The notes beneath the pieces were generated by a model, which saw only the letters and a program-made list of their open reading frames with translations, searched no databases and was not told where the DNA came from. 64,000 nucleotides of DNA from Flavobacteriaceae bacterium UJ101 (GTDB lineage: Bacteria; Bacteroidota; Bacteroidia; Flavobacteriales; UJ101): assembly GCA_001880285.1 (NCBI GenBank), contig CP016269.1, positions 2,304,501-2,368,500 of the forward strand. Direction: 5' to 3'. This document shows positions 1 to 64,000 of the stretch, piece by piece. Numbering within the stretch: position 1 is the first letter of the stretch; each line of letters begins with the position of its first letter. The position numbers were made by a program, and so were the translations under genes.

Positions 1-162
1 GATTAATAAAATGATCAAAATATTAACAGAAGTCCAAAGTGCTACACGATGAATTTCTGTTTTGGCTTTATTTTGAGTGAGTCCAACAAAAATAGGAACT
101 GTTCCTAATGGATTCATAATGGAAAATAAAGCACCTGTAATCGTTACTAATAATGTTATCAT
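1..162 (-). CDS. MarC family integral membrane protein (N-terminal part, truncated by window edge)
   Basis: The 54 codons read from the minus strand run off the left edge. The product starts with a hydrophobic helix that contains N-P-L-G-T-V-P-I-F at about residues 18-26, the helix-1 signature of the MarC family (N-P-x-G-x-x-P-x-F). A second hydrophobic helix begins near residue 45. MarC proteins are inner-membrane proteins of about 200 residues with six helices and no settled function; the old link to multiple antibiotic resistance was not confirmed. The ATG at 162 is a natural start for the family. A TAnnTTTG promoter element lies only 4 bp upstream, so the transcript may be nearly leaderless. 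Most of the gene is outside the window. Confidence 0.8.
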   Translation of the reverse strand, partial: MITLLVTITGALFSIMNPLGTVPIFVGLTQNKAKTEIHRVALWTSVNILIILLI

Positions 163-166
163 AGCA

Positions 167-174
167 CAAACGTA
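167..174 (-). promoter_or_regulatory. Candidate -7 promoter element (TACGTTTG)
   Basis: The minus strand reads TACGTTTG, an exact match to the Bacteroidota -7 consensus TAnnTTTG. It ends 4 bp from the ATG of the MarC-family gene, unusually close. No clear -33 TTG was placed, so this is a motif-level call. Confidence 0.35.
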
Positions 175-251
175 TTATAGTTATGTGAAGGCTATGTTAT
201 ATCAGTTTTATATAATAGTTATGGTACTTTATTTTCGATATATAGAATGAT

Positions 252-551
252 TTAACGGTCAATTTGAGTCATCTCGTGTACTATAAAATCTTTAACAAAT
301 CCTTCTGTGTTTTTCATATACTGCTTTATATGAGGTGTCTCCATATGGTCTAACCATAAAGGACGTGTTTCCCAGTTTTCAAAAAAGATAAAATGTTCAG
401 GATTTTCATTGTTGCAATGTAAATCATATTGTAGGCAACCTTTTTCTTCTAAAGTAGGTTTGATTAGTTTTTGTAATTCATTTTTCAGAAATTCACCTTT
501 TCCTTCTACAGCGTAGATATTGGCTACAATGGTTAATTTTTTTTTGTTCAT
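252..551 (-). CDS. Antibiotic biosynthesis monooxygenase (ABM) domain protein, YgiN-like
   Basis: This 99-residue cytoplasmic protein has the size and sequence pattern of a single ABM ferredoxin-like domain. Near the N-terminus it has V-A-N-I-Y-A-V-E-G-K-G-E-F, then L-I-K-P-T-L-E-E-K-G-C-L-Q-Y-D-L-H, and then F-F-E-N-W, where the family has its conserved W/F-E-x-W segment. YgiN-like members are small dimeric quinone oxidoreductases or heme/quinol-related monooxygenases, and the substrate cannot be read from sequence. It is the last gene of a minus-strand unit after the MurU-like gene (12-bp gap) and the kinase-RapZ gene. Nothing links it biochemically to amino-sugar salvage, so it may be a passenger. 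The family is fairly sure and the reaction unknown. Confidence 0.8.
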   Translation of the reverse strand: MNKKKLTIVANIYAVEGKGEFLKNELQKLIKPTLEEKGCLQYDLHCNNENPEHFIFFENWETRPLWLDHMETPHIKQYMKNTEGFVKDFIVHEMTQIDR

Positions 552-563
552 ATAAATTTTGTT

Positions 564-1277
564 TTATTTAAAAATTTGAGTGGCTTGTTGCAGGGTTTCA
601 TGTTTTCCAACATCAATTAGAATATCACCTGAATGGTCGTAACCTAAAATAGTATGTGTTTTAGCTACTTTTAAATAAGGATCTATTATAGAATGTTTAT
701 CAGAACGATCCATTAGGTTGATAAAAGTAGGTGATATAATATGAATTCCACTGAAAGCTAATTCTGCTAAAGAGGAATTAGGCCTAGAAATTACTTTTTC
801 ATGGGTAATTTTATTACACCAACCACTTAATTCTTTTTGAGTATTGAATAGTAATTTACGTGAACTCTCACGATTGGTAACAGCTAGAGTAGCGATAGGT
901 TTACGTTGAGTATGAAAATCAATCATATGTTGTAAATTCATATTAGTTAGAATATCAACATTCATAACGATAAAATCTTCTTTTGATAAAAAAGGAGCCG
1001 CTTTTTTTAAACCACCACCTGTTTCAAGAACTTCTTCACGTTCATCAGAGATTTGAACATTCATTCCAAAATGGTTGTTTTCTTCTAAATGTTGAAGTAT
1101 TTTTTCTCCAAAATGATGAATATTGATAACGAAATCTTGAATTCCATACGAATTTAAGTATTCTATATTGCGTTGTAAAAGTGTTTTCCCATTTACAGGA
1201 ACTAATGCTTTAGGAATATCATTAGTAATGGGACGTAGACGAGTTCCTAAACCCGCACAAAAAAGCATGGCTTTCAT
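564..1277 (-). CDS. Sugar-1-phosphate nucleotidyltransferase, MurU-like
   Basis: The 237-residue protein is a nucleotidyltransferase of the GT-A-like NTP_transferase family. The N-terminal signature G-L-G-T-R-L-R-P and a following P-K-A-L-V-P-V (residues about 9-29) bind the nucleotide, and a V-D-I segment near residue 108 is the likely metal site. The short length, without a hexapeptide-repeat tail, fits MurU, which makes UDP-MurNAc from MurNAc-1-phosphate, better than long GlmU or ManC proteins. The gene starts 3 bp after the stop of an anomeric sugar kinase homologue, as in amgK-murU pairs of the MurNAc recycling pathway. Mannose-1-phosphate guanylyltransferase remains possible. The neighbourhood favours MurU. 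Confidence 0.8.
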   Translation of the reverse strand: MKAMLFCAGLGTRLRPITNDIPKALVPVNGKTLLQRNIEYLNSYGIQDFVINIHHFGEKILQHLEENNHFGMNVQISDEREEVLETGGGLKKAAPFLSKEDFIVMNVDILTNMNLQHMIDFHTQRKPIATLAVTNRESSRKLLFNTQKELSGWCNKITHEKVISRPNSSLAELAFSGIHIISPTFINLMDRSDKHSIIDPYLKVAKTHTILGYDHSGDILIDVGKHETLQQATQIFK

Positions 1278-1280
1278 TGA

Positions 1281-2735
1281 TTAATACATTTCGTTAATCC
1301 AATTTTTAGCTTCCTGTTCTCTATGAAAAGGTTTGGTAATGATACCGTATTTTTCTTCTAAGTGTTTAGCCATAGCATCTGCAGAATATACAGAACGATG
1401 TTGACCTCCAGTACAACCAAACATAATTTGTAGGTTTTCAAAACCACGATCGATATAATCTTCTATTGTAATATCCACTACATTAAAAACATTTTGAATG
1501 AATTCTGGCATACGTGTTTTGGTTTCTAAATATTCGATAACACCTTGGTCTCTACCTGTTTGTGTTTTATATTCATCAATTCTTCCTGGATTTAAAATTC
1601 CACGGCAGTCAAATACAAATCCACCACCATTTCCAGAGGTATCTTCTGGGATTCCTTTTTTATAAGAAAAACTACCTACGTTGATTTTTAATTTGGGATT
1701 ACTTGTTGCTTTTTTCACAATAAATTTATTTTTAATATTGGGTGTTGTAATTTTTTGTAATAATTGAAAAAGTTCTGGAAGCTCTATTCCAATGGTTTTA
1801 TTTTGTAAAAACCACTCTAAATTTTCTAGAGCAGGTAAAATACTGGTAATAAAGGCTTGTTTTTTTTCAAATAATCCTCTAAATCCGTATGCTCCTAATA
1901 CTTGAATTAAACGAATTAAAACATACCCGTTGTATTCTTTTTTGAAAGATTCTGTTTGTAACGGTGTATCCAATTGTTTGTTTGCTAAAGTAATATAATC
2001 TTCTAATAAGGTTTCACGCCATTCCATCGGAAGGTTAGCTCGTGATTGCCATAATAGTGAAGCTACATCATAATGTATAGCACCTTGCATTCCTCCTTGA
2101 AAGTCAATAAAGAATGGTTGATTGTTCTGTATTTGAATGTTACGACTTTGAAAATCTCGAAACATAAAATATTGATGATCAGTTTGGGTTAAGTATTCAA
2201 TAAAAGAATCAAAATCATCAGCTAACTTTTGTTTATCATACGTGATATTTAAAGCATCTATAAAGCAAAACTTGAAATAATATAGGTCTGCAATCATGGT
2301 TTGATAATCAAACTTTCTAGTAGAAAAACATTGGGTGTAATCTAAATTTTGATGCCCTTTAATTTGCATGAAAGCTAATTTTTCTAAAGCTTGTTTATAT
2401 AGATTGTATAGAGAGGTTGAATAACCTTCTTTTTGTAGTACGTTCAATAATGATGTCGTGCCAAAATCTTCTTGAATATAAGTTTTTCTATCCTGAGCTA
2501 TTGCAATTAAATTTGGAACTAAGTTTTGGTTTTTAAAATGCTCAGCAAAATAAAAAAAAGTTTCATTTTCACTAATATTATCAGAATAAGTCCCTATAAA
2601 AGTTTTGTTAGTTGTATGAATTCTAAAATAGATACGGTTTGAACCAGCACCAGGTAATTGATCAATTTGTGAGATTGTAATCTCTTTTGATTGTAATAGA
2701 GAATGAAATGTATTGATTATGGTTTCCGTTGACAT
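1281..2735 (-). CDS. AmgK-like sugar kinase fused to a RapZ C-terminal domain
   Basis: The 484-residue protein joins two domains. Residues about 25-310 are an aminoglycoside-phosphotransferase-type kinase, with a catalytic loop F-R-D-F-Q-S-R-N (about 192-199) and a metal-binding F-I-D-F (about 209-212). AmgK, the anomeric MurNAc/GlcNAc kinase of cell-wall recycling, belongs here. Residues about 350-484 match the RapZ C-terminal domain, including the loop G-C-T-G-G-Q-H-R-S-V (about 440-449), which in Escherichia coli RapZ forms the glucosamine-6-phosphate and small-RNA control region. The RapZ N-terminal P-loop kinase domain is absent. The gene is first in an operon with the MurU-like enzyme. 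I infer a kinase that senses amino-sugar phosphate or is regulated by it. The fusion is directly visible; the function of the tail is inference. Confidence 0.82.
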   Translation of the reverse strand: MSTETIINTFHSLLQSKEITISQIDQLPGAGSNRIYFRIHTTNKTFIGTYSDNISENETFFYFAEHFKNQNLVPNLIAIAQDRKTYIQEDFGTTSLLNVLQKEGYSTSLYNLYKQALEKLAFMQIKGHQNLDYTQCFSTRKFDYQTMIADLYYFKFCFIDALNITYDKQKLADDFDSFIEYLTQTDHQYFMFRDFQSRNIQIQNNQPFFIDFQGGMQGAIHYDVASLLWQSRANLPMEWRETLLEDYITLANKQLDTPLQTESFKKEYNGYVLIRLIQVLGAYGFRGLFEKKQAFITSILPALENLEWFLQNKTIGIELPELFQLLQKITTPNIKNKFIVKKATSNPKLKINVGSFSYKKGIPEDTSGNGGGFVFDCRGILNPGRIDEYKTQTGRDQGVIEYLETKTRMPEFIQNVFNVVDITIEDYIDRGFENLQIMFGCTGGQHRSVYSADAMAKHLEEKYGIITKPFHREQEAKNWINEMY

Positions 2736-2754
2736 AATGGTGCCTTATTAAAAA

Positions 2755-2762
2755 CAAATATA
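2755..2762 (-). promoter_or_regulatory. Candidate -7 promoter element (TATATTTG) of the kinase-RapZ operon
   Basis: The minus strand carries TATATTTG, an exact TAnnTTTG match, ending 19 bp before the ATG of the kinase-RapZ gene. The spacing implies a short leader. The -33 box was not identified. Confidence 0.45.
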
Positions 2763-2818
2763 GTAAAATCAATGCAATACGGTTTACTATTTAAATGTTT
2801 ATAAGCACACGATTTAAA

Positions 2819-3304
2819 TTACTTTTTTAATAATTCTAATTTGTCTGAAATTATTTTAGGATTCAAGACACGATCTTTTTCAAAGATTATCGTATCTTTT
2901 GTAATAAATAAAGTGGCTGGTAACAAACCATTCCAAGAAGAATCGATAATCGAAAAAGAGGAAGGTTTGTAATAAAAATCATTTTCTTTAAAAGAGATCT
3001 TACTTTTTAACAAAGTAGGTTTATAATCTAAATTAATTTGAATAATTTGAAAATTTTTAGGCTGATAGGTGTTGAGAAAATCTCGATTTTCCAAGGATTG
3101 TTGACTTCTTCTAGCCCAAAAGTTAATAATATACAGGCTATCGTTAGGAATTTTTTTTAAAGCTAAAAAACTAGTATCGTTAAATGAACGAATAGAGTCA
3201 TTTTGAATAGGAGTGTAGTGAAATGCTCTTTTAAGCATAGTAGTTTTTTGACAAGCCATACTTAAAAGAGCAATTATGATGATAAAAATGCTAGTTCGAA
3301 GCAT
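2819..3304 (-). CDS. Thioredoxin-fold lipoprotein lacking the CXXC motif
   Basis: A 161-residue protein with a lipoprotein signal: a hydrophobic stretch ends at L-S-M-A-C with Cys18 as the lipidation site. The mature part reads like a small thioredoxin-fold domain (Y-I-I-N-F-W-A at about 58-64, later L-P-A-T-L-F-I where the cis-proline lies). However, the residues after the tryptophan are A-R-R-S-Q-Q and the redox CXXC is missing. It is therefore unlikely to be an oxidoreductase. It overlaps the next gene by 14 bp and that gene encodes a second cysteine-less thioredoxin-like lipoprotein, so the two are probably co-translated and may act together in the cell envelope. No specific function can be named. 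Confidence 0.7.
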   Translation of the reverse strand: MLRTSIFIIIIALLSMACQKTTMLKRAFHYTPIQNDSIRSFNDTSFLALKKIPNDSLYIINFWARRSQQSLENRDFLNTYQPKNFQIIQINLDYKPTLLKSKISFKENDFYYKPSSFSIIDSSWNGLLPATLFITKDTIIFEKDRVLNPKIISDKLELLKK

Positions 3305-4400
3305 TTTCTAAATACGTTTCAATATCAGAAGCACCTAGTCCTAAAGCTTCTATTTTTCCTTCTTTATCAATAATGACACTACCTGGAACTTGACGTAAAG
3401 CAAAACGTTGTGCAATTTCAGATTTAATCCCACGATCACTAAAAATCACAGGAAGGTTATAATCTTTAAATTCAGAAAGGGCTTTGAGTTGCTCTATATC
3501 ATGATCTAAATTAACAACAAAAACATCAGCTTTTTTAAGAGTAGTACTGTCCAATTGATTTAAGAATAAAGCATCGGTTCTACTTTGTAAATTATTTGTT
3601 CTCCAAAAATAGATAACAGAACGTTTGTTTTTTACGGGAATGGTGTATTCTTGTCCTTTAGTATCTTTAATTTGAATAGGAGAAACGGCTTGTCCAATTT
3701 GAGTGGTGTTCATTCCTTTGATATAAGTCCCTAATTCTTTTCCAAAGTAGGTTTGCTTAACACTATCGTTTAAATTTAAATAGATTGAATCATACCAGCG
3801 CTTTTGTAAGGTACTTGGTAAATAGTTTAAAGCAATAAATGGAGAAAGCTGTGTTTTACCATTTTTTGTAGCATAATTCAAAGCAATCATGGTTTTCGAC
3901 TCACGATTTTTTTTCATTTTTGCCAACCATTGTTTTGCTCCATATTCATCTTGATTTTGAACGGCGAGTGCATAATTGTTATAGTATACTTGATAGGAAG
4001 CATCACGATCCGTCATATAACTTAAAAAACGATTTAAATCTTGTTGTGTTTGAGTTCCATATGCTTTATAAGTATGAAGGGAATCCATATGAGCTTTTAA
4101 TGATACAGGGGTTCCAGGTTCTACAAAAACAGGCATTGGAACTCGATTTTTAATTTGAATCCAATATAAATCAGGATGTGTTGCTTTTTTGGTAAAAGTA
4201 AACGTTTCGGTATCTTCTAATTGCAAAGAATCGATTGGTACAATTTCTCCATTTACATTTTGATGTAGATAAACTGTAGCTTTGCGAAGTCCTTTAATAT
4301 CGGCATTAATAGTTAAAGTATCTTTTTCGTGGGTTGTTTTGGAACAACTAAAGATAATGGTAAACGAAACGATTAAAAAGATCCAATTGATTTTATTCAT
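3291..4400 (-). CDS. DUF4369 / thioredoxin-like lipoprotein lacking CXXC
   Basis: The 369-residue protein has a lipobox (I-I-F-S-C, Cys19). Residues about 28-130 look like the beta-rich DUF4369 domain often found ahead of Bacteroidota thioredoxin-like proteins. A helical linker follows, and residues about 240-365 have a TlpA/AhpC-type thioredoxin fold. The expected W-C-x-x-C is replaced by F-W-R-T-N-N (265-270), while the cis-proline loop R-Q-V-P-G-S (about 336-341) is retained. The fold is kept without redox cysteines. It is the upstream gene of a two-gene unit with an overlapping, shorter cysteine-less lipoprotein. A scaffold or binding role in the periplasm is inferred only from this loss. 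Confidence 0.75.
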   Translation of the reverse strand: MNKINWIFLIVSFTIIFSCSKTTHEKDTLTINADIKGLRKATVYLHQNVNGEIVPIDSLQLEDTETFTFTKKATHPDLYWIQIKNRVPMPVFVEPGTPVSLKAHMDSLHTYKAYGTQTQQDLNRFLSYMTDRDASYQVYYNNYALAVQNQDEYGAKQWLAKMKKNRESKTMIALNYATKNGKTQLSPFIALNYLPSTLQKRWYDSIYLNLNDSVKQTYFGKELGTYIKGMNTTQIGQAVSPIQIKDTKGQEYTIPVKNKRSVIYFWRTNNLQSRTDALFLNQLDSTTLKKADVFVVNLDHDIEQLKALSEFKDYNLPVIFSDRGIKSEIAQRFALRQVPGSVIIDKEGKIEALGLGASDIETYLENASN

Positions 4401-4471
4401 TGATTATAAGTATATATTCTCTAAAAGTCAAAAATAGGAATCTTCTAGGAATAATAATAATTTTAAAAGTG

Positions 4472-4622
4472 AAAAGTGAGTAGCAAAAAGTTTGAAGAAT
4501 TCAGAATGACATTTATAACCCGTAACTCACAAGTTATAACTTAAAAGTGAATAGCAAACAATAAAAAGTTTGAATGGAGTTATTGTCTGGATCATAAAAC
4601 CTATACGTATAACCCATAACTC
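4472..4622. repeat. Degenerate direct repeat in the 4401-4711 intergenic region
   Basis: The 311-bp gap between the divergent DUF4369 gene and prmC holds no convincing gene. It contains two imperfect copies of a block. AAAAGTGAGTAGCAAA followed by AAAGTTTGAA starts near 4472, and AAAAGTGAATAGCAAA followed by AAAGTTTGAA starts near 4543. Each is followed by a related ATAACCC(G/A)TAACTC segment (near 4515 and 4609). No hairpin or phage-like feature was seen. It looks like a decayed local duplication. Confidence 0.5.
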
Positions 4623-4711
4623 TATATTCATATATAATGTGTATTTTTACCAACGTTCTTTTGTATGAGAAATGTTATTCTAAAATTGTATAGAAATTAA
4701 AGAGGTACTTA

Positions 4712-5635
4712 ATGATCATTCAAGAAATAAAAAAGTTATATCAAAATGGTTTAAAAGATCTTTATCCAATAGAAGAGATCAATTCAATGGTTTTGATCGT
4801 TTTAGAAGTTGTTCTAAAAAAAAATAAAACGGAAATAAGATTGTTGCAAATTGAAAACTATTCTTTCAACGAGGAAGAAATAGGTACATTAATTACTATT
4901 TTAGAAGAATTACAAAATTCGAAACCTTTACATTATATTTTAGGAGAAACGGAATTTTATGGATGTGTAATTAAAGTAAATGAAAATGTTTTGATACCAC
5001 GTCCTGAAACAGAAGAATTAGTAGACTGGATCATAAAAGACATTAAGAATTTAAAGGAATTATCTTCTTCAGTACCCCATAATCCAGAATCCATAACACT
5101 ATTGGATATAGGTACAGGAAGTGGCTGTATTCCTATTGCTTTAGCAAAAAATATAAAAGGCAGTGTTGTACATACATTAGATGTTTCACAAAAAGCATTA
5201 GAAGTAGCTCAAAAAAATGCTGAAATAAATGGTGTGAAACTTTTTTTTCATGAAAAAGATATTTTAAAAGAAGAATTAAATGATTTGTCCAAGTTTGATA
5301 TAATCGTTTCTAATCCTCCTTATATAACATTGTCTGAAAAGAAATTGATGAAAAAAAATGTGTTGAATTATGAACCGCATTTAGCACTTTTTGTTGAAGA
5401 GGCCTTATTTTTTTATAAGAGGATAGGGGAATTGGCTCTTAAAAAATTAAAAGAAGGAGGAACATTATTTTTTGAAATTAATCAATATTATGGAGAGGAA
5501 ACAGTTTCTATGCTAAAAGAGTTAGGATACAAAGAAATTGAATTAAGAAAAGATATTTATGGTAATGAGCGTATGATTCGAGCAGTTTATAAAAAAATGA
5601 ATAGTGAAAAGGGAATAATGAAAAATACAATTTAA
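4712..5635 (+). CDS. prmC: Peptide chain release factor N5-glutamine methyltransferase PrmC (HemK)
   Basis: The 307-residue protein has the PrmC layout: a helical N-terminal domain (about 1-80), a linker with I-P-R-P-E-T-E-E-L-V, and a Rossmann methyltransferase domain with the SAM-binding D-I-G-T-G-S-G-C-I-P. It ends with the N-P-P-Y-I catalytic motif that holds the glutamine side chain of the release-factor GGQ loop. It methylates peptide release factors 1 and 2 in the cytoplasm, using S-adenosylmethionine, which promotes efficient termination. The C-terminus is about 10 residues longer than usual and ends in a lysine-rich tail. It is transcribed alone, divergent from the lipoprotein pair, and ends at a strong shared terminator. 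Confidence 0.93.
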   Translation: MIIQEIKKLYQNGLKDLYPIEEINSMVLIVLEVVLKKNKTEIRLLQIENYSFNEEEIGTLITILEELQNSKPLHYILGETEFYGCVIKVNENVLIPRPETEELVDWIIKDIKNLKELSSSVPHNPESITLLDIGTGSGCIPIALAKNIKGSVVHTLDVSQKALEVAQKNAEINGVKLFFHEKDILKEELNDLSKFDIIVSNPPYITLSEKKLMKKNVLNYEPHLALFVEEALFFYKRIGELALKKLKEGGTLFFEINQYYGEETVSMLKELGYKEIELRKDIYGNERMIRAVYKKMNSEKGIMKNTI

Positions 5636-5670
5636 ATTTTTTACTTTCCATTATTTCTTTTTCACTTAAA

Positions 5671-5709
5671 AAAATCCCTTATCGATAAATTATGATAAGG
5701 GATTTTTTT
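5671..5709. terminator. Bidirectional terminator between prmC and the DUF4136 gene
   Basis: An AAAATCCCTTATC arm pairs with GATAAGGGATTTT across a 10-nt loop. A-rich and T-rich flanks lie on both sides, so it can end transcription of both convergent genes. Confidence 0.85.
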
Positions 5710-5730
5710 ATATATACTATAGGGTTTTTA

Positions 5731-6264
5731 TTATTTTTCCATAGCTCCTGGAGGGTAATGACTCATGATAACATTAATAGCCTCCTTAATTGTTTCAGCT
5801 TTATTTTGAATATTATCAACTCGAAAACCGGTTCCTTTTCCTTGCCAAACTAATGTGTTCTTTTGATTATCAATTAAATCAATAATTAAAGTTCCTTCAG
5901 TGTATTGGTTTACAGATGCTTGATTCATACCCCAAGGGTAGTAATACCATCCCCAGTAAGGATCGTTATAATAATTGATGTCAACTTTTTCTTTGTTACT
6001 CGCTAAAATATTAACAATAACATCTGGATTATCTTTTGCAGGTTGCATCCCCTTTGCGATAAGTTCTGCTGTTACAGCATTGATAACTCGTCTTTTGTCT
6101 AAATCATTCAGTTGTAATTTTTCAATTCCTTTATCATGAAAAGAAAAAGTTTTGTATTGGCTAAAATTAGCTGTTTCATCATAATCACTAGATACTTGTA
6201 AAGGACTACAAGAAGTGATGGTTATCATCATTATCAAAGCTAAAAAATAGTGTATCGTTCTCAT
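5731..6264 (-). CDS. DUF4136 domain lipoprotein
   Basis: A 177-residue lipoprotein with signal and lipobox I-T-S-C (Cys19). The mature part begins with V-S-S-D-Y-D and F-S-Q-Y-K-T-F-S-F, the opening pattern of DUF4136, and later has T-E-G-T-L-I-I-D-L and L-V-W-Q-G-K-G, both typical of this family. A tyrosine- and tryptophan-rich segment (about 100-113, Y-W-G-W-Y-Y-Y-P-W-G) sits in the middle. DUF4136 proteins are envelope lipoproteins of unknown role, common in Bacteroidota and Proteobacteria. It stands alone between the shared terminator and the HerA-like gene, 60 bp downstream of the latter's stop. The family is confident, the function unknown. Confidence 0.85.
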   Translation of the reverse strand: MRTIHYFLALIMMITITSCSPLQVSSDYDETANFSQYKTFSFHDKGIEKLQLNDLDKRRVINAVTAELIAKGMQPAKDNPDVIVNILASNKEKVDINYYNDPYWGWYYYPWGMNQASVNQYTEGTLIIDLIDNQKNTLVWQGKGTGFRVDNIQNKAETIKEAINVIMSHYPPGAMEK

Positions 6265-6324
6265 TGCATTCGATTTGAGTTTATAATAATATTTCTATTC
6301 AAAAATTAGACCATTTTATGTTAA

Positions 6325-7860
6325 TTATCTTCTTTTTTTACCAACTGAACCTAATAAATGGCGTGTTACAATTCCAGCTACTGCTACACCCATAGAACGT
6401 ATCACAGGACTTTTTAAGATTTTTTCAAAAGTAGAAAGTTCTTTTCTTCTGCTAGATGATTTACGAACTGTTTTTTTTGCATCTTCATCTTTTGCTTGAA
6501 GTAAAGCTGCTTGTTCTAGTTTTTCTGATAAAATTTCAAAAGCAGATTCTTTATCAATTTCTTGGTTGTATTTTTTTGCTAAATCTGAATCTTCAACTAA
6601 TTCATTAATCTCAGATTTTGATAAAATATCCATACGTGAAGCAGGTGCAGTCAAATAGGTATGAGCTAATGGTGTTGGGATTCCTTTTTCGTTTAAAGCG
6701 GTTACAAAAGCTTCTCCAATCCCCAATTGAGTAATAAGCTCATCCGCTTCATAATATTCTGAAATAGGGTAATTTTCTACTGCTTTTTGAATTTCTTTAC
6801 GATCTTTAGCTGTAAAACCACGTAGTGCATGTTGGATTTTGAGTCCTAATTGACTTAGAACATCGTCTGGAATGTCACCTGGTAATTGTGTACAGAAAAA
6901 GATACCAACTCCTTTTGAACGAATTAATTTGATTACAGTTTCAACTTGAGAAAGTAATTCTTTAGAAGCTTCTTCAAACATTAAATGAGCTTCATCAATA
7001 AAGATAGCCAATTTAGGCTTATCAGAATCTCCTGATTCAGGTAATTCATTATATACTTCTGCTAAAAGACTTAACATGAAAGTAGAGAATAAAGCAGGTT
7101 TGTTTTGTATATCGGTTAGACGCAAAACATTTACTTTTCCATAACCATTTTCTACTTTTATTAAATCTTCTATTTCAAATGAAGGTTCTCCAAAGAAAGC
7201 ATCACCATCTTGTTGTTCCAGTGCTACTATTTTTCTTAAAATGGCACCTAATGATTGGGAAGAAATAGTTCCATAATCTTTAACAATTTCTTTTTTACCT
7301 TCTCCTTGGGCAACATATTGTAATACTTTTCTAATATCTTTTAAATCAACTAATGCCAATTGTTTGTCATCACAATATTTGAAAATTACAGACATTACAC
7401 CTTCTTGTGTTTCGTTTAGGCCTAGTATTTTACTAAATAAAATTGGACCAAATTCTGAAACAGTAGCTTTTAATTTAACTCCTTTTTCTTCTGATAAGGA
7501 TAATAATTCAACTGGAAACCCTATAGATTCATAAGGAATCTGTAACGCTTCATGTCGTGAAATAATATGTTTGTTTTTAGCATCACCCGGCTGAGCAATT
7601 CCACTTAAATCTCCTTTAATATCCATTAACAAGGAAGGAACTCCATTTTTTGATAATCCTTCCGCTAATAATTGTAATGATTTAGTTTTACCAGTTCCTG
7701 TTGCTCCGGCAATTAAACCATGTCTATTTAATGTTTTTAAAGGAATGGAGATTTTTCCTTCAGGAAGCACCTCATCATTTAATTTGGCTTTCCCTAATAC
7801 GATTTCATCTCCTTTAAAAGTGTATTTTTCTTGTAATTCTTTTATAAATTGATCTTTCAT
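6325..7860 (-). CDS. HerA-like (DUF853 family) ATPase
   Basis: The 511-residue cytoplasmic protein is a RecA-like ATPase of the HerA/FtsK superfamily. It has Walker A G-A-T-G-T-G-K-T (about 52-59) and Walker B L-A-I-F-I-D-E-A-H (about 285-293), followed by sensor-like S-K-G-V-G-I-F-F-C-T-Q. The N-terminal I-S-I-P-L-K-T-L-N-R-H-G motif and overall length match the DUF853 family (E. coli YjgR). The basic C-terminus contains S-S-S-R-R-K and a short hydrophobic helix near 485-500. HerA proteins translocate DNA, but there is no NurA nuclease nearby, so the role here is unknown. It has its own promoter element 25 bp upstream. Confidence 0.88.
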   Translation of the reverse strand: MKDQFIKELQEKYTFKGDEIVLGKAKLNDEVLPEGKISIPLKTLNRHGLIAGATGTGKTKSLQLLAEGLSKNGVPSLLMDIKGDLSGIAQPGDAKNKHIISRHEALQIPYESIGFPVELLSLSEEKGVKLKATVSEFGPILFSKILGLNETQEGVMSVIFKYCDDKQLALVDLKDIRKVLQYVAQGEGKKEIVKDYGTISSQSLGAILRKIVALEQQDGDAFFGEPSFEIEDLIKVENGYGKVNVLRLTDIQNKPALFSTFMLSLLAEVYNELPESGDSDKPKLAIFIDEAHLMFEEASKELLSQVETVIKLIRSKGVGIFFCTQLPGDIPDDVLSQLGLKIQHALRGFTAKDRKEIQKAVENYPISEYYEADELITQLGIGEAFVTALNEKGIPTPLAHTYLTAPASRMDILSKSEINELVEDSDLAKKYNQEIDKESAFEILSEKLEQAALLQAKDEDAKKTVRKSSSRRKELSTFEKILKSPVIRSMGVAVAGIVTRHLLGSVGKKRR

Positions 7861-7885
7861 ATTTATTGTTACTAAAATATCATAC

Positions 7886-7893
7886 CAAAAATA
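7886..7893 (-). promoter_or_regulatory. Candidate -7 promoter element (TATTTTTG) of the HerA-like gene
   Basis: An exact TAnnTTTG octamer on the minus strand, 25 bp before the ATG. Only the -7 half is claimed. Confidence 0.45.
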
Positions 7894-7971
7894 CGTATTT
7901 TTTGAACAATATGAATTTAGAGTAGCGAATAAAGAAAAAAGAGTAAAGAAATTACTTCATCTTGACTTACT

Positions 7972-9669
7972 TTATGAATTAGAAGCCATTTGCATTAAAA
8001 TGGTACACAACATAGCACCAAAAGTTCCTAAAGCATAGCCAAATACAGCTAATATAACACCGACTGGAGCTAAACTAGGGCTAAATGCAGCTGCAACAAC
8101 AGGTGCTGAGGCAGCACCTCCTACATTGGCTTTACTACCAACAGCCAAAAAGAAGTAAGGAGCACGAATGAGTTTGGCAACAAAAACTAATAAAGCTACA
8201 TGTATAGCCATCCAAATGAGTCCAACAATAAATAAACCTAGATTTTCTTTTTGAAAAATAGCTAAGATATCCATTTTCATCCCGATAGTAGCTACTAGAA
8301 TGTAAATAAAAACACTTCCGATTTTACTTGCGCCCATTCCTTCAAATTTACGTAATGAAGTTAAGGACATTACTAATCCAATGGTGGTTGCTAAGACAAT
8401 CATCCAGAAAAATTTTGACCCAAAACTGTTTACATAAGAAGTAGGATCAGAGATAGCTGCAACATTTGCTTTTAAAAAGGAAGAAATGACTCCTGCAAAA
8501 TAATGAGAAAAAGCAACGGCTAGGAAAGCAATTCCTCCCATAATCATTAGATCTTTTAAAGTAGCAACTTGTGTAATACTAGCACTGTAGCTTTCCACTT
8601 TTTCTTGTAATTCATCAATTGCAGATGAATCAGCTTTTAACCATCGATCAATTTTATCTTTTTTACCAATACCAAATAGTAAGAAAGCCATCCAAATATT
8701 GGCTACGACAATATCAACCAAAACCATGGCACCGTATTTTTCTTGATTATAACCATAAATTTCTAACATAGCCGCTTGGTTTGCACCCCCTCCAATCCAA
8801 CTACCAGCTAGTGTTGAAAGGCCTCTCCATACAGCATCAGGTCCAGCACCTCCAACAGCATCAGGCCAAAAAATAGAAACAATTAAAATGGCTAAAGGTC
8901 CTCCTATAATAATTCCTAAGGTTCCGGTTAAAAACATAGCAATAGGGCGCCATCCTAAGTTTATCAACCCTTTGATATCAATACTTAAGGTTAATAAAAT
9001 TAACGAGGCAGGTAATAAATAATTTTTCGCCATGGTATATAATTTTGAAACATCACTTGAAATAATGTTTAAAGAGTTTAAAATGGCGGGTAATAAATAG
9101 CACATTAGTAGTGCAGGAACAATGGTATAAAACTTTTTCCAGCCTGCAATATTTAAGGTCGATGTATAAAATACAAAACCAAGACAAGCCATTAATAATC
9201 CAAATACAATGATATCGTTTGAAAAAAGAGGTGCTTTTTTTATAGCAGTTTGTGGTTTCTTAAAATGATAAGGTTGTTCACTTTTAATTTTTCCAGTTAA
9301 ATTGAAGAGATTATTCTTTGGAGCTTCTTTTTTAGGCGTTACATCCAAAGAGAAAAAGGTAGGGGTGTTTTCTAAAGAAATGGATTCACCTTCATAATGT
9401 ATATTAATGGTATTATTTTTAAAAATATATTGTAAAGTATTAGGATCTATTTTTTTATTAAAGTTGATTCCTGATATTGAAATTAAATCAGAATTGTACT
9501 CTAATTGTAAATCTAGTTTAGAAAAATTTAGGGTAGAATCTATTTTAATTTTTTGTGTATAACTTTTCCCTTCAACGATAGGTTTTTCAGGGGTTGCAAA
9601 ATAAATAGATTGTTGAGCAAATAATGTAATAAAGCTAGTAAATAAAACGATTGAAAAAAGTTTCCTCAT
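7972..9669 (-). CDS. DUF819 family membrane protein with a secreted N-terminal beta domain
   Basis: The 565-residue protein has a Sec signal (1-19, ending L-F-A-Q). An extracytoplasmic beta-rich region of about 125 residues follows (20-145), then a polytopic membrane region from about 150 with roughly ten helices. The membrane part has DUF819 (YjcL-like) features: glycine-rich W-I-G-G-G-A-N-Q-A-A-M and V-G-G-A-A-S-A-P-V-V-A-A-A near the C-terminus, resembling the paired substrate sites of ion transporters. DUF819 proteins are usually near 400 residues and lack this leader. The N-terminal domain (L-Q-L-E-Y-N-S-D-L-I-S-I-S-G) resembles cohesin or Ig-like folds by eye. Transport of an anion or small solute is plausible, but the substrate is unknown. 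Confidence 0.85.
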   Translation of the reverse strand: MRKLFSIVLFTSFITLFAQQSIYFATPEKPIVEGKSYTQKIKIDSTLNFSKLDLQLEYNSDLISISGINFNKKIDPNTLQYIFKNNTINIHYEGESISLENTPTFFSLDVTPKKEAPKNNLFNLTGKIKSEQPYHFKKPQTAIKKAPLFSNDIIVFGLLMACLGFVFYTSTLNIAGWKKFYTIVPALLMCYLLPAILNSLNIISSDVSKLYTMAKNYLLPASLILLTLSIDIKGLINLGWRPIAMFLTGTLGIIIGGPLAILIVSIFWPDAVGGAGPDAVWRGLSTLAGSWIGGGANQAAMLEIYGYNQEKYGAMVLVDIVVANIWMAFLLFGIGKKDKIDRWLKADSSAIDELQEKVESYSASITQVATLKDLMIMGGIAFLAVAFSHYFAGVISSFLKANVAAISDPTSYVNSFGSKFFWMIVLATTIGLVMSLTSLRKFEGMGASKIGSVFIYILVATIGMKMDILAIFQKENLGLFIVGLIWMAIHVALLVFVAKLIRAPYFFLAVGSKANVGGAASAPVVAAAFSPSLAPVGVILAVFGYALGTFGAMLCTILMQMASNS

Positions 9670-9771
9670 GTTTTTTGTAAATGATTTTCGCTAATATACC
9701 TTTTTTGAATGAGAGTTGAAAGACAGACGCTATTTTTTACCTAGAATAGTGGATTGGTAAAAATAACTGTA

Positions 9772-9779
9772 TATTTGAC
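9772..9779 (+). promoter_or_regulatory. Candidate -7 promoter element (TATATTTG) of the DEAD-box helicase gene
   Basis: An exact TAnnTTTG match on the plus strand, 50 bp upstream of the helicase ATG. This is a longer leader than at most genes here. Confidence 0.4.
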
Positions 9780-9829
9780 TTTGATAAAAATGGCAGGACA
9801 GATGATTTGTCATTTGATAAAACAAAAGT

Positions 9830-11137
9830 ATGTCATTTGAATCATTAGGATTATCCAATGCTTTATTAAAAGCAATTAGCCAGAAAGGCTATACAAAACC
9901 CTCTGTTGTACAAGAAAAAGCAATTCCGTTAGTATTAGATAGGAAAGATGTTTTAGCTTCAGCACAAACTGGAACTGGAAAAACAGCAGGATTTACATTA
10001 CCATTGTTGCAGATTTTGTCAGAACAACCATTACAAAAAAGAAGACCCATACGAGCTTTAATTTTAACCCCAACACGAGAATTAGCTGCTCAAGTTTATG
10101 ATAATGTAAAAGAGTATAGTACTTTTTTAGATATTCGTTCTACGGTGATTTTTGGAGGAGTTAATGCAAATCCACAAATCAAAACATTACGTAATGGAGT
10201 TGATATTCTAATAGCTACTCCTGGACGCTTATTGGATTTGGAAAGCCAGCAAGTATTATCTTTATCAAAGATTGAGGTTTTGGTTTTAGATGAGGCCGAT
10301 CGTATGTTGGATATGGGGTTTCGACGTGATATTGATAAAGTATTACGTTTAGTACCTAAAAAACGTCAAAACTTATTGTTTTCAGCTACTTTTTCTAAAG
10401 AAATTAAAAAATTAGCTAATGAAATCTTACATAAACCTGTTTTGGTAGAAGCAACACCTGAAAATACAACCGCAAAACGGGTTAATCAAAAAATTTACCG
10501 TACTAATAAGGGTAGTAAAACGAAGTTGATTATAAAATTAATTTCTGAAGGGAATTGGAGTCAAGTTTTAGTTTTTACACGAACGAAACATGGGGCTAAT
10601 CGATTAAGTCAGAAAATGGAAAAAGCTGGAATTACAGCTGCTGCCATTCATGGGAATAAAAGTCAAAATGCTAGAACTAAAGCATTAAAAAGTTTTAAAA
10701 CAGGAGAGATTCGGGTTTTAGTTGCTACAGATATTGCTGCACGAGGTCTAGATATCCCACTGTTACCTCATGTTGTCAATTTTGAATTACCTAATGTTCC
10801 AGAAGATTATGTACATCGTATAGGACGTACAGGTAGAGCAGGAGCTAGTGGGGAGGCTATTTCATTAGTTTCCTATGATGAAAAAGAATATATTTTAGGA
10901 ATTGAAAAATTATTGAATCAGAGGCTACCTATTGAAGTTATAGAAGGATTTGAACCTAGTTTAGAACCTGAGAAAGGAGAGAAGAAAACGAATGGAAAAT
11001 CAAAATTTAATAAAAATAAGAGAAAAGTTCATTCTAGTAAAAAAAGAAGTCGTGATTTAAAGTCCAATAAACATCGTAACGACGGTAAAAAAAAGACTTC
11101 AGGTGCTCCTCATCAAAATCAAACAAAGAAAATTTAA
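9830..11137 (+). CDS. DEAD-box ATP-dependent RNA helicase, RhlE type
   Basis: The 435-residue protein carries all core motifs. There is a Q motif near residue 28, A-Q-T-G-T-G-K-T (45-52), P-T-R-E-L-A, T-P-G-R-L, D-E-A-D (about 153-156) and S-A-T. In domain 2 there are T-D-I-A-A-R-G-L-D and [10 protein letters not shown]. The tail after about residue 375 is low-complexity and rich in Lys, Asn and Ser (K-K-K-T-S), typical of RhlE-like proteins and probably used for RNA binding. It unwinds structured RNA, likely in ribosome assembly or RNA turnover and possibly cold adaptation. The gene stands alone and ends at a hairpin terminator shared with convergent bioB. Several paralogues per flavobacterial genome are usual, so no allele name is given. 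Confidence 0.93.
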
Positions 11138-11160
11138 TAGGTTTATTTTTATAGATAAAA

Positions 11161-11198
11161 AAATCTTTGTTAGTATTAATAATAACCAACAAAGATTT
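11161..11198. terminator. Terminator between the helicase gene and bioB
   Basis: AAATCTTTGTT (11161-11171) pairs with AACAAAGATTT (11188-11198). An A-run lies on the left and a T-run on the right, so it can serve both convergent genes. Confidence 0.8.
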
Positions 11199-11209
11199 TA
11201 TATTTTTTC

Positions 11210-11230
11210 TTAACTCTTAACTCTTAACTC
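11210..11230. repeat. Three tandem TTAACTC units overlapping the bioB stop codon
   Basis: Three perfect 7-bp units lie end to end and contain the last codons and the stop codon of bioB on the minus strand. Because 7 is not a multiple of 3, a change in copy number would alter the last few residues of BioB. Confidence 0.8.
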
Positions 11231-12308
11231 TTTTTGCTTCATTTCGATCAATTTTATGATCAGGGCGTGTCCATTTTGGTTTTTCACCTAGTGATTCAAA
11301 TTGAGAGTCTTTTGCCTCAACCGATTCACGTTGTTCATGTTTGAAGAAAGGTTTCTGTGTATTTAGACCTAATAATTCAAACATTTGCATATCTTCATCA
11401 ATATCAGGGTTTGGAGTGGTTAATAATTTATCTCCGGCAAAAATAGAGTTGGCACCAGCAAAGAAGCACATCGCTTGTCCTTCACGACTCATTTGAGTTC
11501 TTCCCGCTGATAGACGAACTTGTGATTCAGGTAGTACAATACGAGCAGTAGCCACCATACGAACCATTTCAAAAATATCAACAGGTTTGAATTCTTCCAT
11601 AGGAGTTCCTTCTACTGGAACTAAGGCATTAATGGGAACAGATTCTGGATGAGGACTAAATCGAGTTAAAGTTTCTAGCATTCCTGCACGATCTTCTATA
11701 GATTCTCCCATACCAATAATTCCACCAGAACAAACTGTTACATTTGTTTTACGAACGTTTTCAATGGTTTGAATACGATCTTCATACCCACGTGTTGAAA
11801 TAACGTCTTTGTAATATTCTTCAGAAGTATCTACATTATGATTATATGCATATAAACCTGCTTCAGATAAACGTTTTGCTTGATTTTCTGTAAGCATTCC
11901 CAATGTACAACAAACTTCCATATCCAATTTATTGATGGTACGAACCATTTCTAAAACTTGTTCGAAATCAGGTCCGTCTTTAACGTTTCTCCATGCAGCT
12001 CCCATACAAACTCGAGAAGAACCTCCTGACTTGGCTCGCAAAGCTTGTGCTTTAACTTGATTAACAGTCATCAATTCTTCACTCTCAACATCAGTATGGT
12101 ATCGAGCTGCTTGTGGACAATAACCACAATCTTCTGAGCAACCACCTGTTTTAATTGAAATTAGTGTACTAACTTGTACAGTATTGGGATCATGAAAAGC
12201 TCGGTGAACTTGAGCTGCTTCGTAAAGCAATTCCATGAAAGGTTTATTATATATAGCGATAATTTCTTCTTTTGTCCAGTCATTTCTAGCTTTGGTATAC
12301 TGACTCAT
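11217..12308 (-). CDS. bioB: Biotin synthase
   Basis: The 363-residue radical SAM enzyme inserts sulfur into dethiobiotin, the last step of biotin synthesis. The C-x3-C-x2-C cluster motif is Cys57, Cys61 and Cys64 (G-G-C-S-E-D-C-G-Y-C-P-Q). Other family marks are Y-N-H-N-V-D-T, the V-C-S-G-G-I-I-G-M-G-E segment and the S-A-G-R-T-Q-M stretch that carries the arginine ligand of the 2Fe-2S cluster. About 30 residues beyond the core are charged and poorly conserved, and the final residues are encoded within a 7-bp tandem repeat. No bioA, bioD or bioF is adjacent, so the pathway is split in this genome or completed elsewhere. Confidence 0.96.
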   Translation of the reverse strand: MSQYTKARNDWTKEEIIAIYNKPFMELLYEAAQVHRAFHDPNTVQVSTLISIKTGGCSEDCGYCPQAARYHTDVESEELMTVNQVKAQALRAKSGGSSRVCMGAAWRNVKDGPDFEQVLEMVRTINKLDMEVCCTLGMLTENQAKRLSEAGLYAYNHNVDTSEEYYKDVISTRGYEDRIQTIENVRKTNVTVCSGGIIGMGESIEDRAGMLETLTRFSPHPESVPINALVPVEGTPMEEFKPVDIFEMVRMVATARIVLPESQVRLSAGRTQMSREGQAMCFFAGANSIFAGDKLLTTPNPDIDEDMQMFELLGLNTQKPFFKHEQRESVEAKDSQFESLGEKPKWTRPDHKIDRNEAKRVKS

Positions 12309-12333
12309 AAATACATTTTTTGATTTACTTAAA

Positions 12334-12341
12334 CAAAAATA
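12334..12341 (-). promoter_or_regulatory. Candidate -7 promoter element (TATTTTTG) of bioB
   Basis: An exact TAnnTTTG octamer on the minus strand, 25 bp before the bioB ATG, within the short divergent region shared with the DUF423 gene. No palindromic biotin operator was recognised. Confidence 0.45.
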
Positions 12342-12396
12342 GGAATTATTTGCTTGATATTTTCTAATTTTAAGTATTCATTTAAAAATTGAAGAA

Positions 12397-12777
12397 ATGA
12401 AACAGGTGTTTTTAGTAATTGGAGGTTTATATGGGATGTTATCCGTCATTTTTGGAGCATTAGGTAGTCATGCTTTAAAAAAAGTATTACCGATAGAGAA
12501 ATTAGATAGTTTTGAAATTGGTGTACGATATCAGATGTATCATGCGATTGTATTATTGTTTATTGGAATGTTTTTTAATGTTACTACTCTTTTAGAAAAA
12601 CTGATGGGTTGGTTTTTTGTATTAGGTGTATTTTGTTTTTCATTTAGTATTTATGCTCTAACTTTTGCAGAAAAGTTTGGCTATTCAAAATCTTTTTTGG
12701 GACCTATTACACCTATCGGAGGTTTTTTTATGATTATGGGGTGGTTTTTGTTAATTGTGAATGTTATGAGAAAATAA
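12397..12777 (+). CDS. DUF423 family small membrane protein (YgdD-like)
   Basis: The 126-residue protein has four predicted membrane helices and the family pattern G-A-L-G-S-H-A-L near residue 20, then G-V-R-Y-Q-M-Y-H-A near residue 44, and P-I-T-P-I-G-G near residue 105. DUF423 proteins sit in the inner membrane and have no established function. It is divergent from bioB with an 88-bp gap and ends at a hairpin shared with the RlpA-like gene. The length is normal for the family. Confidence 0.9.
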   Translation: MKQVFLVIGGLYGMLSVIFGALGSHALKKVLPIEKLDSFEIGVRYQMYHAIVLLFIGMFFNVTTLLEKLMGWFFVLGVFCFSFSIYALTFAEKFGYSKSFLGPITPIGGFFMIMGWFLLIVNVMRK

Positions 12778-12808
12778 AAACTCGTGAAATACTATTTCAC
12801 GAGTTTTT
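12776..12808. terminator. Bidirectional terminator between the DUF423 and RlpA-like genes
   Basis: A 15-bp perfect stem (AAAAACTCGTGAAAT with its complement) around a 3-nt loop, A-rich before and T-rich after. It begins at the DUF423 stop codon. Confidence 0.9.
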
Positions 12809-12833
12809 ATTTTCTTAAGAATTATTTAAAATA

Positions 12834-13241
12834 CTATTTTAAAATTTCATATTTAATTTTGATTACACCTGTGTGAATTGAAGCAATTTTTTTAAAAGCT
12901 CCTTTACTCAAATCAAATTGTCTACCAGCAATATAAGGTCCTCGATCATTTATTCTTACAACGATACTTTTTCCGTTAGCAAGATTGGTGATTTTAACTT
13001 TTGTACCAAATTTTAATGTTTTATGAGCAGCTGAAACACCATTCATATCATATCGTTCTCCGTTTGCTGTTAATTTTCCGTGAAATCCAGGACCATACCA
13101 TGAGGCTTTTCCTGTTTTTTCATTGGTTGTTTTTTCAACCTTGGCATCTTTATTACTACTATCTTTAGATTTCCCCGTTTCATTTGTAGCGAAAGCAACT
13201 AAAGAAAAGCTTAATGCTAATAATGTAAAAATGTTTCTCAT
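12834..13241 (-). CDS. RlpA-like secreted double-psi beta-barrel protein
   Basis: The 135-residue protein has a Sec signal (about 1-18), a charged Lys/Ser/Asp-rich linker to about residue 43, and an RlpA-type double-psi beta-barrel domain. Visible motifs are [21 protein letters not shown], then [12 protein letters not shown] and [10 protein letters not shown], with the catalytic-type Asp and His of lytic transglycosylases. There is no SPOR domain and no lipobox, so it is a minimal secreted form. It may cleave peptidoglycan glycan strands, but activity of such short versions is unproven. It has its own -7 element upstream. Confidence 0.9.
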
Positions 13242-13266
13242 ATAAATCGTTCTACTGATTACGTTG

Positions 13267-13274
13267 CAAAAATA
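13267..13274 (-). promoter_or_regulatory. Candidate -7 promoter element (TATTTTTG) of the RlpA-like gene
   Basis: An exact TAnnTTTG octamer on the minus strand, 25 bp before the ATG. Confidence 0.45.
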
Positions 13275-13336
13275 TAAGATAGGTTCCTTAAAAGGGCATT
13301 TTAAAAATGCGCTTAAAATGACCGATTGATAAGATA

Positions 13337-13426
13337 TTGATAGTCAGTATGTTTTGATTGTATAAAAAAAATCTATTATAAGGCTAAATTTATAAATAAT
13401 TAAATTATTACGTTGATAATCAGTAT
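13337..13426. repeat. Pair of 14-bp direct repeats in the rlpA-like / TonB-receptor gap
   Basis: TTGATAGTCAGTAT (13337-13350) and TTGATAATCAGTAT (13413-13426) differ at one base and lie 76 bp apart. The 249-bp gap otherwise shows no gene or terminator. The repeats could be a regulator site or chance in AT-rich DNA. Confidence 0.4.
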
Positions 13427-13490
13427 CTTATATATTTTGTAACGCCACAGAGATAAAGAACTCATTTCATAAAGTATGATTTATAATGTA

Positions 13491-15920
13491 TCACATTGAG
13501 AAATCTTCTTCGCTATTATGGTCTTCTCTTTTGGTTCGTTCTTTTTTACTATTTCCAAAGCGATAGGTAAAGTTTAGGGTCCATTGACGTTCTCTCCATT
13601 GAAAATCAGAATCAGAGGAATAAGTACTGGTCAATACTTCTCGACCTCGTTTTCGGGTATTGAATAAATCGCTAACATTAAAAGTTAAAGAAGCCTTTTT
13701 TTGTAATAATTCTTTGGTTAGAGCCAAATTCATAAAAAACATAGGATCCATATCCGTATCAGCTCCTTTCATAGCTCCTCTATAATTTCCTCTTACTTGA
13801 AATCCAATATCATAAGGGAGTTTGGTTGTGGCACCAAATCTAGCAAACATACCATCTGCATCAGTAGATTGATCACGAACATCTCCATCTGATTCGATGA
13901 CTTCTCCTTTTCGATCTGCTCTGAAGTAATTAAAATCACCAGTAAGGCTTAACCATTTAGATAATTTATATTGAGCTCCTAATTCTATACCGTATCGTTT
14001 TTCAGAATCTAGATTTACAGGATAATTTTCTATAATAATATTCCCTTCATCATCTGTGGTACTTTCTGAGAAAAATTGAAAAGGATTGGTAGAACTATTA
14101 TAATAAATTGAGGAAGATAAGGTTAGTTTTGAAGGGTTATAAATATAACTCAATTCAAAAGCATTAGTATACATAGGATTTATGTTTGGGTTTCCTCTAA
14201 ATATGTTTGTGTCATCTGAAAAACTTCTAAAAGGGTTTAACATTCGAGTTCTTGGACGTCGAATACGTCTACTATAACCAGCTTGAATTGAGTTTTGGTC
14301 ATTAATCGTATAACTTAAATGTAATGTTGGGAAAAAATCAGTGTATTTTTTTTCAAATGTGTTATAGAATGTCCCTTCAATTTCTACATTATCCATGTTA
14401 ATACGAGTGTCTTCCAGTCGTAGTCCTGCCAAATAGGAAAAATTTCCTATGCTATTCCCGTATTGTACATAAGCTGCATTAACCATTTGGGTATAAATAA
14501 AATCATTAGTGAAAGCTTCGTCTACTTCATATTGTTGAGTTTGATCATTGTAATTGAATAAAGCATAATCGTTACCTAAGTCAAGAAAATTGAATTTAAG
14601 ACCTGCTTCAAACTGACCTTCTTCTCCTATAGGAAGGATGTAATCGGTTTGTAATAAATAATCTTTAGTACTTTCTAGAATCGATGTTTTTTGAAAACTT
14701 AATATATCATTTTCGTTTTGATTAATGTTGGCAGTTTCATCATCTTCGCGATAATTGAATTTCCCATCAACGGTTAGTTTATGACCTTCTTTATTAAAGT
14801 TTCGAATATATCCCAATCCTAGTTCAAATCGTGAATCTGTTTCATCTTCTAATTCATCACGGGTACGGATTGTTGCATTGGCAATATCATTTATATAATA
14901 TTCATTGTAACGTAAGTTGGCTTCATTATCTCCTTTACTATATCCAAACTTTGTGTTAAATGATAAGGTGTTTTGATCGTTCAGATAATAATCGATTCCT
15001 GTATTGATGAAAGTACTTTTTGTTTTACGTTCGTGCTCACGATTCATGTCTGAAATAAAGTCAGGTTCTCCATCTTGTCCAAAATAACGATTATAATTAG
15101 AACCATTTCCTGGAGATTCTCTATAATCAGCTCCAATATTAGTATAGAGGTTGTATTTCTTTGTACGATAATTAAGATTGGTTGAAACTCCCGTTAAGAA
15201 AGGATATCCTATTTTAGCAGAAGCAGAACCATTCAAACCTGATTTTTTACCTTTTTTCATTACAATATTGATGATTCCGGTTGTACCATCTGCATCATAT
15301 CGAGCAGAGGGAACGGTTACAACTTCTATTCGTTCAATGGAGTTTGCAGGAAGATTTCTTAGTAAATCGGTATTTCCAGCTGTAATTAAACTTGAGGGTT
15401 TCCCATCAACTAAAATGGTTACATTATCATCTCCACGTAATGAAATGTTTCCTTCAACATCGACACTTACAGAAGGAGCATTATCCATTGCATCTAGAGT
15501 AGTGGCTCCTATTAAGGTTTTATCGGCACTTACATTGTATATTTTTTTATCCAGTTTATAATCTAATACTTTTTTCTCTGCTACTACAGAAACAGCTCCA
15601 ATTTCGTTGGAATCACTTTCTAAAATAAGTGTTCCCATGTTTTTATCAGAACTAATGATTAAAGATTCAATTGTTTTAGAATTACTTCCGAAAAAATCAA
15701 TTTCAAGGCGATAAGTTCCTTTAGGAATACTAAGTTCAAATTTCCCTTTTTCATTGGTGTAGGCTTCTTTTAAAAAGGTATCGTTTTGATATAAAGCAAC
15801 GGAAGCATAATCTAGAGGTATATTGTCTTGATCGGTTACGATACCAGTTAATTGAAATTGTTGACTGTATAAAAGATTACCTAAAATTAAAAATAATATT
15901 ATATTGAATGTATTTCTCAT
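13491..15920 (-). CDS. TonB-dependent receptor, outer membrane beta-barrel family
   Basis: The 809-residue outer-membrane protein has a signal peptide (1-19, ending L-L-Y-S-Q). A CarboxypepD_reg-like domain follows (about 22-105, L-T-G-I-V-T-D and L-S-I-P-K-G-T-Y-R-L). Next is a plug domain with V-T-I-L-V-D-G-K-P-S and I-E-R-I-E-V-V-T-V-P-S-A-R-Y-D, and then a barrel of the OMP_b-brl_3 type ending W-T-L-N-F-T-Y-R-F-G. The acidic C-terminal tail after the last strand (E-D-H-N-S-E-E-D-F) is longer than usual. No SusD partner is nearby, so a SusCD glycan system is unlikely. The ligand is unknown. The upstream gene, 54 bp away on the same strand, is a small Spy-like helical protein that probably shares its transcript. 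Confidence 0.9.
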   Translation of the reverse strand: MRNTFNIILFLILGNLLYSQQFQLTGIVTDQDNIPLDYASVALYQNDTFLKEAYTNEKGKFELSIPKGTYRLEIDFFGSNSKTIESLIISSDKNMGTLILESDSNEIGAVSVVAEKKVLDYKLDKKIYNVSADKTLIGATTLDAMDNAPSVSVDVEGNISLRGDDNVTILVDGKPSSLITAGNTDLLRNLPANSIERIEVVTVPSARYDADGTTGIINIVMKKGKKSGLNGSASAKIGYPFLTGVSTNLNYRTKKYNLYTNIGADYRESPGNGSNYNRYFGQDGEPDFISDMNREHERKTKSTFINTGIDYYLNDQNTLSFNTKFGYSKGDNEANLRYNEYYINDIANATIRTRDELEDETDSRFELGLGYIRNFNKEGHKLTVDGKFNYREDDETANINQNENDILSFQKTSILESTKDYLLQTDYILPIGEEGQFEAGLKFNFLDLGNDYALFNYNDQTQQYEVDEAFTNDFIYTQMVNAAYVQYGNSIGNFSYLAGLRLEDTRINMDNVEIEGTFYNTFEKKYTDFFPTLHLSYTINDQNSIQAGYSRRIRRPRTRMLNPFRSFSDDTNIFRGNPNINPMYTNAFELSYIYNPSKLTLSSSIYYNSSTNPFQFFSESTTDDEGNIIIENYPVNLDSEKRYGIELGAQYKLSKWLSLTGDFNYFRADRKGEVIESDGDVRDQSTDADGMFARFGATTKLPYDIGFQVRGNYRGAMKGADTDMDPMFFMNLALTKELLQKKASLTFNVSDLFNTRKRGREVLTSTYSSDSDFQWRERQWTLNFTYRFGNSKKERTKREDHNSEEDFSM

Positions 15921-15974
15921 GTAAAAAGACTATAATAATTTGAATCAAACATAAAAGAATGTAACGAAGTTATT

Positions 15975-16376
15975 TTATCTATTTCGATAGTTATTACGAT
16001 TTCCTTTAAATCCTCTTTTTTGTTGACGCTCTTTTTCCATCTCATCTCTGACTTCTAGAAATTGTTTGTACTGTTCTGTAGATAAAATTTCTTGAAATTT
16101 TGGAAGGTAAGATTGATCTAATTGTTGCATTTTTTCTTTTTTTAGATCTCGATCTTCATTAGAACTCATGATTTCTTTGCGGTCATTATTTAAATTAGTT
16201 AGATGTACTTCTAATAAAGATTTTTGTAAATCGTCTAATTCAATTTTTTCATTAATTTTTTCTAATTGTTTCGTAGTCATTTCTTCTACTGAAAGTGGTT
16301 TGAAACCTCTTTGAGAATAGGCTAATAAACTAAATCCAATAAGTGTAAGGGCAAGAATGTTTTTAATACTTTTCAT
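15975..16376 (-). CDS. Small secreted helical protein, Spy/CpxP-like
   Basis: The 133-residue protein has a signal peptide (about 1-21, ending L-L-A-Y-S-Q) and an all-helical charged mature part. It contains the spaced pattern L-D-D-L-Q-K-S-L-L near residue 47 and I-L-S-T-E-Q-Y-K-Q-F near residue 99, which resembles the paired LTxxQ-type motifs of Spy/CpxP periplasmic chaperones. The C-terminus is basic and Asn/Arg-rich (K-G-N-R-N-N-Y-R-N-R). It lies upstream of, and in line with, the TonB-dependent receptor gene, which fits a role in handling that barrel in the periplasm. The family similarity is by pattern only, and the partner role is inference. Confidence 0.6.
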   Translation of the reverse strand: MKSIKNILALTLIGFSLLAYSQRGFKPLSVEEMTTKQLEKINEKIELDDLQKSLLEVHLTNLNNDRKEIMSSNEDRDLKKEKMQQLDQSYLPKFQEILSTEQYKQFLEVRDEMEKERQQKRGFKGNRNNYRNR

Positions 16377-16442
16377 AAGTTCTATTTTTCGACTTATGAG
16401 TAAGACCTTAAAAACATAAAAAGGTTTAATTTAATATGAAAA

Positions 16443-17234
16443 TTAATTTAAATTTTGATATTTTTTGATAGCTTCTTGAATTTGATGGATACGATTTTCA
16501 GGAGAGGGGTGTGTACTCTGAAATTCTGGAACACGTTGACCGCCACTCGCTTGATCCAGTATTTCCATAACTCCAATTAAGGCATTAGGATTATAATCGG
16601 ATTGAATCATAAATTTAACACCTAAATCATCTGATTCTAATTCATCACTACGGCCGTATTTCATATTAATTAAGTTTCCTACCATTTGAGCCATTTGAGC
16701 AGATCCCATATCACCACCTGCAACTGATGCTGCACCTACAAGTCCTTGGGTTAAGTTTTGTTTTTCGATATGTTCTGCAGAATGTCTTCCTACTACATGA
16801 CCTATTTCATGACCTAAAACACCTGCAATTTGATCTTCATTTTGTAAACGTTTTAATAATCCAGCAGTAATAAAAATTTGTCCACCAGGAAGAGCAAAAG
16901 CGTTTACTGTATTTTCATCATATAATACGTGAAAGTCAAATTGATAAGGAGAGTTTCTTGCATCACTATTTTTAACAATGTGATGTCCTATTTGGTCGAT
17001 AATTTCTTGTGCATTATCATCTGGATGTAAACCACCATATTGTTGGGCCATTTGAGGAGCACTTTGTTGTCCTAATGTAATCTCATCTTGAGGAGACATA
17101 CTAATACGTTGATTTTCTCCTGTTATTTCGTTATACTGACTATTGGAATAGTATCTGAAAAGTGCAAATGCAGCAATAACAAGTCCTATAATTAGACGTG
17201 TCTTAAAACCTCCTGATCCCCTTCTGTAATTCAT
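16443..17234 (-). CDS. M48 family metalloprotease, membrane-anchored
   Basis: The 263-residue protein has one N-terminal membrane helix (about 11-27) and an M48 peptidase domain with the zinc motif H-E-I-G-H near residue 142. A downstream glutamate ligand lies in D-E-L-E-S-D-D-L-G, and the substrate-cleft strand is N-A-F-A-L-P-G-G-Q. The tail S-T-H-P-S-P-E-N-R-I matches the M48 C-terminal signature. There is no TPR domain, unlike BepA. Such proteases degrade misfolded envelope proteins, consistent with the Spy-like and receptor genes just downstream on the same strand (66-bp gap). The N-terminal positive-inside charge places the catalytic domain in the periplasm. Confidence 0.92.
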   Translation of the reverse strand: MNYRRGSGGFKTRLIIGLVIAAFALFRYYSNSQYNEITGENQRISMSPQDEITLGQQSAPQMAQQYGGLHPDDNAQEIIDQIGHHIVKNSDARNSPYQFDFHVLYDENTVNAFALPGGQIFITAGLLKRLQNEDQIAGVLGHEIGHVVGRHSAEHIEKQNLTQGLVGAASVAGGDMGSAQMAQMVGNLINMKYGRSDELESDDLGVKFMIQSDYNPNALIGVMEILDQASGGQRVPEFQSTHPSPENRIHQIQEAIKKYQNLN

Positions 17235-17256
17235 CTTATGTAAAAGTTTTACAAAG

Positions 17257-17264
17257 CAAAGTTA
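17257..17264 (-). promoter_or_regulatory. Candidate -7 promoter element (TAACTTTG) of the M48 gene
   Basis: An exact TAnnTTTG match on the minus strand, 22 bp before the ATG, just downstream of the terminator of the preceding operon. Confidence 0.45.
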
Positions 17265-17290
17265 GTTAAATTTTGTGAGTTGTATAATGA

Positions 17291-17323
17291 AAAAAAGCTT
17301 CAAAATAATTTTGAAGCTTTTTT
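17291..17323 (-). terminator. Terminator of the first three-gene secreted-protein operon
   Basis: AAAAAAGCTTCAAAAT pairs with its complement almost without a loop and is followed by a T-run on the minus strand. It lies 18 bp after the last gene of the triplet and separates it from the M48 gene. Confidence 0.85.
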
Positions 17324-17340
17324 CTATGTTTAGGAAAATT

Positions 17341-18060
17341 TTAATAAGCAATTAAATTAAAGTCATTACCTGTTAACAAGTTTGTAGAAACACTACAACC
17401 ACTATCTCTTCTTGCTTCTAAATAGTATTTTTGAACAAATCCTGCTGGATTTTCATCGTAATAAGTGAATGACAAAGGGTGTTCTAATGTTGAATTTGCA
17501 AGAGTAACAGCATTATCCATTTCATATTCTCTTAAAACAGTAGAAACCGTGTTATTACTTGAATCAGTACGCTCTCTTCTTAAACGAATAAATATTTTAG
17601 CACAAGAGCTAGATCCGTTTCGAATTTCACGTGTAGTGGTAAAGGATATTAAAGTTGTACGATCCAATACATCACTTTTTGCTACAGTAATAGGAGTTAC
17701 AACATTGGTATAACTGGTAACACTGTTTACATTAAAACTACCTGCAGTAGATTCTTGAGCAGAAGGTGTACTAATTTGATCTTCTGTTAAGATACATTGA
17801 CTAACAGAATTATCTCCTTTTGTAAATTTAATACACTTCTCACTATTATCATAAAACATCATTCCAGGTTTATTATTTGCTGTATCATTAGCAAATGCAG
17901 TTAAATCGGTTACGATAGGAAGTATAAATCCTTTGTTATCCGTACCGTTACCCATTTTTAAAACAGCACTTTCGTTTATAACGTTGGTCCCTAGGGATAC
18001 TTGTGCAGTTAAACTAGAGCTTAAAGCTAAAGTTAGGATAGAATATATAATAGATTTCAT
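17341..18060 (-). CDS. Secreted protein of unknown function, triplet type C, copy 1
   Basis: Reading from the ATG at 18060 gives 239 residues (a TTG nine bases further upstream is possible, but the ATG gives the better signal peptide, ending L-T-A-Q). The mature N-terminal 75 residues have a module shared with its neighbours: V-S-L-G-T, a repeat-like S-A-V-L-K-M, then G-F-I-L-P and P-G-M-M-F-Y, with two cysteines (E-K-C-I-K-F and S-Q-C-I-L). The remaining 140 residues look like one beta-sandwich with two more cysteines (S-S-C-A-K-I, S-G-C-S-V-S) and end in a final strand F-N-L-I-A-Y. It is paralogous to the gene at 19872-20591. No enzyme motif or T9SS sorting tail is visible. Confidence 0.75.
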   Translation of the reverse strand: MKSIIYSILTLALSSSLTAQVSLGTNVINESAVLKMGNGTDNKGFILPIVTDLTAFANDTANNKPGMMFYDNSEKCIKFTKGDNSVSQCILTEDQISTPSAQESTAGSFNVNSVTSYTNVVTPITVAKSDVLDRTTLISFTTTREIRNGSSSCAKIFIRLRRERTDSSNNTVSTVLREYEMDNAVTLANSTLEHPLSFTYYDENPAGFVQKYYLEARRDSGCSVSTNLLTGNDFNLIAY

Positions 18061-18071
18061 AAAATACAAAT

Positions 18072-18785
18072 TTAAATTTCTTTAATAGTAATAGTTACAG
18101 TTGGTCCAAAAAATTGGTTAGCTGAAGTGGTAGAACATGATGTGTCAGGATTTCTATAACGTAAATCCAGAGTATGATTCCCTTGATCTAACTCTTTGAT
18201 GTAATACATTTCTACAGGGAAAATACGACCACTTGAAGATACTGGATAAGTATGCGTAATACTTTGTGACAGTACACCATCAACATATAGCATTAATTCT
18301 TGACTTCCGCATTGGAAAACACTAGGTCCACTATTATGAACTATTTGATGTGAACTTCTTATCTTAAATACAACTGCCGCTTTTACCACATCTACTTCAA
18401 ATGTATTACTACCAGTAGCAACAGTAAAACTTCGTGCTGTACTAGAGTTGTTTATATCATTTGGAGGATCATTATAGGTTACATTAACTAATCGTTCTGT
18501 TTTAACATCTTCTAAACAACTTGATAATTCTGTACCATCATGAAATGCAAAACATTGTTGATCTTCTCTATAAATTAAAACTCCAGCTGTTGCATTGGAT
18601 CCTAATGAAGTACCATTTGCAACGTGTGGTAAACGAACGGCTTGTTTCCCATTTCCCCTTACTTCTAAAACGGCGTTCCCTGCTATATCTGAAGAAGATG
18701 ATTCTGTAATAGCATCTTCTGTGTCAATTAATACTTGTCCAAAAGCTAGGGGAGATATAAGTAATAAAAATATATATTTCTTCAT
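18072..18785 (-). CDS. Secreted protein of unknown function, triplet type B, copy 1
   Basis: The 237-residue protein has a Sec signal ending F-G-Q. It shows the same two-part plan as its neighbours: an N-terminal module (V-L-I-D-T, then A-V-L-E-V-R-G-N-G, R-L-P-H, G-V-L-I-Y-R) with a cysteine pair (Q-Q-C-F-A-F, S-S-C-L-E-D), and a C-terminal beta-rich domain. That domain has V-V-F-K-I-R-S-S-H, a second cysteine pair (F-Q-C-G-S, T-S-C-S-T) and a closing strand T-V-T-I-T-I-K-E-I. R-I-F-P-V-E-M-Y-Y and G-N-H-T-L-D-L-R-Y-R resemble strands of C1q/TNF-like jelly rolls by eye. It sits 23 bp after type A and 11 bp before the type C ATG, so one transcript is likely. The gene at 20605-21312 is a close paralogue. 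Confidence 0.78.
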   Translation of the reverse strand: MKKYIFLLLISPLAFGQVLIDTEDAITESSSSDIAGNAVLEVRGNGKQAVRLPHVANGTSLGSNATAGVLIYREDQQCFAFHDGTELSSCLEDVKTERLVNVTYNDPPNDINNSSTARSFTVATGSNTFEVDVVKAAVVFKIRSSHQIVHNSGPSVFQCGSQELMLYVDGVLSQSITHTYPVSSSGRIFPVEMYYIKELDQGNHTLDLRYRNPDTSCSTTSANQFFGPTVTITIKEI

Positions 18786-18808
18786 AATTTCTAATCTTTT
18801 TCTAATCC

Positions 18809-19504
18809 TTAATAATAATTGATGATTAATTCATTGTTTATTAATTTTCCAGCAGTTTTACAACGAGTACTTGTTGCATCATGATAGGCTTTTACTTTAA
18901 GAGCTTCCCCAGCTGTAGAAATAAAATTCACGTTTGCTGAAACAGGTAAAGTTTGTTGTAAAGTAGAACCTTGGAAGTTAAATAGTGTACTTTCTGAAGC
19001 TAATACTGCGTTAGTGTTAGCATCGATGATTTTCACAATGATTTGTCCTCGAAAACATGTTTGAGTAAATTCAACATCCGTTTTAAACTCTGCTGAAATA
19101 TAGGAAGCATTTACAGTTGGATAAATCGTTTTTTCCATACCTGGAACTGCAACTTCAGTATTAGTAGCAGTACTTCTTTGCCAGTCAGATCCAGTTGTAA
19201 TATCGGTTTGAATCTGTAAAGCATCACCCGTTAAGAAAATACTCGTCCATTTTGAACGTAAATAGTTTCGTTTTTGATAACCTGTTAATCCTTGCTCATT
19301 TTCTGAATAAGCAATCATCCCTTCTGTAGGGTTTGCTACATCACTTTGTAAAGCAATATAAGGCAAAACAAAGGCTCCTTTACTCCCGTTAGATTGTAAA
19401 TGTAGGATAGATCCTGCATTTGGTGTTGTAGTACCAATTCCCACTTGTGATAGTACTATACTGCAAATCGCAAAAGCTGCGAAACAGAATAAATTTTTTC
19501 TCAT
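18809..19504 (-). CDS. Secreted GIGTTTPN-type protein, triplet type A, copy 1
   Basis: The 231-residue protein has a Sec signal (1-19) followed directly by Q-V-G-I-G-T-T-T-P-N, a start seen on many Bacteroidota surface and tail-fibre-like proteins. Next come L-H-L-Q-S-N-G-S-K-G-A-F-V-L-P and T-E-G-M-I-A-Y, matching the short N-terminal module common to such proteins. The C-terminal part (about 90-231) is beta-rich and has only one cysteine pair (T-C-F-R-G, R-C-K-T-A), ending in E-L-I-I-N-Y-Y. It is first in the minus-strand triplet, with its own -7 element. Its paralogue at 21315-22010 is identical over long stretches, for example residues around T-G-D-A-L-Q-I-Q-T-D-I-T-T-G. Function unknown. 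Confidence 0.8.
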   Translation of the reverse strand: MRKNLFCFAAFAICSIVLSQVGIGTTTPNAGSILHLQSNGSKGAFVLPYIALQSDVANPTEGMIAYSENEQGLTGYQKRNYLRSKWTSIFLTGDALQIQTDITTGSDWQRSTATNTEVAVPGMEKTIYPTVNASYISAEFKTDVEFTQTCFRGQIIVKIIDANTNAVLASESTLFNFQGSTLQQTLPVSANVNFISTAGEALKVKAYHDATSTRCKTAGKLINNELIINYY

Positions 19505-19871
19505 GTTTTATTTAATTTTTCCTAATCCGTTACAAAGATAAAACATCGGAGTTAAAAAAATCTGTCTTTCAATGAAAATCCTAAAAAAATGTTAAAATTA
19601 ATCGAAGAACCCTTAAAAAAATATGTTTTTAGATGAATGAACAAATTCTTTAGATGAATGAATTTTAGGAAAAGATGCTCTGAACATGGCTTGAATACTC
19701 AAAAATTAATTTGTATCAATAAATAAACATGGTGGAAAATGTTAAAGTCAATAGATTTTGTTTATAACATTTGATAAAATTATAATATGTATAATTTATG
19801 ATGCTTACTCCTTTAAGTATAAAAGGATAATTGTATAATATCTTGAAATAGTTATCGTTATAAAATGGTTG
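19505..19871. other. Intergenic region between the two triplet copies, with a 21-bp-spaced direct repeat
   Basis: This 367-bp gap has no credible gene. It contains a perfect 14-bp direct repeat TTTAGATGAATGAA at 19628-19641 and 19649-19662, a 21-bp period or two helical turns. The repeat lies upstream of the copy 1 promoter and is not present upstream of copy 2. No strong terminator is visible after the last gene of copy 2; only a weak CCTTT/AAAGG hairpin near 19809-19826 was seen. Read-through from copy 2 into copy 1 therefore cannot be excluded. Confidence 0.6.
19533..19540 (-). promoter_or_regulatory. Candidate -7 promoter element (TATCTTTG) of triplet copy 1
   Basis: An exact TAnnTTTG octamer on the minus strand, 28 bp before the type A ATG. 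The second copy has TATCTTTA at the corresponding place (22034-22041), so the element seems partly conserved between copies. Confidence 0.45.
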
Positions 19872-20591
19872 TTAATAGGCAATTGCTTTAAAAGAGTTGT
19901 TTTTTAATTGATTGGTTGAGGGTGAACAAGAGGCATCTTTTTTTACTTGAACAGAATAACGTTGGTTAGAACCTCTTGGTGTTTCGTCATAATAAGTAAA
20001 GGATAAAGGATGTTGTAATAATTCATTGGATAATGTAACGGCATTATCTAATGTATATTCTCTTAAAACCTTGTTTCTACCGGAGTCATTTAAATCTTCT
20101 CTAAGTAATTGAACTTCTATTTTGGCACATACAGAAGAAGCATGTGAGATATCTCGTCGGGTAGTGAAAGAAATAAGTGTTGTTCGGTCTAAAAAATTAT
20201 CTTGTCCTATAGTAATAGAAGAAAGAATATTGGTATAACTAGTTGAAGTTACATTAAAACTAGCTAAGGTTTGTTCTTGTGCGCTAGGAGTACTTACCTC
20301 ATCTTCAGTAAGAATACATGGACTAATCGATTTATCACCTCTTAAAAATTTTAAACATTTTTCAGAAACATTATTATCGAAAAAGATCATTCCTTGTTTG
20401 TTATTTGCTGTGTCGGCACCAAAAGTAGCGAGATCTGTTACAATCGGTACAACTAGTGCTTTGTTATCAGTTCCATGTCCTAATTTTAAAACGGTACTTT
20501 CATTAATTACAGTTGTTCCCATAGAGACTTGTGCAAGCAGGGGAGTACTTGAGATAGATAATATGATGAGATATTTGAATAATAATTTCAT
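19872..20591 (-). CDS. Secreted protein of unknown function, triplet type C, copy 2
   Basis: The 239-residue protein begins with a Sec signal ending L-L-A-Q. It repeats the type C plan of 17341-18060: V-S-M-G-T, S-T-V-L-K-L-G-H-G-T-D-N-K, a first cysteine pair (E-K-C-L-K-F, S-P-C-I-L-T-E-D), then S-T-P-S-A-Q-E and a beta-rich domain with S-V-C-A-K-I and A-S-C-S-P-S, ending F-K-A-I-A-Y. Long blocks such as L-D-R-T-T-L-I-S-F-T-T and H-P-L-S-F-T-Y-Y-D-E are shared with copy 1. It is the last gene of copy 2, 13 bp after type B. No function is known. Confidence 0.78.
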   Translation of the reverse strand: MKLLFKYLIILSISSTPLLAQVSMGTTVINESTVLKLGHGTDNKALVVPIVTDLATFGADTANNKQGMIFFDNNVSEKCLKFLRGDKSISPCILTEDEVSTPSAQEQTLASFNVTSTSYTNILSSITIGQDNFLDRTTLISFTTRRDISHASSVCAKIEVQLLREDLNDSGRNKVLREYTLDNAVTLSNELLQHPLSFTYYDETPRGSNQRYSVQVKKDASCSPSTNQLKNNSFKAIAY

Positions 20592-20604
20592 AATGTTCTG
20601 GGTT

Positions 20605-21312
20605 TTAAATTTCTTTAATGGTTATGGCTAAGGTTGGGGCTAAATATCGATTTGCAGAAGTAGGAGCACAAGAAGGATTAGGATTTCTATAGCGTAAATC
20701 TACTGTATGATTCCCTTGAGACAATTCTTTAATGAAATAAAGTTCAACAGGGAAAATACGACCACTTGAATCGACAGGGTATTGATGAACAACCGTTTCA
20801 GATAAAACATTATCAACATAAAGTGCTAGTTCTTGACTTCCACACATAAAATTCCCTGGCCCATTGTTATGTACGATATTGTGTGAACTTCTTACTTTAA
20901 ATACAACAGCTGCATTCACAACATCTATTTCAAAAGTGTTACTACCTGTTAATAAAGGAAAACTTTGATAGGTGCTACTATTGTTTACAGCAGTAGGTGG
21001 GTTATCATAAGTGTTGGTAATCAAGCGTTCTGTTTTGATATCTTCGATACATGAGGATAAACTGGTTCCATCATGAAAAGCAAAACAACCTTGATCTTCT
21101 CTATAAAGAAGCATTGCAGTTTCATAATTTCCAGCACTAATAGAACTTTCTTGGGCAATATGAGGGAGTCTGAGTGTTTGTGTTCCGTCCCCTCTAATTT
21201 CAATAACAGCATTACCTGCTATATCTGAAATGTCTTCAGCATTTTCAGTATTAATTAATACTTGCCCAAAGGCAAAAGGAGATATCGATATTAAAAGTAA
21301 AAGTTTTTTCAT
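20605..21312 (-). CDS. Secreted protein of unknown function, triplet type B, copy 2
   Basis: The 235-residue protein has a Sec signal ending F-G-Q and the type B architecture: N-terminal module with Q-G-C-F-A-F-H-D-G-T and S-S-C-I-E-D, then a beta-rich domain with V-V-F-K-V-R-S-S-H, M-C-G-S-Q-E-L and P-S-C-A-P-T, closing on A-I-T-I-K-E-I. The positions of all four cysteines match copy 1 at 18072-18785. The start is 2 bp after the type A stop codon, so translation is probably coupled. The variable parts lie mostly in the middle loop (about residues 95-115), where copy 1 and copy 2 differ in length and sequence. Confidence 0.78.
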   Translation of the reverse strand: MKKLLLLISISPFAFGQVLINTENAEDISDIAGNAVIEIRGDGTQTLRLPHIAQESSISAGNYETAMLLYREDQGCFAFHDGTSLSSCIEDIKTERLITNTYDNPPTAVNNSSTYQSFPLLTGSNTFEIDVVNAAVVFKVRSSHNIVHNNGPGNFMCGSQELALYVDNVLSETVVHQYPVDSSGRIFPVELYFIKELSQGNHTVDLRYRNPNPSCAPTSANRYLAPTLAITIKEI

Positions 21313-21314
21313 TT

Positions 21315-22010
21315 TTAATAATAATTAATAATTAATTCATTATTGGTTAGTCTTCCAGCTAATTTACAGGCTGTTGAAGTGGCGTTATGGTATGCTTTTA
21401 TTCTAATTGTTTCACCTGCAGTAGAAATATAGTTTACATTGACATTGACAGGTAAAGTTTGTTGTAAACTTGAGCCTTGAAAATTAAATGTATTACTCTC
21501 TGATGCTAATTCATTATTACTACCATCAAATACTTTGATAACAAGTCGTCCTCTAAAACAATTTTGTGTGAATTCAACATCGGTTTTAAATTCTGCAGAA
21601 ATGTATGATGAGTTAACGGTAGGGAAAATGGTTTTTTCCATTCCTGGTATGGCAATATCTGTATTAGTGGTAAGGTTTCTTTGCCAGTCTGCACCGGTAG
21701 TAATATCGGTTTGAATTTGTAAAGCATCACCTGTTAAAAAAATACTACTCCATTTAGGACGTAAATAATTACGACTTTGATAACCTGTTAATCCTTGTTC
21801 ATTTTCAGAGTAAGCGATCATCCCTTCTGTAGGATTTGTTACACTGCTTTGTAGTTGTATGTAAGGGAGTACAATAGCTCCTTTACCTCCAGTACTTTTC
21901 AAGTCTAATATAGAACTTGAATTAGGAGTGGTAGTTCCAATACCAACTTGTGATAGAGCACAATGACTTATTAGAACTAAAATGAGGGTATAAAATATCC
22001 TTTCTCTCAT
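21315..22010 (-). CDS. Secreted GIGTTTPN-type protein, triplet type A, copy 2
   Basis: The 231-residue protein has a signal peptide (about 1-20), then Q-V-G-I-G-T-T-T-P-N, a K-G-A-I-V-L-P segment and T-E-G-M-I-A-Y-S-E-N-E-Q-G-L. The C-terminal beta-rich half carries one cysteine pair (N-C-F-R-G, A-C-K-L-A) and ends E-L-I-I-N-Y-Y. It has exactly the same length as copy 1 (18809-19504) and most residues agree. The signal peptide is the least similar part, as expected for an old duplication under selection on the mature protein. It is the first gene of the upstream triplet; a near-match -7 element TATCTTTA lies 23 bp before the start. Confidence 0.8.
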   Translation of the reverse strand: MRERIFYTLILVLISHCALSQVGIGTTTPNSSSILDLKSTGGKGAIVLPYIQLQSSVTNPTEGMIAYSENEQGLTGYQSRNYLRPKWSSIFLTGDALQIQTDITTGADWQRNLTTNTDIAIPGMEKTIFPTVNSSYISAEFKTDVEFTQNCFRGRLVIKVFDGSNNELASESNTFNFQGSSLQQTLPVNVNVNYISTAGETIRIKAYHNATSTACKLAGRLTNNELIINYY

Positions 22011-22158
22011 ATCAGTGTTTATTAAATTTGAGATAAAGATATGGAGATCAGAAGGTTCGTATATTAAAATATAGACAGAATACCGTGTTTAAAAGTTGAA
22101 AGTATCTATTTTTTAAGATTAATTAAAAAAAGATATTCAATTTTATAAACATATTTTA

Positions 22159-23358
22159 CTAAATAAAAGAAGCCGTTTCATTAGCTATTTGAAGTTCTTC
22201 ATTGGTTGGGATTATAAGTATCTGTATTCCAGTATTTTTAACATGTATTTCTTCAATTTTACTAGCATGATTTCGTTCTTTATTCAGATTCTCGTCTAAT
22301 TGAATTCCTAAAGAATCTAAATTTTTACAGATCAAACTTCTCATTAAGGCATCATTTTCACCGATACCTCCTGTAAATATTAAAGTATCGACACCGTTTA
22401 GAGCAGCAATATAACTACCTATGTATTTTTTTATACGGTAAGCATACATTTCATTACCCAAAATAGCTTTAGCTTCTTTTTGATAATATTTTTCCTCAAT
22501 ATCTCGAGCATCACTACTTTCTGTAATACCTAACATTCCACTCTCTTTATTTAAAATGTTCTTTACTTCAGCTAAAGTAAGTCCTAACTCTTCAACCATA
22601 TAGAAAATAATAGAAGGATCTAAATCTCCAGAACGTGTTCCCATAATAAGGCCCGCTAAAGGACCTAATCCCATAGAAGTGTCTTTTACCTGATTGGAAT
22701 CTATAGCAGCCATGCTGGCACCATTTCCTAAATGTAAAGTGATCGCTTTCAAATTAGAGTTTTGTAGATAGTCTACAGCTTGGTTGTAAACAAATTGGTG
22801 GCTTGTTCCATGAAAGCCATAGCGACGAATTCCATTTTTTTCATAAAAAGGATTGGGTATTGCATATCGGTAGGCTTTTTCGGGCATACTTTGATGGTAA
22901 GAAGTATCGAAAACAGCAACTTGTTTAGCATTTGGAAATACTTTTTCAGCCACTTCAATTCCTGTTAAATTAGCAGGGTTATGCAAAGGAGCTAGCGGAG
23001 CTAATTCTTGAATTACTTTTTTAACTTCTGGATTGATTAAAACAGTTTTAGCAAATTTTTCACCACCATGTACCACACGATGTCCAACTGCTTGAATTGC
23101 TTCAGGGTTTTGGATTACACCAATTTGATCATCCATTAATAAATTAGCAACTAATGTTAAGGCAGTTTCATGGTTTTCAATCGATTGTTCTACTATTTTT
23201 CGATTTTCTTTCCCGTCAATAAAATAATCATGTTTGATACGACTTCCTTCAATCCCGATTCGTTCTACTAAACCAATCGCTATGGCTTGTTTTGAATTCA
23301 TATCAATTAATTGATATTTTACAGATGAACTACCTGCATTAATGACTAATATATTCAT
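22159..23358 (-). CDS. ackA: Acetate kinase
   Basis: The 399-residue protein has the acetate kinase fold marks: N-A-G-S-S-S-V-K-Y at residues 5-13, G-H-R-V-V-H-G-G near 94, F-D-T-S-Y-H-Q-S-M-P near 153, R-Y-G-F-H-G-T-S-H near 179 and H-L-G-N-G-A-S near 210. The F-T-G-G-I-G-E-N segment lies near residue 330. It converts acetyl phosphate and ADP to acetate and ATP in the cytoplasm. It follows pta by 20 bp on the same strand, forming the usual two-gene acetate overflow and substrate-level phosphorylation module. Length and motifs are normal for the family. Confidence 0.97.
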   Translation of the reverse strand: MNILVINAGSSSVKYQLIDMNSKQAIAIGLVERIGIEGSRIKHDYFIDGKENRKIVEQSIENHETALTLVANLLMDDQIGVIQNPEAIQAVGHRVVHGGEKFAKTVLINPEVKKVIQELAPLAPLHNPANLTGIEVAEKVFPNAKQVAVFDTSYHQSMPEKAYRYAIPNPFYEKNGIRRYGFHGTSHQFVYNQAVDYLQNSNLKAITLHLGNGASMAAIDSNQVKDTSMGLGPLAGLIMGTRSGDLDPSIIFYMVEELGLTLAEVKNILNKESGMLGITESSDARDIEEKYYQKEAKAILGNEMYAYRIKKYIGSYIAALNGVDTLIFTGGIGENDALMRSLICKNLDSLGIQLDENLNKERNHASKIEEIHVKNTGIQILIIPTNEELQIANETASFI

Positions 23359-23378
23359 GTTGTTTTAATTTTAATAGA

Positions 23379-25475
23379 TTATTGTTCTTTATCAGCTTGT
23401 ATAGCAGTAATGACAACAGTGTTATAAATATCGTCTATTTTTGCTCCACGACTTAAATCATTTACTGGCTTATTTAAACCTTGTAAAACAGGTCCGATAG
23501 CCAATCCTCCTGATTCTCTTTGAACGGCTTTGTATGTATTGTTTCCTGTATTTAAATCAGGGAAAATTAATACATTAGCTTGCCCTGCTACAGGAGATCC
23601 TGGCATTTTTTTGTTTCCTACGCTTGGATCTACCGCTGCATCGTACTGAATCGGTCCTTCGATTAAAATATCAGGACGTTGTTCTTTCACAATTTGTGTT
23701 GCTTTGGCAACTTTCTCCACTTCTTCACCTGTTCCGGAAGTCCCAGAAGAATAAGAAAGCATAGCTACTTTTGGTGTAATACCAAATGCTTGAGCAGTAT
23801 TAGCAGATGAAATAGCAATCTCAGCTAATTGTTCAGCCGTAGGGTTCGGAACAATGGCACAGTCACCATAAACCAAAACACGATCATCTAATAGCATAAA
23901 AAAGACTGAGGAAACGGTTTTGAATCCTGGCTTTGTTTTTACAAATTGTAAAGCAGGACGAATAGTGTGAGCAGTGGTGTGCATAGCACCTGAAACCATA
24001 CCGTCAGCATCTTGTAATTGAACCATCATGGTACCAAAATAGGATAGATCTAACATTAAATCCTCTGCTTGAGCTAGTTCCATTCCTTTATGTTTTCGTG
24101 CTTCATATAAAGCTTTAGAATAGCGTTTATAATCAGGACTTTCAGCAGGGTTCACAATATTAATGCGTTCATTATCCCAATGTAACCCTAAATAGGTGAT
24201 ACGAGTTTTAATTTTTTCAGGATTTTTACCTAAAATAGTTAAACGGACAACACCATCTTCAGCTAATTGTGATGCAGCAGTTAATACACGGTCATCTTCT
24301 CCCTCAGGTAAGACAATGTGTTTTTGTGCTTCTTTCGCTGATTTAACCATGTTATATTGAAACATTCTAGGTGTTATACCTTCTGTTTCAAAAGAAGCTA
24401 TTTTATTATCTAAAGTTTTTAAATCAACATGATTTTCGAATAAATCAATACTTAATTTAATCTTTTCGGTACTTTCTGGGTAAATTTTTGATTTAATTTT
24501 ATCAACATCAGAAGTTGTTTTGAATGTTCCTTCGTTAGACGTCATGATGGGAACAATGTTTTGAGACCCATCTAATAAATTTACAATACTTCGTGGAGGT
24601 AATAATCCTCCTGAAAGAATAATTCCTGCAATTCTAGGATAGTTTTTAGAAGCATGAGCTTGTAAAATTCCTACCAATAAATCAGCACGGTCTCCAGGTA
24701 AAATAGCTAAAGAATCTTCTTTAACATGATTTAAAAAATTGGGTAGTTGCATTCCTCCCACAATATTCTTTTTAGGAACAATATTTAATTTATCATGTCC
24801 GTATAAAACATGAGCCCCTAGTTTATCTACAATTTCCCTTAAAGTAGGTTTTCCTAAGATATTAGAATTGGGAATAATAGAGAATAAAGTGTCATGTTGA
24901 ATTTTTTCTGCTAATTGAGGTAATAGAACAGCTGATTCACGATCACAACGATTGATAAAAGTGGCAATCACTTTGATATCTTTTTCAATAAAAGAATTTA
25001 GTTCTATTTTAACATGATTAATTAAATCTTCGTCGCTTTCAGCATTATCTTTTACAATTAATAATGCAGGAACATTTAAACTTTGTGCAATGGAGCTATT
25101 TAAGTCAAATTCAAATGAAGTTCCTTCATTAAAAAAATCAGTTCCTTCAATTAATACAAAGTCAAAACGTTCTTCTAATGCTTTGTATTTCTGAATAATC
25201 ACATCAAAAACATCGTTTAAACGATTGTTATTCTTGTGTTCTATTACTTCACTTCTTGAAAAAGCATAAGCTTCTTCATACTGCATGTTTAATTTAAAAT
25301 GAGAAATCATTGTAGCGATATGATTATCTTTCTCACCTGTTGTATAATCGTCAATAACAGGTCTAAAATATCCTACATTAGGTGTTTTTCGCATAATCAT
25401 TTGCAAAATACCTAAGCTAATTAATGATTTTCCACTATAAGAGTCTGTAGTAGCAATATAAACAGAACGATTCAT
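23379..25475 (-). CDS. pta: Phosphate acetyltransferase (long form with N-terminal regulatory domains)
   Basis: The 698-residue protein is the long Pta type. Residues about 1-230 are a dethiobiotin-synthetase-like P-loop domain, although the first loop reads A-T-T-D-S-Y-S-G-K-S. A DRTGG domain follows (about 215-330), and the catalytic PTA_PTB domain occupies about 375-695 with V-L-P-E-G-E-D-D-R near the start and V-S-G-A-M-H-T-T-A and S-Y-S-S-G-T-S-G later. It makes acetyl phosphate from acetyl-CoA and inorganic phosphate. The N-terminal domains set allosteric control in enterobacterial Pta. It heads the pta-ackA operon with a promoter element 25 bp upstream. Confidence 0.97.
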   Translation of the reverse strand: MNRSVYIATTDSYSGKSLISLGILQMIMRKTPNVGYFRPVIDDYTTGEKDNHIATMISHFKLNMQYEEAYAFSRSEVIEHKNNNRLNDVFDVIIQKYKALEERFDFVLIEGTDFFNEGTSFEFDLNSSIAQSLNVPALLIVKDNAESDEDLINHVKIELNSFIEKDIKVIATFINRCDRESAVLLPQLAEKIQHDTLFSIIPNSNILGKPTLREIVDKLGAHVLYGHDKLNIVPKKNIVGGMQLPNFLNHVKEDSLAILPGDRADLLVGILQAHASKNYPRIAGIILSGGLLPPRSIVNLLDGSQNIVPIMTSNEGTFKTTSDVDKIKSKIYPESTEKIKLSIDLFENHVDLKTLDNKIASFETEGITPRMFQYNMVKSAKEAQKHIVLPEGEDDRVLTAASQLAEDGVVRLTILGKNPEKIKTRITYLGLHWDNERINIVNPAESPDYKRYSKALYEARKHKGMELAQAEDLMLDLSYFGTMMVQLQDADGMVSGAMHTTAHTIRPALQFVKTKPGFKTVSSVFFMLLDDRVLVYGDCAIVPNPTAEQLAEIAISSANTAQAFGITPKVAMLSYSSGTSGTGEEVEKVAKATQIVKEQRPDILIEGPIQYDAAVDPSVGNKKMPGSPVAGQANVLIFPDLNTGNNTYKAVQRESGGLAIGPVLQGLNKPVNDLSRGAKIDDIYNTVVITAIQADKEQ

Positions 25476-25500
25476 GTAATAAGATTTGTAAAATTTTTGG

Positions 25501-25508
25501 CAAAGATA
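25501..25508 (-). promoter_or_regulatory. Candidate -7 promoter element (TATCTTTG) of pta-ackA
   Basis: An exact TAnnTTTG octamer on the minus strand, 25 bp before the pta ATG. Confidence 0.5.
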
Positions 25509-25647
25509 CGAATTATCTTACTTATACAGCTATATAAGATGTTTTATGCACTAATCGAATAATTTGTACTATTTAATCGATCATTTTGAAGTCTTTATAA
25601 GAGAATTAAGTCTATTAATTGTATGTTTGTAATGTACGATTTTTATC

Positions 25648-26760
25648 ATGTTTTTAATGAGAAGAACTTCATATAGTAAAATTCGATGGGGAATAGGATT
25701 ATTTGTTCTACAAATTATAATAGTACAAAGTGTAGCTAGTTTTCCTGATTTTATTACAACCTATTATACGGAAGGGATATATCCTCAGATTTCTTTTGTG
25801 CAACGAGTATTGTTTGGAAAATTAAAAATAGGTTTGGGAGATTTAACCTATGCTTTTTTTGTGGTTGCTTTTATAGCTATGTGTTTTAATTTGATTAGAA
25901 ATCGATTTCGAAATACTAAAAAGACATTAGGGAATCTTTTAATATTTTTAAACTTATTTTATTTCACATTTCATGTTTTGTGGGGATTTAATTATTACAA
26001 ACAACCCTTTTTAGAACAATTTGAGATTCAAAAAGAACAAGGTACGGATGAAGATTTATTTGAATTAACTGAATGGATGATTCAGAAAACCAATCAATTA
26101 AGAGAAGAGGTAAAGGAGGATGAAAATGGCGTGTTTCGAAATGAAGAATCGTTTGATAAAACAGTTGAACAAGTAAAAAAATCATATGATGATTTAGCTG
26201 AAAAATTACCACTTGAAATGTATAAAGTAAAACCAGTATGGATTAGTTGGTATTCAGAGTTGATTTCGTATTTAGGGATAGGAGGGTATTATAATCCTTT
26301 TTATGGAATAGCACAAATTAATGGTACTATACTTCCTCATGATTATGGTATGACGGTAAGCCATGAAATAGCACATCAATATGGTTTTGCAAGTGAAAAA
26401 GAAGCTAATTACGTGGCTTTTTTAAATGGTGTGAATTCAAAAAATAAGGATTTACAATATTCGGTATACTATAATACCATTTGGCGATTGTTATATGAGG
26501 TGTATAAGATTGATTTTGATCGATTTGAGAAATACAAAGATTTAATTTCTGAAAAAGTTAAAAAAGATCGACTAGCAGATAAAAAATATTATGAAAAATA
26601 TAGAGGAGAACTAAGTGATGCATTTAGTAGAGCCAATAGTCTATATTTAAAAGCTAATGGGCAGGAAGGAATTGATTCCTATTCGTACTATGTTCAATTA
26701 GTATTAAATCAGTATTTAGCCCAAAAAAGAGGGGAAACAAAGCTTCCTTTATTAAAATAG
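25648..26760 (+). CDS. DUF3810 family membrane protein with HExxH motif
   Basis: The 370-residue protein has three N-terminal membrane helices (about 14-32, 60-83 and 98-115) and a periplasmic domain. The domain has a zinc-protease-type motif, H-E-I-A-H-Q-Y-G near residue 237, followed by E-K-E-A-N-Y, which supplies the third ligand region. The P-V-W-I-S-W-Y-S and I-G-G-Y-Y-N-P-F stretches are typical of DUF3810, a family common in Bacteroidota and Firmicutes. Peptidase activity is suggested by the motif but not established. The start could be M1 or M4 (nine bases apart). It is convergent with the dicarboxylate symporter gene with only 23 bp between stops and no visible terminator. Confidence 0.85.
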   Translation: MFLMRRTSYSKIRWGIGLFVLQIIIVQSVASFPDFITTYYTEGIYPQISFVQRVLFGKLKIGLGDLTYAFFVVAFIAMCFNLIRNRFRNTKKTLGNLLIFLNLFYFTFHVLWGFNYYKQPFLEQFEIQKEQGTDEDLFELTEWMIQKTNQLREEVKEDENGVFRNEESFDKTVEQVKKSYDDLAEKLPLEMYKVKPVWISWYSELISYLGIGGYYNPFYGIAQINGTILPHDYGMTVSHEIAHQYGFASEKEANYVAFLNGVNSKNKDLQYSVYYNTIWRLLYEVYKIDFDRFEKYKDLISEKVKKDRLADKKYYEKYRGELSDAFSRANSLYLKANGQEGIDSYSYYVQLVLNQYLAQKRGETKLPLLK

Positions 26761-26783
26761 TCTTCTCTATTCTTTATACTATC

Positions 26784-27950
26784 TTATTTCAAAATCTTAT
26801 TAATTTTATCAATGATTAAAGCAATAGCACCATCTCCTGTAACGTTGGTTGCCGTACCAAAACTATCTTGTGAGAAATGTAATGCTGTAATTAAATCTAA
26901 TTGAATCACTGAAAACCCTAACATACTTTCCATTAAACCTCTGGCAGCTACAGCACCTCCTCCTGGAATCCCTGGAGCAGCCACCATCATTACACCTAGA
27001 TATGCAATAAAAGGTAATATCTCTCCAAAAGATTGTAATTCACCATTTGTAATATAAGCAATACCCATAGCTCCCAATACCAATGCAATAGTATCTCCTG
27101 CCAAATGAATATTAGCGCATAGAGGAACCACAAAATCTAAAATATCTTCCTCAACACCATTATTTCTAGAACTTTCTAAACTAATAGGGATAGTAGCGGC
27201 AGAAGATTGGGTTCCTAAAGCTGTTAAATAGGCAGGAAGCATATTGTATATAGATTGTATTGGGTTTTTTCCTGTAAAGAGAAATTGAAGTGTAAATTGT
27301 ATAATGATATATAAGATTTGTAAGGCTACAATCATAGCAATAATAGCCGCAAAAGCAATAATCACATTAAGAACATCTCCATTATAGGCTAGTTTAACAA
27401 ACTGTGCACCAATATGAATTGGAATTAAGGGAACAATAATGTATTTTAAAACATCTATGATAATGGTATTAAAATCTTTCATAAGGGCTTTTAAAGTATC
27501 TGTTTTGGCATAAGCCATTCCTAAACCTAAAACAAAAGCTAAAATTAGTGCACTCATAACACCTATTGGAGCTGGCATGGAAATGGTGAAAAATTCTAAT
27601 CCTTCTGATTCAGGAACTTTAGTTCCTTGTATATCGGTTAAAAAGTATGGAATACCTGTAATACCAATAAAATAGGCAGCTATTCCAGCAAAGAAAGAAG
27701 AAACATAAGCAATAATAGCGGTTATTCCTAGTAATCGTCCTGCTTTAGCACCTAAATCAGCAATTCCAGGGGCAATAAACCCAAGAATAACTAGTGGAAT
27801 AATAAAAGATAAAAAATTTCCAAAAAGACCACTAAAAGTAGCAAATAATTTAACAGGAAGTTCAAAGTCTGTTTCGTGGCATAATAGACCAATTACAATA
27901 CCAAATACAATCGCTAGTAGTAACCTAGGCAGTAAACCAATTTTTTTCAT
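26784..27950 (-). CDS. Dicarboxylate/amino acid:cation symporter (DAACS family)
   Basis: The 388-residue membrane protein has about eight helices plus re-entrant hairpins and the family motifs. The serine-rich hairpin appears as T-Q-S-S-A-A-T-I-P, the cation site region as C-A-N-I-H-L-A-G-D-T-I, and the second hairpin as A-P-G-I-P-G-G-G-A-V. These elements form the substrate site of GltPh-like transporters. It probably takes up C4-dicarboxylates or acidic amino acids with Na+ or H+, though the substrate cannot be set by eye. It is somewhat shorter than bacterial GltP/DctA proteins (about 420-440). It is transcribed alone. Confidence 0.92.
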   Translation of the reverse strand: MKKIGLLPRLLLAIVFGIVIGLLCHETDFELPVKLFATFSGLFGNFLSFIIPLVILGFIAPGIADLGAKAGRLLGITAIIAYVSSFFAGIAAYFIGITGIPYFLTDIQGTKVPESEGLEFFTISMPAPIGVMSALILAFVLGLGMAYAKTDTLKALMKDFNTIIIDVLKYIIVPLIPIHIGAQFVKLAYNGDVLNVIIAFAAIIAMIVALQILYIIIQFTLQFLFTGKNPIQSIYNMLPAYLTALGTQSSAATIPISLESSRNNGVEEDILDFVVPLCANIHLAGDTIALVLGAMGIAYITNGELQSFGEILPFIAYLGVMMVAAPGIPGGGAVAARGLMESMLGFSVIQLDLITALHFSQDSFGTATNVTGDGAIALIIDKINKILK

Positions 27951-28059
27951 ATTTTTTTAAAAAGTGGCTGTAAGATAAGTACTTTGTTTGATAAAATATG
28001 TTTTTAAGTTGAAATATTTGGAAAAAGAATAAAGAATGGAAATGAAAGATAGTATTTTA

Positions 28060-28111
28060 AAGTCATAACTATTAAGTGTTAAAATTAAATATTACTTAAT
28101 AGTTATGACTT
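28060..28111. terminator. Long perfect inverted repeat after the gamma-glutamyltransferase gene
   Basis: AAGTCATAACTATTAAGT (28060-28077) pairs perfectly with 28094-28111 across a 16-nt AT-rich loop. It begins 6 bp beyond the stop codon. The stem is AT-rich and the following T-tract is weak, so it may work as a terminator or an mRNA 3-prime stabiliser. Confidence 0.6.
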
Positions 28112-28117
28112 AAGAAA

Positions 28118-29833
28118 TTAATATCCACTTGCAGTATCGTCACCTCTTGGGTCAGCACCACCTTGTAAACCATCCTGAGTAACCAAAATAGCATCTACTT
28201 TTCCTACAACAATGTTATCTTTTTCTAGTAATGGATATCCTTTACTTTGTAATGTGTTTTTAATTGAATCATGAAAGCTATGAGGCTCTAAACGAATTTC
28301 ATCAGGAAGCCATTGATGATGAAAGCGAGGAACAGAAACAGCTTCTTGCATGTTCATACCATATTCGTATACGTTTAAAATAGTTTGCAATACAGATGTA
28401 ATAATGGTAGAACCTCCAGGACTTCCTACTACCATTTCAACTTGATGGTCTTTATTGAGTACAAGAGTAGGGGTCATAGATGATAGCATGCGTTTTTCAG
28501 GGGCAATAGCATTCGCTTCAGCTCCTACTAATCCAAACATATTAGGTATGCCAGGCTTTGCTGAAAAGTCATCCATTTCATTGTTTAAGAAATAACCTGC
28601 TCCTTCTGCTACTACTTTGTTTCCATAACGACCGTTAAGTGTGGTAGTTAAAGCAACCGCATTTCCTTGTTTATCTATTATAGAGAAATGTGTAGTTTCC
28701 ATACTTTCATTTAAGATAAATGTACCATGATCTACTTTTGAAGAAGGAGTTGCTTGCGTAAATGAAAAATCTTTCATTCGTTTGGTGTTGTACGATTTAG
28801 AAAGGAGTGAGTCTTTTGGAATGTTAATAAAATCAGGATCTCCTAACCAGTATGCTCGGTCTGCAAAAGCACGACGTTCTGCTTCGGTTAAAAGCTGTAT
28901 CATAAGAGAGGAGTTGTGGTTTAAATTTTGAATAGTATAAGGTTCAATGGATTTTAATATTTGCATCATGGTAATACCACCACTTGAAGGAGGGGGCATA
29001 GATACAATGGTTTTGTCCTTATATGTTCCTATAATAGGGGTTCTCCAAATTGCCTGATAACGATTTAAATCTTCATGTGTTATAAGACCACCACCTTGTT
29101 TCATCTGATTCACGAGTAGATTAGCAATTTTTCCTTTATAAAAACCATCTCGTTTTTGATCTCGAATAATTTCTAAGGTTTGAGCTAATTGTTCTTGAAT
29201 CAATACATCACCTGCTTTCCATAATTGTTCTTTTACAAAAACAATAGGTTCTTTATTGACTTGTTTAAATGTTTGACGTTGATCATTTAGTTTTTTAGCT
29301 TGTTTAGGAGTGATGATTACACCTTTTCGTGCTAAATCAATAGCAGGTTGAACTAAAGTTTTCCATGGAAGGGAACCATATCGATCGTGTATTTTTACCA
29401 TACCATCTACAGTGCCAGGTACACCTGTAGCTAATAAACCCAATCGACTTTTTTGTGAATCAGGATTTCCTTCTTGATCTAAATACATATCTCGATGAGC
29501 AGCCAAAGGTGCTTTTTCTCTAAAATCAAGAGAATTAACTTGTCCATCTTTATAAGCAACCATAAAACCACCTCCACCAATATTTCCTGCATAAGGATAA
29601 GCTACACATAAAGCAAAATTTACGGCGATAGCAGCATCAAAGGCATTTCCTCCTTGTTTCATAATGGTTGTACCTATATCAGAGGCTTCTTTTCGAGCAG
29701 AGACCACCATAGCTTCTTTTGCAATATAAGGTTCAAAACTTGGTGTTACTTCTTTATCTATTAGCGTAGGGTTATCTTTTTTGCAACTGAATAGAGTAAG
29801 GATTGTAATAAAAATAAGAATGTTATTTTTCAT
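28118..29833 (-). CDS. ggt: Gamma-glutamyltransferase, lipoprotein form
   Basis: The 571-residue precursor has a lipoprotein signal (L-F-S-C, Cys17). It is an Ntn-hydrolase that cleaves itself before the nucleophile threonine, here the T-T-H-F-S segment near residue 378. Further marks are F-D-A-A-I-A-V-N-F-A-L near residue 65, N-I-G-G-G-G-F-M near 83, and G-S-P-G-G-S-T-I near residue 473. It transfers or hydrolyses the gamma-glutamyl group of glutathione and related peptides in the periplasm, releasing amino acids. The start codon overlaps the stop of the upstream SDR gene (ATGA-type overlap at 29830-29833), so translation is coupled, although no biochemical link is obvious. Confidence 0.95.
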   Translation of the reverse strand: MKNNILIFITILTLFSCKKDNPTLIDKEVTPSFEPYIAKEAMVVSARKEASDIGTTIMKQGGNAFDAAIAVNFALCVAYPYAGNIGGGGFMVAYKDGQVNSLDFREKAPLAAHRDMYLDQEGNPDSQKSRLGLLATGVPGTVDGMVKIHDRYGSLPWKTLVQPAIDLARKGVIITPKQAKKLNDQRQTFKQVNKEPIVFVKEQLWKAGDVLIQEQLAQTLEIIRDQKRDGFYKGKIANLLVNQMKQGGGLITHEDLNRYQAIWRTPIIGTYKDKTIVSMPPPSSGGITMMQILKSIEPYTIQNLNHNSSLMIQLLTEAERRAFADRAYWLGDPDFINIPKDSLLSKSYNTKRMKDFSFTQATPSSKVDHGTFILNESMETTHFSIIDKQGNAVALTTTLNGRYGNKVVAEGAGYFLNNEMDDFSAKPGIPNMFGLVGAEANAIAPEKRMLSSMTPTLVLNKDHQVEMVVGSPGGSTIITSVLQTILNVYEYGMNMQEAVSVPRFHHQWLPDEIRLEPHSFHDSIKNTLQSKGYPLLEKDNIVVGKVDAILVTQDGLQGGADPRGDDTASGY

Positions 29834-30585
29834 GAAAAATCTTTTAAGAAGGTTGTAGCATTGGCTTGTGCTTTTGGGAAAATGGTCATATCTGCAATTT
29901 GAACATGATCAGGTTGTGTGGCAACGAAATGAATACTGTTAGCGATATCTTCCGCTTTTAAAGGTTCATAACCTTCATAAACCTGATGGGCTTTGATTTG
30001 ATCTCCTTTAAAGCGAACTTTTGAAAAATTAGTATCGACTGCACCAGGAGCAATGTTGGTTACTTTAATTCCATGTGGTAATAAATCTAAGCGCATTCCT
30101 TTACTAATTGATTCTACAGCTGCCTTTGAAGCACAGTAAATTGTTCCTTTAGAATAAGTTTCTTTTCCCGCAATAGAACTGATGTTAATAATGTGCCCTT
30201 TTTTTTGCTTCATCATAAGAGGGATAACAGCTTCAGATACATATAATAATCCTTTGACATTAGCATCGATCATCATTTCTAGATCTAAAATTTTGACTTG
30301 ATCGATAGTGTCCAAGCCATGTGCATTTCCAGCGTTGTTTATTAATAACGAAATGTTTTGAAAATCTTCAGGAAGCTTTTCAATATAACTTAGAATAGAT
30401 AAACGATCTCGGACATCGAAAACAAGTGTGTGAACGCTCGTTTTTTTTCGTACAATATCGGCTAGTTCACTCAATTCCTTTTTTCTTCTACCACAAATGA
30501 TCAAGGAAAAATCATCTGCTAGTTTTTTTGCTGTAGCAAGTCCAATTCCAGAAGTGGCGCCTGTTATAAGTGCTATAGGTTTCAT
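29830..30585 (-). CDS. Short-chain dehydrogenase/reductase, YdfG-like
   Basis: The 251-residue protein is a classical SDR with cofactor motif T-G-A-T-S-G-I-G (about 7-14), N-N-A-G near residue 86, a catalytic serine in N-I-S-S-I-A-G and the Y-C-A-S-K pair near residues 152-156. An arginine pair (G-R-R-K-K) after beta-strand 2 suggests NADP preference. Sequence pattern and length resemble YdfG, the serine/3-hydroxy acid dehydrogenase that also reduces malonic semialdehyde. The exact substrate is not set. It is the first gene of a two-gene unit with ggt, sharing overlapping stop and start codons. Confidence 0.9.
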   Translation of the reverse strand: MKPIALITGATSGIGLATAKKLADDFSLIICGRRKKELSELADIVRKKTSVHTLVFDVRDRLSILSYIEKLPEDFQNISLLINNAGNAHGLDTIDQVKILDLEMMIDANVKGLLYVSEAVIPLMMKQKKGHIINISSIAGKETYSKGTIYCASKAAVESISKGMRLDLLPHGIKVTNIAPGAVDTNFSKVRFKGDQIKAHQVYEGYEPLKAEDIANSIHFVATQPDHVQIADMTIFPKAQANATTFLKDFS

Positions 30586-30673
30586 TATATGTGTTTTTTA
30601 ATTTATAATAAAAAGTATAGTAACATAATAAATTACTTACAAACTCCCTATTTCATCAAGATTACTTGATTGT

Positions 30674-31348
30674 TTATTTTAAAAGGTCAGGTCTTCTTTC
30701 CTGTGTTCGTTCCAATGCTTTTTGTTCTCGCCATTCATCTATTTTAGGAAAATTTCCTGAAAGAAGAATTTCGGGAACTTTATATCCTTTATAATCTGAA
30801 GGGCGTGTATACACTGGTGGAGCTAATAAATTGTCTTGAAAAGAATCGGTTAAAGCAGAAGTTTCATCATTTAAAACTCCTGGAATTAATCGTATAATAC
30901 TATCAGAAAGGACTGCAGCAGCTAACTCTCCTCCTGATAAAACATAATCTCCAATTGAAATTTCTTTGGTTATGTGCATCGTTCGTATACGTTCATCTAT
31001 ACCTTTATAATGACCACAAATGATCAAGATATTTTCTAAAGAAGACATTTTATTTGAAATTTCTTGATTGAGTGTAACACCATCAGGTGTCATATAAATA
31101 ACTTCATCATAATGTCGTTCTGCCTTTAAATCAGAGATTGCATTATCCAATGGTTCACACATTAATACCATGCCCGCTCCTCCACCGTATTGATAGTCAT
31201 CTACTTGATTGTATCTGTTTAAACCATATTTCCTTAAATTATGAGTGTGTACTTCTACTAATCCCTTGTCTATTGCTCTTTTTAAAATAGAAGCAGCGAA
31301 AGGACTTTCTAATAATTCAGGTAAGACGGTAATAATATCAATACGCAT
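30674..31348 (-). CDS. trmD: tRNA (guanine37-N1)-methyltransferase
   Basis: The 224-residue protein has the SPOUT knot features of Trm[11 protein letters not shown] at the start, [13 protein letters not shown] near residue 51, [11 protein letters not shown] near residue 110, and [10 protein letters not shown] near residue 131. The C-terminal domain has P-P-V-Y-T-R-P and L-L-S-G-N-F-P. It methylates G37 next to the anticodon of tRNAs that read CNN codons and prevents +1 frameshifting. The usual neighbours rimM, rpsP and rplS are not adjacent, a common situation in Bacteroidota. Confidence 0.96.
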
Positions 31349-31701
31349 AAAAATACTTTTTGGTAAAAATAGGAAATAATTATAAATGTTGGTAAGAGTT
31401 TCATAAAGTGTTCAAAATGAGAAGGTAAGTTGTTAATGGCACTTTATGTGGATTTATAGATCTTTTTTAAGACAAATTTATGAGAACCGTATAAGAAAAG
31501 AGAGGTGAAAAATTTGCGATTAAAAAATTCTTTATATCATTCTATTTTTTGAGGATTAATTTATGGAAATGTACTATTTACATATATTTTTTTGAGCATA
31601 ATACAATTATGTATATAAAATTATATTAAAATATATGTTTTTACAAAATCACGTTTGTTAGTTTTAAATATTTGTGAGATAACAAAATCAAATTTTACTA
31701 C
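31349..31701. other. 353-bp AT-rich intergenic region upstream of the porin-like gene
   Basis: No open reading frame of credible length, RNA gene or hairpin terminator is seen on either strand. The sequence is very AT-rich, with short runs such as ATATATTTTTTTG near 31579. It probably holds the divergent promoters of trmD and of the porin-like gene. A near-match -7 element TATTTTTA precedes trmD. Confidence 0.5.
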
Positions 31702-32805
31702 GTGAAAAAAATAATTAGTTACATGCTATCTGTCATGTCATTAGGGGTTTATTCTCAAGAAAAACCAGAAGTAAGAATGGGAGGGTCATTAAGAATGAAT
31801 TATCGATATGATTCCTGGAATGATGAAAGACAAGCAGAAGGAGGAGAGTTCGGATTTGATGTATTTCAAATAGAAACCAGAGTAGCCTACAAGAAAGTAA
31901 AAGCCTTTATTGATATGCGTTTTATGGCAGAAAATAATGGTGGAACCATGCTAAAAGAAGGATGGGTAGGATATGATTTTAAGAATGGAGATGATATTCA
32001 AGTAGGACAAGCGCAAGTTCCTTTTGGTAATTTAGATTATAATTCATACAGTTGGTATTTATCAAGTTTGTATTCAATGGGGTTTGAAGCTGATTATGAT
32101 ATGGGAGTAAAGTATCATCATAAAGGTGCTAAATGGGACTGGCAATTGGCTTTCTTTAAAAATGCTGATGAACTCTTTTCTAATGATCCTGATATTCGAG
32201 ATGATCGTTGGTCTACTGATGTGGTAGGTGATAATAAAGAAGTGAATCAATTAAATGGACAGCTTTTGTATAAAATAGATAAAGAAAATGCTAAGCATAA
32301 AATTGGAGTCTCAGCTGAGGTAGGACAATTATACAATAGAGTGATTGATCAAATGGGGTCTCATAGTGCTTTTGCAGTACATTATAGTTTAGATGCCAAA
32401 AATATTGGTTTTTTAGCACAAGCCATGACTTATGATTATAATCCTAAAGGAGATAATGACCAATTTGTTGAAGTAGGGGTATTTAATTATACCTATCCTA
32501 TGGTTTCAGGAGGAAATATTTATTCTGCTGCATTACGTTATAAATGGCCTGTTAAAGGGGAAGGTGTTTTAGAAGCAGTAGATTTATATAACGAATTTAG
32601 TTATACAGATAAACGTTATGGGTTGACAAGAACCATGATGAATACTTCAGGTGTACATGTTAAATTAGGACAAGTATCCACATTTATAGAATATATAGCA
32701 GGTTCTAATCATCCTTATTTAGGAGGAGGAGATAATGCATTGTACGATGGAACCGACACAGGTTGGGAAGGTCGTTTTAATATCAATATAGGATATTATT
32801 TTTAA
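31702..32805 (+). CDS. Porin-like outer membrane protein, GTG start
   Basis: The 367-residue protein starts at a GTG codon (31702), followed by a typical signal peptide ending V-Y-S-Q at residues 16-19. No upstream ATG in frame fits. The mature protein alternates strands such as G-S-L-R-M-N-Y-R-Y-D, A-F-I-D-M-R-F-M-A and V-G-Q-A-Q-V-P-F-G, and ends G-R-F-N-I-N-I-G-Y-Y-F with a terminal aromatic residue. This fits a 16-stranded porin of the OprO/P (phosphate-selective porin) superfamily. The substrate is unknown; there is no phosphate gene nearby. It ends at a clear hairpin terminator and is followed by the SpmA/SpmB fusion on the same strand. Confidence 0.75.
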   Translation: MKKIISYMLSVMSLGVYSQEKPEVRMGGSLRMNYRYDSWNDERQAEGGEFGFDVFQIETRVAYKKVKAFIDMRFMAENNGGTMLKEGWVGYDFKNGDDIQVGQAQVPFGNLDYNSYSWYLSSLYSMGFEADYDMGVKYHHKGAKWDWQLAFFKNADELFSNDPDIRDDRWSTDVVGDNKEVNQLNGQLLYKIDKENAKHKIGVSAEVGQLYNRVIDQMGSHSAFAVHYSLDAKNIGFLAQAMTYDYNPKGDNDQFVEVGVFNYTYPMVSGGNIYSAALRYKWPVKGEGVLEAVDLYNEFSYTDKRYGLTRTMMNTSGVHVKLGQVSTFIEYIAGSNHPYLGGGDNALYDGTDTGWEGRFNINIGYYF

Positions 32806-32834
32806 AGTTTCTCATTTATTAGATTATTGTTTTG

Positions 32835-32868
32835 AAAAGAGGAGGCATTTTGGGTCTCCTCTTTTTTA
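32835..32868 (+). terminator. Terminator after the porin-like gene
   Basis: AAAAGAGGAG (32835-32844) pairs with CTCCTCTTTT (32856-32865), followed by more T residues. Confidence 0.85.
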
Positions 32869-32913
32869 TAAACATAAAAAAGGTTAATTTTAGTCACTAA
32901 AAATAAGAGATAT

Positions 32914-34146
32914 ATGGTGCTAAATTATATATGGGTGGGTTTCTTTTTAATCGCCTTTGTGTTTGCTTTAATTAAATTGATTTTTTTTGGGGATGTAGAA
33001 GTTTTTCCTAATATAATACAGTCTACTTTTGATATGTCTAAAACAGGTTTTGAGATATCTATTGGGTTAACTGGAGTTTTAACGTTGTGGTTAGGAATTA
33101 TGAAAATAGGTGAAAAAGGAGGTGTTATTCGATTATTTAGTTGGCTGATTTCGCCTTTGTTTACACGACTAATGCCCGATTTACCTAAAAATCATCCAGC
33201 ACATGGCTCCATTGTGATGAATTTAGCAGCTAATATGTTAGGATTAGATAATGCAGCCACTCCTATGGGGTTAAAAGCTATGGAGCAAATGCAAGAAGTG
33301 AATCCGAGTAAAGAGACTGCTTCAAATCCTCAAATTATGTTTCTGGTGTTAAATACTTCCGGATTAACATTAATACCTATATCTATTATGGTTTATCGAG
33401 CACAATTAGGTGCTTCTGATCCTTCTGATATATTTATTCCTATTATGTTGGCAACCTATTTTTCAACTTTGGCGGGTTTAATTAGTGTTTCTATTTATCA
33501 AAAGCTAAAGTTAAGAGATCCAGTTGTTATAGCTTATCTGGGAGGAATGACTCTTTTTATTGTAATGATTATAGGTGTGTTCTCTAATATGGATCGAGAA
33601 ACCATTGCATTAGTTTCAAAATTAGCCAGTAATATCATTTTATTTACAGTAATTATTTTGTTTATAACCTTAGCTTTTATTCGAAAAATTAATGTATATG
33701 ATGCTTTCATCGAAGGTGCAAAAGAAGGATTTTCGATTGCGATAAAAATTATACCTTATTTAATTGCAATATTGGTTGCTATTGGGGTATTTAGAGCTTC
33801 AGGAGCTATGGATTTATTAATTGAAGGAATTCAGTTTTTGTTTATAAAGGCAGGCGTTAATGCTGATTTTATACCTGCTTTACCTACTGCATTAATGAAA
33901 CCTTTGAGTGGAAGTGGTGCTCGTGGTTTAATGGTTGATACTATGACGCAATATGGTGCTGATTCTTTTCCAGGATTAGTAGCTTCAACAGTTCAAGGAG
34001 CCACCGATACGACTTTTTATATTATTGCTGTATATTTTGGTTCTGTAGGGATTAAATATACACGTTACGCGGTTACTTGTGGTTTAATAGCTGACTTTGT
34101 AGGGATTATTGCTTCTATTTTGATAGCCTATTTGTTCTTTCATTGA
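32914..34146 (+). CDS. Fused SpmA-SpmB nucleoside-recognition domain membrane protein
   Basis: The 410-residue protein joins two Gate/nucleoside-recognition domains. Residues about 1-200 match SpmA, with N-L-A-A-N-M-L-G-L-D-N-A-A-T-P-M-G and F-L-V-L-N-T-S-G-L-T-L-I-P. Residues about 215-410 match SpmB, with G-A-K-E-G-F-S-I-A-I-K-I-I-P-Y-L-I and P-L-S-G-S-G-A-R-G. In spore formers SpmA and SpmB are separate spore-maturation proteins that affect core dehydration. This fused form is widespread in non-sporulating bacteria, where its role is unknown; transport of a small solute across the inner membrane is often assumed. The ATG at 32914 sits directly after a purine-rich stretch. Confidence 0.88.
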   Translation: MVLNYIWVGFFLIAFVFALIKLIFFGDVEVFPNIIQSTFDMSKTGFEISIGLTGVLTLWLGIMKIGEKGGVIRLFSWLISPLFTRLMPDLPKNHPAHGSIVMNLAANMLGLDNAATPMGLKAMEQMQEVNPSKETASNPQIMFLVLNTSGLTLIPISIMVYRAQLGASDPSDIFIPIMLATYFSTLAGLISVSIYQKLKLRDPVVIAYLGGMTLFIVMIIGVFSNMDRETIALVSKLASNIILFTVIILFITLAFIRKINVYDAFIEGAKEGFSIAIKIIPYLIAILVAIGVFRASGAMDLLIEGIQFLFIKAGVNADFIPALPTALMKPLSGSGARGLMVDTMTQYGADSFPGLVASTVQGATDTTFYIIAVYFGSVGIKYTRYAVTCGLIADFVGIIASILIAYLFFH

Positions 34147-34230
34147 TAGAGTGAGAAAATGTATAGAATAAAGATTTTTTAAAGTATCAGTTGGAAATAT
34201 TAAAAAAAATAAAATATAGTGACAAATAAA

Positions 34231-34262
34231 AAAATCCAGTAAGATTAATTTTACTGGATTTT
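34231..34262. terminator. Bidirectional terminator between the SpmAB fusion and kbl
   Basis: AAAATCCAGTAA (34231-34242) pairs perfectly with 34251-34262, with an A-run before and T residues after. It serves the two convergent genes. Confidence 0.85.
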
Positions 34263-34280
34263 GATAAATATAATAGAAGT

Positions 34281-35477
34281 TTAAATAACACCTAATTCTT
34301 TTCCGACTTTGGTAAAAGCTGCAATAGTTTTATCCAAATGTTCTTTTGTATGAGCTGCAGAAAGTTGTACTCGAATACGAGCTTTTTCTTTTGGAACAAC
34401 AGGATAGAAAAAGCCGATGACATAAACTCCTTCTTCTAAAAGTTTATTTGCCATTGTTTGAGAAAGTTTAGCATCATATAACATAACAGGAACAATAGCA
34501 GCATCACCTTCAATAATATCAAAACCTGCGGCTTTCATACCTTTTCTAAAATAATCTGCATTCCACATTACTTTATCACGTAGTTCTGTAGACGTTGAAA
34601 GCATATCAAATACTTTGTTAGATGCACCAACAATAGCAGGAGCTAATGAATTAGAAAATAAATAAGGACGAGAACGTTGGCGAAGCATATCAATAATTTC
34701 TTTTTTACCTGTTGTAAATCCTCCCATTGCACCTCCGAGTGCTTTTCCTAAAGTCCCAGTAATGATATCAATTTTACCCATAACATCATTGTGTTCATGA
34801 GTTCCACGACCCGTTTTTCCAATGAAACCAGTTGCGTGGCATTCATCTACCATAACAAGAGCATTATATTTTTCTGCTAAATCGGTAATACCTTTTAAAT
34901 TGGCTACAATTCCATCCATAGAGAAAACACCATCAGTTACAATGATCGTAAAACGATGATTTTGTTTAGATGCTTCAACAAGTTGTCTTTCTAAGTCTTC
35001 CATATCATTATTTTGATAACGATAGCGTGCGGCTTTACATAGTCGGACTCCATCAATAATAGAAGCATGATTTAAAGAATCAGAAATAATAGCATCTTCT
35101 TTAGTTAATAAAGGTTCAAAAACACCACCATTTGCATCAAAAGCGGCAGCGTATAGAATAGTATCTTCGGTACCTAAAAAATCAGCAATTTTTTGCTCCA
35201 GTTCTTTATGAATATCTTGTGTACCACAAATAAATCGTACAGAAGACATTCCAAAACCATGTGTGTCTAAGGTATCTTTAGCAGCTTGAATAATTTCTTT
35301 GTTATTAGAAAGTCCTAAATAGTTATTGGCACAAAAGTTTAAAACGGTTTTTCCCTCTGTAGTTTGAATTTCAGCATCTTGTGATGTTGTGATAATTCGT
35401 TCTGATTTATATAATCCAGCTTCTTTAATGTCGAGAAGCTCTTGCTGTAAATGTTGTTGAAAATCTTTTGGATACAT
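34281..35477 (-). CDS. kbl: Glycine C-acetyltransferase (2-amino-3-ketobutyrate CoA ligase)
   Basis: The 398-residue enzyme belongs to the alpha-oxoamine synthase family of fold-type I PLP enzymes. It has [10 protein letters not shown] near residue 46, the D-E-C-H-A-T-G segment near residue 211 and the PLP lysine in G-T-L-G-K-A-L-G-G near residue 243. With coenzyme A it cleaves 2-amino-3-ketobutyrate, formed by threonine dehydrogenase, to glycine and acetyl-CoA. Sequence and N-terminus favour Kbl over BioF or serine palmitoyltransferase, although BioF is a close relative. No threonine dehydrogenase gene is next to it. A -7 element lies 19 bp upstream. Confidence 0.93.
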
Positions 35478-35496
35478 ATTTAAAATTTAATAGTAT

Positions 35497-35504
35497 CAAA
35501 TATA
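35497..35504 (-). promoter_or_regulatory. Candidate -7 promoter element (TATATTTG) of kbl
   Basis: An exact TAnnTTTG octamer on the minus strand, 19 bp before the kbl ATG. Confidence 0.45.
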
Positions 35505-35673
35505 AACAATTAATTAGGAAGTAACAGTAATAAACTAAAACATTACGGAGGTATAAAAATGGAATATGAAGGTTAAATAAGTAGAGGAGCGAATCAAAAA
35601 AATGATCCATTTTTAAAAAATGGCACGATTTTGACTATCTTTAAAGTGATGTGAAATATTAAAAATAAGAAAT

Positions 35674-36360
35674 ATGAAAAATTTATTAATTGCTTTTACA
35701 TTATTAACAGGAATGTTTATGAATGCACAACAAACACAACAAAAATCATTTATTGAAGTAAATGCTGAGGCAAAAGAAGAAGTAACTCCTGATGAAATTT
35801 ATTTAGCAATCTCATTAAAAGAAAGTGATTCAAAAGGAAGAATTTCAATTGAAAAACAAGAAGAAGATTTGAAAAGAGCTTTAACGTCTTTAGGAATTGA
35901 TATTAAAGAAGATTTAAAAGTGAATAATGCGAATAGCTATTATTATAAAAAGATCTTTAAAAAAGATACGTATGCATCTAAGAATTTTCAATTGAAAGTA
36001 AAGGATGCAAAACAGGTAGCAAATGTTTTTCAAAAATTGAATGATTTGAAAGTTTCTTCTGTAAGTATTACGAAATTGGAATATTCTAAAAAAGAAGAAT
36101 TATTGAAAGAATTGAGAATGAAAGCCATGAAAGAAGCAAAAGATCGTGCAACGTATATGCTTTCAGCTATTGGTGAATCAGCAGGAAAGCCAATTGAAGT
36201 ACGAGATAATTCATATTATAACCCAGTGATGTACCGTAATCAACCTAGGATGATGGCAATGAAAATGGAAGATGCTGCTTCTGCTCCTCCAATGCCTGAT
36301 TTAGATTTTAAGAAAATTGAATTACGTGCAACTGTAAATGCAAAGTTTGAAATAAAATAA
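35674..36360 (+). CDS. SIMPL domain (DUF541) secreted protein
   Basis: The 228-residue protein has a Sec signal (1-18, ending M-N-A-Q) and a single SIMPL domain. The domain starts with I-E-V-N-A-E-A-K-E-E-V-T-P-D-E-I-Y, typical for the family, and ends with a strand E-L-R-A-T-V-N-A-K-F-E-I. SIMPL proteins are periplasmic or surface-associated and form oligomers in some species (BP26 of Brucella). Their function is not settled; links to oxidative stress have been described. The gene is lysine-rich compared with its neighbours. It is transcribed alone between kbl and a strong terminator. Confidence 0.9.
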   Translation: MKNLLIAFTLLTGMFMNAQQTQQKSFIEVNAEAKEEVTPDEIYLAISLKESDSKGRISIEKQEEDLKRALTSLGIDIKEDLKVNNANSYYYKKIFKKDTYASKNFQLKVKDAKQVANVFQKLNDLKVSSVSITKLEYSKKEELLKELRMKAMKEAKDRATYMLSAIGESAGKPIEVRDNSYYNPVMYRNQPRMMAMKMEDAASAPPMPDLDFKKIELRATVNAKFEIK

Positions 36361-36385
36361 AAACTTAAACCTTAATTTTTCAATT

Positions 36386-36424
36386 AATAACCTGTGAGTA
36401 TTTTAACTTACAGGTTATTTTTTA
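36386..36424 (+). terminator. Terminator after the SIMPL gene
   Basis: AATAACCTGTGAGT (36386-36399) pairs with ACTTACAGGTTATT (36406-36419), one G-T pair within a 14-bp stem, followed by a T-run. Confidence 0.88.
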
Positions 36425-36439
36425 TCTTTAAACCAAAAA

Positions 36440-36928
36440 ATGATCGAATTTAGAAATATAAAACGTGTTGAAATTCCTATCATTCAACAATTAGCTCATG
36501 AAATATGGAATGATAATTATCAAGAAATGATTGGGCAAGAGCAAATTGATTATATGTTGAATATGATGTATTCTACGGAAAAATTAAATCAGGAATTTGA
36601 TGAAGATTATATTTGGAAGTTTATTAGGTTAGAAGGGAAGCCTATAGGATATATTTCGTGTCGAGTAGAGGAGCGTGATTTGTTTTTGAGTAAAATTTAT
36701 CTTCTAACACAATACCAAGGTAAAGGTTATTCTCGTAAAAGTTTAGAATATTTAATTGACTTTGCTCCTAAAATTAATTGTAATAGAATCTATTTAACGG
36801 TAAATAAAACCAATATAAAAGGAATTAGAGCTTATGAACGTTTTGGCTTTGAAAGAATTGATGAAAAAGTTATGGATATAGGAAATGGATATGTAATGGA
36901 TGATTATATCTATGAGATAAGAGTATAA
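36440..36928 (+). CDS. GNAT family N-acetyltransferase
   Basis: The 162-residue protein has the GNAT fold: a central strand F-L-S-K-I-Y-L and the acetyl-CoA loop Q-Y-Q-G-K-G-Y-S-R-K (about 94-103), matching Q/R-x-x-G-x-G/A. Then comes V-N-K-T-N-I-K-G-I-R-A-Y-E-R-F-G-F, a typical end of the domain. It transfers an acetyl group from acetyl-CoA to an amine. The substrate is unknown and the gene stands alone, starting 15 bp after the terminator hairpin of the SIMPL gene. It is unrelated at sequence level to the other GNAT gene at 40531. Confidence 0.88.
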   Translation: MIEFRNIKRVEIPIIQQLAHEIWNDNYQEMIGQEQIDYMLNMMYSTEKLNQEFDEDYIWKFIRLEGKPIGYISCRVEERDLFLSKIYLLTQYQGKGYSRKSLEYLIDFAPKINCNRIYLTVNKTNIKGIRAYERFGFERIDEKVMDIGNGYVMDDYIYEIRV

Positions 36929-36931
36929 AAA

Positions 36932-36964
36932 ATCAGAATCCAGAAATAAATTCTGAATTCTGAT
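36932..36964. terminator. Terminator between the GNAT gene and aqpZ
   Basis: ATCAGAATCCAGAA (36932-36945) pairs with TTCTGAATTCTGAT (36951-36964) with one mismatch, preceded by an A-run. A second small hairpin AATCTAAA/TTTTAGATT follows at 36965-36981 with a T-run. Confidence 0.7.
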
Positions 36965-37003
36965 AATCTAAATTTTAGATTTATATTTTTTATGAATTAA
37001 GCA

Positions 37004-37717
37004 TTAAGCTTCATCACTTTTAAACATTGCTTTGTAAACAAACCCAGCAACAATAGCTCCAGCAATGGGTGCTGCCCAAAATGCCCAAACTTGCATCAAA
37101 GGTTCTCCTTGTGTAAATAAAGCTTGAGATAAACTTCTTGCAGGATTCACCGATGTATTCGAGATAGGAATAGAAATTAAGTGAATTAAAGTTAATCCTA
37201 ATCCAATAGCAATAGGTGCAAAACCTGCAGGTGCTAAACGATCTGTAGATCCTAGAATGATAAATAAAAAGAAGAAGGTTAAAACAAACTCAGCTATTAA
37301 AACGGCAACTAAACTATAACCAGCAGGGGAGAAGTCTCCATAACCATTGGTTGCAAAGGCACCAGCTTGAGTATTGTCAATAACAAAACCTTCTTGACCA
37401 GTTGCTATAGCATAAATTACAGCAGCACCTATAATTCCTCCAATAACTTGTGAGATAATGTAAGGAGCTAATTCTTTAGTGTCAAATTTTCCACCAGCCC
37501 ACAATCCAAATGAGACAGCAGGGTTAAAGTGTCCTCCTGAAATGTGTCCAACAGTATAAGCCATAGTTAAAACGGTTAAACCAAAGGCAAGGGCAACACC
37601 TAAAAAACCAACACTTAAAACACCAAATCCATCAGGGCTTGTAGCAAATACGGCAGTTCCACATCCTCCTAAAACTAACCAAAAAGTTCCGAAAAACTCA
37701 GCTAAATATTTTTTCAT
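37004..37717 (-). CDS. aqpZ: Aquaporin Z (MIP family water channel)
   Basis: Translation from the ATG at 37717 gives 237 residues beginning [15 protein letters not shown], the normal AqpZ start. An in-frame start 30 bp upstream (37747) would add ten residues that the family lacks. Six membrane helices and two half-helices carry the NPA signatures, G-G-H-F-N-P-A-V-S and S-V-N-P-A-R-S. The selectivity region [17 protein letters not shown] fits a water-specific pore rather than a glycerol facilitator. It mediates rapid osmotic water flow across the inner membrane. It is downstream of the Rrf2 regulator gene but separated from it by a terminator. Confidence 0.94.
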
Positions 37718-37770
37718 ACTATATAATTTTTTAGCTAAAATAGTCAAAATGAATATATAAAAGTAAAAAA

Positions 37771-37798
37771 AAAGGTATAAACTTAAATTTATACCTTT
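37771..37798 (-). terminator. Terminator of the Rrf2 regulator gene
   Basis: AAAGGTATAAA (37771-37781) pairs with TTTATACCTTT (37788-37798). The poly-A run on the left gives a T-run on the minus strand. Confidence 0.8.
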
Positions 37799-37821
37799 TA
37801 TAATTTTATTTGAATTTCACT

Positions 37822-38262
37822 TTAATTCATTATTTTTTTTGAGTCTTTTTCCATGCAGAAATTATTACTAAATTCCTTTAGAGATGTCTTGTTTAGCTCA
37901 TTGAAAACTGCTTGATCTACATTTTCAAAAATAGGGGTTAAACATTCTTTAATTTGATTCCCTACATAACATTCAGGGCATGGTTCATTTTTGGCAAAAG
38001 CAAAAACATGATTTTCTTTAATCGTATTAAAAATATCACCTAATGTAATTTTAGAAGTAGGTAGAGCTAATTTACTTCCTCCTCCTTTTCCTTCTTTACA
38101 TATAATAAGATTGTTACGTTTTAAATTACTAATCTCTTTTCTTACAAGAACAGGATTGATATTTAAACTTTTTGCAATAAGATCAGAAGAAACCCACCCA
38201 TCTTTTATATGAGCTAATACTGTTAAAATATGGGTTGCAATTGCAAATCTACTCTTTACCAT
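37822..38262 (-). CDS. Rrf2 family transcriptional regulator with three clustered cysteines
   Basis: The 146-residue protein has an N-terminal winged helix-turn-helix (about 1-70, with S-S-D-L-I-A-K-S-L-N-I-N-P-V-L-V-R-K) typical of Rrf2. After the wing G-K-G-G-G-S-K-L-A-L, a loop holds cysteines at about 95, 98 and 107 (C-x2-C-x8-C). IscR and NsrR use three cysteines in this loop to bind an iron-sulfur cluster, but their spacing is different, so this protein could bind a cluster or act as a thiol redox sensor. YwnA-like regulators are the nearest subgroup by eye. Its target is unknown; autoregulation is common in the family, and its own promoter element is 16 bp upstream. Confidence 0.88.
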   Translation of the reverse strand: MVKSRFAIATHILTVLAHIKDGWVSSDLIAKSLNINPVLVRKEISNLKRNNLIICKEGKGGGSKLALPTSKITLGDIFNTIKENHVFAFAKNEPCPECYVGNQIKECLTPIFENVDQAVFNELNKTSLKEFSNNFCMEKDSKKIMN

Positions 38263-38278
38263 GAAAACCGCCTTTTTG

Positions 38279-38286
38279 CAAATATA
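38279..38286 (-). promoter_or_regulatory. Candidate -7 promoter element (TATATTTG) of the Rrf2 gene
   Basis: An exact TAnnTTTG octamer on the minus strand, 16 bp before the ATG. Confidence 0.45.
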
Positions 38287-38439
38287 ATCATTTTTTTCGT
38301 TACGATTTGGCTTTCAACCACTAAAAAACACAAAATACAGACTATTGTAAGTTAAATACAGTTGAATGAAAAATTATAGATAATAATACTCTAAAAACTT
38401 CAATGAAATAAAAGATTTTGAAGATAAAAAGTAAAATAA

Positions 38440-39213
38440 TTATTTACTTTTGATAGATTGAATGTATTGTAAAATACTATTTTGAATATTTTCTGGATCG
38501 ATTGATTTAATAAAAGCACTTCCAATAATAGCCCCATTAGAATATTGACAAGCAATATCGAAGGTGTTTTTATCATGAATACCAAACCCTATTAAGTAAG
38601 GAATGTCTAAATCTAGGTTTTTAATTCGTTCAAAATAGTTTTTTTGGGAAATTGAAATTTCGTTATTCTTTCCAGTAGTTGAGGTAGAGGAGACCACATA
38701 TAAAAATCCTTTTGAAGCTTTAGCTAGTTTCTTAATGCGTTCATCAGGAGTTTGTGGGGTAATTAGAAAAATATTAGCAATATTGTATTGTTCAAATAAA
38801 TTTTGATATTCTTTTTGATAGATCTCTAGAGGTAAATCAGGTAGGATAATACCTGAAATATTCGATCGTACACATTCTTGTAAAAAATTCTCAATTCCAA
38901 ATTGTAAAAACTGGTTGTAATACCCCATAGCGAGTAAAGGGACGTTGATAGATGTTTTAATGGAGGCAACTTGATCAAAGATGGTTTGAATACTAATACC
39001 GTTTTTTAAAGCAATAGAACCACTTTCTTGAATGGTCGGTCCATCTGCTAAAGGATCTGAATAAGGGAACCCAATTTCGATAATATCAACTTCAGTAGTT
39101 TGTAATGTAGTTAAAATTTCTTGTGTACTATTTAATTTAGGATAACCAGCAGTAAAATAAATATTTAAAATATTTTTTTGTTTATTTTGAAAAAGTTGTT
39201 CTAAAGTATTCAT
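38440..39213 (-). CDS. trpA: Tryptophan synthase alpha chain
   Basis: The 257-residue TIM-barrel protein cleaves indole-3-glycerol phosphate to indole and glyceraldehyde 3-phosphate. Marks are F-T-A-G-Y-P near residue 20, the catalytic glutamate in D-I-I-E-I-G-F-P-Y-S-D-P-L-A-D-G-P (about 44-60), the catalytic aspartate in I-L-P-D-L-P, and the G-F-G-I phosphate loop near residue 206. It lies 45 bp after trpB in the same direction. The indole is channelled to TrpB in the alpha2beta2 complex. The rest of the tryptophan operon (trpE, G, D, C, F) is not in the window. Confidence 0.96.
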   Translation of the reverse strand: MNTLEQLFQNKQKNILNIYFTAGYPKLNSTQEILTTLQTTEVDIIEIGFPYSDPLADGPTIQESGSIALKNGISIQTIFDQVASIKTSINVPLLAMGYYNQFLQFGIENFLQECVRSNISGIILPDLPLEIYQKEYQNLFEQYNIANIFLITPQTPDERIKKLAKASKGFLYVVSSTSTTGKNNEISISQKNYFERIKNLDLDIPYLIGFGIHDKNTFDIACQYSNGAIIGSAFIKSIDPENIQNSILQYIQSIKSK

Positions 39214-39258
39214 TCAGTCTAATATTTAAATTTTTTTAAAACCTTTAATGACCGATAA

Positions 39259-40437
39259 TTAATAGTCAATATTATTAATATAAGTTTCTAAATCTTTGTC
39301 GCCTCGCCCAGAAAGGTTAATCACTACAATATCGTTTGGTCTAAAAGTTATTTTATTTAAAACGGCAAGAGCATGAGCACTTTCTAAAGCAGGAATAATA
39401 CCTTCTAATTGTGTTAATTCGTAAGCTGATTTTAAAGCTTCTTCATCTGTAGCATTTAGAAAAGTTCCTCTCCCAGATTGGAATAAATGAGCATGCATAG
39501 GGCCAATTCCGGGGTAGTCCAACCCAGCAGAAATTGAATAAGGTTCAATGACTTGACCGTCTGGGTCTTGCATTAAATAGGATTTGCTGGCGTGTAAAAC
39601 GCCTATGGTTCCTTTTTGAGAAGTAGCAGCTGTTCTACCTGAGTCTACTCCTAAACCAGCAGCCTCTACAGCAATTAGTTGTACTTCTTCATGATGTAAA
39701 AAATGATAGAAAGCACCTGCTGCATTACTCCCCCCACCAACGCAGGCTATAACATAATCAGGGTTTTCACGTCCTTCATGTTCATTGAGTTGCCATTTGA
39801 TTTCTTCACTTATAATAGATTGAAAATCAGCCACCATTTGAGGATAGGGATGAGGTCCAACAACTGAACCAATTAAATAATAAGCATCAGGATCATTAAT
39901 CCATGCTCGTAGCGCTTCATTGGTAGCATCTTTTAATGTTTTAGAGCCACTGGTAGCAGGAACTACTTTGGCACCAAGCATTTTCATACGTGCTACGTTA
40001 GGAGCTTGTCTTTCAATATCAATTTCTCCCATATAAACAATGCATTCTAAATCGAGTAGGGCACAAACTGTAGCAGTAGCAACACCGTGTTGTCCAGCAC
40101 CTGTTTCAGCTAAAATTCGCTTTTTCCCCAAGCGTTTAGCAAGTAAAGCTTGTCCGATAGTATTGTTAACTTTATGAGCTCCTGTATGGTTTAAATCTTC
40201 TCGTTTTAAATAAATTTTTGCATTGTATTTTGCAGATAGTTTTTTTGAATGAAAAAGAGGAGTTGGACGTCCCACATAGTCTTTTAAAAGTTGTTGAAAA
40301 TCTTTTTTAAAAGATTCTTGAGAACAAATCTTTTGATATTGATCTTGCAATTCTTTTACATTAGGATAGAGCATTTCAGGAATAAATGCACCTCCAAATT
40401 CTCCGTAAAATCCATTTTCATCTGCGAAATACTTCAT
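39259..40437 (-). CDS. trpB: Tryptophan synthase beta chain
   Basis: The 392-residue PLP enzyme condenses indole with serine to give tryptophan. Typical parts are [10 protein letters not shown] near residue 12, the PLP lysine in H-T-G-A-H-K-V-N-N (about 83-91), A-E-T-G-A-G-Q-H-G near residue 109 and the phosphate loop C-V-G-G-G-S-N-A near residue 231. Length and N-terminus match TrpB1, the classical form that works with TrpA, rather than the longer TrpB2. It heads a trpB-trpA pair. A near-match -7 element TACATTTC lies close upstream. Confidence 0.97.
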
Positions 40438-40530
40438 ATGATTTGATTTAAATTCGAAATGTAGGAAAAAAAATGATGAATGAATAACTCAAGAAGAATT
40501 AATTGATGAATATTATGTTTAAAGTTAGAA

Positions 40531-41034
40531 TTAATTTAATTTTTTTAAATAAACCCAATAACGTTTACCCAGTCGTTCTACTTCTTTTATTTTTTTAAAC
40601 CCCATTTTTTCATACATATTTCGTGCAGTATTCATAAATTCAGATGTATGTAGAGCTATCCATTGTTCTCCTGTTTTTTTTGCTTTTTCAATACATAATA
40701 AGGTTAGCTTTTGCCCAATTCCTTGTTTTCTATACTGAGGATGAACACTTAAGGATCTAAAATAAGACCATCGATTTTGATAAAGATCAGTAGGGTTCCC
40801 ATTAGAGAAAAAATAAACAGCTCCTACAATTACATTATCCTTTTTACAGACAATAACCGTACTTTTAGTAATGAGTTCTTTCCAACTCTGATTATCATGT
40901 AAAATATAATTTAATTTTCTCCAATTATTTTCAGATAAATCCTCTTGATATTCTGAGTACGAAATTATACCTAGTTTTTGAAGTTCTGGAAGATCATTAA
41001 GATCTGCTGTTGTATAAGTTAATTTAGGAATCAT
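40531..41034 (-). CDS. GNAT family N-acetyltransferase
   Basis: The 167-residue protein has the acetyl-CoA loop Q-Y-R-K-Q-G-I-G-Q-K (about 99-108) after the strand R-S-L-S-V-H-P. It is followed by W-I-A-L-H-T-S-E and a closing A-R-N-M-Y-E-K-M-G-F, all typical of GNAT enzymes. The substrate is unknown. It lies between trpB and the histidine kinase gene with gaps of 93 and 38 bp and the same orientation, so read-through from the two-component operon is possible. Its sequence is not closely related to the GNAT gene at 36440. Confidence 0.9.
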   Translation of the reverse strand: MIPKLTYTTADLNDLPELQKLGIISYSEYQEDLSENNWRKLNYILHDNQSWKELITKSTVIVCKKDNVIVGAVYFFSNGNPTDLYQNRWSYFRSLSVHPQYRKQGIGQKLTLLCIEKAKKTGEQWIALHTSEFMNTARNMYEKMGFKKIKEVERLGKRYWVYLKKLN

Positions 41035-41072
41035 TATATAGACATTTAATTTAAATATAATGATTTCCTATA

Positions 41073-42560
41073 TTATTTGGAATAACTTGGTAAATAAAAT
41101 TCGAAGGTACTTCCTTCATTAGGTTTACTAATTACTTTAATATTAGTTTCATGTAATTCCATGATCTTCTTTACAATAGCTAATCCAAGTCCTGCACCCA
41201 TCTTTTTTTCTTTGGTTTCTGACTGACGGAATCGATCGAAGATAAATTCTTGATCTTCCTTTTTAATTCCAGGACCAGAATCTTTTATTTTGATGAAAAC
41301 GTTTTCATTGTTATGGTGAATTTTTAAATCAATTTTACCATGATTGGGAGTGAATTTTAATGCATTATCCATTAAATTTTGAATAGCACGTTCTACTAAG
41401 CTTATATCCGCAAATACTAAAGGTGTTTGTCCTTCAATTTCAGTAGAAATTTGAATGTTTTTTTCTTGTGCGAGAACCTTGTATTTGGCTTGAATATCAT
41501 AAATTAAATCGGTGATAAGAAAAGCTTCTTTTTGAGGTTTAATTTGCTTTGCTTCTAATTTAGAATACTCAAATAATTGAGAAACCAGTTGAGTAAGTTG
41601 TTTGATACTTTTTTCTATGATTAAAATATATTCTTCTTTTTCGTCTTCTTTTAAACTGTCTTGTTTGATTTGTAGTGTTTCTACATAGCCTTGCATCACA
41701 GCGAGTGGTGTTCTCAAATCATGAGATACATTGGCAATAAGTTCTCTACGTAAAACGTCAACTGATTTTATTTCTTCGATATTTTGAGAAATGGTATTGG
41801 CCATTTCATTATAAGTAACAGCAAGAGTTGATAAATCAGAAGTTTCTGCATTTGGAATTCTACTTTCTAAATCACCTTCTCTAAAACGATTTACATGATC
41901 AATAATGGAGCGTAAATTTTTAGTTAAAAACCAAAGACTTAACCACCCAATTAAAGTTGAAAAGATAATGGTTAGAATAGAAGCGCCTAATCCAAGTTTC
42001 AAAAAATAACTGGAAAGTAGTGAGTCATTGACTGTTTGAAAAGCTTTTCCTGCTAAAACAATATAAATATAACCTGAATGACCATTTTTTTGAAAATGAG
42101 CTGCTGAAAAAATCTTTTGTTCACCTAGGTTTCGAGGATCGTCTCCTAAAATATAAAGATTACCGTCTTTTTGAATAAATTTATTGATGGGTTTTAAATC
42201 AATTTTTTTGGCAGGTTCATTAGGATTGGAATGATCCAATACAACAGAATATAAAATTTCTCCAGCGTCATTTAATAAATAGACTTCTATTCCACGGTTA
42301 ACCGACATCATATCGTGCATAATATGACCAAATAGTTCTTTGTTAACACTACCATCTTCTAAAAAAGGAGAGTCATTTTGAAAACGTTCCTCAATAAGGT
42401 GATTGGCTACTTTTGCATTGAGCTTTTGGGTGGTTTCTTCATGAAATTTGGTGCTAAAAAAGAATGTCGTAAGTATATAAGTAATTCCCATCAAAAGAAT
42501 GATAAGAAAAAAGGATATACTTAATTTTGTGATTAACTTATTGGAAAGTGTTTTACTCAT
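41073..42560 (-). CDS. Sensor histidine kinase with HAMP domain
   Basis: The 495-residue inner-membrane kinase has two membrane helices (about 13-35 and 187-212) flanking a periplasmic sensor region of about 150 residues. A HAMP domain follows (about 210-262), then a HisKA domain with phosphorylated His280 (V-S-H-D-L-R-T-P-L) and an ATPase domain. The ATPase domain has N-box N-L-M-D-N-A-L-K-F, G1 D-S-G-P-G-I, an F-D-R-F box and G2 G-A-G-L-G-L. Residues in the sensor do not name a ligand. It overlaps its response regulator gene by 8 bp and probably controls the divergent lipoprotein genes. Confidence 0.94.
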   Translation of the reverse strand: MSKTLSNKLITKLSISFFLIILLMGITYILTTFFFSTKFHEETTQKLNAKVANHLIEERFQNDSPFLEDGSVNKELFGHIMHDMMSVNRGIEVYLLNDAGEILYSVVLDHSNPNEPAKKIDLKPINKFIQKDGNLYILGDDPRNLGEQKIFSAAHFQKNGHSGYIYIVLAGKAFQTVNDSLLSSYFLKLGLGASILTIIFSTLIGWLSLWFLTKNLRSIIDHVNRFREGDLESRIPNAETSDLSTLAVTYNEMANTISQNIEEIKSVDVLRRELIANVSHDLRTPLAVMQGYVETLQIKQDSLKEDEKEEYILIIEKSIKQLTQLVSQLFEYSKLEAKQIKPQKEAFLITDLIYDIQAKYKVLAQEKNIQISTEIEGQTPLVFADISLVERAIQNLMDNALKFTPNHGKIDLKIHHNNENVFIKIKDSGPGIKKEDQEFIFDRFRQSETKEKKMGAGLGLAIVKKIMELHETNIKVISKPNEGSTFEFYLPSYSK

Positions 42561-43263
42561 TAGATTGGATTTCTTCGTTAAACTTATACCCTACGCCCCA
42601 ACTGGTAATAATATAAGTTGGATTGGCCATGTCAGGCTCTATTTTTGATCGTAATCGATTGATATGAGAATTTACAGTATGTTCATATCCATCAAAATCA
42701 TACCCCCAAATAAGGCTTAATAAATCAGAACGACTATAACTTTTACCTGGTTTTGAAGCCATTAAAACTAATAATTCAAATTCTTTGGGAGATAACTCAA
42801 TACGTTGATTGTTTTGAGTAACCTTTCTTTTATCAATATCGATTGTTAAATTTTCAAATTTTAAAATAGATTGTGTAGCATTTTGAAGATTTTCTTGATT
42901 CATTTTTGTACGTCTGAAAACAGCTTTTACACGTGCTATAAATTCACGAATGCTAAAAGGTTTAGTTATATAATCATCTGCTCCAACTTCTAACCCTAAT
43001 ACACGATCAATTTCCTCCGATTTAGCTGTTAGCATGATAATAGGCGTATTTTGATTGGCACGTATTTTTTGACATACTTCAATTCCATCCATTTCTGGTA
43101 TTGAAATGTCTAACACGATAAGACATGGTTGTTCAGAAAGTGCTTTTTTTAAACCTTCTTTACCATCGTAAGCTTTTAAAACTTCACAATCGAGATCTTT
43201 CAAATGAATTTCTAATAGTTGAACAATCTCTTTATCATCTTCTATAATTAATACTTTCTTCAT
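42553..43263 (-). CDS. OmpR/PhoB-type response regulator
   Basis: The 236-residue protein has a receiver domain (about 1-115) with acidic residues Asp9 and Asp10, phosphoacceptor Asp52 in V-L-D-I-S-I-P-E-M-D-G, the switch threonine in L-T-A-K, and Lys in Y-I-T-K-P-F. The winged-helix DNA-binding domain (about 135-230) has the OmpR marks E-L-S-P-K-E-F-E-L-L and H-T-V-N-S-H-I-N-R-L-R-S-K-I-E. It is the first gene of the two-component operon. Upstream are 11-bp-spaced TCAC repeats overlapping the promoter element, so autoregulation is likely. Confidence 0.95.
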   Translation of the reverse strand: MKKVLIIEDDKEIVQLLEIHLKDLDCEVLKAYDGKEGLKKALSEQPCLIVLDISIPEMDGIEVCQKIRANQNTPIIMLTAKSEEIDRVLGLEVGADDYITKPFSIREFIARVKAVFRRTKMNQENLQNATQSILKFENLTIDIDKRKVTQNNQRIELSPKEFELLVLMASKPGKSYSRSDLLSLIWGYDFDGYEHTVNSHINRLRSKIEPDMANPTYIITSWGVGYKFNEEIQSNE

Positions 43264-43289
43264 CTTTTAGCTAAATAAATAGTAAAGTA

Positions 43290-43315
43290 TCACAAAAATA
43301 TCACAAAAGCAACAC
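43290..43315 (-). promoter_or_regulatory. Candidate response-regulator operator: three 11-bp-spaced TCAC/ACAC units
   Basis: Units start at 43290 (TCAC in TATCACAAAA), 43301 (TCAC in TATCACAAAA) and 43312 (ACAC). The exact 11-bp period is that of tandem sites for OmpR/PhoB-family regulators. They lie 27-52 bp upstream of the response regulator ATG and overlap the -7 element at 43293-43300. Confidence 0.5.
43293..43300 (-). promoter_or_regulatory. Candidate -7 promoter element (TATTTTTG) of the two-component operon
   Basis: An exact TAnnTTTG octamer on the minus strand, 29 bp before the response regulator ATG, embedded in the tandem 11-bp repeats. Confidence 0.45.
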
Positions 43316-43398
43316 AATTTGGTTAAACTGATATATGATTCATTCTAAGAAAAGAAGGGGAATATTGTATAGATCTTAGATTTTAGAGTTATATAATT

Positions 43399-43433
43399 GT
43401 GAAATATATCACGAAAAAGTGATGTTTTTGTGA
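43399..43433 (+). promoter_or_regulatory. Candidate response-regulator operator on the lipoprotein side (GTGA units)
   Basis: GTGA occurs at 43399, 43419 and 43430; the last two are spaced 11 bp and lie in AAAAAGTGATG and TTTTTGTGAAC. GTGA is the complement of the TCAC units on the regulator side, and the two clusters point outwards toward their own genes. The cluster is 68 bp upstream of the first lipoprotein gene. Confidence 0.45.
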
Positions 43434-43500
43434 ACATATTGTAATGTTTGATTAGGTATTTTGTACTCGAAGAATAATAAACTATAAAACAATATATATC

Positions 43501-44520
43501 ATGATTAAAAAGACTTTACTATTATCAGTACTAATTTCAACTACTTTTTTTGTGAGTTGTAATGACGATGATGATAATTCATCATCAACCGTCAATAGCG
43601 AATATTTTTTGGTTGCCAATAGAGGGAGTGGTACGGTGACGGTTTTTGATGCTAAAACACAAATAGTTTCAAAAGAAATTACATTACCAGGCTCAAGTGC
43701 ACAGCCTACTTATTTAGCTTATAGTGATGAACAAGATCGATTTTATGTTGGGGATTTTATAAATCAACAAATTGTAATATATGATGATGAAAGTTTTGCA
43801 CAAGTAGGAACAGTTGCAATTCAAGAAGGAGCGTTTCATATGATGTCAAGTGATATTGCAGATCAGTTATGGGTGAACAATATTGTTTCAAAAACAACAT
43901 CCGTAGTAGATTTAAATACTAATAAGGTGTTAGAAACCATTTCTTTACCCACTAATATTGGGTTGACAGAAAATGCAGTGCAACACGATGTAACCATTTC
44001 AAGTGATGGTATGTATGCCTATGTAACTATTTTAGATGGATCTGATACGAGCTATGTAGTTCAGTATAAAACTTCAGATTATAGTTACGTAAGGCATGCT
44101 ACTGTAGGAGGAGATGCTCATTTACAAATTGTTGGAAGTGATTTATATGTGCCTTCACAGGAAGATGGAATAATTACCATTTTTTCACAAAGTGATTTAA
44201 CTCAAAAAACAACTTTAACATTTGAAGGAACTCATGGAGTAGCAGCAGTGGGTGATTATTTCTTTACTGCAGGGTTACCCGCTCAAACATTAGGAGTGTT
44301 TAATACAACAAATAATCAATTGATTAGCTCGATTGATGCAGCGTATGCAACTCCACATAATTTAGCTGTTTCGGCTGATGGAAATTACGTATTCCTATCA
44401 CACTCAGGTGGTTCTGCAACTAAAGTAGTTTTCTACCAAAACAATAATGGAACATTAACAAGAATAAGTGATTACGATAGTGGAACAAATCCATTTGGAG
44501 TACTCTATTTTAATAATTAA
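43501..44520 (+). CDS. Surface lipoprotein with predicted YncE-like beta-propeller
   Basis: The 339-residue protein has a lipobox F-V-S-C (Cys20) followed at once by N-D-D-D-D-N, which resembles the acidic export signal that sends Bacteroidota lipoproteins to the cell surface. The mature part has spaced propeller-type repeats, for example F-L-V-A-N-R-G-S-G-T-V-T-V-F-D, then F-Y-V-G-D-F and a final N-Y-V-F-L-S-H-S-G-G, as in YncE/SMP-30-like propellers. It could bind a ligand or partner at the surface. It starts a two-gene unit divergent from the two-component operon and 5 bp before the next lipoprotein gene. Confidence 0.78.
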   Translation: MIKKTLLLSVLISTTFFVSCNDDDDNSSSTVNSEYFLVANRGSGTVTVFDAKTQIVSKEITLPGSSAQPTYLAYSDEQDRFYVGDFINQQIVIYDDESFAQVGTVAIQEGAFHMMSSDIADQLWVNNIVSKTTSVVDLNTNKVLETISLPTNIGLTENAVQHDVTISSDGMYAYVTILDGSDTSYVVQYKTSDYSYVRHATVGGDAHLQIVGSDLYVPSQEDGIITIFSQSDLTQKTTLTFEGTHGVAAVGDYFFTAGLPAQTLGVFNTTNNQLISSIDAAYATPHNLAVSADGNYVFLSHSGGSATKVVFYQNNNGTLTRISDYDSGTNPFGVLYFNN

Positions 44521-44525
44521 AAACA

Positions 44526-45431
44526 ATGAAAGCAAAGAATATGAAAAGAATTACAACATTAGCGTTAGTGGCTTTAGGATTAATGGCTACTTCGTGTTCA
44601 GATGACGATGATGCAGTGGCAACTACAACTGAAAATTTAGTATTGAATATTTCAGGGTTAGAAAATTTAGGAACAGATTATGTTTATGAAGGATGGATTA
44701 TTGTAGATGGAGCAGCTCAAACAACAGGAACTTTTACTGTAGATGATAATGGAGCTTTATCTCAAACAAGTTTTACTTTAGATAAAACAGCTTTAGATGC
44801 AGCAACTACTTTTGTATTGACAATCGAGCCTGCTGTAGGAGATGATCCAGCTCCGTCTGATACACATATCTTAGCAGGAGATTTTTCTGGGAATTCAGGA
44901 GATTTAACCATCTCACATAGTGCTGCATTAGGTAATGATTTCTCTTCTGCAATGGGAAATTATATATTAGCAACACCTTCAACGAATATTGATACTGATG
45001 AAAATAAAGGGCTTTGGTTTTTAGATAATTCAAGTGGTTCTCCTGCTGTAGGATTGACTCTACCAACTTTACCAGCTGGTTGGGTTTATGAAGGATGGGC
45101 TATTATTGATGGTCAACCTGTATCTTCAGGAAGATTTACAGCTGTTGATATGGCTGATATGGATGGAAATCCATATGCAGGAACTGATAACGGATTACCA
45201 CCATTCCCTGGTGAAGATTTTATTATGGGAACTGTTGATGGATTAGATTTAGCAACCGCTACTCATATTTCAAAAGCAGTGATTTCAATTGAACCTGAGG
45301 CAGATAATAGCCCTGCTCCATTTACATTAAAGCCGCTTATTGGAGCTGATCTAGCAGCTGATGCAGCTGTTCATACTGTTATGGCTTTGTCTCAGAATTT
45401 AACATTCCCTACTGGAACAGTAAGTAGATAA
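44526..45431 (+). CDS. Surface lipoprotein with two tandem YEGW-type domains
   Basis: The 301-residue protein (an ATG at 44541 is an alternative start) has lipobox A-T-S-C (Cys24) followed by S-D-D-D-D, an acidic surface-export signal. The mature protein contains two related domains. The first has Y-V-Y-E-G-W-I-I-V-D-G near 52-62 and ends with T-I-E-P and P-A-P; the second has W-V-Y-E-G-W-A-I-I-D-G near 186-196 and ends with S-I-E-P and S-P-A-P. The second carries an insertion of about 25 residues rich in Asp, Gly and Pro. This looks like an internal duplication of a beta-sandwich domain reminiscent of anti-sigma-K-like extracellular domains. No function is known. It ends at a shared terminator. 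Confidence 0.8.
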   Translation: MKAKNMKRITTLALVALGLMATSCSDDDDAVATTTENLVLNISGLENLGTDYVYEGWIIVDGAAQTTGTFTVDDNGALSQTSFTLDKTALDAATTFVLTIEPAVGDDPAPSDTHILAGDFSGNSGDLTISHSAALGNDFSSAMGNYILATPSTNIDTDENKGLWFLDNSSGSPAVGLTLPTLPAGWVYEGWAIIDGQPVSSGRFTAVDMADMDGNPYAGTDNGLPPFPGEDFIMGTVDGLDLATATHISKAVISIEPEADNSPAPFTLKPLIGADLAADAAVHTVMALSQNLTFPTGTVSR

Positions 45432-45478
45432 TTAGTTTAGTTTATTCAATAGTTTATTGTTCAATGAGTCACTTTTTT

Positions 45479-45510
45479 GTAAGCTTCGGAATTAATTTTT
45501 CGAAGCTTAC
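45479..45510. terminator. Bidirectional terminator overlapping the stop codon of the Dph6-like gene
   Basis: GTAAGCTTCG (45479-45488) pairs with CGAAGCTTAC (45501-45510), with T-runs on both sides in the relevant directions. The right arm contains the stop codon (45507-45509) of the convergent gene. Confidence 0.88.
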
Positions 45511-46226
45511 TTTTTAGAAAGTAAATCACAAAACCAAAATCCAACGTTTTTTGTATCTGAATTCTCATCTTTATTAGAAGAAGTATATTCTTTGTATGTT
45601 TTTTCTCCAATAGTAAAAGAAATAGGTTTTGTAAAAATAGGACCATCATAACAAAATGTATGAAATTCGCCATTTTCACCGCAAGGATCTACATTTTTTG
45701 GTAAATCTTGTATAAAAGATTCGTCCAAATCTCTTCCCAAAAAAGATAGGTCTAATAAATGGCTATTAATACAAATTACTTTTGCCTTAAAACCTAAATT
45801 AATAAATTCTCTCATTAGAAGGGTAGTATCTTTTTTCCATAATGGGAAATGGGCTTCTATGTCGAGTTTTTTTAATTGATTTTCTCGATATGAGCGTAAA
45901 TCTTCTAAAAAAATATCTCCAAAAGCGGTATGGGTATAATGTTGTAATTTTAGCTTTTTAATGGTGTCGTACATAATGGCATCATAAGTTTCCATATCGG
46001 GCTTTTGAGGAAGTTCTAAGGTTGTTAAAGGAATTCCAATAGATTGAGCCTGTTCCATAACCAATTCGTAACGAACTCCATGCATAGAAACTCGTTTGTA
46101 ATGGACATTTATAGAAGTTAATAATTGTTTGACATCAAACTGATCATTTTGTAAAAGATAATATAAAGCTAAAGAAGAATCTTTTCCTGTACTCCAATTA
46201 AAATATGTTTTATGTTTTTTAGACAT
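45507..46226 (-). CDS. Dph6-related ATP pyrophosphatase (diphthine-ammonia ligase-like)
   Basis: The 239-residue protein has a PP-loop motif near its start (S-T-G-K-D-S-S-L, about 12-19, a variant of S-G-G-K-D-S). H-G-V-R-Y-E-L-V-M-E-Q-A follows, and F-G-D-I-F-L-E-D-L-R-S-Y-R lies near residue 103, all typical of the Dph6/MJ0570 ATP-binding family. In eukaryotes and archaea Dph6 amidates diphthine on EF-2, but bacteria lack diphthamide, so the bacterial enzymes must have another substrate. It starts 2 bp after the stop of the ketosynthase gene, which suggests coupled expression. The C-terminus runs into the shared terminator hairpin. Confidence 0.87.
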   Translation of the reverse strand: MSKKHKTYFNWSTGKDSSLALYYLLQNDQFDVKQLLTSINVHYKRVSMHGVRYELVMEQAQSIGIPLTTLELPQKPDMETYDAIMYDTIKKLKLQHYTHTAFGDIFLEDLRSYRENQLKKLDIEAHFPLWKKDTTLLMREFINLGFKAKVICINSHLLDLSFLGRDLDESFIQDLPKNVDPCGENGEFHTFCYDGPIFTKPISFTIGEKTYKEYTSSNKDENSDTKNVGFWFCDLLSKK

Positions 46227-46228
46227 GA

Positions 46229-47356
46229 TTATTTAGAGATAATTAAACTAACCGCATTTCCTCCAAACCCAATAGCATTAATCATAATATTTTTAAGAGA
46301 TGAAGGTGTTTTTTGTACTAAAGAAGAACAAGGAACTTCTATTACTTGATTGTGTTCAAGCATCAATAAAGCCATTTCAAGACTTAAAGCACCAGATGCA
46401 CCAAAAGTATGACCTATTTTCCATTTGTTAGAAGTTAAAAAAGGAACAATATTAAATGTTTTTTGAATGGCCAAATATTCTGATAAATCTCCTTTTTTAG
46501 TTCCGGGTGCATGCATAACAATAGCATCTACTGTTTTGAGATTGGCTTTTTCTAAAGCCATTTTCATAGATTCTTGAAAACATTGGGCATCTTCTGAAAC
46601 GGCCACATGATGTTGAATGGTTTCTGTTGCAAAACCGATTCCTGTTATGTGTGCTAGAGCTTCCGTATTTTCTTTTTCTAATAAAAATGTGGCAGCACCT
46701 TCTCCTAGAACCATGGTATTTTGCTCTTTTTCAAAATTTAAACTTTGACAAGGGAATTGAGTATCTTCCCATTTAGAATAAACTCGTAGAGCTTGCATTT
46801 GTGCAATAGTAAAAGGAGTGAGGGGAGCTTCTGAACCACCTACTAAAAAATGATCACACATACCGCTTTCTAACCATGCAATAGCATTTAAAATACCATG
46901 AAAGGCAGTAGAACAAGTAATGGAATGACTGAAAGGAATATGCTTATGTTGTAAATCTTGTCCTACCCAAGAAGAAATATTTCCTAAAGTAGTAGTAGGA
47001 GAAGTGAGTGTTTTGGTTTGATGATTTTTTAAAAAATATTGATGATGGTCTTCAAATAATGTAGTGGCACCTCTTGAAGAACCTATATTAATACCTAATA
47101 ATCCTTTAGGAGTATAATTTTGTAGTGTTTTTCTAGCAGAAAGTATCGCCAGCCATACTGAAGGATCTAATTCTTTATATAATGGATTTTCATTTTTTAA
47201 AAGATCGAGTGCTGATATATTTTCAGGATGTAAGGTTCCTTTATAGATAGTCTTTTCCTGTTGGATAAAGCTTTTATGAATTAAATAGCTTTCCCATGGT
47301 CGATCTGGTGATAAAGCGGAAATACTTCCGTATTTCATAATGGCTATTTTGTTCAT
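46229..47356 (-). CDS. Beta-ketoacyl synthase (FabF/KAS II-like), stand-alone
   Basis: The 375-residue condensing enzyme keeps a full Cys-His-His triad: Cys148 in I-T-C-S-T-A-F-H-G, His282 in V-M-H-A-P-G-T-K-K-G-D, and His316 in K-I-G-H-T-F-G-A-S-G. It is shorter than FabF (about 410-415). The N-terminal half is divergent, so it is probably not the housekeeping enzyme. No acyl-carrier protein, malonyltransferase or ketoreductase is adjacent. In some Bacteroidota a stand-alone ketosynthase sits in biotin gene clusters, but bioB is 34 kb away here. It is likely used in a specialised acyl or pigment route. It shares a unit with the Dph6-like gene. Confidence 0.87.
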   Translation of the reverse strand: MNKIAIMKYGSISALSPDRPWESYLIHKSFIQQEKTIYKGTLHPENISALDLLKNENPLYKELDPSVWLAILSARKTLQNYTPKGLLGINIGSSRGATTLFEDHHQYFLKNHQTKTLTSPTTTLGNISSWVGQDLQHKHIPFSHSITCSTAFHGILNAIAWLESGMCDHFLVGGSEAPLTPFTIAQMQALRVYSKWEDTQFPCQSLNFEKEQNTMVLGEGAATFLLEKENTEALAHITGIGFATETIQHHVAVSEDAQCFQESMKMALEKANLKTVDAIVMHAPGTKKGDLSEYLAIQKTFNIVPFLTSNKWKIGHTFGASGALSLEMALLMLEHNQVIEVPCSSLVQKTPSSLKNIMINAIGFGGNAVSLIISK

Positions 47357-47372
47357 CTAAAAATATTTGAAA

Positions 47373-47380
47373 CAAATATA
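47373..47380 (-). promoter_or_regulatory. Candidate -7 promoter element (TATATTTG) of the ketosynthase gene
   Basis: An exact TAnnTTTG octamer on the minus strand, 16 bp before the ATG and just after the SulP terminator. Confidence 0.45.
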
Positions 47381-47393
47381 CACAATGCATAAA

Positions 47394-47419
47394 AAAAACG
47401 CTGTGAAAACAGCGTTTTT
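47394..47419 (-). terminator. Terminator of the SulP transporter gene
   Basis: AAAAACGCTG (47394-47403) pairs with CAGCGTTTTT (47410-47419). The A-run on the left is a T-run on the minus strand. Confidence 0.88.
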
Positions 47420-47436
47420 AATCGTATTGTTAAAAA

Positions 47437-49281
47437 TTAATATAAATCAATTACGTGGTTTCCAATCCATTCATTACAATCATGGAAATTCTCAAAGATA
47501 TGTGCTTCTGGAATTAGATCAGGAATAATATCAATATTGGACATTAAGTAATGTGGTTGTTCTTTGAGTCCTACTAATAATATTTGAATATCTTTTTTAA
47601 CTAAATCTAGAATGATATCTTCAAAAGCATATAATCCAGATTGATCCATATAAGGCACATTGTCCATCCGAATTACAACTGTTGAAGCAGTATCTGGTAC
47701 TTGTCGAGCCAATTGTTGAAATTCAGATGTAAATCCAAAAAATAAAGGTCCGTTTAAATGTTTAACAAATACTTCTTCTCTTAATTTAGGAGAAAGTTCT
47801 TTTTCATCTTGCCATGCAATTTCCTCAGCAATAGAAGATACTTTAGACTGATTAGATGTAATATCTCCCATTTTTTTCATGAAAACTAAAGATGCAATGA
47901 CTAAACCTAATCCTACTGCAAAAACCAAGTCCCAAAAAACAGATAGAATCAAAACGATAATCATAATAATAACTTCAGTTTTTGGCATGTTAGGGATGGC
48001 TTTAAGTCCTTTGTAATCCATAACTCCAATACCTACGGTAACTAAGATTCCTGCTAGAACAGCTGCTGGAATTTTAGAAGCAATAGGTCCTAAAGCTAAT
48101 AAAATGACTAAAAGTAAAACCGCTGCAATCATTCCTGATAAGCGTGTTTTACCACCAGCATTAATATTTACTACAGTACGAATGGTAGCTCCTGCACCTG
48201 GAATTCCTCCTATTAAACCTGCTATGCTATTTCCAATACCTTGTCCAATTAATTCTTTATTAGGATTGTGTTGGGTTTTCGTCATGTTATCTGCTACAAC
48301 AGAAGTTAAGAGGGAATCAATAGCACCTAATAAAGCTAAAGAAATAGCCGTAAAAATATAAGGTGTTATTTTAGGTAAATCAAAATTAGTGAAGATTTCA
48401 AAATGGGGTATGGGTAAACCGGTAGGAATTTGTTCGATAGGACGGTAGTTTAAATTAAAAGCAATGGCTGCTCCCGATACAATAAATAAAGCAACTAAAG
48501 TACTGGGGATAGTAGTTGTAATTCTTTTAAAACCGTAAATAATAAAAATAGTAGCTAAAGCTAAACCGAATTCAATCCAATTTATATTCTGTAGAGCTCT
48601 AGGTACTATTTTTAATGTACCGATAGTTGTTTTGGATATACTTTTTGCTAAATTTTTTGCTTCTATATTGATAACATGATCGGTTATTTTTTCAGCACGT
48701 TCAATGGTTTCTTTATAATCTTCTAAAACGAGAATCCCTTCAGCAGCTTCTTCTTGAAGTATTTTTTCAAGAAGTATTTCTTCAGCTTCAGGTTTAAATT
48801 GCTCTACAAATTGGGCATCATCTTGAGGATAATATCCAAGAAAAGGTAAAATTTGAGTGATGAGAATCATAACTCCGATAGCAGTCATAAAACCAGAAAC
48901 TACAGGGTAAGGAATGTATTTTATATATTTCCCAAAACCTAAGATCCCTAATAATACCTGGAAGAGTCCTGCTAAGATAAATACAGTTAGAATATAAGGC
49001 AAAGCTTTTTCTACATTTCCATCATTGGCTCCAATAATTCCTGCAATGACAACCATAGATACTGCTGTCATAGGTGCAGTTGGACCTGATATTTGGGTGT
49101 TTGTGCCTCCAAATAATGCTGCAAAAAAACCAATCCCAATGGCTCCATATAATCCGGCCGCTGCTCCTAAACCTGAGCTGACACCGAATGCTAACGCTAG
49201 AGGTAATGCTACAATTCCTGCTGTAATCCCCCCTAATATATCTCCTTTAAGGTTTGAGAATAACCCTGTTTTATTTGACAT
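47437..49281 (-). CDS. SulP (SLC26) family anion transporter with STAS domain
   Basis: The 614-residue transporter has the SLC26 transmembrane region with G-L-Y-G-A-I-G near residue 43, G-T-N-T-Q-I-S-G-P-T near residue 59 and G-G-I-P-G-A-G-A-T-I-R near residue 358. A C-terminal STAS domain follows (about 500-610, M-D-Q-S-G near 545-549). Between the fourth and fifth helices there is a soluble, strongly acidic helical insertion of roughly 60-70 residues (about 152-225, with L-L-E-K-I-L-Q-E-E-A-A-E). That is longer than in typical family members such as DauA or BicA. It likely moves sulfate, bicarbonate or a dicarboxylate. A small gene of unknown function lies directly upstream. Confidence 0.92.
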   Translation of the reverse strand: MSNKTGLFSNLKGDILGGITAGIVALPLALAFGVSSGLGAAAGLYGAIGIGFFAALFGGTNTQISGPTAPMTAVSMVVIAGIIGANDGNVEKALPYILTVFILAGLFQVLLGILGFGKYIKYIPYPVVSGFMTAIGVMILITQILPFLGYYPQDDAQFVEQFKPEAEEILLEKILQEEAAEGILVLEDYKETIERAEKITDHVINIEAKNLAKSISKTTIGTLKIVPRALQNINWIEFGLALATIFIIYGFKRITTTIPSTLVALFIVSGAAIAFNLNYRPIEQIPTGLPIPHFEIFTNFDLPKITPYIFTAISLALLGAIDSLLTSVVADNMTKTQHNPNKELIGQGIGNSIAGLIGGIPGAGATIRTVVNINAGGKTRLSGMIAAVLLLVILLALGPIASKIPAAVLAGILVTVGIGVMDYKGLKAIPNMPKTEVIIMIIVLILSVFWDLVFAVGLGLVIASLVFMKKMGDITSNQSKVSSIAEEIAWQDEKELSPKLREEVFVKHLNGPLFFGFTSEFQQLARQVPDTASTVVIRMDNVPYMDQSGLYAFEDIILDLVKKDIQILLVGLKEQPHYLMSNIDIIPDLIPEAHIFENFHDCNEWIGNHVIDLY

Positions 49282-49336
49282 AACGACAGATTTTTAATAG
49301 TAAATTAAAATGTGATTAAATAGTAGTAGTATAAGG

Positions 49337-49642
49337 TTAATTTACATAATATTGGGGTGGAGGGGTGGAAATATTGTGAATGTATTTTGAATGATATTGA
49401 TTTGTATAAAAACAACACAAAGAATTTTGTTTTGTAAAAGAGGTCCCTTGTTGTTCTATATTACTTGATATAAAATCATACCATACCGTTATATTTTTAT
49501 CATCTTCATTAGAATCTTTTTCAAAATCAATATTTTTTTCAATAGTAATAGAGTCATCACTTCCAAAGAATGGATTAATGTTTTCAATAAGTAAACTAAC
49601 AATCAAAAAGGTCCTTAAAAAATATTGAGTAAAAATATTCAT
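49337..49642 (-). CDS. Small predicted exported protein of unknown function
   Basis: The 101-residue reading frame has a hydrophobic N-terminus (about 8-20) that could be a signal peptide, an acidic middle (D-F-E-K-D-S-N-E-D-D-K), then C-C near residue 75 and a proline run T-P-P-P-Q near the end. The ending recalls small Bacteroidota proteins with CC and PP motifs, but the match is loose. It fits neatly between lpxB (48-bp gap) and the SulP gene (55-bp gap) in the same orientation, which supports it as a real gene. There is no overlap with other genes. No function can be given. Confidence 0.5.
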   Translation of the reverse strand: MNIFTQYFLRTFLIVSLLIENINPFFGSDDSITIEKNIDFEKDSNEDDKNITVWYDFISSNIEQQGTSFTKQNSLCCFYTNQYHSKYIHNISTPPPQYYVN

Positions 49643-49690
49643 TATATGTAAATATAAAACAAATATGTGATACTATAAATTTCTTTAGCG

Positions 49691-50809
49691 CTATTTTAAA
49701 TCCATTTGATGCTGTATCTGATCTGCTAATCTTTTTGAAGCTCCTTTTCCACCTAATTTTTTATATAATGCCTGATAGTTGTTAAGCATTTCTTGTCGTC
49801 CTTTTCCACTAAGCAGTATACCTAATTCCTTTTTTAAATTGTTGGTATTCATATCTCCTTGTAAAAGTTCTTTGGCGATTTCTTTTTCCATAATAAGATT
49901 GACAATACCAATATAATCAAGTTTTACTAAGAAATTTTTAGCAATCCACCATGAAACAGGGTCTCCTTTATAGCAGATAATTTCAGGAACGTTAAAAAGT
50001 GCTGTTTCCAATGTTGCAGTACCAGAAGTTACTAAAGCTGCATGAGCAATGCTTAATAAATCATAGGTTCTATTTGAAACAAATTTTACTTCATTAGAAA
50101 CAAATTTTCTATAAAATGATTCCTCTTGAGAAGGTGCACCAGCAATAACAAATTCATAATCCGGATAATGCATTACCATTTCTCCCATTATAGGTAACAT
50201 GCTTTGTATTTCGCGTGTTCTACTTCCAGGCATTAAAAGAACAATAGGTTTATCAGAGAGATTCAATTCTTTTCGTAATTCTTTAGGGTCATTTTCACGA
50301 TCTTCAATAGCATCTAGTAAAGGATGACCAACAAACTGTACAGAATAATTGAAGTGATCTTGATACCATTTCTCTTCAAAAGGGAAGATAACATATAATG
50401 CATCTACTGTTTTCATAATGGTCTTGGCGCGGTTAGGTTTCCAAGCCCATACAGTAGGTGAAATATAATACAGGGTCTTAATTTTTAGTGTATTTCGAAC
50501 ATAATCAGAAATTCGAAGATTAAATCCTGGATAATCGACTAATATGACAACATCTGGGTTATAATCTTTAATATCTTTCTTACAAAATTTAATATTTTTG
50601 AAAATAGTTCTTATGTTTAATATTACATCGATAAACCCCATGAAAGCAAGGTCTTTGTAATGTTTTACAATAGTTCCTCCTTGAGCTTCCATTAGATCTC
50701 CTCCCCAACATCTAAATGTAGCCTGAGGATCATTCTTTTTGATTTCCTTCATCATGTTTGAGGCATGTAAATCTCCTGAAGCCTCTCCTGCAACGATGTA
50801 ATATTTCAT
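49691..50809 (-). CDS. lpxB: Lipid-A-disaccharide synthase
   Basis: The 372-residue glycosyltransferase (GT19) joins UDP-2,3-diacylglucosamine and lipid X to make the lipid A disaccharide at the inner membrane. The sequence starts with Y-Y-I-V-A-G-E-A-S-G-D-L-H, the LpxB signature, and has W-G-G-D-L-M, V-G-H-P-L-L-D near residue 160, L-L-M-P-G-S-R-T-R-E near residue 191 and T-S-G-T-A-T-L-E near residue 258. It is not clustered with lpxA, lpxC or lpxD here. The promoter element lies 21 bp upstream. Presence of LpxB confirms a lipid A-bearing outer membrane. Confidence 0.96.
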   Translation of the reverse strand: MKYYIVAGEASGDLHASNMMKEIKKNDPQATFRCWGGDLMEAQGGTIVKHYKDLAFMGFIDVILNIRTIFKNIKFCKKDIKDYNPDVVILVDYPGFNLRISDYVRNTLKIKTLYYISPTVWAWKPNRAKTIMKTVDALYVIFPFEEKWYQDHFNYSVQFVGHPLLDAIEDRENDPKELRKELNLSDKPIVLLMPGSRTREIQSMLPIMGEMVMHYPDYEFVIAGAPSQEESFYRKFVSNEVKFVSNRTYDLLSIAHAALVTSGTATLETALFNVPEIICYKGDPVSWWIAKNFLVKLDYIGIVNLIMEKEIAKELLQGDMNTNNLKKELGILLSGKGRQEMLNNYQALYKKLGGKGASKRLADQIQHQMDLK

Positions 50810-50830
50810 CTTTTATTATTAATTTAAATA

Positions 50831-50838
50831 CAAAAATA
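50831..50838 (-). promoter_or_regulatory. Candidate -7 promoter element (TATTTTTG) of lpxB
   Basis: An exact TAnnTTTG octamer on the minus strand, 21 bp before the lpxB ATG. Confidence 0.45.
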
Positions 50839-51049
50839 CCAATTGTATTTGAATAAATAAAGGAAAATAAAAAGGGACAAACAATCGAAGATGAAATTCA
50901 TTCAACGTATAAAAACAACCATTCGTCTATAAAAATAGCATTTTAATCGAAATACAAAAGAGTGTGTTTTAAAAATAAAAGACATTCATACCGTAGTTCA
51001 ATTACAGTAGTAACTTTTTTTCAAGGTTAAATTAGTTAATTAAGGTTTT
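50839..51049 (+). ncRNA. Possible small transcript ending at an orphan terminator
   Basis: The 383-bp gap between lpxB and the TPR gene has no clear protein gene. Yet a strong plus-strand terminator lies at 51050-51080 with no plus-strand gene before it. A 13-codon frame starts at 50891 but has no support as a gene. The stretch may encode a small RNA or the leader of the downstream operon ended by an attenuator-like hairpin. The transcript start is unknown and the coordinates are only the gap itself. Confidence 0.25.
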
Positions 51050-51080
51050 CTCCCGATTCATAACAATCGGGAGTTTTTTT
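51050..51080 (+). terminator. Orphan plus-strand terminator upstream of the TPR gene
   Basis: CTCCCGATT (51050-51058) pairs with AATCGGGAG (51065-51073) across a 6-nt loop and is followed by seven T. It is GC-rich for this genome and points in the plus direction. Confidence 0.85.
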
Positions 51081-51165
51081 ATGTATAAATGATTGTTTTC
51101 TTATTTCACACAATCAAAAAGTATCATTTAACGTTTGATTATTAAGGGAATTGATTAAAACCTCT

Positions 51166-51173
51166 TATTTTTG
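51166..51173 (+). promoter_or_regulatory. Candidate -7 promoter element (TATTTTTG) of the TPR gene
   Basis: An exact TAnnTTTG octamer on the plus strand, 19 bp before the ATG and 85 bp after the orphan terminator. Confidence 0.45.
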
Positions 51174-51192
51174 AACCTATAAAAGATTTTAA

Positions 51193-54162
51193 ATGATTAA
51201 AAAGATTATAATCCAAGGTTTTTTGTTATTAGGAACGTACAGTTTTGCACAAAGAACGGCTATATATACAGCAAGTGATCAAGATTTTCGAGAGGCTACA
51301 GAAGTGTATCATAATCAATCGTATCAATTTGCACAAGATCGTTATCAAGAGATTGCTACCAATCATAGTAAACCACAAGATGTAAGAGAAATTAGTCAAT
51401 TTTATGTTTCATTATGTGCAGTGAAATTACGTCAAAAAGGGGCATTAGCTCGATTTGAAACATTTGCAAATTCACATCCTGAAAAAGATTATGTACAAGA
51501 AGCGTATCAGGATTTGGGAGATTATTTTTATGGAAGAGGAGATTATAAAAATGCATTGTTGTATTATGATAAAACGAATCCAAAGCTGATTAGAGGAAAG
51601 AAGGATGAATATGCTTTTCGTGTGGGATACGCTGCATTTTCACAACATGAGTATGATAAAGCTTTACATGCCTTTAAACAAGTTTCCAATCGATCAAAGT
51701 TGACTGAAGATGCTAAATATTTTTCAGGTCATATTTTATATCAACAAGAAAAAGCAGAGAAGGCGCGTAAATTATTTAATGAATTAAAAGATTCAGATCA
51801 ATATAAGGATAAAGTACGCCCTTATTTGTTACAAACAGCTTATAAAAGTTCTGATTATGAAGAGGCAATAGAAGAAGGGAAAGAAATTTTGGCTTCAACC
51901 GATCAATCAGGAGTTCAAGAAAAAGAAGCTCAAAAGATAGTGGGAGAGAGTTATTTTAATCAACAAAACTATAAAGAAGCTATTCCTTACTTAGAAGAAT
52001 ATACCAATTCGGGAGTGATTTTGACACCAACCGATTATTATCAACTAGGGTTTTCTTATGATGAAACAGGAAATTATAGTAAAGCGATTGAAAATTATAA
52101 TAAGATTGTAGCGGGAAAAGATGAAATGGCTCAAAAAGCCTATTATCAATTAGGACATTCATATGTAAAAGAAGGTCAAAAAAATGAAGCTTTAAATGCT
52201 TTTAAATCGGCAGCTGAATTAGATTTTGATGCTAAAATACAAGAAGATGCTTTGTATAATTATGCTAAATTAAGTTATGAAATTGGAAATCCTCATAAAA
52301 CGGTACCAGAAGCTTTGAATGAGTATCTTGTAGTATATCCTAATTCAAATCATACAGATGAAATCCATAAAATGTTGGTGAATTCGTATCAAAATTTAGG
52401 AGACTATGCTCAAGCTTATGATGTTTTGAAAACCAAGATTGTTCCTGAAAATCCAAGTTTGAAACCATTAGAAGCTCAAATAGGTTACCAGTATGGAGTT
52501 CAGTTATTTAAAAAAGGAAATGATGCAAAAGCAGAAATGATTTTTTCAGAAGTAGCTCAACTTCCTTTAAAATCATCTTATTCAGCAAAATCAGTTTATT
52601 GGAAGGGGCAGGCTCAATATAGACAAGGAAATTACAAGGGAGCATTGAAAACATTAAACGATTTTCAAAGTTTAGGATTGCAATCTTCTGAGAATGATCG
52701 TGTGGACTATAATAAAGGTTATTTATATTTTAAACTGGGAGATTATAAGAATGCTGCAACGTATTTCAAATCCTATGTAAATCAGGCAAAAGATTCTAAT
52801 TATAGAAAAGACGCGCAGTTAAGATTAGCGGATAGTTATTATGCTTCAGCACAATTTTGGCCTTCTTTAGAAGAGTATCAAAAGGTTGTAGATGCGAATC
52901 ATGCGCAAAAAGATTATGCTGCTTTTCAAAAAGGGATGGTATACGGTTTGGTTAATCGTGAAGCAGAAAAGCAGGCCCAATTGGAATCTTTTTTAAAGGA
53001 ATATCCAAAATCAGACTATTATGATGATGGAATGTATCAACTGGCAAGTACGTATTTTAAAGCTGGGGATAAAGAAAAGGCTATTCAATTATTTACGAAA
53101 ATGCAAAATGATTTTCCAGCAAGTGAATTGGTTCCTTTTGCTGAATTGAAGAAAGCACAAATTTATTATAATAACGATCAATCAGAAGAAGCATTAGAAG
53201 CATACAAAAATATAGTACAAGCCTTTCCTAATACATCTGCTGCACAGGAATCTGTTTTAGGTGTGAAGAAAATTTATACTGAGAATGCCCAAATAGGAGA
53301 ATATGAAAAGTGGGTAAAAAATATAGGGGTAGAGGTAGATCAAGATGAATTGATGCGATTGAATTATGAAGTAGCAGAAAAACAATTTCATGAAAAGAAA
53401 TACGACCAAGCTGAAAAATTATTTGAAGAATTTATTACAAAATACCCTAGCTCTGTAAATAGTACAAATGCTTATTATTATAAGGGAGAAAGTGCTTATC
53501 AAAGTAATAAAATAGAAAAGGCCATTTCGGCATTTGAGAAAATAAAGAACGATAATAAGTACAGCGAACAAGCCTATCTTCGACTATCTCAAATGTATAT
53601 GAAAAAGGAAAATAAAGAATTGGCATTAAATTCACTATTAAAATTAAATGAGATTTCTGAAAAAGAAGCCTATCAAAATTTTGCCACAGTAGGAATTATG
53701 CGAATCTATCATTTGAATGGAGAAGATGAAAAAGCATTTCCATATGCCGAAAAAGTATTAGAGAATAAACAAGCCTCAGCTTCAGCTAAAGAAGATGCTC
53801 AGTTAATTATAGCACGAAATTTAGTAAAAACTAATTTAGATGAAGCCTTGAAATATTACGAAAAACTAAATCAATCAGAAAAAGAAAACATCAAAGCAGA
53901 AGTTTTATATTACAAAGCACAAAATCTAGCGAATAAAAAGGCCTATACAAAATCAAATGATGCTATTTTTGAACTAGCTTCTCAATATGGTGCAGAAGCT
54001 GAATGGACTGCAAAAGCTTTATTGATTATGGCAGATAATTATCGAGCACTTGAAGATCCATATCAAGCAAATTATACCTTAGAAACTATAATAGAAACGT
54101 ATCCTGAAATGACGGATATTGTAAATCAAGCCAAAGCCAAACAAAAATTAATTAAGAAGTAA
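51193..54162 (+). CDS. Long secreted tetratricopeptide repeat protein
   Basis: The 989-residue protein has a Sec signal (1-20, ending Y-S-F-A-Q). Almost the whole mature length consists of TPR-type helical hairpins, for example A-L-L-Y-Y-D-K-T-N-P near residue 120, Y-Q-L-G-F-S-Y-D-E-T-G-N-Y near residue 285 and Y-Y-K-G-E-S-A-Y-Q-S near residue 762. Many units resemble the outer-membrane-lipoprotein/BamD and YbgF class of TPRs. No enzyme domain is seen. It is followed 5-23 bp later by a predicted outer-membrane barrel, so it may form a periplasmic scaffold that works with that barrel. Confidence 0.87.
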   Translation: MIKKIIIQGFLLLGTYSFAQRTAIYTASDQDFREATEVYHNQSYQFAQDRYQEIATNHSKPQDVREISQFYVSLCAVKLRQKGALARFETFANSHPEKDYVQEAYQDLGDYFYGRGDYKNALLYYDKTNPKLIRGKKDEYAFRVGYAAFSQHEYDKALHAFKQVSNRSKLTEDAKYFSGHILYQQEKAEKARKLFNELKDSDQYKDKVRPYLLQTAYKSSDYEEAIEEGKEILASTDQSGVQEKEAQKIVGESYFNQQNYKEAIPYLEEYTNSGVILTPTDYYQLGFSYDETGNYSKAIENYNKIVAGKDEMAQKAYYQLGHSYVKEGQKNEALNAFKSAAELDFDAKIQEDALYNYAKLSYEIGNPHKTVPEALNEYLVVYPNSNHTDEIHKMLVNSYQNLGDYAQAYDVLKTKIVPENPSLKPLEAQIGYQYGVQLFKKGNDAKAEMIFSEVAQLPLKSSYSAKSVYWKGQAQYRQGNYKGALKTLNDFQSLGLQSSENDRVDYNKGYLYFKLGDYKNAATYFKSYVNQAKDSNYRKDAQLRLADSYYASAQFWPSLEEYQKVVDANHAQKDYAAFQKGMVYGLVNREAEKQAQLESFLKEYPKSDYYDDGMYQLASTYFKAGDKEKAIQLFTKMQNDFPASELVPFAELKKAQIYYNNDQSEEALEAYKNIVQAFPNTSAAQESVLGVKKIYTENAQIGEYEKWVKNIGVEVDQDELMRLNYEVAEKQFHEKKYDQAEKLFEEFITKYPSSVNSTNAYYYKGESAYQSNKIEKAISAFEKIKNDNKYSEQAYLRLSQMYMKKENKELALNSLLKLNEISEKEAYQNFATVGIMRIYHLNGEDEKAFPYAEKVLENKQASASAKEDAQLIIARNLVKTNLDEALKYYEKLNQSEKENIKAEVLYYKAQNLANKKAYTKSNDAIFELASQYGAEAEWTAKALLIMADNYRALEDPYQANYTLETIIETYPEMTDIVNQAKAKQKLIKK

Positions 54163-54185
54163 TATCTTTGAAAAAAATAGTAACA

Positions 54186-55943
54186 ATGAAAAAAGTACAA
54201 ATCACTATATTAACCGTTCTAACAGGTTCTTCTTTTGTTTTTTCACAAATAGAACAAGAAACGATTGATGTGGAAAAGTCGTATAATCCAGCGGTTCAAG
54301 ATGTAGAAAAATTAGACGAGAGCCCAGTGTTTGATAATGAAGTGGAAAAAAATAAACTAGAAGTAAATTATTCTCCTATAAATATTCCAGTTAAGTCTGA
54401 TTATAAACTATCTTCTATTAACCCTGTGAAATTACCTATAAAAGATAATAATACTTTATATAATAGCTATTTAAAAGGAGGTTTAGGTTTACCTATGACT
54501 ACTTTATTAGATGCCTATGTTGATTATGAATACGATCGTAACAAACATTTTGGAGCTTTCCTACATCATTTTGGAACGGATTCTGATGTGGATGGTGTTC
54601 GTGTAGACGATGATCAATCTCAAAATAGCTTAGAATTATTTTATAAAGCAAATTATGATGATTTAGCTACAAAATTAACTTTAGGATACGATGTTTCCAC
54701 TTATAATTATTATGGAATAGGAGATCTAAATAGTGTATTTGGAACGAATACAGCTGATCAAATTTATAACACAGTTGAAACAGAGAATAATTATCATACT
54801 GCTTATTTAAACTTTGGTTTAGATGGTTATGAAAATCGTATTTTTGATAATTCAGATTTGTTAGTGCGTTATTTTAAAGGAGACTTTAATGCAGATGAAA
54901 TCTATGCTCGTTTAGATACAGATTTAGCACATGATGGAAAAAGACGTTCTATGCCTTTAAACTCTATTTATTTTAGAGGAAATGCTAATTTGAACTTAGA
55001 GTATATTCATACTGATTTTAATGAATCGACTTTTGGAAGTAATACTAAAGCAGGGTTTTTTAAAGCCACTTTAGAACCTACTATGACCATTACAAACGAT
55101 GTAAACTATATTAAATTAGGATTTGATTTAACGTATAATAATGATTATGAAAATAATCAAAATGATGTTTACATTTACCCCGAAATAGAAGCTATGATTC
55201 GGCCAGCTGATGAATTCAATATATATGCGGGAGTTAATGGAGGGTTGAAAAATAATACTTATTATGATTTAGTACAGTCAAATCCGTGGATGGCACCTGG
55301 AATTGCTTTGAAATCAACTAATACACGATATAATATTTACGGAGGAATAAAAGGGGTGTTTAATGATGTTTTTCAATATAAAGGAGAAATTTCATATGCT
55401 GATATAGATGATTTTATGATGATGGCCAATGTTCCTATTGAAATAAGTACTACTATACCAACTTACCGTTTAGAAAATAGTTTTGGAACCGTATACGGAG
55501 ATACAAAAAATCTAGCAGTAAAAGGTGAGTTGAATTATGTTGGGATTGATCGTTTAACCACAACGTTAGCAGCTGCTTTTTATAATTATGATGTAGAAGG
55601 AAACAACGAAGCATGGAATTATCCTGATTTTACTTCAACATTTACAGCAGAATATAAATTGCTGGATAACAAACTAGCCGTTGGGACCGATATTTATTAT
55701 ATAGGAGAGAGAAAAGATTTGGTGTATGATTATACTACAGGTTCAGCAGTTTCGAATGGTAGAAAAACATTGAATAGTTATGTAGATGCCAATTTAAGAG
55801 GTAATTATAATATTAACGATAAATGGGGAGCATTTTTAAAACTAAATAATATTTTTGGAGATTATGAAAAGTTCAAAAATTATGATACACAAGGCTTCCA
55901 AATCTTAGGTGGATTTACCTATAAGTTTTCTGTAAATCGTTAG
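54186..55943 (+). CDS. Outer membrane beta-barrel protein, TonB-receptor-like, without plug domain
   Basis: Translation from the ATG at 54186 gives 585 residues with a normal signal peptide ending V-F-S-Q. A TTG 18 bp upstream (54168) is possible but would place extra residues before the signal. After a short stretch with I-D-V-E-K-S-Y-N-P and L-P-I-K-D, the rest is alternating beta strands such as L-D-A-Y-V-D-Y-E-Y-D, L-K-G-G-L-G-L and a terminal G-G-F-T-Y-K-F. The barrel resembles the C-terminal part of TonB-dependent receptors without a visible plug. It is paired with the upstream TPR gene, probably as one operon, and ends at a strong terminator. The substrate is unknown. Confidence 0.78.
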   Translation: MKKVQITILTVLTGSSFVFSQIEQETIDVEKSYNPAVQDVEKLDESPVFDNEVEKNKLEVNYSPINIPVKSDYKLSSINPVKLPIKDNNTLYNSYLKGGLGLPMTTLLDAYVDYEYDRNKHFGAFLHHFGTDSDVDGVRVDDDQSQNSLELFYKANYDDLATKLTLGYDVSTYNYYGIGDLNSVFGTNTADQIYNTVETENNYHTAYLNFGLDGYENRIFDNSDLLVRYFKGDFNADEIYARLDTDLAHDGKRRSMPLNSIYFRGNANLNLEYIHTDFNESTFGSNTKAGFFKATLEPTMTITNDVNYIKLGFDLTYNNDYENNQNDVYIYPEIEAMIRPADEFNIYAGVNGGLKNNTYYDLVQSNPWMAPGIALKSTNTRYNIYGGIKGVFNDVFQYKGEISYADIDDFMMMANVPIEISTTIPTYRLENSFGTVYGDTKNLAVKGELNYVGIDRLTTTLAAAFYNYDVEGNNEAWNYPDFTSTFTAEYKLLDNKLAVGTDIYYIGERKDLVYDYTTGSAVSNGRKTLNSYVDANLRGNYNINDKWGAFLKLNNIFGDYEKFKNYDTQGFQILGGFTYKFSVNR

Positions 55944-55960
55944 ATATTGAGATATAAAAA

Positions 55961-56000
55961 AACAAAAAAAGTTGTCGAAAAGGACAACTTTTTTTGTTTT
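55961..56000 (+). terminator. Terminator after the beta-barrel gene
   Basis: AACAAAAAAAGTTGTC (55961-55976) pairs with GACAACTTTTTTTGTT (55983-55998), followed by further T. Confidence 0.85.
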
Positions 56001-56038
56001 TTTATTAAAAACTTAAACGTTTAAGTTTTTAATAAAAA
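55999..56038. repeat. 40-bp perfect palindrome
   Basis: The sequence from 55999 to 56038 is its own reverse complement over all 40 bases, centred on AACGTT at 56016-56021, with no loop. It directly follows the terminator of the beta-barrel gene and precedes the symporter gene by about 150 bp. Confidence 0.9.
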
Positions 56039-56189
56039 TTAACTAATTATAGTTGTTTTTAAGTTAACTACTGATTTTTAATTACTTACTTGTCTTATGT
56101 GAATAATTACAATAATGTCATGATTATGGTTTCATTAATGATATGTAATGTCGACCGTTAAAACAATACATTTAATAAAAAAAATAATT

Positions 56190-57791
56190 ATGAATATTAC
56201 TGGAGTTATTTCATTCATAGGATTTACGGCATTAGTAGCCATAATTTCCTATATGAAAACTAAATCAAAAGAAACGACATCCTCAGAAGGATATTTCTTA
56301 GGAGGGAGGAGTTTAACAGGACCGGTGATTGCAGGTTCTTTATTATTAACTAACTTATCTACAGAACAAATTGTTGGTTTAAATGGTAATGCTTATGAGC
56401 AGGGGATTTTGGTCATGGCATGGGAAACTTTAGCTGCTGTTGCTATGGTGGTTACAGCGCTATTTTTATTACCACGATATCTAAAAGGAGGAATTACAAC
56501 CGTTCCTCAGTTTTTAGAAGAACGATATGATAAAATGACCAAAACAATGGTCTCTACTTTGTTTTTATCAGGTTATGTAGTGATTTTTCTTCCTATTGTA
56601 TTGTACTCAGGAGCGGTAGCGATTAGTACAATTTTTGGTATACCTGAACTTTTAGGAGTGAACAAAACCGTTGCAATATGGATTTGTGTATGGAGTATCG
56701 GAAGTATTGGATCCATTTATGCTGTGTTTGGAGGTCTAAGAGCTGTAGCAGTATCGGATACCATAAATGCTATTGGATTGTTGATAGGAGGGTTGTTAAT
56801 TCCTTTCTTTGGCTTAATTGTGATGGGAGATGGTAGTTTAGGAGAAGGAATTAATAAAATAGTTACAGATCATCCTGAACATATGAACGCTATTGGTTCA
56901 GAGGATTCATCTATTCCTTTCTCGACTATTTTTACAGGAATGATGTTAGTCCAATTATTTTATTGGGGAACCAACCAAGCCATTATTCAAAGAGCATTAG
57001 GAGCTAAAAATTTAAAAGAAGGTCAAAAAGGATTGTTACTAGCTTCTTTTTTTAAAATCTTAGGGCCTCTTATTGTTGTTTTACCTGGAATCATTGCATT
57101 TCATTTATATTCAGGAACTGGATTAGTAGAAAAACCAGATGAAGCTTACCCAGTATTGGTTAAAAATGTTTTACCTACCTATTTGATTGGTTTCTTTGCA
57201 GCTGTTTTATTTGGAGCAATTTTAAGTTCTTTTAATAGTGCTTTAAATAGTGCGGTGACCTTGTTTGGAGTAGATATTTATAAAGAACATATTAACAAAG
57301 ATGCTTCAGATAGAGAGACAGTTGCCGCAGGGAAAAAATTTGGAATTGTATTGGCTGTTTTATCGATGCTTATTGCACCTTTAATTATGTATGCCTCTGA
57401 TGGGTTATTTGGATATCTACAAGAAGTGAACGGTTGTTATAGTATTCCTATTCTTACTATAATTGTTGTAGGGTATTTAACACGATATGTTCCAGCAATA
57501 GCCGCGAAAATAGGATTAACTTTAGGTTGTGTTTTATATATCATTAGTCAGTTTATAGTAAAACCATATATAGTTGGGGAAGAAGGATATCCACATTTTT
57601 TACATGTGATGGCTATTTTGTTCGTTATGAACGTGATTATTATGTTAGTTATTGGAAAACTAAATCCTAGAGAGGAAGCTTTTGTTCTCGAAGATTCAGG
57701 AAAAGTGAATATAATACCATGGAAATATGCTTCGACTGTTGGGGCAGTAATTTGCTTGGTAGTAGTAACGATCTACTGGTATTTTTCTTAA
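56190..57791 (+). CDS. Sodium:solute symporter (SSS/SLC5 family)
   Basis: Starting at the ATG at 56190 gives 533 residues that begin with a membrane helix in the usual place. An in-frame ATG 42 bp upstream would add 14 basic residues. About 14 helices are visible with the family features: Y-F-L-G-G-R-S-L-T-G-P near residue 32, L-S-T-E-Q-I-V-G-L-N-G near residue 56, and W-G-T-N-Q-A-I-I-Q-R-A near residue 260. The W-G-T-N-Q and P-R-Y-L-K-G-G-I-T-T segments resemble SGLT-type sugar transporters. It is followed 24 bp later by a LamB-like porin, which supports carbohydrate uptake driven by sodium. Confidence 0.92.
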   Translation: MNITGVISFIGFTALVAIISYMKTKSKETTSSEGYFLGGRSLTGPVIAGSLLLTNLSTEQIVGLNGNAYEQGILVMAWETLAAVAMVVTALFLLPRYLKGGITTVPQFLEERYDKMTKTMVSTLFLSGYVVIFLPIVLYSGAVAISTIFGIPELLGVNKTVAIWICVWSIGSIGSIYAVFGGLRAVAVSDTINAIGLLIGGLLIPFFGLIVMGDGSLGEGINKIVTDHPEHMNAIGSEDSSIPFSTIFTGMMLVQLFYWGTNQAIIQRALGAKNLKEGQKGLLLASFFKILGPLIVVLPGIIAFHLYSGTGLVEKPDEAYPVLVKNVLPTYLIGFFAAVLFGAILSSFNSALNSAVTLFGVDIYKEHINKDASDRETVAAGKKFGIVLAVLSMLIAPLIMYASDGLFGYLQEVNGCYSIPILTIIVVGYLTRYVPAIAAKIGLTLGCVLYIISQFIVKPYIVGEEGYPHFLHVMAILFVMNVIIMLVIGKLNPREEAFVLEDSGKVNIIPWKYASTVGAVICLVVVTIYWYFS

Positions 57792-57815
57792 TAAAAGATC
57801 TCTAAAATAAAACAC

Positions 57816-59261
57816 ATGAAACGTATTATACAATTTATAATTCCTTTAGGAGGGATTATATCCACACCATTAATAGCACAGAGTGAACAAGACTCTATAC
57901 AATTATTAAAAAAGCAAATAGAACAACTCGAATCAAATAAAACAGCTATTCAGAAAATAAGTGAACGATTAGCAAAGTTTGAAAATCATTCTTTAACACC
58001 AACAGGTTATTTTCGTACTACGATGGGGACTAGTGAAGGAGGAGAAACTCAAGCTTTTTTTCAGGCTCCAGGAGCACAGTCTAAGTACCGTATGGGGAAT
58101 GAAGCTGATACTTATGCTGAATTTGCTTTAAAATATAAATATCAACTTAAGGAAGAAGGAACTTCTTTTGAAACCATGTTTCGTATGAGAGGATGGTCTG
58201 CAAAAGGCGACAATATGAATTGGAAATTGGATGATATAGGAGAATTTTATGTCAAAATGAATGATATCTATAAAGATATTGATGTTTGGGGAGGGAGAAG
58301 ATATTATTATCGGATGTCGACTCATATTATTGATCATTTTTGGTTAAATCCAGGTGAAGGTTCAAATGTTGGTTTTGGAGTAGAAGGGTTGAGAGGTAAA
58401 GATAAAGAAGATGATATTAAAATTGCATTATTTGAATATGAAATGGATGGAGTAACGCGTCCTGATGGTCAATCTATATCCTCTTCAGAGGATTATATAC
58501 AATCGTATGTTTTAGATGCTCGTTGGGTAGATATTCCATTTAATAAAGATGGTCAAATGAATATCTGGGGGCAATATTCTGCTCGAACTTCAAACGAAGC
58601 TTTAGGGTTTGATTCAAAACAAGGTTTTGGAGTAGGGTTTTGGCACAATCAAAAGAAGTTATTTGGAGGAAAAGCCAATAATATCTTTTATGGAAGCTTT
58701 CGACAAGGAACTTCGGTATATCAAACAGGTTATGATATAACACCTGTTTATGAAAACTTTGGAGGAAGTTCCGATATCATACGATATGATTTGGACAAAG
58801 CCAATTTATGGGAGTTTTCTAATAACTTTTTGTATGAATTAGATGAAAGGTTTGCTGTTAATTGGATTTTGTTATTTAGTCAAGAAAATAGAGGAGTAAC
58901 ACCGTATAATTATAATACAGGAGAAGTAACAGGGAAAGGAAAGCAAATTAATTGGTTTAGTACTGGATTTAGAGCGGAGAAGTATTTGCATAAACATTTA
59001 AGTTTAGCTTTAGAAACAGGTTTTGATTATGTAGATAACCAAATTACAGATCAAAATGGGTGGCTAACGAAAATTACTTTTTCACCTGAAATACGTTGGA
59101 ATTACGGGTTTTATACAAGGCCAGTTATTCGTCCTTTTGTTACCTATGCCTTTTGGCCTGATAATTTTGAAGGTAGTGTGGGAAATCAATTTGGAACAGC
59201 TCCTTATGGAGATAATACGGATGGATTTGTTTTTGGTATTAATATAGAAGCTTGGTGGTAG
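57816..59261 (+). CDS. Maltoporin (LamB)-like carbohydrate porin
   Basis: The 481-residue protein has a signal peptide (about 1-21), a short coiled-coil stretch (residues about 28-55, L-L-K-K-Q-I-E-Q-L-E) and a porin domain. The porin domain opens T-G-Y-F-R-T-T-M-G, continues Y-R-M-G-N-E-A-D-T-Y-A-E-F, and ends with F-V-T-Y-A-F-W and I-N-I-E-A-W-W. The F-R-x-x-x-G, G-N-E-x-D-T-Y and R-P-F-V-T-Y-A motifs and D-V-W-G-G-R-R-Y-Y-Y-R are marks of LamB maltoporins, including their N-terminal coiled coil. It would form a trimeric outer-membrane channel for maltodextrins or other sugars. Its gene is directly after the sodium symporter gene. Confidence 0.85.
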   Translation: MKRIIQFIIPLGGIISTPLIAQSEQDSIQLLKKQIEQLESNKTAIQKISERLAKFENHSLTPTGYFRTTMGTSEGGETQAFFQAPGAQSKYRMGNEADTYAEFALKYKYQLKEEGTSFETMFRMRGWSAKGDNMNWKLDDIGEFYVKMNDIYKDIDVWGGRRYYYRMSTHIIDHFWLNPGEGSNVGFGVEGLRGKDKEDDIKIALFEYEMDGVTRPDGQSISSSEDYIQSYVLDARWVDIPFNKDGQMNIWGQYSARTSNEALGFDSKQGFGVGFWHNQKKLFGGKANNIFYGSFRQGTSVYQTGYDITPVYENFGGSSDIIRYDLDKANLWEFSNNFLYELDERFAVNWILLFSQENRGVTPYNYNTGEVTGKGKQINWFSTGFRAEKYLHKHLSLALETGFDYVDNQITDQNGWLTKITFSPEIRWNYGFYTRPVIRPFVTYAFWPDNFEGSVGNQFGTAPYGDNTDGFVFGINIEAWW

Positions 59262-59306
59262 TAAATTATTTCTTAAAGTATATAAAAATATAATTAATAT
59301 CATAAT

Positions 59307-59340
59307 AAAAAATCCTAATAAAACTATTAGGATTTTTTAT
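59307..59340 (+). terminator. Terminator after the LamB-like gene
   Basis: AAAAAATCCTAATA (59307-59320) pairs perfectly with 59325-59338 around a 4-nt loop. It ends only 10-12 bp before the aat start codon. Confidence 0.88.
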
Positions 59341-59350
59341 TTTTGCAAAT

Positions 59351-59986
59351 ATGAAGTTGAAAGTTTTGTCAGACAAAATAGTGTTTCCATCAGTTGATGG
59401 AGTTGGTGAACACGGTATTGTAGCTATAGGGGGGGATCTTTCAGTTAAACGATTAAAACTAGCATATCAAACAGGTATCTTTCCCTGGTTTAATGACGAT
59501 GAACCCATTATGTGGTGGTCTCCTGATCCACGTTTTGTATTGTATCCGAAAGATCTAAAGGTTTCAAAGAGTATGCGTAAAATATTACGAAATGAAACAT
59601 TTACGATAACCTATAACCAAAATTTTAAGGAAGTTATTCAAGCGTGCCAGAAAATTCCGAGAGAGGGGCAAGAAGGAACCTGGATAACAGATAATATGGT
59701 TAAAGCATATGTAGAGTTACATAAAGAGGGTTGGGCAAAAAGTGTTGAAGTATGGAAAGATGATAAATTGGTAGGTGGTTTGTACGGTATTGATTTAGGA
59801 AATGTTTTTTGTGGTGAAAGTATGTTTTCAAAGGTAAGCAATGCTTCTAAAGCAGGTTTTATTACTTTTATAGAAGAGAAATTGAATCAATATGAAGTGA
59901 TTGATTGCCAGATACACACTGACCATTTAGAAAGTTTAGGAGCAAAAGAAATACCACGAGAATTATTTTTATCATATCTAAAATAA
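59351..59986 (+). CDS. aat: Leucyl/phenylalanyl-tRNA-protein transferase
   Basis: The 211-residue enzyme adds leucine or phenylalanine from aminoacyl-tRNA to proteins with an N-terminal Arg or Lys, which marks them for ClpAP via ClpS. The sequence contains the signature F-P-W-F (about 38-41), the following P-I-M-W-W-S-P-D-P-R-F-V-L and a C-terminal Q-I-H-T-D-H-L-E-S-L-G-A, all typical of Aat. The start codon lies almost on the terminator of the LamB-like gene, so its promoter must overlap that hairpin or lie within the upstream gene. No clpS is adjacent. Confidence 0.95.
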   Translation: MKLKVLSDKIVFPSVDGVGEHGIVAIGGDLSVKRLKLAYQTGIFPWFNDDEPIMWWSPDPRFVLYPKDLKVSKSMRKILRNETFTITYNQNFKEVIQACQKIPREGQEGTWITDNMVKAYVELHKEGWAKSVEVWKDDKLVGGLYGIDLGNVFCGESMFSKVSNASKAGFITFIEEKLNQYEVIDCQIHTDHLESLGAKEIPRELFLSYLK

Positions 59987-59987
59987 A

Positions 59988-60014
59988 AAAACGCCAAGCA
60001 AAGCTTGGCGTTTT
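59988..60014. terminator. Bidirectional terminator between aat and the outer-membrane barrel genes
   Basis: AAAACGCCAAGC (59988-59999) pairs with GCTTGGCGTTTT (60003-60014) around a 3-nt loop, with A-rich and T-rich flanks. Confidence 0.9.
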
Positions 60015-60034
60015 AAATGAGAACAATTTATGTA

Positions 60035-60625
60035 TTAATTTGAAGCTTTTTTCCCAGCTCCAAAGTTTTTAGAAATTCCAAATCCTACTTCTTTTCCAAA
60101 GTTAAAATTGAAATTATCAGCATCGTAATTAGTACCGCTTAAGTTACTATATTCAATACCACCAATATTGAAGTTCAAACCAAAACCATTTCTCATGTTA
60201 ATAAATAAAGCAGGAACTAAATCAGTATAAAGCCCGTCAGCAGAATATTGCTCAATTCCAGCTAAATCGTTAGCTAAATATTGGTAACCAACACCTAAAT
60301 CAGCAAAAACTGAAAAAGTATTGTTTAATGGCATACTATAACGTAAGAAACCACCAATTTTTTGATTTTGCTCATAAGCATCTGCATTTACAGTATTATT
60401 TGAAACTGTACCATCAGATTCTTTATATGACCACTCAGCACCTAAAGTTAAATGATCTGTAAATTGGTAACCAATTTTAGGATTTAAGGTTAATGTACTT
60501 CCATCAGCATTGTTAATTTCAGTATCTGAATAACCCACTTCTCCTGCTACTAATATTGTGTTCTTTTGTGCTGTTGCAAAAATTCCTGTTGCAATTAAAG
60601 CAGCACTTAAAATTATTTTTTTCAT
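60035..60625 (-). CDS. Small outer membrane beta-barrel protein (OMP_b-brl type), paralogue 1
   Basis: The 196-residue protein has a signal peptide (1-19) and an eight-strand type barrel, with V-A-G-E-V-G-Y-S near residue 25, K-I-G-Y-Q-F-T-D-H-L-T-L-G-A-E-W near residue 50 and F-G-K-E-V-G-F-G-I-S-K-N-F near the C-terminus. This pattern fits the small OmpA/OmpX-like or PF13505 barrels. It is followed in sequence space by a paralogue 29 bp upstream, sharing G-F-G-L-N-F-N-I-G and the same terminal strand, so the pair arose by tandem duplication. It has no periplasmic peptidoglycan-binding domain. Confidence 0.88.
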   Translation of the reverse strand: MKKIILSAALIATGIFATAQKNTILVAGEVGYSDTEINNADGSTLTLNPKIGYQFTDHLTLGAEWSYKESDGTVSNNTVNADAYEQNQKIGGFLRYSMPLNNTFSVFADLGVGYQYLANDLAGIEQYSADGLYTDLVPALFINMRNGFGLNFNIGGIEYSNLSGTNYDADNFNFNFGKEVGFGISKNFGAGKKASN

Positions 60626-60654
60626 ATTTAAAGTATTTTAAATCAATTTTTTAA

Positions 60655-61209
60655 TTATTTTAAACCAAAGTTTTTCGAGATTCCAAATCCAACTGATTTA
60701 CCGAAACTTGCATTGAAATCACTTCTTTCATAATCGTAACCATCACCGTCTAATTGACTGTAACCAATGCTTCCAATATTGAAGTTTAAACCAAAACCAT
60801 TTTTCATATTAATGAATAAACTAGGTGTAGCAGATACATAATAACCATCTGCATCATTATTAATTGTTTGATTTTTTACTTCAGATCGTTGGTATCCTCC
60901 TGCAAAATCAGTAAAGAAAGCAAATCGCTCATTTAAAGGTAAAGTGTAACGAACAAAACCTCCTAATGAGAAATCATTAGTTTCTTGATCTAAATTTTTA
61001 TCCTCGAATCTTCCCATCGTCGACTCAACACCAACTGTCCAGTGGTCTGTAAATTGGTATCCTACTTTAGGGCTAAAGTCATAAGTTCTGGTATTGTCTG
61101 AATCATTTTTTTCATAACTTACGTTACCTCCAACAAGTAGTGTGTTTTTTTGCGCTGAAACAGTAACGACTGTTCCTAATAGCAGTGCGCTAAAAATTAA
61201 TCTTTTCAT
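60655..61209 (-). CDS. Small outer membrane beta-barrel protein (OMP_b-brl type), paralogue 2
   Basis: The 184-residue protein has a signal peptide (1-19, ending V-S-A-Q) and the same barrel pattern as the gene at 60035: K-V-G-Y-Q-F-T-D-H-W-T-V-G near residue 48, L-F-I-N-M-K-N-G-F-G-L-N-F-N-I-G near residue 132, and the terminal S-F-G-K-S-V-G-F-G-I-S-K-N-F-G. It is the upstream member of the pair. The N-terminal signal ends at the same place in both. Function is unknown; small barrels of this type may be adhesins or envelope stabilisers. Confidence 0.88.
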   Translation of the reverse strand: MKRLIFSALLLGTVVTVSAQKNTLLVGGNVSYEKNDSDNTRTYDFSPKVGYQFTDHWTVGVESTMGRFEDKNLDQETNDFSLGGFVRYTLPLNERFAFFTDFAGGYQRSEVKNQTINNDADGYYVSATPSLFINMKNGFGLNFNIGSIGYSQLDGDGYDYERSDFNASFGKSVGFGISKNFGLK

Positions 61210-61450
61210 AATGTATAACTATTTGTTTTACGGGGCTAATCTATATATTTTATAATTTTGCTTATATTTTAATTTTATTATGATAGCATAACAAAAAAGT
61301 ATTTTTTTTACGATGTTTTTAATAATGAATTAAAAAATTATTTACTGTAAATAAAAAATTAACAGTAAATTTGTGAGATTAATAAAAATAGACTCTATTT
61401 GTTAATTTTTCAGAATAAAATAGGGCTATTTCTTAAAGTGCATAACGTAA

Positions 61451-62569
61451 TTGGCTGGTATTTATATACATATTCCGTACTGTAGAAAAAAGTGTCATTA
61501 TTGTGATTTTCATTTCTCAACTGTGTTAAAAACACAAAAAGAGATGGTTTTAGCTATTAATGAGGAATTGATTTTAAGGAAGAATTATTTATCTGAAGAG
61601 ATTGAAACAATCTATTTAGGAGGAGGAACACCTTCTATTTTATCAAATGATGAAATTGAAATTATTTTTGAAACTATTTATAAAAATTATAAGGTGTCAA
61701 ATAATGTAGAAGTTACTTTGGAAGCAAACCCCGATGATTTAACTCAAGAAAAAATACAATTCTTTCAAAATACTCCAATTAATAGATTCAGTATAGGAAT
61801 TCAATCGTTTTTTGATTCGGATTTACAGTTTATGAATCGTGCTCATAATGCAAAAGAAGCGATACAGAGTATTGAAAATGTAAAGAAAGTGGGTTTTGAT
61901 AATATAACCATCGATTTGATATATGGAGTACCCAATTCTAAGAATTGGAAGCAGAATTTAGAAATATTTTTTGATTTGGATATTCCACACTTATCATCTT
62001 ATGCGTTAACAGTAGAAGATAAAACGGCTTTAAGTTATTTAATAAAGACAAAAAAGGTACAACCAGTTGATGATGTACAACAGGAACGTGAATACAATCA
62101 ATTAATAGAAGCTGTTAATACATATCATTTTGAGCAATATGAGATTTCTAATTTTGCAAAAGATGAAAAATATTCAAAGCATAATGCAAATTATTGGAAA
62201 TCGAAGCCGTATTTAGGTATTGGCCCGTCGGCACATTCATTTAATGGTAGGAGTAGGCAATGGAATGTAGCCAACAATACACGTTATATAAAGGAATTAC
62301 AAAATCATACATTACCATCGGAGGTTGAAACACTTACTTTGAAAGATCAGTTTAATGAAAAAGTAATGATTGGTTTAAGAACAAAATGGGGAATTGATTT
62401 GGCTCAAATTAGAGATCTGGGAGTACAATTTGAAGAAAAATTATTAATTTTATCAAAGTCGTATATTGCTGAAAATAAATTGATTGAAAAAAATGGATTT
62501 TTAATTTTAAATCCTGAATATCGCTTTTTTGCAGATGGAATTGCTTCTGATTTATTTATGATTGAATAG
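61451..62569 (+). CDS. hemW: HemW-like radical SAM protein, TTG start
   Basis: The 372-residue protein begins at a TTG codon (61451), giving M-A-G-I-Y-I-H-I-P-Y-C, the normal start for HemW. No ATG fits, since the first cysteine is only at residue 11. The cluster motif C-x3-C-x2-C is Cys11, Cys15 and Cys18 (C-R-K-K-C-H-Y-C). Then come L-G-G-G-T-P-S near residue 56, E-A-N-P-D-D near residue 92 and F-S-I-G-I-Q-S-F near residue 115. HemW binds heme and is thought to transfer it, unlike HemN, which is the coproporphyrinogen oxidase. Annotation of the family as an oxidase is common but doubtful. Confidence 0.9.
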   Translation: MAGIYIHIPYCRKKCHYCDFHFSTVLKTQKEMVLAINEELILRKNYLSEEIETIYLGGGTPSILSNDEIEIIFETIYKNYKVSNNVEVTLEANPDDLTQEKIQFFQNTPINRFSIGIQSFFDSDLQFMNRAHNAKEAIQSIENVKKVGFDNITIDLIYGVPNSKNWKQNLEIFFDLDIPHLSSYALTVEDKTALSYLIKTKKVQPVDDVQQEREYNQLIEAVNTYHFEQYEISNFAKDEKYSKHNANYWKSKPYLGIGPSAHSFNGRSRQWNVANNTRYIKELQNHTLPSEVETLTLKDQFNEKVMIGLRTKWGIDLAQIRDLGVQFEEKLLILSKSYIAENKLIEKNGFLILNPEYRFFADGIASDLFMIE

Positions 62570-62622
62570 TTTTTGTTTTTTTTAAAATAAAATCTCAATC
62601 AAAATAATTAAATTGCGTTCCT

Positions 62623-63069
62623 ATGTCGAATTTAGATTCTAAAAAATCAAAATATGATCGGGCTTATTTAAAAATGGCCTTAGAGTGGGCAAAGCTTTCT
62701 TACTGTAATCGAAAAAAGGTTGGAGCACTACTAGTAAAAGATAGAATGATTATTTCAGATGGATATAATGGAACTCCTAGTGGCTTTGAAAATTTATGTG
62801 AAGATGAAGAAGGTTATACAAAGTGGTATGTTTTGCATGCAGAAGCAAATGCGATATTAAAAGTTGCTGCTTCTACACAATCTGCTGAAGGAGCTACCCT
62901 TTATATCACATTATCACCGTGTAAAGAGTGTAGTAAATTAATTCATCAATCAGGAATAAAAAGAGTTGTTTATATTCGAGAATATCGTGATACGACGGGA
63001 GTAGAATTATTAAGAAAAGCAGGTGTTGAAGTAGAACATTTTTCAGAAGAATTATTAAAAGATGCGTAA
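62623..63069 (+). CDS. dCMP/cytidine deaminase family protein (ComEB-like)
   Basis: The 148-residue zinc enzyme has the deaminase motif H-A-E-A-N-A-I (His72, catalytic Glu74) and P-C-K-E-C (Cys100, Cys103), plus an N-terminal S-D-G-Y-N-G-T-P-S-G region typical of dCMP deaminases that bind the nucleotide phosphate. It would convert dCMP to dUMP for thymidylate synthesis. Its end overlaps the start of the S41 protease gene by 8 bp, a coupling also seen in other flavobacteria by recollection. The length matches ComEB-type dCMP deaminases. Confidence 0.9.
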   Translation: MSNLDSKKSKYDRAYLKMALEWAKLSYCNRKKVGALLVKDRMIISDGYNGTPSGFENLCEDEEGYTKWYVLHAEANAILKVAASTQSAEGATLYITLSPCKECSKLIHQSGIKRVVYIREYRDTTGVELLRKAGVEVEHFSEELLKDA

Positions 63070-64000
63070 GTTATTTGATAATGGGTATGGTCCCTTAATA
63101 TTATTGACAGCAGTCCTTTTTGGATTTTCTGTAGGCGTGTTTTTTATAAAATTTAACCCTCAATATGGTTTAATAAGTAAGAATCAAAAAAAAATGCAAG
63201 ACCTAATCTATGTAATCGAAAATGATTATGTAGATGAAGTAAATACAGATTCCATTGTAGATAAAACCATTGATGCTATTCTTTCTGAGTTAGATCCTCA
63301 TTCAAAATATATAGCTCCTGAGCTAACTCAAATGGCAGAAGACGATTTAAATGGAGAGTTTGTTGGGATAGGGATTTCTTATTTAAGAATGAACGATACT
63401 ATTGTGATTCAACGAGTTTTGGAAAACAGTCCTAATCAAGGGAAAATATTTACAGGAGATAAATTACTTTCTGCCGATCAACATCCCTTAACAGGGGATA
63501 GCATTCATTTTGCTTCGAAATACTTAAAAGGAATTGAAAATACAAAAGTAAAGGTAAGTTTGATTCGTGGTCAAGATACCATCACTCAAAATTTAGAGCG
63601 AAAAAAAATTATAAATAGTCCAATTCGAGCCGCTTATATGATAAATGATTCTATAGGTTTTATTAATTTGAATACATTTACCTATAATTCAGGGGACTTG
63701 ATAAGCAATGCTATTGATGATTTGAAAATCCAAGGTATGAAAACGTTGGTTTTAGATCTTCGAGGAAATGGAGGAGGTTTTTTACGTGAAGCCAAGAAGA
63801 TAGCAGATGAGTTTCTAGCTGATCAGAAGGTTATGTATTATGTGAAAGGTAGAAAGAATAAAAAAGAAGAAACAGTTGCTACCAAAGAGGGTGATTTTGA
63901 ACAAGGTAAATTGTATATTTTAATTGATGAAGAATCCGCTTCAGCAAGTGAATTGTTGGCAGGGGCTATTCAGGATCAAGATCGAGGAATTATTGTAGGA
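63062..64000 (+). CDS. S41 family C-terminal processing peptidase (truncated by window edge)
   Basis: The 313 visible codons encode an N-terminal membrane helix (about 11-31) and the S41 core: a helical N-terminal region with M-Q-D-L-I-Y-V-I-E-N-D-Y, then D-P-H-S-K-Y-I. A PDZ domain follows (about 85-165, F-V-G-I-G-I-S-Y) and then the protease region with D-L-R-G-N-G-G-G-F-L-R-E-A. The S-A-S-A-S-E segment near the right edge is the usual location of the catalytic serine. It cleaves C-terminal ends of envelope proteins in the periplasm. Its start overlaps the stop of the deaminase gene. The C-terminal part lies beyond 64000. Confidence 0.93.
   Translation, partial: MRKLFDNGYGPLILLTAVLFGFSVGVFFIKFNPQYGLISKNQKKMQDLIYVIENDYVDEVNTDSIVDKTIDAILSELDPHSKYIAPELTQMAEDDLNGEFVGIGISYLRMNDTIVIQRVLENSPNQGKIFTGDKLLSADQHPLTGDSIHFASKYLKGIENTKVKVSLIRGQDTITQNLERKKIINSPIRAAYMINDSIGFINLNTFTYNSGDLISNAIDDLKIQGMKTLVLDLRGNGGGFLREAKKIADEFLADQKVMYYVKGRKNKKEETVATKEGDFEQGKLYILIDEESASASELLAGAIQDQDRGIIVG

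Follow-up and report, generated by a model that had tools for sequence, protein, structure and literature searches.

To our knowledge, the known bacterial TNF-like lectins are homomeric. The N-terminal domain of BC2L-C and PLTL of Photorhabdus laumondii are trimeric glycan-binding jelly rolls of similar domain size, and both are single-gene homo-oligomers, with PLTL forming a hexamer of two trimers (PMC3164656, PMC12914763). The two lectins were among the fold matches of the low-confidence models of B2 or C2, two of the proteins encoded at the locus described here; however, this locus comprises sets of three genes (triads) whose products carry an additional N-terminal module, and no sequence similarity to either lectin was found. 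In vertebrate complement C1q, the A, B, and C chains are paralogous, are encoded by three neighbouring genes, and form one heterotrimer with jelly-roll heads. The likeness of the triads to C1q is one of plan only and serves as a working analogy; the triads have no collagen stalk and no demonstrated sequence homology to C1q.

Two further systems were compared. SprB, SprC, and SprD of Flavobacterium johnsoniae derive from a gliding-adhesin operon and are likewise a multi-gene set for surface proteins, probably from the same order as the triad host. The triads were set apart from them by the T9SS-tail search and the neighbour genes alone, with no tail being detected and no neighbour being shared. 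Phage tail fibres show some likeness through an S74 chaperone domain on one module protein and through a two-module relative, in which the second module half weakly matched the tail-fibre repeat family DUF2793 (E = 9e-4, below the Pfam cut-off). The triad loci differ from phage genes in being chromosomal and encoding signal peptides, and C2 matched none of the collected phage records; because it matched nothing in the plasmid collection either, a phage or plasmid origin was rejected.

The window, i.e., the whole stretch of 64,000 nucleotides that was analysed, contains two triads on the minus strand, transcribed in the order C2-B2-A2, spacer, C1-B1-A1 (Table 1). ORF positions and in-register alignment confirmed the sequence-only reading of six co-oriented genes in two A-B-C copies. 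Intergenic gaps within each triad were 2 to 23 bp. The A1 ORF reported by the tool (17341-18069) opens at TTG 18069, although the ATG is the more likely start, giving A1 the same length as A2. The sequence TATCTTTG at 19533-19540, located 28 bases ahead of C1, fits the Bacteroidetes -7 box, a motif whose frequency in the window does not exceed that expected by chance. No structural RNA was found in the triad locus.

Table 1. Features of the duplicated triad locus (positions within the window)
Feature	Position	Strand	Description
C2, first gene of triad 2	21315..22010	minus	231 aa; signal peptide, module, beta domain with two cysteines
B2, second gene of triad 2	20605..21312	minus	235 aa; full-length homologue of conserved triad family by profile match
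A2, third gene of triad 2	19872..20591	minus	239 aa; module and beta domain with two cysteines
Spacer between triads	19505..19871	minus	367 bp
C1, first gene of triad 1	18809..19504	minus	231 aa
B1, second gene of triad 1	18072..18785	minus	237 aa
A1, third gene of triad 1	17341..18060	minus	239 aa from ATG at 18060
Terminator-like hairpin with T-run	17291..17323	undefined (symmetric)	just after A1

Our favoured reading, to which we give slightly less than an even chance, is that the products of a C-B-A triad are diverged subunits of the same obligate hetero-oligomer, which is probably a 1:1:1 heterotrimeric exported binding head. Each chain would consist of a Sec/signal peptidase I signal peptide, a module of approximately 60 residues, and a C-terminal beta domain, which, judged from the predicted fold, is probably a C1q/TNF-like jelly roll with one putative disulphide. 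The three chains would co-assemble, most likely in equal proportion, and the complex may act in the periplasm or at the cell surface as a binding head, perhaps for glycans. The duplication of the whole set, an old and single event, is evident from the two copies, and both complexes would have been kept.

Global alignment of the two copies gave protein identities of 60.2, 67.1, and 73.5% for A, B, and C, respectively, with a DNA identity of 67–74%, and in-register DNA repeats spaced 2.50–2.53 kb apart ran across the two triads. The dS values were similar for all three pairs (1.54, 1.33, and 1.42 for A, B, and C, respectively) and near saturation, so the age of the duplication is rough. The corresponding dN/dS values were 0.22, 0.19, and 0.125. 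Because dS was alike in all three pairs, dN/dS was below 0.25, and the repeats were in register, the data fit one old duplication of the whole C-B-A block, with all six genes under purifying selection. The alignments showed that all cysteines of the mature parts were retained between copies (4, 4, and 2 in A, B, and C, respectively), as had been noted from the sequence. The accompanying remark that the signal peptides vary most was true of A and C (signal-peptide dN/dS of 0.86 and 0.58, respectively) but not of B (0.21).

All six proteins have (A/S/G)-Q-V after a hydrophobic stretch, as read by eye, in agreement with the Bacteroidetes Q-rule, which places Gln at mature position 1 after a Sec/SPI signal peptide (PMC5837995). 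Searches with Pfam, NCBIfam, and PHROGs profiles assigned none of the six to a known family and gave no match to an enzyme model, so that a known-family assignment by profile was rejected; no NCBIfam or Pfam model of a type A or B T9SS C-terminal sorting domain matched any of them. The earlier description of the proteins as functionally unassigned and lacking a T9SS tail thus stands for the libraries searched.

A, B, and C carry a common N-terminal module of approximately 60 residues, which is also present in approximately 55 other exported proteins of the UJ101 genome. The module lies directly after the signal peptide and has the pattern QVGIGT...KG..LP...P..G...Y...W; in C2, it occupies about residues 20-77. 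A C2 query against its own genome matched 55 places, nearly all aligning over only about the first 100 residues, and iterated profiles on the ORFs of those places retrieved approximately 60 module proteins, in most of which the module follows the signal peptide directly. When A and B were left out of the profile, it still matched A1 (7.8e-14), A2 (1.1e-9), B1 (6e-6), and B2 (1.4e-3), as well as C2 (4.7e-22) and C1 (6.8e-20), which were themselves in the profile. This leave-out result ruled out A, B, and C as three unrelated types, and the initial view of them as three unrelated unknowns was therefore not borne out.

The module was present in 41 of 98 genomes of the order and was most frequent in the UJ101 genome (64 matches). 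It had no meaningful score in Pfam, NCBIfam, or the PDB, and when PDB sequences were searched with profiles of the module and of the triads, nothing meaningful was returned. The C-terminal parts joined to it are diverse, including C-type lectin, SASA esterase, Peptidase_S74, and sub-threshold LamG-like domains and many unknowns; the first three were observed at L039:1926-2828, L034:2616-3689, and L043:1037-2128. Module genes often stand alone or in pairs, and one array in another genome (G048) has four module genes in a row with two more nearby, which means that the number three characterises particular families and not the module.

By hhalign or shuffling, no two of A, B, and C were significantly similar in their C-terminal halves, in contrast to the chains of other triads, which are homologous in their C-terminal parts. 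In a six-way alignment, one cysteine of the C-terminal half was in register in A, B, and C, and each protein has two C-terminal cysteines in comparable places in the alignments, a correspondence that is suggestive only. Among 296 genomes of the order, nothing convincingly related to the C-terminal half of either A or C was found, and C and B profiles used in two pattern scans of 84,980 species, a test of limited sensitivity, found no relatives. B matched a 32-sequence triad profile over 199 columns spanning both halves (E = 3.4e-12), whereas A and C matched the triad family in the module only; B2 also weakly matched profile A7 (E = 1e-3). By profile comparison, B is an end-to-end homologue of the triad-forming module gene family (T021 type), with a branch too long for trustworthy placement among the triad positions in the tree.

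Structure prediction gave mean pLDDT values of 47.7 and 51.1 for B2 and C2, respectively. These low-confidence models matched the folds of C1QL, 4-1BBL, GITRL, BC2L-C, the PLTL lectin, Pgp3, and lambda gpJ, together with viral tail and collagen-like proteins, and the same lists contained jelly rolls without relation to these, among them viral capsids and carbohydrate-binding modules. With mean pLDDT values of 48 and 51 and such jelly rolls listed, the matches are suggestive only; the models support a predicted beta sandwich and hint at a trimer. Among triad relatives, weak Pfam matches to TNF (E = 0.048) and BclA_C (E = 0.067) were in line with this.

Triads are not peculiar to this window but are a recurrent form in this and other genomes. 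The window locus itself has exactly three adjacent co-oriented module genes, C-B-A, twice. In the UJ101 genome, a six-gene array at 1412060-1416769 (L057:7061-11770) again comprises two sets of three genes arranged in parallel, and its C-terminal domains are unrelated; in the tree, support was good for position 3 and weak for positions 1 and 2. Further three-gene sets are located at 1991638-1994108, 245466-248732, and 176706-179243. The C-terminal parts are homologous inside those sets but not between most of them, and genes of the 1991638 set are, position by position, reciprocal best matches of genes in another genus. The C-terminal types forming triads include B-related, C1q-like, LamG-like, and Fib_succ_major-like ones. 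Another three-gene module set was observed in a different genome (G137, L065:4466-7695), where the one scanned protein had a sub-threshold Fib_succ_major match (E = 1.4e-5).

A profile of the C-terminal parts of the 1991638 set was searched against 396 genomes of the order. This B-related family occurred at 42 loci in 41 genomes, each a run of precisely three neighbouring matches in one orientation, with no run of two and none longer than three in the 396 genomes; up to eight candidates were scored per genome, so that runs of four or five would still show. The only other matches were 10 singletons, mostly weak: one decayed locus (G322), one partial ORF (G286), B2 of the window, and the rest with E > 1e-5. 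The decayed triad (L115:6169-7701) lies at a syntenic locus, and its remaining triad-type gene has no N-terminal module. Loci inside one clade are not independent events, and the 42 loci are thus not 42 independent origins. A second, independent triad family had exactly three members in 6 of 6 strongly matching genomes.

In a tree of 13 triads at the ORF level, positions 1, 2, and 3 formed perfect clades inside each of two subfamilies. The subfamilies coalesce separately, either because triads arose twice or because their members evolved in concert. The triad of the UJ101 genome was sister to that of another genome (G171) in all three positions, which suggests that the triad was shared by transfer as a unit. 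The earlier proposal that A, B, and C work as a set thus gains strong support from their relatives, in which module-gene triads are inherited as three.

These data also bear on the alternatives. The three genes of a triad might instead specify independent homotrimers or monomers that bind different ligands and are expressed together as a panel, which the duplication widened. This reading would suit the great difference of A, B, and C in their C-terminal halves and the homomeric use of the module that must occur in view of the common single and paired module genes. Such a panel should lose and gain members freely, yet every one of the 42 loci has exactly three, the clades by position show that one trio of types has stayed together, and the second family is equally strict; we therefore consider this explanation rather unlikely. 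Ordinary paralogue expansion, with three reflecting chance and inheritance and having no stoichiometric meaning, would be in keeping with the abundance of module genes in the genome (approximately 55) and with the shared ancestry of triads within a clade. It is very improbable in our judgement, as several C-terminal types each form triads, two subfamilies coalesce separately, and two triads in the UJ101 genome were doubled whole.

The genes surrounding the triads differ by genus, with no conserved neighbour gene beside the triads across genera; conservation therefore resides in the triad as such. The lack of a conserved neighbour would also be compatible with a larger envelope assembly that needs three chains without forming a heterotrimer, such as a stacked fibre or a complex with an outer membrane carrier whose gene lies elsewhere. 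The module, which also terminates large ORFs that lie beside small two-module proteins, may accordingly be an assembly or anchoring device. However, no carrier gene was identified and the triads look self-contained, which makes this assembly improbable.

The heterotrimeric head is preferred for the following reasons. That triads number three so strictly, keep their positions, and are doubled as whole sets is best accounted for if the chains need one another in fixed proportion, and this proportion together with the probable trimeric fold makes a heterotrimer the most economical reading. A binding role would follow from the resemblance in fold and from the occurrence of lectin and esterase domains on other module proteins. 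Counting against the heterotrimeric head are the low confidence of the models, the dissimilarity of A, B, and C in their C-terminal halves, the lack of C-terminal relatives for A and C, the frequency of single and paired module genes, and the lone member kept in G322. More tentatively, and with appreciable doubt, we suggest a widespread class of bacterial obligate heterotrimers, in which three paralogous exported chains from a three-gene set bear C1q/TNF-like heads on an abundant module, heads are swapped between sets, and whole sets are duplicated. If the rule of three genes recurs across genera, it would indicate bacterial heterotrimers organised like C1q. The rule also provides a sharp test for dozens of exported proteins left unnamed by the libraries searched. 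In addition, it brings to light an N-terminal module that is present in as many as approximately 60 proteins per genome and absent from those libraries. Among the openly licensed papers covered by our literature search, where absence is weak evidence, neither such triads, nor bacterial C1q-like heterotrimers, nor the module string was described.

Apart from the triads, small proteins of 163-199 aa, consisting almost wholly of two modules, follow larger ORFs at L052:2572-12658, L053:6858-8807, and L056:5527-9079. In those larger ORFs, the module has no first strand and lies at or towards the C-terminal end, and the pairing of a large ORF with a small two-module protein recurs in other genomes. 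Together, they might constitute a distinct surface-protein system, perhaps one that uses strand complementation. The first of these loci (G000:C1:2811071-2821157) is a duplicated cassette of an 823/825-aa gene and a 168-aa two-module gene, and a third copy of the 168-aa gene is located at L051:5028-5534.
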